IMG/VR virus record: IMGVR_UViG_3300027867_000061
Location: 1-25,545 of that record
Direction: 5' to 3' (one strand)
DNA: 25,545 bases
Source: a virus
Numbering within the stretch: position 1 is the first letter of the stretch; each line of letters starts with the position of its first letter. Positions 1 through 25,545 of the stretch are shown one piece after another. The notes below the pieces were generated by a model that saw only the letters and a program-made list of their open reading frames with translations, ran no database searches and had not been told where the DNA came from. A program made the position numbers and the translations under genes.

Positions 1-291
1 AAGAAGCCCGAACGCACCGCTCTGATGTCGTTCCTGCAAGGCATCAGTCAGATCGTAACGGGCGAGGTCACGGGCCAGATGGCAGTGTCGCCCGAGACCA
101 AGCCCGCTGACGTGGACATGGAGAAGGGCAACGAGCCCAAGACCATCCAGAAGAAGCCCAACATCATCAAGGGCCCGGGCGAGACCTCAAAGGCAGCGCC
201 CAAGCCGCCGGGTGCACCGAGCGGTGGTGGCGGCGAAGAAGAAGACGTGACGCCGCCCGCTCCGATCGTGCCCAAGAAGCGCGGCGGATGA
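1..291 (+). CDS. C-terminal part of an unknown protein (truncated by window edge)
   Basis: The reading frame is open from the first base of the window, so this is probably the end of a longer gene; an ATG at 25 is the first visible possible start. The visible part has a short mixed segment (residues SFLQGISQIV after the ATG) and then a low-complexity tail rich in Lys, Pro, Gly and Glu, with a Gly run and an acidic run before a basic end (PKKRGG). Such a tail is probably disordered. I do not recognise the family. The stop overlaps the next start as ATGA, so translation of the next gene is probably coupled to this one. Confidence 0.55.
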   Translation, partial: KKPERTALMSFLQGISQIVTGEVTGQMAVSPETKPADVDMEKGNEPKTIQKKPNIIKGPGETSKAAPKPPGAPSGGGGEEEDVTPPAPIVPKKRGG

Positions 292-455
292 GGACCTACA
301 ACGAAGAGCAACCTCACCGACACGGCTTCGGCCTGCTGGTGACACGTGGTCGTCAGTACCACAAAACGTGCGCGAAAAACATCAAGAAGCGTATCAAACG
401 TTGGGCCAAACGTGTAAAACGTCGGCTGGAGAGCGTACAATCCCGGGATGATTGA
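288..455 (+). CDS. Small, strongly basic protein, 55 aa
   Basis: This short ORF starts at an ATG that overlaps the previous stop (ATGA) and ends just inside the next gene. The second half is a basic, probably helical stretch with the spacing KKRIKRWAKRVKRRLE, which would suit nucleic-acid binding or an amphipathic membrane-active peptide. I do not recognise the family. Support comes from the tight overlap on both sides, which is the usual gene arrangement here, and from the absence of any other gene in this stretch. The product is short and could be spurious. Confidence 0.5.
   Translation: MRTYNEEQPHRHGFGLLVTRGRQYHKTCAKNIKKRIKRWAKRVKRRLESVQSRDD
436..441 (+). promoter_or_regulatory. Probable -10 box TACAAT, leaderless start
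   Basis: TACAAT lies 6 bases before the ATG at 448, which places a normal transcription start on the A of that ATG. A TGTAAA at 413-418 sits 17 bases upstream and could serve as a weak -35. It is one of a series of similarly spaced boxes in this window. Confidence 0.55.
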
Positions 456-747
456 CCACCCCCAGCTCCCACAGGAGAGGGTCGCCGAGGTTCGCAAGAT
501 CACTTTGCCCCAAGGCGGTGAGCTGGAGGTCCAGATGACTGAGGAGTTCATCGCCGTCCTCAGGCAGCACTACGGTCTCTTTGGAGACCAGCCCCTGGAC
601 GACGACCACGTTCGGATGTATGTATGGGGGAGCCTCAACAACGCCGTTGACAAGGCCGAACGGGAGAAGAAGCAAGATGCCAAGCCCCAAGACACCCCTG
701 GAGGAGCTCGTCGACCTCGTCGTCGAAAGACGGGTCAGGGAAGCTGA
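448..747 (+). CDS. Conserved-looking small phage protein, 99 aa
   Basis: The N-terminal two thirds look folded: a strand-like segment (ITLPQGGELEVQM), a helix (EEFIAVLRQHYGL), an acidic turn and a helix (VRMYVWGSLNNAVDKAE). The C-terminus is basic and low in complexity, ending in Pro/Arg/Lys-rich sequence. From memory, similar short proteins with a strand, a helix and a DxHxRM-like segment occur in T4-like phages without known function; I cannot verify this. The start follows a TACAAT box by 6 bases. The 3' end overlaps the next gene by 71 bases in another frame, and the basic tail may be shaped by that overlap. Confidence 0.7.
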   Translation: MIDHPQLPQERVAEVRKITLPQGGELEVQMTEEFIAVLRQHYGLFGDQPLDDDHVRMYVWGSLNNAVDKAEREKKQDAKPQDTPGGARRPRRRKTGQGS

Positions 748-970
748 CATCAGCGACGGTTCGCGGGTCAAGCACGGCTCGCACAAGCACATCAAAGACC
801 TGGAGGCTCGTATCGAGCACCTGATGATGTTCCGTGACAAACAGAAGCGAGGTAGCGAGGCGCGGGCCAACTACTCTCGTCTGATCGGCCGCCTCAAGAG
901 CGAGCTCGCCTCGGCGAAGCGCGCTGGTGCAGTCGACAACCCCGCACCCACCAGCACAGACAAGCGGTGA
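677..970 (+). CDS. Small charged coiled-coil protein, 97 aa
   Basis: I chose the ATG at 677 because it is preceded by a purine-rich GGGAGAAGAAG that can pair with 16S rRNA; upstream in-frame sequence is a shadow of the previous gene. The protein begins MPSPKTPLEELVDLVVERRV and then has charged heptad-like segments (KDLEARIEHLMMF, YSRLIGRLKSELASAK) that should form helices or a coiled coil, followed by a short polar tail. No catalytic motif is visible and I do not recognise the family. It ends 4 bases before the start of the large nucleotidyltransferase-like gene, so the two are probably co-transcribed. Confidence 0.65.
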   Translation: MPSPKTPLEELVDLVVERRVREADISDGSRVKHGSHKHIKDLEARIEHLMMFRDKQKRGSEARANYSRLIGRLKSELASAKRAGAVDNPAPTSTDKR

Positions 971-974
971 CCCC

Positions 975-3005
975 ATGGGCGGCGCTGCCGGGCACCTCCA
1001 GCACCTCTACGAGAACCTGGGACTGACCTTCGGCGAGATCAAGGAGGTCCTGGCCAACGCGGCTGAAGGGCACCTCGAGAAGGTCAGCGAGAAGCTCGAC
1101 GGCATGAATCTCGTCTTCACCTGGGCGCCCGACGGCCTGAAGGCTGCTCGGAACGGTGGTGAGATCAAGGCGGGCGGGCTGGATGCCGCGGGACTGGCCA
1201 AGCGTTTCCGTGACCGCCCCAACCAGAACATCGAGGTCGCCTTCAGCGCGGCGTTCAAGGTGCTGAACCAGGCCTTGGGTGTGCTGGACGAGAAGACCCG
1301 GGCCCACGTCTTCAGGGACGGACGCAGGTGGTACTCCATGGAGATCATCTACGCGTCTGAACCCAACACTATCAACTACGACAGCAACAACATCGTCTTC
1401 CACGGCTGGCCCATCTACGACGTCAAGGACACGGGTGTCGAGAAGTCGAGCGACGACAGCGGCGTCGAGCTGCTGACTAAACGCATCGACCAAATGCAGA
1501 ACGCGATCACCCAGCGTGACTGGCAGGTGCGGGGGCCAGCGTTGCTGCGGTTGCAGAAGCTGGGCGACGGCAGCATCCTGAGGAGAGCCGAGGCGCAGAT
1601 CGACGGGGCCATGGCAGCTGGGGGTGTCGACGACGGGGACACCGTCTATGACTACCTACGTAACCTGTTTGCCGACGATGTCAGGCGTTTGAAGCTCCCA
1701 GACGCGGTGTACAAGATGGTGGTCGAGCGGTGTGCCACTGGCACCCCTTCTGTCGTCGACATCAAGCGGCAGACGCCCAAGGACCAGCAGGCGACGATGC
1801 AGGCCTACGTCAAGGCCAGCGAAACGTTGCGTGACCAGTGGATGGCTCCCATCGAGAGCGCGATCCACTTCTTTGCCATCGAGGTGCTGCGTGGCCTGCA
1901 CTCGACCCTGATCTCCAAGTCAGACGAGGAGGTCGCCCGCCTACGCCATGACCTGGGACGTGCCATCAGGACCATCGAGGCCAGCGGCCACCCGCGGGCG
2001 ATGGAGGTGTTGCAGGCCGAGATGGCTCGCCTGGGCAACATTGAGAACCTGGCCGCAGCGATGGAGGGCATCGTCTTCTTCTTCAAGGGCGAGGCCTACA
2101 AGTTCACGGGCGCCTTTGCACCCGCACACCAGCTCATGGCATTGTTCAAGTACGGACGAAAGGACATCCCGAAGATGGACCTGGGCGAAACGAAACAGCA
2201 CAACACGTTCGATGACCTCCAACCCGTCAGCCTGGAAGACTTCCACCACGTGTGGCCCGTCTTGGAAGCTGACCTCGAGATGATCGGCTTGGAGGGCATC
2301 GAGCTCATCGGCAGCACTGGCAAGAAGCAGGTGATGGGCGACGTGGACGTGGCGGGCCGCTTCGAGGGCGGCGCGCCAGCGTTCTACGAGGCCGCCGTCA
2401 GGGTCTTTGGCCAGGACAGCGTCAGGAAGTCTGGGGGCAGCGTGGTGTCCTTCAAGTACCTCATGGACGTGCCTGCCTTCCAGGTTGACGTCATGGTGGG
2501 CGACCCCAAGTACCTGAGGTGGTCGCGGTTCGGCACCTCCCAGGACGAGGGCCACTCTGACTTCTCTCCTGTCAAGAGCGTGGGCCGCAACGTCCTGCTC
2601 AACGTCATCACTCGCTTCGCCTCACAGGCCAAGTGGCCCAGCGCATCGCCACTGGAGCGAGCCCGCATGAGCATCGACTTCGACAGGGGCCTGTATGAGG
2701 TCAACCAGACGAAGAAGGGCAAGAACGACCGGGTCCTGAAGGAGTGGAAGACCACGTACCGCTACTTCGTCAGCGGGGACCCCGATGTCATCGCCCACCG
2801 GGTGTTTGGGAAAGGGATCACCGCGGACCAGACCCTGACGTTTGAGGGTGTGGTCGAAGCGCTGCACCGCTCGCGGTGGAAGAAGCTGGCTCCCCAGATC
2901 ATGCAGACGTTTGCCACCGAGATGCGTGAGCTGGTCAGCAAGACACCTCACCTCTTGGGTGATGATCCTGAGAAAGTTCTGACGTACATCGACACCTTTG
3001 CCTGA
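975..3005 (+). CDS. Two-domain nucleotidyltransferase: ligase-like plus Pol-beta-like, 676 aa
   Basis: The start at 975 gives the N-terminus MGGAAGHLQHLYENLGLT, which I recall from DUF6267-type phage proteins; an upstream GTG at 927 lies inside the preceding gene. The first half has marks of covalent nucleotidyltransferases (DNA/RNA ligases, capping enzymes): KLDG at residues 40-43 as motif I, with Lys40 the likely adenylated residue, and EGIVFFFKG from residue 364 as motif IV, followed by YKFTG as a motif V-like lysine. The second half has a Pol-beta superfamily pattern: GS at 446-447, DVD at 456-458 and a third acidic residue at 505 (FQVDVM). This suggests that one chain can both add nucleotides and seal or activate ends, but neither activity is proven. 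The middle (about 150-340) is mostly helical. It may form an operon with the small genes upstream. Confidence 0.7.
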   Translation: MGGAAGHLQHLYENLGLTFGEIKEVLANAAEGHLEKVSEKLDGMNLVFTWAPDGLKAARNGGEIKAGGLDAAGLAKRFRDRPNQNIEVAFSAAFKVLNQALGVLDEKTRAHVFRDGRRWYSMEIIYASEPNTINYDSNNIVFHGWPIYDVKDTGVEKSSDDSGVELLTKRIDQMQNAITQRDWQVRGPALLRLQKLGDGSILRRAEAQIDGAMAAGGVDDGDTVYDYLRNLFADDVRRLKLPDAVYKMVVERCATGTPSVVDIKRQTPKDQQATMQAYVKASETLRDQWMAPIESAIHFFAIEVLRGLHSTLISKSDEEVARLRHDLGRAIRTIEASGHPRAMEVLQAEMARLGNIENLAAAMEGIVFFFKGEAYKFTGAFAPAHQLMALFKYGRKDIPKMDLGETKQHNTFDDLQPVSLEDFHHVWPVLEADLEMIGLEGIELIGSTGKKQVMGDVDVAGRFEGGAPAFYEAAVRVFGQDSVRKSGGSVVSFKYLMDVPAFQVDVMVGDPKYLRWSRFGTSQDEGHSDFSPVKSVGRNVLLNVITRFASQAKWPSASPLERARMSIDFDRGLYEVNQTKKGKNDRVLKEWKTTYRYFVSGDPDVIAHRVFGKGITADQTLTFEGVVEALHRSRWKKLAPQIMQTFATEMRELVSKTPHLLGDDPEKVLTYIDTFA

Positions 3006-3036
3006 TGCAACGGGTGTAGAACCGCTTTTCGTAGAG

Positions 3037-3042
3037 TAGGTT
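3037..3042 (+). promoter_or_regulatory. Probable -10 box TAGGTT
   Basis: TAGGTT ends 5 bases before the ATG at 3048; a TAGAGT at 3032-3037 is an overlapping alternative. Either would give an mRNA with almost no leader. Confidence 0.45.
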
Positions 3043-3047
3043 TGGGC

Positions 3048-4139
3048 ATGTCACTTGAAGACATCCGCACTCGTATAGAGCCTCTGCGGCAGCTAGAACA
3101 TCCGTCGACCATCATCCGTCAACGGATCGAGACGTTCGAACGTTACGAGCTGCTCCATACCAAGCTTGAAGAACACGAACGGTTCCTGGCTGAGGAGGTG
3201 CTTCGGTGGGAACGTGACCGGGCCAAGTGCAACACTGCGGCCAAGGTGCGTGACCTACGGATGCACCCCAAAGACAAGATCCCCAAGCAGATCACCAAAG
3301 ATTGGGAGACGTTGTCGAGCCTCGCTATACGGCTGGGTGAGATCCCAGAACAGTTCACCGACCGGATCCGGCCCGTGCTGTCGCCCATCGTCTTCCCAGA
3401 AGGACCAGAGTTCGTGTTCCCGGCGTTCCACACCTGGTTGTCGCTGCCACCAGTGACCGCTGACATCAAGTACGCACGGGGCAAGGGCCCAGGTGAGAAC
3501 GAGATCAACGCACTGATGGGAGCTATCCCGCCCAAAGGCGGCAGGTGTGACCATGCGTTGCGTGGCAGGAAGACGGCTGAGACCAAGGCAACGGACGACT
3601 ACACGTTCCGCGGAGGTGCTACGTCACGTCGGAACGTCAACATGGTCCGCCGTCGGGTTGAACGGATCATCGACACCATGCCCGAGCTGATCCGAAAAGC
3701 AGGGAAGCGTCTGACAGACGACGAGTTCAGGAAGCTCGAGTGGGTTGTCAGGCTCCTCAATGCCGTCAACGAGAGCCTCGAGTACGGCAACATGCACCGC
3801 CAGGACGAGCAGGACTTCTACAGCGCGATCGAGATCCTCAACCACCTGGACTGGAACGGAACTGGCAAGGTGCATCAGGAAGACGAGATCATCCGTGACC
3901 CCCGGGGCATGCTGAAGTTCGACGGCTACCTCCGAGAGCTGATGCGAGGTGACGAGAGCTTCTTCACCGACTACATCTTCTTGGTGCGACCCGTGGAGAA
4001 GCCCACTCAGTACTTGGTCATCCCGCAGGTTGACTTCGCCGCGACGGTGCACTTCTTCGACCTGTCAAAGGGAGATGCACACTTCAGGTACTACCCGCCG
4101 TCAGCTCTTGAGGACCTCACGGACGTAGCTGCGGAGTAG
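3048..4139 (+). CDS. Unknown protein, 363 aa
   Basis: I place the start at the ATG at 3048; an in-frame TTG lies two codons upstream inside the probable promoter. The N-terminal third is charged and helical (around residues 1-65, RIETFERYELLHTKLEEHERF), consistent with a coiled coil. The centre has aromatic and Pro-rich stretches (PVLSPIVFPEGPEFVFPAF) followed by a Gly/Lys-rich segment, and the C-terminal half is mostly helical with a conserved-looking LNHLDWNGTG segment. I do not recognise the family and see no catalytic motif. The last 39 bases overlap the minus-strand gene tail to tail. In a phage a protein of this size and composition could be structural, but that is only a guess. Confidence 0.75.
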   Translation: MSLEDIRTRIEPLRQLEHPSTIIRQRIETFERYELLHTKLEEHERFLAEEVLRWERDRAKCNTAAKVRDLRMHPKDKIPKQITKDWETLSSLAIRLGEIPEQFTDRIRPVLSPIVFPEGPEFVFPAFHTWLSLPPVTADIKYARGKGPGENEINALMGAIPPKGGRCDHALRGRKTAETKATDDYTFRGGATSRRNVNMVRRRVERIIDTMPELIRKAGKRLTDDEFRKLEWVVRLLNAVNESLEYGNMHRQDEQDFYSAIEILNHLDWNGTGKVHQEDEIIRDPRGMLKFDGYLRELMRGDESFFTDYIFLVRPVEKPTQYLVIPQVDFAATVHFFDLSKGDAHFRYYPPSALEDLTDVAAE

Positions 4140-4721
4140 GCCCTCGCCCTGGACGGGCTTCTTCGCCTTGGGCTTCTTGGTGCCCTTCGGCTCGGGCTTG
4201 TCGAGCTTGGTCGCTTGCAAGGTGTCCCAGTAACGCTCGCCATCAACACCCTTGGGCAGGTGCTTGGTGAACTGCTCCTTGTCACCAGCGTCGAACCACT
4301 GCCTCATCTGAGTACCCGACACGTTGACTGTTGCCGTTCGGTCGACCCCGACCAGGTTGACCTGCTTGTTGGCCATCAGGTTGGGAGCGTACTTCGGCAG
4401 GGTCGCCATGCGGCTGGCATCGTCTGGGTCGGAGTAGACGTTGAAGGTGTCCTGCGAGCCCGCCTGGTCGGCGTCGCCGATGACTTTGAAGGCGTGGCCG
4501 ACGGGTGAGCCGCCGTAGACGACCTCGACGTTGCTGGGCAGCGTGGGTTCGATGAGCTCCTTCCAGACCCGCATCATGCCCTCACCCGAGATGTAGTCCC
4601 GGTTCGTCTCGGACACGAAAACCACCACCTTGTCGTTGTCTTTGGCGGCGATACGGACGAGCCCGTCATGGCCTGCGTGGTAGGGCTTCGCTGACATGGG
4701 TACCAAGCCGATACGTGCCAC
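4101..4721 (-). CDS. HxGH nucleotidyltransferase (cytidylyltransferase/NMNAT-like) with C-terminal tag, 206 aa
   Basis: This protein belongs to the HIGH-type nucleotidyltransferase superfamily, which transfers a nucleotide from NTP to a phosphorylated acceptor, as in NMN or pantetheine-phosphate adenylyltransferases. The N-terminus shows strand-loop GLVPMSAKPYHAGHDGL with HAGH at residues 15-18, and a later VSGTQMR matches the ISSTxxR signature that binds the triphosphate. The substrate is unknown; an NAD-related role is possible. Start is GTG, with GGGAGGG about 10 bases upstream. After the catalytic domain there is a Lys/Pro-rich linker (PKGTKKPKAKKP) and then the C-terminal segment LLRSYVREVLKS, which matches a terminal segment in other proteins here. 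The tag codons overlap antisense with the end of the upstream gene. It is one of two minus-strand genes in the window. Confidence 0.8.
   Translation of the reverse strand: MARIGLVPMSAKPYHAGHDGLVRIAAKDNDKVVVFVSETNRDYISGEGMMRVWKELIEPTLPSNVEVVYGGSPVGHAFKVIGDADQAGSQDTFNVYSDPDDASRMATLPKYAPNLMANKQVNLVGVDRTATVNVSGTQMRQWFDAGDKEQFTKHLPKGVDGERYWDTLQATKLDKPEPKGTKKPKAKKPVQGEGLLRSYVREVLKS
4104..4139 (-). other. C-terminal copy of the LLRxYIxEVL tag
   Basis: The last 12 residues, LLRSYVREVLKS, follow a Lys/Pro-rich linker. They match the N-terminal segments at 5223, 16917 and 17451. Function unknown. Confidence 0.7.
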
Positions 4722-4746
4722 TGTGTCAAGCCCTCCCAGGCTGGTA

Positions 4747-4752
4747 TAGTGT
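4747..4752 (+). promoter_or_regulatory. Probable -10 box TAGTGT (TATAGT overlaps)
   Basis: TAGTGT ends 7 bases before the ATG at 4760; the better TATAGT at 4745-4750 ends 9 bases before it. TGTCAA at 4724-4729 is a possible -35. The divergent minus-strand gene starts 40 bases away, so this is a two-way promoter region. Confidence 0.55.
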
Positions 4753-4759
4753 AACTAGC

Positions 4760-5218
4760 ATGAGCAAAGAGAACAAGGCACGACTGAAGACAATGTCGTG
4801 TGGCGGGCTCCCGGTGCGACACCGGGAAGGCAAGACCGAAGTGCTCCTGATCAAGCAGTTCGCTCACAAGGACAGCTGGGGCATTCCCAAGGGACACCAA
4901 CACCCGGGCGAGACGCTGGAAGAGTGCGCCAAGCGAGAAGTTCGTGAGGAAGCTGGTGTCCAAGTCGAGCTGGGCCAGCGTCTGCCCAACGTGGGCACCG
5001 TCTTTCGGAACGAGGACAAGACAGTAGTCTCCTGGCTGTGCACTGTGGTGGGCAGCGAAGAGCCCCGGCACGATGACCCTGACAGCGAGGTCGCGGACGC
5101 CCGGTGGTTTCACATCGATGCACTGCCCCAGGTCCACGTCTACCAGAGGCCCCTGATCGCCGCAGCGATCGACCTCCTGATGGGCAGGAGCGTGGTACTT
5201 AACGAGGATGGCGGCTGA
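4760..5218 (+). CDS. Nudix hydrolase, 152 aa
   Basis: Nudix enzymes hydrolyse nucleoside diphosphates linked to another group, for example oxidised dNTPs, dinucleoside polyphosphates or capped RNA. The complete box GX5EX7REUXEEXGU is present at residues 45-67 (G45, E51, R59-E60, E63-E64, G66), with the metal-binding glutamates intact. The preceding WGIPKGH segment resembles dinucleoside-polyphosphate hydrolases, so Ap4A-type activity is a possibility. I chose the ATG at 4760 because it follows a TATAGT/TAGTGT box; a longer frame from 4715 would run through that promoter. The end overlaps the next gene by 11 bases. This enzyme lacks the LLRxYI tag, unlike the second Nudix protein in the window. 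Confidence 0.88.
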   Translation: MSKENKARLKTMSCGGLPVRHREGKTEVLLIKQFAHKDSWGIPKGHQHPGETLEECAKREVREEAGVQVELGQRLPNVGTVFRNEDKTVVSWLCTVVGSEEPRHDDPDSEVADARWFHIDALPQVHVYQRPLIAAAIDLLMGRSVVLNEDGG

Positions 5219-6305
5219 CAAGCTCCTCAGGGAGTACATCCGAGAGGTCCTGAAAGAGGACCAAGGCGGCGGTGGGGGTGACGGTGGCACCTACTACGAC
5301 CTTGCCATGGCCGACGCAACCCAGAACCCGTGGGGCGTCAGCTTCGGCTCGGGCGAGCAGCTGTTCAACATCTTCGTCAAGCCTTTCACCGATGTTGTCC
5401 AGACGGCGATGGGCAAGACCAAGGAGCTGTCCCAGAAAGCCCAGACCCTGACCAAGGTCGCGTTTGAGACCGTGGCAACAACCCTGATCCCGATCCTGAC
5501 CGACAGCTACAACGAGATCTTCGCAAAGGACAAGGAACGGATGCAGAAGATCCGCCAGCAATACGGCGACGTCTACAAGGCGAACTGGGATGCGTTCAAG
5601 GACAACGACGTCCAGCTAGTCGGCTTCCTGTACGACCCGGCACGCTACATCTTGGGCAAGCTGTTGAAGAAGTCGCCGGGCGTGGCGATGGACCTCATCA
5701 GCACTGTCACCGGCGGCACCATCGACGGTTGGCTTGACAAGGTCAAGGAAGAGTACGGCATCGGCGGCGACGAAGAGGTCGCCACGGGCTTGGACGTGGG
5801 CGGTGGCAAGAAAAAGAAGAAGAACATCGAGGACCTCATCCCGGGTGGCTATGGTGGCGGGTACGACATGGGTGGCATGGGCATGGAGAGCGTCATGCGT
5901 GAGGACGGCGGGAAAGCCAAACCCACGCTGGAGCAATTGCTGTCCAACCCGAAGGTCGTCCAAGCGATCAACGGTAGCAAGCTGGCACGCCAGATGAAGC
6001 AGCAGGGTGAAGCCGCGGTCCGCGAGCCTTTGCAACAGGTCTTCAAGCAGGCACAAGCGGTGCTGAAGGCGAACTCGTTGCAGGACCTGCAGCAGAAGCT
6101 GGGCAAGCCGCTGAAGGGCATGGAGAAGCTGCAACAGGTAGAGCCCAACGCGCGACAGGCCGCCGAGCAGACCATGCTGGCGGGCGTCAAGAAGTCGATG
6201 AAGGCTTTCTACATCAAGAGCCTGGAGCAGCAAGCCAAGAAGCTGGAAGGCTCGCCCGCGGTGAAGGACTACCAGTCAGTCATCGGCAAGATCAAGTCGC
6301 TCTGA
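5208..6305 (+). CDS. Tagged Gly-rich protein, possibly virion-associated, 365 aa
   Basis: The protein starts MAADKLLREYIREVLKEDQ, carrying the recurrent terminal tag, followed by a Gly-rich linker (about residues 19-27). Residues 28-195 are mostly helical with an amphipathic segment (LFNIFVKPFTDVVQTAMG) and a possible second hydrophobic stretch near YILGKLLKKSPGVAM. Then come a Gly/Lys-rich break (GGGKKKKK, followed by Gly/Met/Tyr-rich sequence) and a Gln-rich helical C-terminus (KQAQAVLKANSLQDLQQKL). I see no enzyme motif. Two helical regions joined by disordered Gly-rich linkers suggest a virion internal or scaffold-like role, which is inference only. The start overlaps the end of the Nudix gene. 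Confidence 0.75.
   Translation: MAADKLLREYIREVLKEDQGGGGGDGGTYYDLAMADATQNPWGVSFGSGEQLFNIFVKPFTDVVQTAMGKTKELSQKAQTLTKVAFETVATTLIPILTDSYNEIFAKDKERMQKIRQQYGDVYKANWDAFKDNDVQLVGFLYDPARYILGKLLKKSPGVAMDLISTVTGGTIDGWLDKVKEEYGIGGDEEVATGLDVGGGKKKKKNIEDLIPGGYGGGYDMGGMGMESVMREDGGKAKPTLEQLLSNPKVVQAINGSKLARQMKQQGEAAVREPLQQVFKQAQAVLKANSLQDLQQKLGKPLKGMEKLQQVEPNARQAAEQTMLAGVKKSMKAFYIKSLEQQAKKLEGSPAVKDYQSVIGKIKSL
5223..5252 (+). other. N-terminal copy of the LLRxYIxEVL tag
   Basis: Residues 6-15 (LLREYIREVL) precede a Gly-rich linker. Hydrophobic residues at positions 1, 2, 5, 6, 9 and 10 of the segment make one face of an amphipathic helix. Confidence 0.7.
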
Positions 6306-6318
6306 GATAGATCCAGCC

Positions 6319-6717
6319 ATGAGGCTGATCGATCTTGAACCACGCTTTGTCCGCTACGAGACACGCATCGAGAAGTGGACAAGGGTCCTGGGCGACCCCC
6401 TGACCTGGAAAGCGGGCGACCCCACAGAAGAGGTGGTGGGCCCGAGGGTCTACCACGTCCACGTTGACACCCTGGCTGAAGCACAGGGCGTCTGTTTCCT
6501 GTGCCCAGCGTGCTTCGCCAAGAACAACGGGCCCGTCGGCACCCACGCGTGCCTGTGTTGGTTCGCCGATCGTGGCGTTCCAGCCGATGCTGTGCCCCTG
6601 CCAGGCAGGTGGCGCGTCAGCGGGACGGGCTACGGTGATCTGACCCTGGCGCCATCGATCCTGCTGACGGGCGGCTGCGCTTGGCACGGCTTCATCACGG
6701 GCGGAAACATCACCTGA
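6319..6717 (+). CDS. DUF6527-like Cys-rich protein, 132 aa
   Basis: The layout matches what I recall of DUF6527: an N-terminal LxDLEPRFVRYE-type start, a VDTLAEAQGVCFLCPACF segment, GPVGTHACLCWFADRGVP, a PGRWxxSGTG turn and a terminal LTGGCAWHGFITGG. A CxxC pair (CFLCPAC) and later single cysteines and histidines could bind zinc. The family has no known function to me; it occurs in phages and prophages. The start at 6319 is the first ATG after the previous stop; TAGATC at 6308-6313 ends 5 bases before it and is a weak promoter candidate. Confidence 0.75.
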   Translation: MRLIDLEPRFVRYETRIEKWTRVLGDPLTWKAGDPTEEVVGPRVYHVHVDTLAEAQGVCFLCPACFAKNNGPVGTHACLCWFADRGVPADAVPLPGRWRVSGTGYGDLTLAPSILLTGGCAWHGFITGGNIT

Positions 6718-6725
6718 ACAGGGTG

Positions 6726-6731
6726 TAGGGT
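6726..6731 (+). promoter_or_regulatory. Probable -10 box TAGGGT
   Basis: TAGGGT ends 7 bases before the ATG at 6739. The wider string GGGTGTAGGGT recurs before the lipoprotein gene at 20851-20861. Confidence 0.55.
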
Positions 6732-6738
6732 TCTCCTC

Positions 6739-7035
6739 ATGGCACGAGGAAAGAAGAACGCACCCACCGCTGACAAGGCCGTCGCCGAGATGATGCCGGA
6801 CGAGATCAACGCCGTCCGCGAGCTCGTCAAGGAGTTCATGAGCAAGGCCGAGAACATCGACAACGAGATCGAGACGCTCAAGAACGACAAGAAGGAGCTG
6901 ATCGAGGAGTACAAGTCGAAGCTCGACATGAAGACCCTGCAGCTCGCGCTGCGGATCATCAAGCTCCAGAGCGCAGTCCAACGCCGGGACGCGTTCGATC
7001 TGTTCATGGAGGCGCTGACGGACCCGGCCCAGTGA
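6739..7035 (+). CDS. Small helical protein resembling GapR (DUF2312), 98 aa
   Basis: GapR-family proteins are small nucleoid-associated proteins that clamp overtwisted DNA in Alphaproteobacteria. This protein has the same plan: a disordered N-terminus (residues 1-20), a long charged helix (VRELVKEFMSKAENIDNEIE, then KNDKKELIEEYKSKLD), and a second helix beginning MKTLQLALRIIKL and ending in FDLFMEAL, as in the family ending LDLYxxAL. The match is of pattern, not of verified homology, and any short coiled-coil protein could mimic it. The gene has its own TAGGGT box and ends in a GTGA overlap with the following zinc-ribbon gene. Confidence 0.55.
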   Translation: MARGKKNAPTADKAVAEMMPDEINAVRELVKEFMSKAENIDNEIETLKNDKKELIEEYKSKLDMKTLQLALRIIKLQSAVQRRDAFDLFMEALTDPAQ

Positions 7036-7226
7036 ACCAGCAACACGTCACTGACCCACCCGGCACGCCCTGCAAGCGGTGCGGGCTCGTCTATTCGATC
7101 AAGACATGCTACACTGCGTGCCTCGATGAAGGGCAGACCTGGGACGACTGGTTTGCCAACCTGAACGAGGCCCAGCAAAAACTCGTCGAGTGGCGGCCCG
7201 CTAAACCCCTATCTACCAATCAGTAG
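7032..7226 (+). CDS. Small zinc-ribbon-like protein, 64 aa
   Basis: The start is a GTG overlapping the previous stop (GTGA). The protein has a CKRC pair followed by TCYTAC, four cysteines that could bind one zinc, then an acidic and aromatic segment ([19 protein letters not shown]). There is no hint of enzymatic function. It is one of several very small Cys-rich proteins in this window. The gene ends 2 bases before the isocitrate lyase start. Confidence 0.6.
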
Positions 7227-7228
7227 CC

Positions 7229-8761
7229 TTGAAACACACCCACCGCTGGGACGGCATAGAGCGTCCGTACACCTGGGCTGAAGTGAAGCGCTTGCAAGGG
7301 CGCACCAAGATCAAGCACACCTTGGCCGAGGACGGTGCCAACCGCCTGTGGTCATTGATGAATGCCAAGCCTTACGTCAGGGCATTGGGTGCCAGCACTG
7401 GCAACATGGCGGTGCAGCAGGTCCGGGCGGGCATGTGCTCGATCTACTGCAGCGGTTGGCAAGTCGCTGCTGATGCCAACACCAGCGGGCAGACATACCC
7501 CGACCAGAGCTTGTACCCCGCTGACAGCGTGCCCAGCCTGGTCAGGCGCATCAACAACGCTCTCCTTCGGGCTGAGCAGATCGACGCGCTCGATGACGAC
7601 GGCGACCCAAAGCGAGCCTACACCCACTGGATGGCTCCCATCGTCGCTGACGCCGAAGCGGGTTTCGGCGGGCCTCTCAACGCCTACGAGCTGATGAGGG
7701 CGATGATCGAGGCGGGCGCCGCGGGCGTCCACTTCGAGGACCAGCTCGCGAGCGAGAAGAAGTGCGGCCACATGGGTGGCAAGGTCCTCGTGCCAACATC
7801 GCAGTTCGTTCGCACCCTGGTCGCTGCCCGGCTCGCCGCCGACGTGCTCGAGGTGCCGACGATCATCATCGGTCGGACTGACGCCCTGGGTGCTCAGCTG
7901 ATCACCAGCGACGTGGACGAACGTGACTGGCGTTTCATCGACCACTCAAAGGGCAGGACCAGCGAGGGCTTCTGGCACCTGGGCGGTGACCCGATGCAAC
8001 GGGCCATCGAACGAGCCTGTGCCTATGCACCCTACTGCGACCTGCTCTGGTTCGAGACCAGCGAGCCCAACATGCACCAGGCTTGGGAGTTCGCTGACCG
8101 GGTCCACCTGAAGTTCCCGGGCAAGCGTCTGGCCTACAACTGCTCGCCGTCGTTCAACTGGAAGAAGAAGCTGTGTGACGTCGACATCTACCGCTTCCAG
8201 GACGAGCTGGGCAAGATGGGCTACAGCTTCCAGTTCGTCACTCTCGCCGGCTTCCACGCCCTGTCATACGGGATGTTCGACCTGGCTTCGGACTACCTGG
8301 AGAGGGGCATGGCGGCGTACGCTGAGTTGCAGCAGCGAGAGTTCGCTGGTGAGCAGCGTGGCTACACTGCCACCAAGCACCAGCACGAGGTCGGCACGGG
8401 CTACTTCGATGCCGTCGCCAACACCATCAGCGGGGGCAAGTCGTCCACGCTTGCGCTGGCTGGTTCGACAGAGACCGAACAGTTCGCCCAGGGCGGAGTA
8501 GGATCGTCACATGGCTCAGAAGAAGGTCTCGGTGCCCAAGGCGTTGCAGCCCCTGCGGACGTGGGGGCTGTCCCTGACCCAGATGGAGCTGCTCCACCTG
8601 CGGGACCTGTTCAACGTGCTGCTGCCCCCGGACGGCCAGATGACAGTCAGCCAGATGGTGGCGAGGTCGGAGGACCGCAACATCCTCGAGGCCGCGCTGT
8701 GGAAGAAGGTCAGCAACGCGTGCAAGCAGGCCAGGATCCCGCTGAACGACAAGGCGCCTGA
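7229..8761 (+). CDS. aceA: Isocitrate lyase, with an unusual C-terminal run-on
   Basis: Isocitrate lyase splits isocitrate into glyoxylate and succinate, the first step of the glyoxylate shunt. The match to bacterial AceA runs from [20 protein letters not shown] to the family ending GSTETEQF at residue 419. Active-site features are intact: KKCGHMGGK with the catalytic Cys at residue 179, [18 protein letters not shown], and [10 protein letters not shown] for substrate binding. The start is TTG; no better start covers the conserved N-terminus. After QF the frame does not stop but runs for 91 more codons through the next gene in another frame, giving Gly/Pro/Gln-rich sequence without fold-like character. 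The ancestral stop was probably lost. No malate synthase is seen here. Confidence 0.92.
8499..8504 (+). promoter_or_regulatory. Probable -10 box TAGGAT, inside the isocitrate lyase frame
   Basis: TAGGAT ends 6 bases before the ATG at 8511. It lies just beyond the codons for the conserved end of isocitrate lyase, where that frame reads through it as GTA GGA. Confidence 0.55.
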
Positions 8762-8969
8762 CTTCGTCGTGATGATGGCTGGGGCACCGACCTTGGGCGT
8801 CTTCAAGATCGAGAACGAAGCCCAGCCCGAAGAGGAGGTCCCGGAGCCCTTGAAGGACCCGTCAGGCTTGTTCGTCGAGCCAGCCAAAGAGGAGCAACCC
8901 GTGCCCACCCGTGAGCCCAAGAAAAGCCCGCGCCCCAAGCGAAAGGGCAACAAGGGGAGGGCTGCGTGA
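8511..8969 (+). CDS. Unknown protein with charged Pro-rich tail, 152 aa
   Basis: The first 100 residues look folded, with helices ([35 protein letters not shown]) and a strand-like end (DFVVMMAG). The rest is disordered: Glu/Pro-rich ([12 protein letters not shown]) and then basic ([16 protein letters not shown]). I do not recognise the family. About 250 bases overlap the run-on of isocitrate lyase in another frame; of the two frames, this one has ordinary protein composition, so I take it as the real gene there. It ends in a GTGA overlap with the next gene. Confidence 0.75.
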
Positions 8970-9517
8970 CCGCATACCGTGTCGGCCAGGTGCTGTACGT
9001 CATCCCAAAGGGCGAGACCCGGATCTACCCGGTCCAGATCGTCGAAGAGGTGACCAAGAAGACCCTCGAAGAGGGGGCCGTCACCTCGTACATGGTCAGG
9101 GGTTCGACCCAGACAGAAGAGACGTTGGACATCGACAGCCTCGACGGAGAGGTCTTCGATTCGGCAGCGAAGCTGCAGAAGACGCTGGTGGAACGTGCGA
9201 CGGCGGGCATCACCGCTGTCATCGAGAGCGCTGTCGCCAAGGCACACGAGTGGTACCCGACGGGCTTCGAGCAGCCTGGCGATGACGAGCTGGCTTCGCT
9301 GAAGAAGGCGCCCGTGCCCGGGCAACCCCCGTTGCCGCCCACCAAGCAACAGCAACAACAGCGACCACAGCCCAAGAAGCGCCAGGGACCACCACCCGAG
9401 GTGGCGATGCTCGCTGCAGAACTTGCCGCCGAGACTGAACAGCTCGAGGTCGAGCTCCCTGATGGCACCCGAGCCAAGGTGGGCAGCATCAAAGTGCCCG
9501 AATCCCTCCAGGGATGA
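8966..9517 (+). CDS. Unknown protein with Gln/Pro linker, 183 aa
   Basis: The start is GTG in a GTGA overlap. Residues 1-60 appear to be beta-rich (YRVGQVLYVIPK, RIYPVQIVEEVTKKTLEEG, SYMVRGS), like a small beta-barrel or SH3-like fold, then helices to about residue 100. A Pro/Gln linker follows (residues about 112-140, with five consecutive Gln), and then a second, more acidic segment (LAAELAAETEQLEVELPDGTRA). From memory, similar VGQVxYVxxKxxxxxxPVQVVEE starts occur in T4-like phage proteins of unknown role; I cannot confirm this. The following gene overlaps by ATGA. Confidence 0.7.
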   Translation: MTAYRVGQVLYVIPKGETRIYPVQIVEEVTKKTLEEGAVTSYMVRGSTQTEETLDIDSLDGEVFDSAAKLQKTLVERATAGITAVIESAVAKAHEWYPTGFEQPGDDELASLKKAPVPGQPPLPPTKQQQQQRPQPKKRQGPPPEVAMLAAELAAETEQLEVELPDGTRAKVGSIKVPESLQG

Positions 9518-9708
9518 GCGCCGCGAGTTGGAACCAGACGTACTCTCACTCGCGGAAGCCCCGCATGCGCCGGCGAAAGCGCGAGGTGGGCAAGACACTG
9601 AACACCATCAGGCGCCGTGAGGACCGCAAGCAGTGGCAGGCGGATACTTACGGGGATGCGGATCAAGCTCGGGAGGCTGCGCCACCTGTTCGCGGAAGCG
9701 ATGGCTGA
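9514..9708 (+). CDS. Small basic protein, 64 aa
   Basis: The start overlaps the previous stop as ATGA. The first 45 residues are rich in Arg and Lys (SRKPRMRRRKREVG and RRREDRKQW), suggesting nucleic-acid binding or a disordered peptide. The last 18 codons overlap the next gene in another frame. I do not recognise it, and because it is short and basic it may be less reliable than its neighbours. Confidence 0.45.
   Translation: MSAASWNQTYSHSRKPRMRRRKREVGKTLNTIRRREDRKQWQADTYGDADQAREAAPPVRGSDG
9645..9650 (+). promoter_or_regulatory. Possible -10 box TACTTA
   Basis: TACTTA ends 5 bases before the ATG at 9656. The same hexamer at the same distance precedes the lysin gene at 15652. The last base is not T, so it is weaker than the other boxes. 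Confidence 0.35.
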
Positions 9709-9928
9709 GGCCAAGATCGCGGCCTCGGACGAGTACATGAAGAAGGAGCGCGTCCGCGAGCACATCCAGGCTCACGTGGTCGACCTGGTCAAGTCTGGCG
9801 AGATCAAGAGCCAGGAGGACCTCGAAGCGTTCTGGGGCTCAGCCGACATGGCGATGAAGGCCCTCAAGGTCGTGCCCTACGATGTCTGGACGAAGATGTC
9901 CGGGAAGCCTGCCGCCAAGAAGCGTTGA
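9656..9928 (+). CDS. Small helical protein, 90 aa
   Basis: I place the start at the ATG at 9656 because sequence upstream in this frame is a shadow of the previous gene and a TACTTA box lies just before it. The N-terminus MRIKLGRLRHLFAEAM is a short basic amphipathic helix that distantly recalls the LLRxYIxEVL tags, with an LRxx(F/I)xEA pattern. The rest is helical and acidic (EHIQAHVVDLVKSGEIKSQEDLEAFWG) and ends in a Lys-rich tail. The function is unknown. Confidence 0.65.
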   Translation: MRIKLGRLRHLFAEAMAEAKIAASDEYMKKERVREHIQAHVVDLVKSGEIKSQEDLEAFWGSADMAMKALKVVPYDVWTKMSGKPAAKKR

Positions 9929-9948
9929 AAACCCGCCCGCCCCGACGG

Positions 9949-9954
9949 TACGAT
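9949..9954 (+). promoter_or_regulatory. Probable -10 box TACGAT
   Basis: TACGAT ends 5 bases before the ATG at 9960; TGAAAA at 9926-9931 lies 17 bases upstream as a possible -35 (TTGAAA at 9925-9930 with an 18-base spacer). Confidence 0.6.
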
Positions 9955-9959
9955 GGGGC

Positions 9960-10394
9960 ATGGGTCTCAGACGTTGGTGGCGACGGAACTTCGCCAAAGA
10001 CAAGCAGGCTTTCCGCAACGATGAAGTCATCGAGGCGTACTTCGCTGCTGGCGCTGAGTTCGGCAGCGTGGTGTCCATGATCTACATGGGCGAGTGCATC
10101 GGCTTCGACAAGCTGCTCGACCTGTGGGAGACGACGGAGAAAGCGTACAGCGACCTGGGCTACAGGACGTTGAGCATCGACGACTTCGTCAGCCTCAGCT
10201 GGGGACACAGCGTTGACGGGCTGATGCGAGTCCCGAGGAAAGAAGGCGAGCCCGTGGTGTTGCATGCTCCCTACTACCGTGAACACTTCTTCGGCAAGGT
10301 GGGCATCAACTCCGCTGTCCTCAAAGCGATGCAGGGCGAGGTCGCGGTCGGTCACTACATGGTGCCGACGACCGAGCACCTGAAGCAGGGGTGA
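9960..10394 (+). CDS. Unknown protein, 144 aa
   Basis: The ATG at 9960 follows a TACGAT box; in-frame sequence further upstream is outside the probable transcript. The N-terminus is basic and aromatic (GLRRWWRRNF). The middle has hydrophobic segments (VVSMIYMGECIGFDKLL) too short and mixed to call membrane-spanning. A histidine-containing segment (VVLHAPYYREHFFG) is the most distinctive part. I do not recognise the family. It is followed by a GTGA-coupled gene. Confidence 0.7.
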   Translation: MGLRRWWRRNFAKDKQAFRNDEVIEAYFAAGAEFGSVVSMIYMGECIGFDKLLDLWETTEKAYSDLGYRTLSIDDFVSLSWGHSVDGLMRVPRKEGEPVVLHAPYYREHFFGKVGINSAVLKAMQGEVAVGHYMVPTTEHLKQG

Positions 10395-10786
10395 GCGTGG
10401 CAACATCGATCACGACAGGCACCTGGTACGTCTGGGTCACAGCAAGCAAGAGCGACTTCGCTGAAGCATTGTGTGCCAAGCTGATCCGACGAGGCTGGAC
10501 AGTGGGCCCGTTGGGACGACACCTGATCACCGAAGTTGAGGACGGCCCAGTCTGCGTCATCGGCATCACCATCTGGAAGTACCTCTTCACCGACGAAGAC
10601 AAGAAGATGAACGATGCCCAGGGCATCCATGCCGAGGTCACTGACGTCATCAAGCACGTCAAGGGCAGGTTCTGGAGCCTGGTCGTCAGCCGCAGCGGCG
10701 AGTGCACCTGGAACGTTGGCATCGGCAAGGTTGCCGAGGGCGAGACCGAAAAGGAAAAGGCGGAGGCCTCCAAGAAGGTGAACTGA
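10391..10786 (+). CDS. Unknown alpha/beta protein, 131 aa
   Basis: The start is GTG overlapping the previous stop. The protein alternates beta-like and helical segments (TWYVWVTA, ALCAKLIRRGW, GPVCVIGITIWKYLF, FWSLVVSR), consistent with a small alpha/beta or ferredoxin-like fold, and ends in a charged Lys/Glu tail. I see no active-site motif. The stop is 2 bases before the EamA-like membrane gene, so the pair with 9960 and 10789 probably forms one operon. Confidence 0.65.
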   Translation: MSVATSITTGTWYVWVTASKSDFAEALCAKLIRRGWTVGPLGRHLITEVEDGPVCVIGITIWKYLFTDEDKKMNDAQGIHAEVTDVIKHVKGRFWSLVVSRSGECTWNVGIGKVAEGETEKEKAEASKKVN

Positions 10787-10788
10787 CC

Positions 10789-11205
10789 ATGCGTGAAGCG
10801 TTGTGGATCGCACTGGCCTTGGTGGGCTGGGGTAGCTGGACCGTCATCGAGAAGATGGCCTTGCGCAGCGCGACACCCCTGATGATCCAGCTCATCAGCA
10901 CCTACGTCTACAGCGCCATCGCGCCCATCGCCTTCCTGACGATGAAGTGGCGCAGCGACCCGATGGTGTGGAACAAGTGGGGCGTCTTCTGGGTGACCGT
11001 GGGAGCGCTCGTGGCGACAGTCGCCAACTATGCCTTCCTGTTTGCCATCCAGGCGAAGCCCGTCCACGAAGTGTTGAGCTTCACCCAGCTCTATCCGATC
11101 CTGTCATTCGTCCTGTGCTGGTGGTTGCTGGGCGAAGCCTTCACGGTCCAGAAGGCCATCGGCGCGATCCTGATGGTCGCTGGCTGCTACGTCATGAACA
11201 GGTGA
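10789..11205 (+). CDS. Half-size EamA-type (DMT) membrane protein, 138 aa
   Basis: EamA proteins export metabolites or drugs; most have two EamA repeats (ten helices), while smaller members have one and work as dimers. This protein has about five membrane segments: residues 3-20, 27-50, 60-85, 90-113 and 118-136, beginning ALWIALALVGWGSW and ending AIGAILMVAGCYVMNR. The helix-4 sequence LYPILSFVLCWWLLGE matches the family's (P)xxxxxxxxxxxGE pattern. I chose the ATG at 10789 because upstream in-frame sequence is shadow. Its cargo is unknown. Unusual in a phage; could be host-derived. Confidence 0.8.
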   Translation: MREALWIALALVGWGSWTVIEKMALRSATPLMIQLISTYVYSAIAPIAFLTMKWRSDPMVWNKWGVFWVTVGALVATVANYAFLFAIQAKPVHEVLSFTQLYPILSFVLCWWLLGEAFTVQKAIGAILMVAGCYVMNR

Positions 11206-11225
11206 AAAGCTGGGAGCGACTGTGG

Positions 11226-11231
11226 TAGTGT
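11226..11231 (+). promoter_or_regulatory. Probable -10 box TAGTGT, leaderless start
   Basis: TAGTGT ends 6 bases before the ATG at 11238; TGAAAA at 11203-11208 lies exactly 17 bases upstream of it as a possible -35. Confidence 0.65.
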
Positions 11232-11237
11232 GGTGGC

Positions 11238-12248
11238 ATGAGGCTGTTCGTCCCGGCATGTGGGTTTCGTATCATCCTCGAGAAACCCTGGACATTTGAC
11301 GTCTATTACGAAGGTCGCAACAAGCAGTTGCTCGAGGCCAACGGCGTCAACCTGACGAACTGGTGGCACGAGTGCTACGAGCCCACCGCCAACCCACGAG
11401 AATGGCCGCGCAAGATGCGAAGGAAGGCCATCACCCTGGACAATGGGACCCTCCTGGAGGTCGACCGGGTCTACGTGCGGTCCAACAGCAAGAGCGCAAC
11501 GACGAAGGATGCCGACTACGACTCGTTGACCTTTCGCATCATTGACCCGAAGACGGGCAAGGGCAAGATCAGGTTCTGGGCCAAGCTCGCCGACGTCAAC
11601 AACATCGATTACGAGCTGCCACCTGACTTCACCGCGGGCAAGGACTCCGCCTACGCGAAGGCGTTGGCTCCCAAGAAGATGAAGCCGCAGGACATCCTGA
11701 ACCGGGTACACCACGGCATCGAAGCGTACCAAGACCGGCGCAAGACAGAGAAGGCACCCGCTTGGATGACTGTCGACCTGGCACAGCAATTCAAGGCCGT
11801 CAGCGACGAGCACAACAGGCTCCTCGATCCGTATAGCAAGCGGATCTTCGAGGCCAATGCCGAGCGCCAGCTCGCCGAGCTGAAGCACCAGATCGCGACG
11901 GGGCACCTCCACGTACCGCTGCACCTCGCCGATCACATCAAGACCATCGACGACTACCAACGTCTGTTCCCGGATGACCGGCGCTTCTTCCCCTACGAGC
12001 CCAACGACCGGGTCCGTGTCTGGGACTACATCGTCCCTCACGTGCTGCTCAGCTATTACACATCCAATTCGACGTTCAGCCGCGATGCTGACGGTAACCC
12101 GGTCAGGACGTACCGTCACCGCGATGACAGCCGGGATCGCAACTACCCGAAGCTGGGTCACATCTGGGTCAAGGTCACGACGAACAAGGAAGACACCGAA
12201 GTCATCGGCGTCGAGGCGGGCTTCGACCCTCCGAAGGAAAACACATGA
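11238..12248 (+). CDS. Unknown protein, 336 aa
   Basis: The start follows a TAGTGT box by 6 bases. The N-terminal 60 residues are beta-like (GFRIILEKPWTFDVYYEG) with aromatic and polar residues (TNWWHECYEP). Residues 65-130 include a strand-rich part (GTLLEVDRVYVRS, LTFRIIDPKTGKGKIRFW), and the remainder is helical with charged segments (QFKAVSDEHNRLLDPYSKRIFEANAE). The end returns to beta (HIWVKVTTNKEDTEVIGVEAG). I do not recognise the family and see no catalytic motif. The stop overlaps the next gene by ATGA, starting a coupled set of four genes through the flap endonuclease. Confidence 0.75.
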   Translation: MRLFVPACGFRIILEKPWTFDVYYEGRNKQLLEANGVNLTNWWHECYEPTANPREWPRKMRRKAITLDNGTLLEVDRVYVRSNSKSATTKDADYDSLTFRIIDPKTGKGKIRFWAKLADVNNIDYELPPDFTAGKDSAYAKALAPKKMKPQDILNRVHHGIEAYQDRRKTEKAPAWMTVDLAQQFKAVSDEHNRLLDPYSKRIFEANAERQLAELKHQIATGHLHVPLHLADHIKTIDDYQRLFPDDRRFFPYEPNDRVRVWDYIVPHVLLSYYTSNSTFSRDADGNPVRTYRHRDDSRDRNYPKLGHIWVKVTTNKEDTEVIGVEAGFDPPKENT

Positions 12249-13153
12249 TCACGCCCGACGGCAACCACCTCATTGTCCTGGAGGACATGAGCATTGACTG
12301 GAACCTGCCCAAGTACAAGAAGCCGAGCAAAGGCGGGAAGTCGAAGGGCAACGTCATCGATCTGTCCGACGAGGACGAGATGTCAGAGGACAGCGGCGGC
12401 AACTTCCGCATGGCCTCGAACGTCGTCTGGAACCAGAACGTCGGGACGACGCAGGTCACGCTGCTCCCATACGGGCAGATCACCGAGGTGAAGCCGAAGA
12501 CAGGCATCCTTGACAAGCTGGCATTCTGGAAGAAGGCACCGCCTCCTCCACCTCCCGAGCCCGAGCCGCCCCTGTCGATCGAGGACTTTTTCAAGTCAGT
12601 CAAGAACACCCAACAGGAGCTGGTCATCGTCGAGGCCCGGGCCGCAGGCTACGAGCGGGCGATGGCGAACGCCAAGAAGGCGGGCCAGGAAGCCCTGTAC
12701 GAGAAGCTCGCGGCGGGCCTCAACGCCTACCGCATGGAGACGCAGCTGGTGTCGATGGGCCTGACCAAGTACGTGGTCGAAGCCGACATTGTCCAGTTCT
12801 ACAAGCAGTGCAAGAAGGGCCTGCGCCTCGACTACGTCCGCAACTTCACCCGGGTCGTCCCAGAGAGCGTGACCGCCAAGCAGGCTCGGGCCAACGAACT
12901 GGGCCTGTTCGACAACTACGTCGTCCTCCATTACGACCCACAAGCCAAGTCATACGCTGAGACGGAGGCCGAGAAGGCCCGTCGCAAGGACCCGATCCTG
13001 TTCGGCCTGATGAAGGGCCGTCGCCAGCTCTACGTCATCGGTGACTGGGTCGACGAAGTCTGTGACCTGACGCTGGACCAGTTCGCCGAGCTGATGGGCA
13101 AGAGCGCTGTCCAGTCGCTGGACACACCGGGACACCCGTACCGGGACACATGA
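12245..13153 (+). CDS. Unknown protein with Pro-rich linker, 302 aa
   Basis: The N-terminal 95 residues include an acidic stretch (IDLSDEDEMSEDSGG) and a beta-like part (TTQVTLLPYGQITEV). A Pro/Glu linker follows (six consecutive Pro near residue 100), then a helical C-terminal domain with segments such as VEARAAGYERAMANAKKAG and FDNYVVLHYDPQAKSY. Two domains separated by a Pro linker is a pattern seen elsewhere in this window. I do not recognise the family. It overlaps the previous gene by ATGA and ends 4 bases into the next one. Confidence 0.72.
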   Translation: MITPDGNHLIVLEDMSIDWNLPKYKKPSKGGKSKGNVIDLSDEDEMSEDSGGNFRMASNVVWNQNVGTTQVTLLPYGQITEVKPKTGILDKLAFWKKAPPPPPPEPEPPLSIEDFFKSVKNTQQELVIVEARAAGYERAMANAKKAGQEALYEKLAAGLNAYRMETQLVSMGLTKYVVEADIVQFYKQCKKGLRLDYVRNFTRVVPESVTAKQARANELGLFDNYVVLHYDPQAKSYAETEAEKARRKDPILFGLMKGRRQLYVIGDWVDEVCDLTLDQFAELMGKSAVQSLDTPGHPYRDT

Positions 13154-13443
13154 AGAACCTGACCCGAGCAGAACGTAAGAAGGCGCAGCGCCAGTTCAAA
13201 GTGGGCGACATCGTCACCTGGGGCGATGGCTTCATTGCCCACCGGGTCGTCGAAGTCAGGGTTGAGGGCGTCGTTGTCGATGTTACTTCTCAAACTGATG
13301 CTCACTTCTTCGCTGACCCACAGCCTGATGGTAGGTTCTTCCTGCTGGTATCGTTCGACCGCAACCATCGTGCACGTTCGGGCAGGGGTCCTGTCCGTCA
13401 CAGCGACATGGAACCCGACAAGCTGAGGGTGGTGTTGATATGA
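13150..13443 (+). CDS. Small beta-rich protein, 97 aa
   Basis: After a basic helix (LTRAERKKAQRQF) comes a KVGDIVTWGDGFIAHRVVEV segment followed by VVVDVTS, which resembles a small beta-barrel (SH3- or KOW-like) in which a strand-turn-strand carries Gly and Asp. The rest has a FFLLVSF strand and a short basic end. No function can be assigned. ATGA overlaps on both sides tie it to the previous gene and to the flap endonuclease. Confidence 0.65.
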   Translation: MKNLTRAERKKAQRQFKVGDIVTWGDGFIAHRVVEVRVEGVVVDVTSQTDAHFFADPQPDGRFFLLVSFDRNHRARSGRGPVRHSDMEPDKLRVVLI

Positions 13444-14291
13444 GCAAGATCCTGATCATTGACGGTGCGAACTTCATGTACCGTGCCCGTAGCGGTTTCC
13501 AGCTGGGTGACTTCAACGTCGTCTTCAACTTTGTCCGCAACCTGCGGTCGCTGGTCGAGAAGCTGGCACCCACCCGGGTCTACTTCACCCTGGAAGGCGC
13601 GCCGAGACGCCAGCTGGCGTTGCTGCCCTCGTACAAGGCGAACCGCATCGAGCGACGTGAGGCGGAGGCGCTCAAGCCTGTCGAGGGCCGACGCAGCGAG
13701 GAGGACTACAGGCGTCAGAACGAGATCATCGTGCGGATGCTGTCCTACATGCTGCCCATCACAGTCATCCAGCACCCGGACTTCGAGGCCGACGACCTGA
13801 TCTACAACCTGGTCTACAGGTCGAGCTCGGCTATCGAGTTCACCGTGGTGTCAACGGACACCGACTTCATCCAGATGCTCCAGGAGTTCGGCAACGTCAA
13901 GCTCTACAACCCGATCACCAAGGCCTACGTCGAACCCCCGCAGGACTACAGCTACGTCGTCTGGAAGTCTCTACGAGGTGACGGCAGCGATAACATTCCC
14001 AGCCTGCCCGGTGTCAACGACGAGAAGGCTGCCCAACTCGCCACCGACCCACACGCTCTGATGAACTTCCTCGAGAGCAGCCCAGAGCTGAAGGCGCAGG
14101 CCGACCGCAACTTCGAGCTCATCAAGCTCCAACCGTGGAGCGACGAAGAAGCCCTGAAGATGAGGTCCTCGGGGTGCCAGCGTGACTGGAGCCTGATCAA
14201 GGCAGAGTTCGAGAGCATGGCCTTCAAGAGCATGCTCAAAGAGGGGACGTGGGACAAGTTCGTCGCCACTTTCGATCCACTCTGGGGATGA
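13440..14291 (+). CDS. 5'-3' exonuclease / flap endonuclease, 283 aa
   Basis: This enzyme removes 5' flaps and RNA primers, like T4 RNase H, T5 D15 exonuclease and the N-terminal domain of Pol I. Metal-binding acids appear in order: IIDGANF (D8), FEADDL (E116, D118, D119), STDTDF (D140, D142) and LRGDGSDNIPSLPGV (D181, D184), the last being the start of the helix-hairpin-helix DNA-binding motif. PSYKANR at residues 63-69 is the conserved arch/clamp segment. Length suits the single-domain phage family. Overlaps by ATGA with the previous gene. It probably acts in phage replication and repair together with the glycosylases and the Pol-beta/ligase-like protein. Confidence 0.9.
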   Translation: MSKILIIDGANFMYRARSGFQLGDFNVVFNFVRNLRSLVEKLAPTRVYFTLEGAPRRQLALLPSYKANRIERREAEALKPVEGRRSEEDYRRQNEIIVRMLSYMLPITVIQHPDFEADDLIYNLVYRSSSAIEFTVVSTDTDFIQMLQEFGNVKLYNPITKAYVEPPQDYSYVVWKSLRGDGSDNIPSLPGVNDEKAAQLATDPHALMNFLESSPELKAQADRNFELIKLQPWSDEEALKMRSSGCQRDWSLIKAEFESMAFKSMLKEGTWDKFVATFDPLWG

Positions 14292-14335
14292 ACATCTGAG
14301 GAAACTGGCCTATCTACCCGTTGGAAGGCGGGCAT

Positions 14336-14830
14336 ATGAAGCAGCCGTGGCGAGCGTTGGGTTGGCTCTGGGCCCTCCCGCTTACGCTCTGCGGCCTGGC
14401 CTACGCCGTCCTGTTCAGCATCTTCGGTTGGTACCACAACGTCGGCCTCCACGGTGATGCGCTAGTCTGGGAGATCCTCCCTGACAAGATGCCTGTCCTG
14501 CTCAAGCAGGCCTGGCGTCACTGGAACGGGCACACCATCGGTAACATCGTTGTCATCAATGGCAACCTGGACAACCACAGGACCCGCATCACGCTGCGGC
14601 ACGAGCAGGAGCACGTCCGCCAGGGCATGGTGCTGGGCATCTTCCTGCCCGTCTTCTACTTGCTGGCATACGTTGGGCTGAAGTTCTGCAGGTATGCTCA
14701 TCCATACTACGACAACCCTTTCGAGATCGACGCTCGTAGGGCTGCGGGTCAGGTAGTTGATGTCATCGGCGCCCTCAAGAGGGCAGTAGCCGAAGGCAAG
14801 CTCAAGGTGCCGCCCCGGCCCCATACGTAG
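14336..14830 (+). CDS. Membrane protein with HExxH metallopeptidase motif, 164 aa
   Basis: The protein has an N-terminal hydrophobic segment (residues 8-30), a middle domain ending in LRHEQEHVRQG with HEQEH at residues 89-93, a second membrane segment (about 101-118), and NPFEIDAR with Glu130. HExxH plus a downstream glutamate after a hydrophobic helix is the pattern of membrane-linked zinc metallopeptidases (gluzincins); zinc and peptide hydrolysis are inferred. The ATG at 14336 follows GGAAGG by about 8 bases, so this start has a real ribosome-binding site. The next gene encodes a protein of the same plan, so they look like diverged duplicates or partners. Confidence 0.7.
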   Translation: MKQPWRALGWLWALPLTLCGLAYAVLFSIFGWYHNVGLHGDALVWEILPDKMPVLLKQAWRHWNGHTIGNIVVINGNLDNHRTRITLRHEQEHVRQGMVLGIFLPVFYLLAYVGLKFCRYAHPYYDNPFEIDARRAAGQVVDVIGALKRAVAEGKLKVPPRPHT

Positions 14831-14834
14831 AGGT

Positions 14835-15350
14835 ATGACCACTACGCCTGACCTCACCGCCCTGAAAGCCGAGATCTCGGCGGAGTTTCCGTCGTTTTCG
14901 TTGCACTACAAGAAGGACAGCCTCCTGTTGAGGATGATTGGGTTCTTCGCGGGTGCCAGCTTCATGTCGTCCTACGTGACGACGTTGTGGAGCCAGACAG
15001 TCTACCTGCCCAGCAACTGGGACGGGTACGACGATGACACTAAGTGCAGCCTGCTGCGCCACGAACGGGTCCACATGCGCCAGGCAAGGAAGCTGACGTA
15101 CCCGTTGTTCGCCTTCCTGTACCTCTGCGTCTTCTTCCCGATCGGTCTGGCATACTGCCGCGCCCGGTTCGAGATGGAGGCCTACACCGAGTCGTTGCAG
15201 GCCGACAAGGACTACGGCGACGATTACTCCAGCGCTGAGAAGAAAGCCTGGCTGGTGGGACAGTTCACCTCGGGCGCTTACGGGTGGATGTGGCCCTTCG
15301 CCGGGATGGTCGGCAAGTGGTTCGACGAAGCCGTTGCTAGCCTGCACTGA
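14835..15350 (+). CDS. Second membrane protein with HExxH motif, 171 aa
   Basis: This protein shares its core with the preceding one: LLRHERVHMRQ with HERVH at residues 76-80, a hydrophobic segment at about 90-108, then RFEMEAY with Glu113 and Glu115 as possible third zinc ligand. An additional hydrophobic segment lies at about 32-50. The sequences outside this core differ, so any duplication is old. The C-terminus is soluble and aromatic. Host envelope processing or lysis is a possible role. It starts 5 bases after the previous stop; TACGTA at 14824-14829 overlaps that stop and could be a weak -10. Confidence 0.7.
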   Translation: MTTTPDLTALKAEISAEFPSFSLHYKKDSLLLRMIGFFAGASFMSSYVTTLWSQTVYLPSNWDGYDDDTKCSLLRHERVHMRQARKLTYPLFAFLYLCVFFPIGLAYCRARFEMEAYTESLQADKDYGDDYSSAEKKAWLVGQFTSGAYGWMWPFAGMVGKWFDEAVASLH

Positions 15351-15355
15351 GGGGC

Positions 15356-15361
15356 ATAGTT
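15356..15361 (+). promoter_or_regulatory. Possible -10 box ATAGTT
   Basis: ATAGTT ends 6 bases before the ATG at 15368; CATAGT and TAGTTA are overlapping readings. No clear -35. Confidence 0.4.
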
Positions 15362-15367
15362 ACCCTC

Positions 15368-15625
15368 ATGGCACGCGTCCCCCTCACCGACAACCTCATC
15401 AAGCAGATGGTCAACGAAGCCCTGGCACCCGCTGGAGGCACCGGCTCCGTCAAGGAGATGCTGCAGAACCTGGTCGGTGGCATCGGCGAGAAGCTGAAGG
15501 GCCAGTACGACCCTGGCGCCATCGACGCTGAGATGAAGGAGCTTTCGACCCAGATCGAGGCCCTCATCCGTTCGAGCGTGGCCAAACTGAAGTCGTCCAA
15601 GCCTGCTGCCACACCGACCGCCTGA
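15368..15625 (+). CDS. Small helical protein, 85 aa
   Basis: The protein starts MARVPLTDNLIKQMVNEAL, an amphipathic helix that weakly recalls the terminal tag pattern, followed by a Gly break and two more helices (SVKEMLQNLVGGIGEKL and AEMKELSTQIEALIRSSVAKL), then a Pro/Ala/Thr tail. There is no catalytic motif. It lies just before the lysin gene, so a lysis-related role is conceivable, but it has no membrane segment and no holin character. Function unknown. Confidence 0.65.
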   Translation: MARVPLTDNLIKQMVNEALAPAGGTGSVKEMLQNLVGGIGEKLKGQYDPGAIDAEMKELSTQIEALIRSSVAKLKSSKPAATPTA

Positions 15626-15640
15626 GCGACCTGTCAGGCC

Positions 15641-15646
15641 TACTTA
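15641..15646 (+). promoter_or_regulatory. Possible -10 box TACTTA
   Basis: TACTTA ends 5 bases before the ATG at 15652, as at 9645-9650. It is the only promoter candidate for the lysin operon. Confidence 0.35.
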
Positions 15647-15651
15647 AGGCC

Positions 15652-16908
15652 ATGAAGACGTCTCAGAACGGCCTGCAGTTCATTGCCAACTGGGAGGGCG
15701 AAGTCGATCACGTTTACAAGGACATCGCGGGGATTCCCACGATCGGCATTGGACACGTGGTCAGGCCCGGGGAGAGCTTCCCCAACGGCATCACCCACGA
15801 CCAGGCGCTGGCGATCTTGGGCCAAGACGTTGCCACCGCCGAGGGTGCTGTCAACAAGGACGTCACCTACACGATGTCCCAGAACATGTTCGATGCCCTG
15901 GTGTCGTTCACGTTCAACTGCGGCACGGGATCGCTGGCCTCGTCATCGATGCGGACCAAGCTCAACGCAGGCGACGTCGCTGGTGCGGCGGATGCGTTGC
16001 TCCTGTGGTGCCACGCCGTCATCAATGGCAAGCTGACCCAGGACCCGGGCCTCTACAAGCGTCGGCTGGCCGAACGCCAGCTGTTCCTGACACCCGACGG
16101 TGCGACGTCTGTCGTGGTGCCACCCCCGGCCCCTGCACTCCCGCCAGTCCCGCCCGCAACGGTCCCGCACCCGGCGCCCGACAGCTCCAACGTGCCCGTT
16201 GCCCAGCAGCAGCTGGTGCCCGGCGAGCAACCTGTCGACAGGATCGTCAGGCTCGTCAAGTCCTACGTGGGTTGCAGCCTCAGCAACCGCCGTGCTGACC
16301 TTGGTGCCCTGGTAGCTCGTGGGGTCGACAACCCGGAGAGCGTTGTCACCATCTCAACCAACTGCGCCACCAGCGCGTTGGGCATCATGGCTGCCGCGGG
16401 CGTGCGGGACGCGATCCTTAACAAGCCCTACCAATCGGGCATGGCGGTGTCCTGGGTCCGGCAGATCGGCATCAACACGGGCGCCCTGGTCAAGTTCGAT
16501 GGCAAGACGATGCCCAAGCGTGGTGCCCTGATGCGGTACAACACCCCGGGCACCAACAACGATCACGTCGAGTGGTGTCTCAGCGACGTCGATGCCAGCG
16601 GCAACGCTGACCACGGCGGTGGCGGCCGCGCCAACAACGCCATCACCGAGGGAACGGGCAACGTCCTGTCGAGCCTGGGCCGGCCGCTGCAGGAATGGTG
16701 GGACCCGGACAAGCTGGGCATCCCGGTCCTGGTGCAGGACCAGCCTGCCCCCACGCCGCCCCCACCTGCACCCGTGCCGAGCGTGCCAGTTCCTACCCCA
16801 CCCCCAGCGCCAGCGCCTCCTGCGCCCGCCATCCCCAAGTCCAACCTGCAGTCGATCGTTGACGCGATCGTCTGGCTGGTGAAGATGCTCCTGAAGCCGA
16901 GGACCTGA
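15652..16908 (+). CDS. Two-domain lysin: GH24 lysozyme plus NlpC/P60-like domain, 418 aa
   Basis: The N-terminal domain (about residues 1-150) is a T4-type GH24 muramidase: Glu15, Asp24 and Thr30 keep the exact spacing of E11-D20-T26 in T4 lysozyme, within NWEGEVDHVYKDIAGIPTIG. A Pro/Ala-rich linker follows (about 160-195), then a second domain with TNCATSALGI (Cys) and NNDHVEWCLSD (His), the order seen in NlpC/P60 or CHAP peptidases; this assignment is less sure. A second Pro linker leads to a C-terminal amphipathic or membrane-seeking helix (SIVDAIVWLVKMLL). It would cut both glycan and peptide bonds of peptidoglycan. No signal peptide is visible, so a holin or virion route would be needed. 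It overlaps the next gene by TGATG. Confidence 0.85.
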   Translation: MKTSQNGLQFIANWEGEVDHVYKDIAGIPTIGIGHVVRPGESFPNGITHDQALAILGQDVATAEGAVNKDVTYTMSQNMFDALVSFTFNCGTGSLASSSMRTKLNAGDVAGAADALLLWCHAVINGKLTQDPGLYKRRLAERQLFLTPDGATSVVVPPPAPALPPVPPATVPHPAPDSSNVPVAQQQLVPGEQPVDRIVRLVKSYVGCSLSNRRADLGALVARGVDNPESVVTISTNCATSALGIMAAAGVRDAILNKPYQSGMAVSWVRQIGINTGALVKFDGKTMPKRGALMRYNTPGTNNDHVEWCLSDVDASGNADHGGGGRANNAITEGTGNVLSSLGRPLQEWWDPDKLGIPVLVQDQPAPTPPPPAPVPSVPVPTPPPAPAPPAPAIPKSNLQSIVDAIVWLVKMLLKPRT

Positions 16909-17231
16909 TGGACGACCTGCTGCGCCAGTACATCCACGCGACGCTGCAGGAGCTACGCGTCGATCCCAAGATGATGGCATTGTTGAAGGGCACCGACCTG
17001 CGGACCATGACTGGAGCTGGGAACAAGGAGAGCCAGCGAGTCGCCGAAGACTGGCTCGACAACCTTGGTGGACAGGTGTCGCCCAGGGACCGCAACGTTG
17101 TCACCCGGTTCGTGATGCGTCGGTGGCCCGGCATCCTCCACCGCTACCACGGAAACGCGGTGCAGGCACAGCAAACCATGTACAACCTGCTCGACACGCG
17201 GTTCCATGACCTCAGGGTGTATGAGCGATGA
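16908..17231 (+). CDS. Tagged small protein, 107 aa
   Basis: The N-terminus MDDLLRQYIHATLQEL matches the recurrent tag. Unlike the enzymes that carry the tag through a long linker, here it is followed almost at once by a helical body (LKGTDLRTMTGAG, SQRVAEDWLDNLGGQV, NVVTRFVMRRWPGILHRYHG, QAQQTMYNLLDTRF) without a catalytic motif. I do not recognise the family. Start TGATG overlaps the lysin stop; end ATGA overlaps the next gene. Confidence 0.7.
   Translation: MDDLLRQYIHATLQELRVDPKMMALLKGTDLRTMTGAGNKESQRVAEDWLDNLGGQVSPRDRNVVTRFVMRRWPGILHRYHGNAVQAQQTMYNLLDTRFHDLRVYER
16917..16946 (+). other. N-terminal copy of the LLRxYIxEVL tag (divergent)
   Basis: Residues 4-13 (LLRQYIHATL) match the tag at most hydrophobic positions. 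The REV core is replaced by HAT. Confidence 0.55.
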
Positions 17232-17461
17232 AGGGCGATAGCAACGGCAAGTTCCTCCTGGTCCTGCTGGGGTTCATGTTCGCGTTGATGTGCATCGGGA
17301 CCTGCGCAGGTCAGTGCCGGGTGCAGGTGCAGTCGCACCCGACGGCAGCACCCGTGAGCAGCACGTCTGCATCAACCTCTGAAGAACCACCGCCCGTCTG
17401 CACCAGCACGACTTCGTGTCCCACACCTGGAGGCCACCGTGTCCACCCAGCTGCTCCGTGA
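17228..17461 (+). CDS. Small membrane or secreted protein, 77 aa
   Basis: After a short basic start (MKGDSNGK) there is a single hydrophobic segment (FLLVLLGFMFALMCIG, about residues 9-24) followed by cysteines (TCAGQC) and a Ser/Thr/Pro-rich tail. This could be a signal peptide, a membrane anchor, or a lipoprotein signal, although the lipobox is imperfect. Being just after the lysin, it could be a holin- or spanin-like lysis protein, but nothing proves it. The last 23 bases overlap the next gene in another frame. Confidence 0.55.
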   Translation: MKGDSNGKFLLVLLGFMFALMCIGTCAGQCRVQVQSHPTAAPVSSTSASTSEEPPPVCTSTTSCPTPGGHRVHPAAP

Positions 17462-18002
17462 GTACATTCAAGAGGTCCTGAGCGGCTTCGGCAACAAGGA
17501 GTTCGGCAAGGACGGTGTCAGCGGCAACCTGTACCCGACGGGAGCTGGGACGGGCGACGCGGGCATCAGGCCCAACGCCAGCAGCAACATCCTCGACGAC
17601 GAGGAGAACGATGAAGAGCACGAGGAGCAAGACGTGAAACGTGCAGCCTGTTGCCTCATCCTGACGAACGATGGCCACGTCCTGGCAGTGTCTCGCAAGG
17701 ACGACCCGACTGCGTTCGGCCTGCCCGGTGGCAAGGTCGACCCGGGCGAGACGCCCGAGCAAGCCGCGGCCCGTGAGCTGCAAGAGGAGACGGGTCTGAT
17801 CGCCTCGAAACTGTCGCCTGTCTTCACCCACCAGGAGGACGACGGGTTCGTCACCCACACCTTCTCCTGCGAGGTGGAGGGCGAGATCAACACGCCCGAG
17901 AGCGGTGCTGTCAGGTGGGTGAAGCCCGAGGTCCTGTTCAACGGCCCGTTCGGCAAGTACAACATCCGCCTCTGGAAACAGTTGGGACTCCCGCACGAGT
18001 GA
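17439..18002 (+). CDS. Nudix hydrolase with N-terminal tag and linker, 187 aa
   Basis: A complete Nudix box lies at residues 98-120 (G98, E104, R112-E113, E116-E117, G119), in a MutT-like domain starting near residue 67 (KRAACCLILTNDGHVLAVSRK). The first 66 residues are not part of that fold: the tag LLREYIQEVL at 5-14, then a Gly/Asn-rich stretch, then an acidic linker (DDEENDEEHEEQD). The enzyme probably hydrolyses a nucleotide derivative; substrate unknown. The layout suggests that the tag places the enzyme at a particular site or particle. Start GTG overlaps the previous gene. The other Nudix gene (4760) has no tag. Confidence 0.88.
   Translation: MSTQLLREYIQEVLSGFGNKEFGKDGVSGNLYPTGAGTGDAGIRPNASSNILDDEENDEEHEEQDVKRAACCLILTNDGHVLAVSRKDDPTAFGLPGGKVDPGETPEQAAARELQEETGLIASKLSPVFTHQEDDGFVTHTFSCEVEGEINTPESGAVRWVKPEVLFNGPFGKYNIRLWKQLGLPHE
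17451..17480 (+). other. N-terminal copy of the LLRxYIxEVL tag
   Basis: Residues 5-14 (LLREYIQEVL) differ at one position from the copy at 5223. The Arg at the third position uses CGT here and AGG there, so the resemblance is at protein level rather than a recent DNA copy. Confidence 0.7.
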
Positions 18003-18021
18003 AGTCTGCGTTGTTGTGGTG

Positions 18022-18027
18022 TACGTT
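18022..18027 (+). promoter_or_regulatory. Probable -10 box TACGTT, leaderless start
   Basis: TACGTT ends 6 bases before the ATG at 18034; TGAAGT at 18000-18005 with a 16-base spacer is a possible -35. Confidence 0.55.
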
Positions 18028-18033
18028 GACATC

Positions 18034-18240
18034 ATGGGCGACGAAAGCATCAAGAAAGACTTCGGGGTTGAGGACCTGTTTGACATGGCTGACCGCGAGG
18101 GCGTCGCCATCGCCCAGGTGAAAGACGGTTACACCCTGGTCTTCACCAAAGGCCACCTGGAACGAATGCTCGCGATGATCAATGCAAAGGGCAGCACCCG
18201 TTGCATGATTTTCGTCCAACACCGACAGTTTAAGAACTGA
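18034..18240 (+). CDS. Small unknown protein, 68 aa
   Basis: I place the start at the ATG at 18034, 6 bases after a TACGTT box, rather than at an upstream in-frame GTG that lies inside the promoter. The product has a helix-rich first half (IKKDFGVEDLFDMADREG), a strand (VAIAQVKDGYTLVF) and a helix (GHLERMLAMINAKG). The end is basic. I do not recognise it and see no motif. The next small gene starts 3 bases after the stop. Confidence 0.65.
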   Translation: MGDESIKKDFGVEDLFDMADREGVAIAQVKDGYTLVFTKGHLERMLAMINAKGSTRCMIFVQHRQFKN

Positions 18241-18243
18241 ACC

Positions 18244-18408
18244 ATGAATTGGGGTTGGTTGCTACCTTTCGTCATCGTGTATTTCTTCGTTAGGAAGGGC
18301 CTACACTTCCTCGGCGTACACTGGCGTTTCAAACGAGGCGAGAAACCACAGCGTGGTGACGGCGCGTGTCGCCTGTGTGAGGATGGTTGGCACGAGGAGG
18401 ACGAGTGA
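18244..18408 (+). CDS. Very small membrane protein with CxxC, 54 aa
   Basis: One hydrophobic segment (residues 2-16, NWGWLLPFVIVYFFV) is followed by a basic stretch (WRFKRGEKPQRG) and a CRLC pair near the acidic end (EDGWHEEDE). The positive-inside rule puts the C-terminus in the cytoplasm, where the CxxC with His could bind zinc. The gene fills the only space between its neighbours and its stop overlaps the next start as GTGA, which supports it being real. Function unknown. Confidence 0.6.
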   Translation: MNWGWLLPFVIVYFFVRKGLHFLGVHWRFKRGEKPQRGDGACRLCEDGWHEEDE

Positions 18409-19475
18409 GAGAGCCCGGTTTCACTCGGTCGCTCCGTGAAGAGCTGTCACAGGTCCTGCCCGAGTTCCAAGCTCGGGTCCACCGCCAGGGAGCCCTGACC
18501 GACGAGGAACTGGTCAGGATGACGACTCGGCAGGACGCTGACCCGGCGATGTACCTGCCCGATCACCCCGACGAGAAGAGCGTCTTCACCGCCGACAGCA
18601 TCACTGCCGTGGACGAGCTGACGGGCGAGCAGATGATCAAGGAAGGCCAGGTCGCCTTCATCATCCTGGCGGGTGGCGCTGGGACACGGGCGGGTGGCCC
18701 CAAGGTCTTCGCCCAGATCCCGCACGTCGAGACCAGCCTGCTGGCGTGGAAGCTGATGCAGGGTGGCGACATGCCCATCTGGATCATGACGTCGCCCGAC
18801 ATGTTGAACAGCGTGGCCCACCACATGAAGTCGCTAGCACTGTCGCCCAAGACACGTGGTACGATCTTCACCCAGTTTGAGGGCTACAGGCTGTCACCTG
18901 ATAACAGACTCGCCCTGATCGCACCAGGAGTGCCCGACCTGTACCCGTTGGGGCACGGTGACGTGGGCCCAGCGTTGGTCGAGGGCGGCGTCCTGGACGA
19001 GAACAAGGACGTCAAGTACGCTTTCATCTGCAACGTTGACAACGTGTTGGGTTCGCCACACGCGGGCCTGTTGGGCTTCCACAAGCGCCAGGGTGCTGAC
19101 GTCACCTGCGAGGTCATTGACCGACGGCCCGGTGACAAGGGCGGCGTCATCGCGGTCGTCAACAACAGGCTTCAAGTCGCTGAAGACTGGCGCCTGCCCA
19201 CGGGCTTCGCTGACCAGGCTAAGTGGCACAACACCAACAGCATGATCGTGGACATCGGTGTCCTGCGTGCCAACATCGAGTGGCGTTGGCATCGGGTCCG
19301 CAAGCACGTGGGCTCGAGGCTTGTCATTCAGCACGAACGCCTGCTCCAGCAGTACACCGAGGAGTTCCCGACCCAATTCGTCCACGTGCCACGCGAAGCT
19401 CGTTACCAGGCCATCAAGAATGCAGATGACCTTGAGGAGGCGGGTAGGGTATTGTCGGGCTACCGCTATGCCTGA
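18405..19475 (+). CDS. UDP-sugar pyrophosphorylase-like enzyme, 356 aa
   Basis: UDPGP-type enzymes make UDP-glucose, UDP-GlcNAc or related UDP-sugars from UTP and sugar-1-phosphate. Signatures visible: LAGGAGTRAGGPK at residues 88-100 (nucleotide-binding loop and catalytic Lys), PLGHGD at 181-186 and NVDN at 210-213, all as in eukaryotic-type UDPGP/AGX enzymes. Which sugar is used cannot be read from the sequence. GTG at 18405 is in a GTGA overlap and preceded by GGAGG. An in-frame TTG at 18387 is less likely. The N-terminus (SLREELSQVL, residues 9-18) faintly resembles the recurrent tag. The product may feed capsule, cell-wall or DNA-glycosylation chemistry. Confidence 0.82.
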   Translation: MREPGFTRSLREELSQVLPEFQARVHRQGALTDEELVRMTTRQDADPAMYLPDHPDEKSVFTADSITAVDELTGEQMIKEGQVAFIILAGGAGTRAGGPKVFAQIPHVETSLLAWKLMQGGDMPIWIMTSPDMLNSVAHHMKSLALSPKTRGTIFTQFEGYRLSPDNRLALIAPGVPDLYPLGHGDVGPALVEGGVLDENKDVKYAFICNVDNVLGSPHAGLLGFHKRQGADVTCEVIDRRPGDKGGVIAVVNNRLQVAEDWRLPTGFADQAKWHNTNSMIVDIGVLRANIEWRWHRVRKHVGSRLVIQHERLLQQYTEEFPTQFVHVPREARYQAIKNADDLEEAGRVLSGYRYA

Positions 19476-19713
19476 AACATTCGAAGTCGCGCACCTGGTC
19501 CAACGCAAGGGACAGCCCGAGACGTTCGGGCACGTCGTCTCACTCGAGCCGTTCCGTGTCTGCTGGCTCGATGGTGGCCGGGAGGCTCAGAAGAACCACC
19601 AGTGGGGCGTTGCTGACCCGCAACACGAAGAGGACTGCTCGCCCGACGATGTCGAGATCACCGACTGCCCGGGCTGCGGCGAGGACATGTGCTGGTGCGG
19701 GGTAGGTCGGTGA
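19468..19713 (+). CDS. Small Cys-rich protein, 81 aa
   Basis: The start at 19468 overlaps the end of the UDPGP gene by 8 bases. The N-terminal half is beta-like with a VSLEPFRVCWLDGG segment. The C-terminal third carries DCPGCGEDMCWCG, four closely spaced cysteines suited to one zinc ion. No enzyme motif. It ends in a GTGA overlap with another small Cys-containing protein. Confidence 0.6.
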   Translation: MPETFEVAHLVQRKGQPETFGHVVSLEPFRVCWLDGGREAQKNHQWGVADPQHEEDCSPDDVEITDCPGCGEDMCWCGVGR

Positions 19714-19922
19714 ATGATCCCTATCGCGTCAACGATGTCCCGGCTGTGGAGGTTCCGACCAGGGTCCCGTTCCTGTGTCGCCACGGTTGGCACAAGATCC
19801 GCCGCACCCGTACGTTGTACGGTGGTGAGGGACCTGACGAGGCTGCGTACGAGGTTGAGTGCAAACGCTGCGGTGCGACCGGGTGGGAGTACTGCGATGG
19901 ATGGGTCAAGGTGAGCCGATGA
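19710..19922 (+). CDS. Small zinc-ribbon-like protein, 70 aa
   Basis: GTG at 19710 overlaps the previous stop. Residues 20-30 include FLCRHGWHKIRR, and the C-terminal part has VECKRCGATGWEYCDGW. The C-x(2)-C plus the earlier Cys/His could form a zinc ribbon. Function unknown. The stop overlaps the following coiled-coil membrane gene as ATGA. Confidence 0.6.
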   Translation: MNDPYRVNDVPAVEVPTRVPFLCRHGWHKIRRTRTLYGGEGPDEAAYEVECKRCGATGWEYCDGWVKVSR

Positions 19923-20569
19923 CGACGTTGCTGATCCTGGGTGCGTGCTGTCTCACTCTCATCATCGTTGTCTCGATGATAACCAGTGCTGTCAGCAGCA
20001 CCAAGAAACACGCGGCTGAGAAGCGAGCCGAGATCGAGCTGAGGCAGGTTGAGTCGGCGTTCCCGCCCGAGAAACCCGAGAAGCCGTCGTTGGAGCAGCA
20101 ACAGTTCGATGCCGCACGGCAGGAACGCCAGCAACGGTTTGACACGGAGAAGGCCGAGCGCCAGAAGCAGTTCGATGCGAAGAACCAAGCACGTGTGACG
20201 TTGTTCAACGCCAAGAACCAGGCGCTGGTCAAGCTGTTGGAGCGTCGCCAGACGTTGGAGAGCGAGATCACCAACCATCGCCAGAAGATCATCGGCAGCA
20301 ACCAAGACAAGGCGTACAACCAGTACCGCGCCGACTCGATGAAGTCGTTGGAAAACGCTCGAGAAGAGCTTGCGTTGCTCGTCACCGAAGAGAAACGCAT
20401 GCTCGAGGCCCTACACCGAGGAGAAGCCAGTGAACCCCAAGTGGACGCCCCCGAGGAGCCCGTTCGGGTTGCTACAGGAGGACCTGTGGCCCAACGAGTG
20501 GATGATCCTGATCAGCTGCATGATGCTGAACCAGACGAGCAGGAAGCAAGTCGAGAAAGTGCTGCCTGA
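19919..20569 (+). CDS. Membrane-anchored coiled-coil protein, 216 aa
   Basis: The N-terminal hydrophobic segment (LLILGACCLTLIIVVSMI, residues 4-21) should anchor the protein in the inner membrane. Then follows a long charged, Gln/Arg/Glu-rich region (about 35-165) with repeated FD(A/T)xxxERQxxF-like units, expected to be a coiled coil. The acidic tail (DDPDQLHDAEPDEQEASRES) overlaps the glycosylase gene by 140 bases in another frame, so part of the tail may be shaped by that overlap. It could span the periplasm or act as an o-spanin/i-spanin-like factor, but this is speculation. Confidence 0.65.
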   Translation: MTTLLILGACCLTLIIVVSMITSAVSSTKKHAAEKRAEIELRQVESAFPPEKPEKPSLEQQQFDAARQERQQRFDTEKAERQKQFDAKNQARVTLFNAKNQALVKLLERRQTLESEITNHRQKIIGSNQDKAYNQYRADSMKSLENAREELALLVTEEKRMLEALHRGEASEPQVDAPEEPVRVATGGPVAQRVDDPDQLHDAEPDEQEASRESAA

Positions 20570-20858
20570 GTTCCAGCGACGTTGGCCTACCCCGGAGAAG
20601 TTCCTCGAAGCCGATCCGCTGGCGGTCGCTGACGTGTGCAGGAGCCTGGGCTTCGCCACGAGGCGGACCGACAACATGATCAAGATGACCCGGCACTACC
20701 TGGGCGACTGGTCAGACCCGCGTGACCTGCCCGGCATCGGTGAGTATGCTGCGCGGTCATGGGAGATCTTCTGTGGTGGCGTTATTGGTGACGAGGCCCC
20801 GAACGATCACGCTCTCACTGTGTACTGGCGCTGGTACAAGCAGCACGTCGGGGTGTAG
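20430..20858 (+). CDS. MBD4-like HhH-GPD DNA glycosylase, 142 aa
   Basis: The protein matches the catalytic domain of vertebrate MBD4, which removes T, U or 5-hydroxymethyluracil from G mismatches. It starts KWTPPRSPFGLLQEDLW, close to the MBD4 segment KWTPPRSPFNLVQETLF as I recall it. It continues with LNQTSRKQVEKVLPEF, a helix-hairpin-helix LPGIGEYAARS and the catalytic stretch NDHAL with Asp126. There is no methyl-CpG-binding domain and no iron-sulfur Cys cluster. I chose the GTG at 20430, which has GAGGAGAAG upstream and gives exactly that N-terminus. The stop TAG is also part of the -10 box of the next gene. With the Fpg/Nei protein it could start base excision. Confidence 0.85.
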   Translation: MNPKWTPPRSPFGLLQEDLWPNEWMILISCMMLNQTSRKQVEKVLPEFQRRWPTPEKFLEADPLAVADVCRSLGFATRRTDNMIKMTRHYLGDWSDPRDLPGIGEYAARSWEIFCGGVIGDEAPNDHALTVYWRWYKQHVGV

Positions 20859-20861
20859 GGT
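20856..20861 (+). promoter_or_regulatory. Probable -10 box TAGGGT overlapping a stop codon
   Basis: TAGGGT begins with the stop codon of the glycosylase gene and ends 10 bases before the ATG at 20872, giving a leader of about 4 bases. The string GGGTGTAGGGT is shared with 6721-6731. Confidence 0.5.
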
Positions 20862-20871
20862 CCAGCTCACC

Positions 20872-21363
20872 ATGAAGAACGTTCTCCCCCTCTTGCTTGC
20901 GGCCCTGTTGGGCTGCGGCGGTGCTGCACAGGTCCAGTCCAACGGGACTGGTGACGACGCTGGCTCAGACGATGCTGGCTCCGGCCAAGACACGGGCCAG
21001 GTCACCCAAGATGCCACGACCCTGGACGGGACCACGTCCCAGGATGGGTCCCAAGGGGTGCCCGACACCGGGCTGGTAGGAGACAGCGGCCAGCCAGGAG
21101 TTGACGCTTCCGAGGGCGGTTCGGGGGCGGTGGACAGCGGCGCCCGGGATGCTGGGGAAGCCCAGGACACCGGGACCGGGGACGCGTCAATGGGCGCTGA
21201 TGACGCTGGAGACGGGGGCGATTGCGACGACTGGCACCGGGTCTGTTGGCGAACCTGCGAGACCGAGTGCGAGGACGACGTGTGTGACAAGGCGTGTCAC
21301 ACTGACTGTGACCAGAAGACCTGGGAGTGCAAGCACCGCCACGACGGCGGCTGCGGTCACTGA
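20872..21363 (+). CDS. Lipoprotein with Asp/Gly spacer and Cys-rich head, 163 aa
   Basis: The N-terminus MKNVLPLLLAALLGC has a lipobox (LLGC, Cys15), so after processing it would be lipid-anchored in the envelope. Residues 20-115 are a low-complexity spacer of Asp, Gly, Ser, Thr and Gln, typical of surface lipoproteins of Myxococcota. The C-terminal 48 residues contain ten cysteines (for example CWRTCETECEDDVC), which could form disulfides. Roles might be surface display, host exclusion of other phages, or protection; none is shown. It is convergent with the trypsin-like gene, and the two stop regions overlap by 7 bases. Confidence 0.8.
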   Translation: MKNVLPLLLAALLGCGGAAQVQSNGTGDDAGSDDAGSGQDTGQVTQDATTLDGTTSQDGSQGVPDTGLVGDSGQPGVDASEGGSGAVDSGARDAGEAQDTGTGDASMGADDAGDGGDCDDWHRVCWRTCETECEDDVCDKACHTDCDQKTWECKHRHDGGCGH

Positions 21364-22235
21364 TCCTTCTTCAACGCGGGGATGACCCGTTCGTGCTCCA
21401 GGAACCCGCGGAGCACGTCTCGGGGCACGAAGAACGCTGTCTCTGGCACGCGACTGATCGCATCGCAGATGCCGACCAAGTTGCCGTCCACGTCGAAAGC
21501 GCCTCCGCCCGAGTTGCCGAAGAAGACTGGACCTGACACCTGCGTGATCGGGCGGTAGTGCTTGCCGTCCCAGTAGTTCTCCCGTTCACCTGCGACGTAT
21601 CCATGGATGTATGTCCACCATGAACCCGCCGGGTGCCCGACGATGTGGAGCTCTTCACCGTCGTGGATGACGCCCCGACGCAGCGGCGCGATGAAGTGTT
21701 GGCCCGGCGCGTCAGCTTTGACCAACGCCAGGTCATCGACCATGTCAACGGCAGTGACCTTGCCTGAATGGTAGGCCTTGTGGTTGGGGTCGATATCTGC
21801 TCTGTTCGAGTACAGGACCTGCTGGCCCACTGGCGTCCAGTTCTGCTGTTCATCCTTGAGCGCCTGCAGCTGTTGGAGCAGCTGCTGGAGCACCTGGGTC
21901 GCATCATCGTCCTCGTCATCATCAGAGTCCGTGTCTGTCTCTGCTTTCGTCACAGGCTTGCCGATGTCGTCGACACAGTGCTCGGCGGTCAGCATGGTGT
22001 CCGGGCTGACCCAGACCGCGGCGCAGTAGGGACGTAGCTCGTAACCCTTGGGGATGTTATCGGGGTCATAGCTGTGGTTACCCTTGCTGTCGCTCCACCA
22101 GACCAGTGCAGGTGTCTCTGCCTCGAGCTGTTCGACCATCGTCAGGTGCGTTGACGGGTTGACCGTCGTCGTCCTGGCAGCTACACAACAGGCAGGCATC
22201 GCGACCGCGAGAACCCAGACTGCCAGACGTTTCAT
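21357..22235 (-). CDS. Secreted trypsin-like serine protease, 292 aa
   Basis: The catalytic triad of S1 proteases is visible: TAEHCV (His86), VDDLALV (Asp168) and GNSGGGAF (Ser242). A signal peptide (KRLAVWVLAVAMPACC, cleavage or lipidation near Cys16) would send it out of the cytoplasm. Between His and Asp there is an insertion of an acidic run (DTDSDDDEDDD) and a Leu/Gln heptad-like helix (TQVLQQLLQQLQALKDEQQ), which is unusual in the family. The specificity pocket cannot be read. AGAGGTG lies 7-8 bases before ATG. The gene shares a divergent promoter region with the glycosylase gene. Possible roles are host envelope lysis or processing of lipoprotein. Confidence 0.85.
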   Translation of the reverse strand: MKRLAVWVLAVAMPACCVAARTTTVNPSTHLTMVEQLEAETPALVWWSDSKGNHSYDPDNIPKGYELRPYCAAVWVSPDTMLTAEHCVDDIGKPVTKAETDTDSDDDEDDDATQVLQQLLQQLQALKDEQQNWTPVGQQVLYSNRADIDPNHKAYHSGKVTAVDMVDDLALVKADAPGQHFIAPLRRGVIHDGEELHIVGHPAGSWWTYIHGYVAGERENYWDGKHYRPITQVSGPVFFGNSGGGAFDVDGNLVGICDAISRVPETAFFVPRDVLRGFLEHERVIPALKKDQ

Positions 22236-22316
22236 AATGCACCTCTTTGATCATAGCTATCTCGTTTGGGCGCAGTTACGTGTACCCTGGTGAGCGTCTG
22301 TGGTACATTGAGGCTC
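22236..22316. promoter_or_regulatory. Divergent promoter region between protease and glycosylase
   Basis: On the minus strand, TATGAT lies 14 bases upstream of the protease start with AGAGGTG between, so that gene has a leader with a ribosome-binding site. On the plus strand, TACATT at 22304-22309 ends 7 bases before the glycosylase start. A palindrome ATAGCTAT lies near the middle. Confidence 0.5.
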
Positions 22317-23183
22317 ATGCCCGAAGGTCCCGAGGTCCGACGCAGCGCCGACTACCTGAGCAAGCTGTTGGTCGGAAAGCACATTGTCAACGCTTTCATT
22401 GGCGACGGCGGACGGTACACCAAGTTGAAACCACCCACGGGTTTCCGTGATTTCGTTGAGGACCTGAGCAAGGGTCCGTGCCTGATCGAAGCGATCGATG
22501 CCAAGGGCAAGTTCATGTGGTGGCAGCTCAAGAGGGGCGACACCACGTGGTTCATGTGGGTGACCTACGGGATGTCTGGGCAGTGGCGGGACGAGCAGAA
22601 CAAGTACACGACCTTCGGCATCAACTACGCCGAACGAGGCATCTTCGATGAGGAAGGTCGCTACGTCCACCCGAAAGCGTTGTACTTCAACGACATCCGA
22701 CACTTCGGCACCATCCACCTCGTCAACGATGCCCAGAAGCACGCAAAGAAGCTGGCTTCGCTTGGGCCCGACATGCTACGTAACCCGCCCACTGAGCTGG
22801 AGTTCCAGCTGAGGTTGAGCAGCCGGGCGCTGAAGACTGTGGCTGAGGCTCTGATGGACCAGAAGGTGGTCTCGGGCATCGGGAACTACGTCAAGGCCGA
22901 GGCGCTCTACCTGGCCGAGATCTCGCCACACCGCTTGGTCAGGTCACTGACCCCAGCTGAGAGACGTGTCCTCCGCGAACAGATCATCAACGTGATGGGT
23001 GCGAGCTACGCGACTGGCGGGGCGACGATCAGCACCTACCGCAATGCGGACGGCACGAAAGGTGGGGCCCAAAGACGGTTCGCGGTGTATGGTAATCAGA
23101 CGGACCCGATGGGCAACCCTGTCGTGCGGGAAGAGACCAAAGACGGTCGCACCACGCACTGGGTCCCCAGCGTCCAACACTGA
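22317..23183 (+). CDS. Fpg/Nei-type DNA glycosylase without zinc-finger cysteines, 288 aa
   Basis: Fpg/Nei enzymes remove oxidised bases and cut the resulting AP site. The N-terminus MPEGPEVRR gives the catalytic Pro2 and Glu3 once Met is removed, which fixes the start at 22317. AKGKFMWW carries the conserved Lys65, and SGIGNYVKAEALY is the helix-two-turn-helix. In the C-terminal finger the family needs four Cys, but here the region RFAVYGNQTDPMGNPVV...DGRTTHWVPSVQ has none, so the zinc finger is a zincless one, as in plant Fpg, NEIL1 or mimivirus Nei; the Arg in DGRTTHW is kept. I cannot tell 8-oxoG from oxidised pyrimidine preference. The TACATT box lies 7 bases upstream. Confidence 0.9.
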   Translation: MPEGPEVRRSADYLSKLLVGKHIVNAFIGDGGRYTKLKPPTGFRDFVEDLSKGPCLIEAIDAKGKFMWWQLKRGDTTWFMWVTYGMSGQWRDEQNKYTTFGINYAERGIFDEEGRYVHPKALYFNDIRHFGTIHLVNDAQKHAKKLASLGPDMLRNPPTELEFQLRLSSRALKTVAEALMDQKVVSGIGNYVKAEALYLAEISPHRLVRSLTPAERRVLREQIINVMGASYATGGATISTYRNADGTKGGAQRRFAVYGNQTDPMGNPVVREETKDGRTTHWVPSVQH

Positions 23184-23192
23184 AAGAAAACC

Positions 23193-23420
23193 ATGAGCCA
23201 CGGAGATCCCTGCCGCCACTGCGGCCATTGCCCCCACTGCGGACAGCCCATGCCGGGCGTCGCAGGACCCTACTACCCGTACCAGCCCTACTACCCGCCG
23301 ACGATCTGGCCGCAAGTCCAGCCCTGGCAGCCCTACCCGGGCGACCACTACGTCGGTGATCCCCCGCCGGGCATGGCACCGATCATCACGTGCACGACGT
23401 CTGTGTCGGTGATGAACTGA
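23193..23420 (+). CDS. Cys-rich, Pro/Tyr-rich small protein, 75 aa
   Basis: The N-terminus has CRHCGHCPHCG, four cysteines and two histidines in a short run that should bind metal. It is followed by a Pro/Tyr/Trp-rich segment (GPYYPYQPYYPPTIWP) likely to be extended and sticky. Function unknown. A GAAAG-rich leader of 9 bases follows the glycosylase stop, and the gene ends in a TGATG overlap. Confidence 0.62.
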   Translation: MSHGDPCRHCGHCPHCGQPMPGVAGPYYPYQPYYPPTIWPQVQPWQPYPGDHYVGDPPPGMAPIITCTTSVSVMN

Positions 23421-23629
23421 TGGTCGAAGGCTGCGAAGACTGCAAGAAGGCCCGTGAGGTCTGCCTCGAGTGCAAGCGAGAGATCGCCAATGAGCATGAT
23501 GAGGGCATCCACAACACGGGCGAGTGTGGCTGCGAGAGCGCTCGCAAGCTGTGCTGGAAGAAATGGCACGCTCGCGAAGAGTGTCGCCAATACTCGATCT
23601 ACGACCCGGTGTATGGTGTGGCTCGATGA
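23420..23629 (+). CDS. Cys-rich protein, 69 aa
   Basis: Eight cysteines are spread over the protein in pairs: CEDC, CLEC, CGC, and single ones in KLCWKKW and EECRQ. The spacing suggests two zinc sites. The middle is acidic (EHDEGIHNTGE), the end aromatic and basic. No family recognised. It overlaps both neighbours (TGATG and ATGA). Confidence 0.6.
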   Translation: MVEGCEDCKKAREVCLECKREIANEHDEGIHNTGECGCESARKLCWKKWHAREECRQYSIYDPVYGVAR

Positions 23630-23865
23630 CTGAACGAACTGTCGCGCTAGTCAAGGAGCTGTCCAAGGGACGCTGTTCCTGCTATTGGCGGGACGGCAGC
23701 GCTAGCATCAGCACCTGGGACCCGATGACGGGTAAGGTGTCGCCCGGTCACTACGATCCGGGCACCAAAGTGACTTGCCTCAGATGCCAGGCACGGGAGG
23801 CTCTTGACCACGATGGTGTGGAATACGAGAAGATCGACCACGTGCCCATGCTGATGAGGATGTGA
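23626..23865 (+). CDS. Small Cys-containing protein, 79 aa
   Basis: The start ATG overlaps the previous stop. CSCYWRDG near residue 17 and TCLRC near residue 50 form two Cys pairs, possibly one zinc site. The rest is polar with a Pro-Gly loop (DPMTGKVSPGHYDPGT). TATGGT at 23612-23617 ends 8 bases before the start and may add an internal promoter. Function unknown. Confidence 0.58.
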   Translation: MTERTVALVKELSKGRCSCYWRDGSASISTWDPMTGKVSPGHYDPGTKVTCLRCQAREALDHDGVEYEKIDHVPMLMRM

Positions 23866-23871
23866 GACAAC

Positions 23872-24711
23872 ATGACGAAAGCAAACAAGACCGAGATCAT
23901 CTTCCTCGTCGACCGCAGCGGCTCGATGAGCACCATCGCCGCGGCCATGACCGCAGGCATCGACGAGTTCATCCAGAAGCAGAAGAAGGTAGCGGGCGAG
24001 TGCCTGGTGTCTCTGTACGACTTCGATGACGCGTACGAGACCAAGTACGAGGCGCTGTCACTGTGGAACGTGCCCACGTACACGCTGGAGCCGCGGGGCA
24101 TGACCGCTCTCTACGATGGCATCGGCAAGACGGTGTCAAAGGTGGGCGAGCGCCTCCGCAGGACAGCCGAGACTGAACGCCCGAGCCAGGTGCTGTTCGT
24201 CATCGTCAGCGACGGTGGTGAGAACAGCAGCCAGGAGTTCCGCGGCGAGCCAGGTCGCAAGCGCATCTTCGACATGATCACCCACCAGCGGTCGAAGTAC
24301 CAGTGGGAGTTCATCTTCCTCGGCGCCAACCAGGACGCCTATGCCATCGGCACCAGCCTGGGCGTCCACGGTTCCAATACCGTGTCCTACTCGGCGACTG
24401 AGGTGAAGACCCGGGGCATGATCTCGAGCCTGTCGGCCAACGTCGCCTCGTACCGCGGCAGCGGGCAGAAGACGATGGAGAACCTGTTCGACCAGGCCAC
24501 GTACAACGCGGCGACGGGCGACAACCTGGGCGGGAACAACCCGCTCGGTGGTGCAGTCAACGTGGGCCAGCTCGACCCCAGCAAGCTCGACCCGAGCCTG
24601 CTGGCGGGCTTGAAGACGAGCTGCGAGCCCGGCGGCTTCCCGCCCGGGACAGTGGTGACAACGACCACGATCGTGCCTCCTGTCACGCCGCCCGACTCGT
24701 CACAGAGCTGA
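23872..24711 (+). CDS. VWA-domain protein, 279 aa
   Basis: Von Willebrand A domains bind ligands through a metal-ion-dependent adhesion site. MIDAS residues are visible: DRSGSM at 14-19, a Thr in GMTALYDG and VSDGGEN further on. The domain fills residues 6-190 and ends with a Ser/Gly/Asn-rich region (GDNLGGNNPLGG), Asp/Pro repeats (DPSKLDPSLL) and a Pro/Thr tail. There is no signal peptide or membrane segment, so the protein is likely cytoplasmic or virion-associated. In phages VWA proteins often accompany AAA ATPases or TerD-like proteins, neither of which is in view here. Confidence 0.88.
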   Translation: MTKANKTEIIFLVDRSGSMSTIAAAMTAGIDEFIQKQKKVAGECLVSLYDFDDAYETKYEALSLWNVPTYTLEPRGMTALYDGIGKTVSKVGERLRRTAETERPSQVLFVIVSDGGENSSQEFRGEPGRKRIFDMITHQRSKYQWEFIFLGANQDAYAIGTSLGVHGSNTVSYSATEVKTRGMISSLSANVASYRGSGQKTMENLFDQATYNAATGDNLGGNNPLGGAVNVGQLDPSKLDPSLLAGLKTSCEPGGFPPGTVVTTTTIVPPVTPPDSSQS

Positions 24712-24736
24712 CGCAACAACTCCGTTCCTCCCGATC

Positions 24737-24770
24737 GGGCGCTGGGTGAAAATCCAGCGCCCGTTGTTGT
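24737..24770 (+). terminator. Rho-independent-like terminator
   Basis: A perfect 9-bp GC-rich stem (GGGCGCTGG with CCAGCGCCC) closes a loop of 8 bases (GTGAAAAT) at 24737-24762 and is followed by GTTGTTGT. The trailing T content is moderate. It lies 26 bases after the VWA stop and would end that transcription unit. Confidence 0.75.
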
Positions 24771-24783
24771 ATGAGTAGCAGGC

Positions 24784-24918
24784 ATGGTCTGGTGGGAGTG
24801 GGCTATCATCGGTGTGGCAGTAATTGGCTACATCGTGGTTGAGGCGCTCTTCCGCTGCCAACGCTGTGGGGGCCTGCACGGCGGGAACTTCTGCTTCAGG
24901 CCACCGTACGAATGGTGA
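24784..24918 (+). CDS. Very small membrane protein with CxxC, 44 aa
   Basis: A hydrophobic segment (WWEWAIIGVAVIGYIVV, residues 3-19) is followed by CQRCGG and a further Cys (NFCF). The plan is the same as that of the 54-residue protein at 18244: one membrane span and a cytoplasmic zinc-like knuckle. The ATG is 13 bases past the terminator stem. Function unknown. Confidence 0.5.
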   Translation: MVWWEWAIIGVAVIGYIVVEALFRCQRCGGLHGGNFCFRPPYEW

Positions 24919-24921
24919 GAC

Positions 24922-25176
24922 ATGATAGTCGTTGACGCATTCGCAATCCTGTTGGTCCTGGGTGTCGCTGCCCTCGCTATCGCCATGGGCAGCGACGACA
25001 AGGCGAAGCGCGCCGAGATGGCGAAGGTACGCGAGGAGCTCCGCAAGGCGCTGGCCTCGCACGACAAGACTGTCCTCCAAGACTTCCTGACCCTCTGGGG
25101 CGACAAGCTGCCAAAGGAGAGCCAGGACCGCGTCAAACAACGCATCGACGAAATCATCGTAGAGGAGAATCCGTGA
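24922..25176 (+). CDS. Small membrane-anchored helical protein, 84 aa
   Basis: An N-terminal hydrophobic segment (AFAILLVLGVAALAIAMG, residues 6-23) is followed by a charged helix (KAKRAEMAKVREELRKAL) and a second one (LPKESQDRVKQRIDEII). It may be an inner-membrane protein with a cytoplasmic coiled coil. Not recognised. The stop overlaps the next start (GTGA). Confidence 0.62.
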   Translation: MIVVDAFAILLVLGVAALAIAMGSDDKAKRAEMAKVREELRKALASHDKTVLQDFLTLWGDKLPKESQDRVKQRIDEIIVEENP

Positions 25177-25379
25177 GCAAAAAGACACCCGACGTGCCGA
25201 ACGTTTTCACGCAGCTAACTGCTGCGCTCAGCCTGTTGGCTCGCGCCAAGGGTGAGGAACCGCAGAAGCAGTACTTCTTCAACTCGACCGCCAACGTCGC
25301 CCGCCTCCAGCTCGACGGCGGGATCTACCAGGTCGTCCTGACCCAAATCGAAGAGGAAGAGAAGAAAGAAGAGGGCTGA
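25173..25379 (+). CDS. Small unknown protein, 68 aa
   Basis: GTG start in a GTGA overlap. The first half has a helix (VFTQLTAALSLLARAKG), then a beta-like part (YFFNSTANVARLQL, GIYQVVLTQI) and a highly acidic end (EEEEKKEE). Not recognised. The stop overlaps the next gene as TGATG. Confidence 0.58.
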   Translation: MSKKTPDVPNVFTQLTAALSLLARAKGEEPQKQYFFNSTANVARLQLDGGIYQVVLTQIEEEEKKEEG

Positions 25380-25545
25380 TGCCCGAGCGGTACACAGCAC
25401 AGGCGATCCGAGCGGCAGTCGAGGCAGACCTCGACCGCCTGTTCGCGCCTTGGCTGGTCGGCCGCTCCGAGACGTACGCTGCTGACCCAGGCACCAAGAA
25501 CCTCATCTCCCTGGGCTACTGGCTCACCGAGGAGCTGGAAAAGGT
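25379..25545 (+). CDS. Start of an unknown gene, cut by the window end
   Basis: The frame opens at the ATG overlapping the previous stop and stays open to the window edge. The visible 55 residues begin MPERYTAQAIRAAVEADLDR and continue with FAPWLVGRSETYAADPG and NLISLGYWLTEELEK, a helical, well-composed segment. Family unknown. Confidence 0.55.
   Translation, partial: MPERYTAQAIRAAVEADLDRLFAPWLVGRSETYAADPGTKNLISLGYWLTEELEK

What the first reader, a model, noticed from the sequence alone, without database searches (positions are those of the whole stretch)
975..3005. Ligase-like and Pol-beta-like nucleotidyltransferase modules in one chain
The first half holds KLDG and EGIVFFFKG with a following lysine motif, as in ligases; the second half holds GS...DVD...D as in Pol-beta-type nucleotidyltransferases. 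If both are active, the protein could fill and seal a nucleotide gap or end-modify RNA or DNA.
Basis: partly seen in the sequence, partly recalled or inferred. Interest (0 to 1): 0.7.

Follow-up and report, generated by a model that had tools for sequence, protein, structure and literature searches.

The report
Phage RNA-type ligase fused to polymerase
A large-phage gene makes one protein that joins an RNA-ligase-type module to a gap-filling-polymerase-type module, so it probably replaces lost nucleotides and seals broken strands, and many relatives carry a tag suggesting such repair enzymes are packed into virus particles and injected.

Summary
Confirmed. Window 975-3005 (+) is one intact 676-aa ORF. 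An AlphaFold2 model (pLDDT 89.6; polymerase half alone 96.7) places residues 3-389 on RNA ligases (NgrRnl, T4 Rnl1, Rnl2) and residues ~411-630 on family X DNA polymerases (T. thermophilus PolX Z 10.7). Catalytic motifs are conserved. The ligase half is RNA-ligase-like rather than DNA-ligase-like: its motif I is KxDGxN, it has no OB domain, and its profile matches phage RNA ligases but not DNA ligases. Pfam and PHROGs do not recognise either half.

The polymerase half belongs to a widespread, unnamed phage family. In 67 of 75 testable cases it is fused to, or beside, a KxDG...EGxV ligase-like gene, including DUF6267. Most members of both families begin right after a short leader ending [ILV]xE|GG. 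That resembles T4 capsid-targeting leaders, and the parent phages have the matching prohead protease and capsid protein. The window copy itself lacks this leader.

Best explanation: a single-chain 'restore and seal' repair enzyme, RNA favoured over DNA. It works like the Rnl plus RlaP pairs of phages and like PgVPolX of a giant algal virus, but is a member of neither. Activity is untested.

The parts
975..3005 (+). Ligase-polymerase gene, 676 aa (protein P0001). The ATG lies 4 nt after the stop of the upstream ORF, so translation is probably coupled.
   Evidence: ORF and translation; purifying selection in both halves
975..2195 (+). RNA-ligase-type module (residues 1-407; fold match 3-389)
   Evidence: AF2 model and VIA-align/Foldseek hits to NgrRnl, T4 Rnl1, T4 Rnl2, Trl1; 585+ viral relatives
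1089..1109 (+). Ligase motif I E39-K40-L-D-G-M-N45; K40 is the predicted AMP-accepting lysine; N45 is the RNA-ligase-type residue
   Evidence: invariant or nearly invariant in 38 relatives; N in 36/38, versus R in 5/5 DNA ligases of the same kind of phages
1143..1151 (+). A57-A58-R59: candidate ligase motif Ia arginine
   Evidence: R59 invariant; aligned with phage RNA ligases by hhalign
1341..1343 (+). E123: candidate motif III/IIIa glutamate
   Evidence: invariant
1452..2039 (+). Mostly helical insertion (residues about 160-355) between motifs III and IV
   Evidence: secondary structure of the model
2064..2102 (+). Motif IV E364-G-I-V367 and motif V K376
   Evidence: invariant
2157..2207 (+). 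Interdomain linker (GRKDIPKMDLGETKQH); in relatives L005, L006 and L013 this position holds LLREGG/LLKEGG, here it does not
   Evidence: alignment, model pLDDT below 50 at 406-409, leader analysis
2205..3002 (+). Family X polymerase-type module (residues 411-676)
   Evidence: separate AF2 model pLDDT 96.7, pTM 0.91; T. thermophilus PolX Z 10.7, Pol lambda 9.6, Pol beta 9.6; Foldseek prob 1.00
2310..2348 (+). G446-S-T-G-K-K...G455-D456-V-D458: metal-binding motif
   Evidence: invariant G, T, G, K, GD and D in 45 relatives
2487..2489 (+). D505 (FQVDV): third catalytic aspartate
   Evidence: invariant

Best explanation
The gene encodes a single-chain 'restore and seal' nucleic-acid repair enzyme of a T4-like-headed jumbo phage. 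The N-terminal module is an ATP-dependent, RNA-ligase-type nucleotidyltransferase without an OB domain; K40 would take AMP and pass it to a 5' phosphate. The C-terminal module is a family X-type nucleotidyltransferase that would use D456, D458 and D505 to add missing nucleotides to the 3' end before the nick is sealed. RNA (for example tRNA cut and trimmed by host nucleases) is favoured as substrate over DNA. In many relatives, though not in the window copy, the enzymes begin after a prohead-protease-type leader, so there they are probably packed in the head and injected. Shown: the fold of both halves, conserved catalytic residues, RNA-type motif I, linkage of the two activities across phages, and the leader pattern. 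Inferred: catalysis, substrate, order of steps, packaging.
For: Fold of both halves. Invariant catalytic residues. RNA-ligase type: KxDGxN motif I in 36/38 against KxDGxR in 5/5 DNA ligases; hhalign to phage RNA ligases E 1.7e-4 over motif I/Ia, to DNA ligases E 0.29; ligase-only members end about 30 aa after EGxVF, leaving no room for an OB domain; weak RNA_ligase PF09414 hits in relatives (L022 E 7e-4) and in the ligase gene next to a polymerase relative (L174 E 2e-5). Coupling: of 91 non-redundant polymerase relatives 41 are fused and 26 adjacent to KxDG..EGxV ORFs, 8 have none and 16 are cut by contig ends; background 19/1334 ORFs. Other ligase-family proteins carry end-healing domains (polynucleotide kinase-like, HAD-like) in the same chain. 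The two genes also lie near each other in Pseudomonas phage PA5oct.
Against: No biochemical test. Foldseek E-values for the full-length model are modest (best 3e-3) and VIA Z-scores for the ligase half (8-9) are in the middling range. The best structural matches of the polymerase half are DNA, not RNA, polymerases. Ligase-only phages of the same lineage lack the polymerase half, so filling is not obligatory. The phages of L005 and L007 already carry an Rnl2-type ligase, RlaP and an ATP DNA ligase. The window also has a DNA glycosylase and a 5'-3' exonuclease, which fits DNA repair.
Confidence: 0.5

Rival explanations
1. DNA gap repair enzyme: the polymerase half fills one-nucleotide DNA gaps with dNTPs and the ligase half seals the DNA nick, as PgVPolX does in base excision repair.
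For: The polymerase half is closest to family X DNA polymerases including thumb; a PolX-ligase fusion doing this is known in Phaeocystis globosa virus (PMC5537341); the window also encodes an Fpg/Nei-type DNA glycosylase (22314-23180) and a FEN-like exonuclease (13440-14288), and Fpg recurs in G002, G017 and G004.
Against: Ligase half lacks an OB domain and has the RNA-type motif I; no profile match to phage DNA ligases; Fpg is absent from G001, which has the fusion, and present in G004, which has the ligase without the polymerase; no 8-kDa lyase domain was matched; the L005 and L007 phages carry a separate ATP DNA ligase.
Confidence: 0.25
2. End-modifying enzyme: the polymerase half adds nucleotides without template to RNA ends and the ligase half acts separately, with no coupled gap filling.
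Against: Recurrent fusion and adjacency with ligases implies coupled steps.
Confidence: 0.13
3. Head protein first: the protein is mainly a packaged or injected component and the catalytic domains serve another function, such as nucleotidylating a host protein, or are inactive.
For: A PA5oct polymerase relative is annotated as detected in virions by ESI-MS/MS; leader pattern.
Against: All catalytic residues invariant; the window copy has no leader.
Confidence: 0.08

Closest known systems
[quoted passage not shown] PMC7824862
   Same: An RNA ligase works with a Pol-beta-superfamily nucleotidyltransferase predicted to restore lost nucleotides before sealing.
   Different: The polymerase half is not RlaP: no PF10127 hit and no profile match. 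The phages of L005 and L007 carry RlaP and an Rnl2-type ligase separately. Here the two are one chain.
PgVPolX of Phaeocystis globosa virus (PMC5537341)
   Same: A family X polymerase core and a ligase in one viral protein.
   Different: PgVPolX has the order polymerase then NAD-dependent DNA ligase, with lyase activity, in a eukaryotic giant virus. Here the order is ligase then polymerase, the ligase is RNA-type without OB domain, and the host is bacterial.
RNA_ligase family PF09414 and solved RNA ligases (NgrRnl, T4 Rnl1, T4 Rnl2)
   Same: Nucleotidyltransferase fold, KxDGxN motif I, motifs IV and V.
   Different: The window protein itself has no Pfam hit; a helical insertion of about 195 residues lies between motifs III and IV.
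Family X DNA polymerases (T. thermophilus PolX, Pol beta, lambda, mu)
   Same: Palm plus thumb fold and the GS..GDxD..D triad.
   Different: The 8-kDa lyase and fingers region was not matched; sequence identity 10-18%.
DUF6267 (PF19782)
   Same: KWDG..EGYV ligase-like domain fused to the same polymerase family in many phages.
   Different: Different ligase-like family and opposite domain order (polymerase first).
T4 internal proteins with capsid-targeting sequence (PMC7411985, PMC3012670)
   Same: Short N-terminal leader in relatives, ending at a prohead-protease-type [IL]xE site.
   Different: The window copy starts MGG without a leader; processing was not observed.

Membership tests
Covalent nucleotidyltransferase superfamily (polynucleotide ligases) | Motif I KxxG lysine plus motifs III, IV (EGxV) and V (K) in order | tested here: met
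   E39-K40-D42-G43, E123, E364-G-V367 and K376 invariant in 38 relatives
Covalent nucleotidyltransferase superfamily (polynucleotide ligases) | Ligase-type fold | tested here: met
   NgrRnl 6vt9 Z 9.1 (188 aa, 3.9 A), T4 Rnl1 2c5u Z 8.8 (177 aa, 3.8 A)
RNA ligase (PF09414) | Passes the curated Pfam profile | tested here: not met
   no Pfam hit for P0001; only sub-threshold hits in relatives
RNA ligase type (as opposed to DNA ligase) | KxxGxN motif I, no OB domain, profile similarity to RNA ligases | tested here: met
ATP-dependent DNA ligase (PF01068) | KxDGxR motif I and C-terminal OB domain | tested here: not met
   N in place of R in 36/38; ligase-only members end about 30 aa after EGxVF
Family X / Pol-beta superfamily | GS..GDxD..D triad on a palm fold, with thumb | tested here: met
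Family X DNA polymerase | 8-kDa lyase domain and helix-hairpin-helix fingers | tested here: inconclusive
   only palm-thumb range matched (residues 142-335 of Pol beta)
RlaP (PF10127) | Profile match and GS.xYG....SDxD motif near the N-terminus | tested here: not met
   no hit in any of 45 members; hhalign E 0.66; RlaP present separately in G001 and G002
Virion-packaged protein with capsid-targeting leader | N-terminal leader ending [ILV]xE at a prohead-protease site | tested here: not met
   window copy starts MGG; but 59/78 ligase and 74/87 polymerase relatives have it
All of the above | Enzymatic activity | not testable with these tools
   needs purified protein

The most novel reading that the evidence does not exclude
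Ligase and family X polymerase form a widespread phage repair kit that is made as leader-tagged proteins or polyproteins, cut by the prohead protease at [ILV]xE|GG, stored in the head and injected with the genome, so that broken RNA or DNA is repaired before any phage gene is expressed. The window copy would be a lineage that keeps the two enzymes as one uncut chain.
Probability: 0.4. Interest if true: 0.85.

Novelty: new variant of a known kind. Interest (0 to 1): 0.66.

Why it matters
It gives a structure-based function to two large phage families that Pfam and PHROGs do not recognise, and a hypothesis for DUF6267. It points to a second RNA (or DNA) restore-and-seal module beside the known Rnl plus RlaP pair in the same phages. 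The leader pattern makes a direct prediction, that repair enzymes are packed in virions and injected, which one mass-spectrometry experiment on an isolated phage could test. An active single-chain fill-and-seal enzyme would also be a useful tool enzyme.

Tried and rejected
Pfam and PHROGs on the window protein: nothing. phmmer against PDB gave only chance hits to FIH. Profile search of PDB sequences: Pol lambda with the motif aligned but E 0.3; the ligase-half profile gave unrelated helical hits, disregarded. RlaP membership: rejected. DNA-ligase membership: rejected on motif I, OB domain and profile. My first regex label 'HIGH' for L005, L006 and L013 was a false match to GAFAPAH and is withdrawn. 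Wrongly framed references failed; one script failed on a missing file. Burroughs and Aravind 2016 is not held, so RlaP is cited through PMC7824862. No paper on DUF6267 was found.

Full report
The observation. Window 975-3005 (+) is a single intact ORF of 676 aa starting at ATG 975, 4 nt after the stop of the upstream ORF. The window is a 25.5-kb virus record. In 20,000 shuffles the full ordered pattern never appeared, and the two loose motif pairs together appeared in 0.07%. Neither Pfam nor PHROGs recognises the protein.

Relatives. tblastn finds three phage records that match the first 395 residues, including Microcystis phage Mel-JY01, where the domain is fused to a cytidylyltransferase-like domain. 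Viral-contig scans find the full fusion in L005, L006 and L013, a split version in L007 (two overlapping genes) and the ligase half alone in hundreds of contigs, mostly divergent. In the lineage of the window the ligase gene sits between the same neighbours in all relatives examined, and the polymerase half is present only in some. A profile of the polymerase half finds no copy elsewhere in 16 of 17 other ligase-bearing records, the exception being L116's own phage.

Fold. The full-length AlphaFold2 model has mean pLDDT 89.6 and pTM 0.66. VIA-align puts residues 3-389 on RNA ligases: NgrRnl Z 9.1 (188 residues, 3.9 A), T4 Rnl1 Z 8.8 (177 residues, 3.8 A), Trl1 Z 8.2, T4 Rnl2 Z 8.1. It puts residues 405-633 on family X polymerases, T. 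thermophilus PolX Z 9.5. Foldseek gives the same families with modest E-values. The polymerase half modelled alone reaches pLDDT 96.7 and pTM 0.91, with PolX Z 10.7 (164 residues, 3.2 A), Pol lambda and Pol beta 9.6 and TdT 9.3, and Foldseek probability 1.00 with E 5e-5. The match covers palm and thumb; the 8-kDa lyase domain was not matched.

RNA or DNA. The ligase half looks like an RNA ligase. Motif I is KxDGxN in 36 of 38 relatives. DNA ligases found in the same kind of phages have KxDGxR in 5 of 5. hhalign aligns the family with phage RNA ligases over motifs I and Ia (E 1.7e-4) and finds no motif-level match to phage DNA ligases (E 0.29). Ligase-only members end about 30 residues after EGxVF, so there is no OB domain. 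Relatives include fusions to polynucleotide-kinase-like and HAD-like domains, which fits healing and sealing of ends. On the other side, the polymerase half resembles DNA polymerases, and the window encodes an Fpg/Nei-type glycosylase and a FEN-like exonuclease. I favour RNA but cannot exclude DNA.

Linkage of the two activities. A degenerate DNA pattern built from GSTGK-x4-GDxD, independent of any ligase, found 119 further stretches. Of 91 non-redundant polymerase relatives, 41 are fused to and 26 lie within 2.5 kb of a KxDG..EGxV ORF, mostly overlapping it; 8 have none, and 16 are cut by contig ends. The background rate of that ORF pattern is 19 of 1334. The pattern is a regular expression, not a fold test, so some partners may be misjudged. 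The largest group is fused to DUF6267, in the opposite order. In PA5oct a ligase relative (E 1.4e-5) and a polymerase relative (E 2.7e-12) lie three genes apart, and the PA5oct ligase is also a structural match.

Leaders. In 59 of 78 ligase domains the residues just before the conserved GG are [ILVMFY]xE, and in 15 the GG follows a methionine. The same holds for 74 of 87 polymerase domains. Only 1 of 1424 other ORFs has such a site near its start. Many loci are related to each other, so these are not independent counts. In the window model residues 1-4 are disordered, so fold does not explain the conserved GG. T4 internal proteins carry 10-20-residue capsid-targeting leaders removed by the prohead protease (PMC7411985, PMC5694885). 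A PF03420 prohead protease is found in 16 of 18 parent records and a gp23-type capsid protein in 14 of 14. Twelve of these capsid proteins have an [LI]xE-type site (one MxE-like LME) at residues 42-62, near the position of the T4 gp23 cut after residue 65 (PMC9958956). The polymerase relative of PA5oct is annotated as detected by ESI-MS/MS. In L005, L006 and L013 a LLREGG-type site lies between ligase and polymerase. The window copy has neither the leader nor the internal site, so for it packaging is not predicted and the two modules should stay in one chain.

Comparison with known systems. In phages, RlaP nucleotidyltransferases are predicted to restore lost nucleotides before RNA ligases seal (PMC7824862). 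The window polymerase half is not RlaP, and the phages of L005 and L007 carry RlaP next to an Rnl2-type ligase elsewhere, plus an ATP DNA ligase. [quoted passage not shown] I therefore call this a new variant of a known kind.

Verdict. The folds and motifs are well supported; RNA-ligase type is likely (about 0.7); coupled restore-and-seal on RNA is the best single mechanism (about 0.5); virion packaging in relatives is a testable idea (about 0.4).

Noticed in passing
window 7229-8761: Phage-encoded isocitrate lyase (PF00463 E 1e-96); close copies at 67-69% identity near the ligase gene in L006, L010, L011 and L017.
   Followed up: partly
window 22314-23180: Fpg/Nei-type DNA glycosylase; also in the records of L007, L013 and L014.
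   Followed up: partly
window 13440-14288: FEN-like 5'-3' exonuclease (PF02739).
   Followed up: no
window 18387-19472: UDP-sugar pyrophosphorylase-like nucleotidyltransferase (PF01704).
   Followed up: no
window 5208-6305; also 15368-15625, 16908-17231, 17439-18002: N-terminal leaders of the LLREYIREVLKE type, recurring in many ORFs of relatives; possible head-packaged proteins.
   Followed up: partly
L112, L135, L161, L192 and others: DUF6267 (PF19782) is a KWDG..EGYV ligase-like domain fused behind the same polymerase family; a function hypothesis for a domain of unknown function.
   Followed up: partly
L192:2945-5410, L116:3-4916, L069:2329-7224: Very long phage proteins that chain HIGH-type nucleotidyltransferase, polymerase, kinase-like and ligase domains, with [ILV]xE sites at some junctions.
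   Followed up: partly
L008:9183-9254, L014:9198-9284: Ligase-only genes with leader-like C-terminal tails (LNDAVQNLLRSA, NAVNLLRLLIREE), possible remnants of the leader before a lost polymerase half.
   Followed up: no
L062, L047, L019 (ligase domain start): In a few members the residue before the GG is Cys (LLLC|GG) instead of Glu.
   Followed up: no
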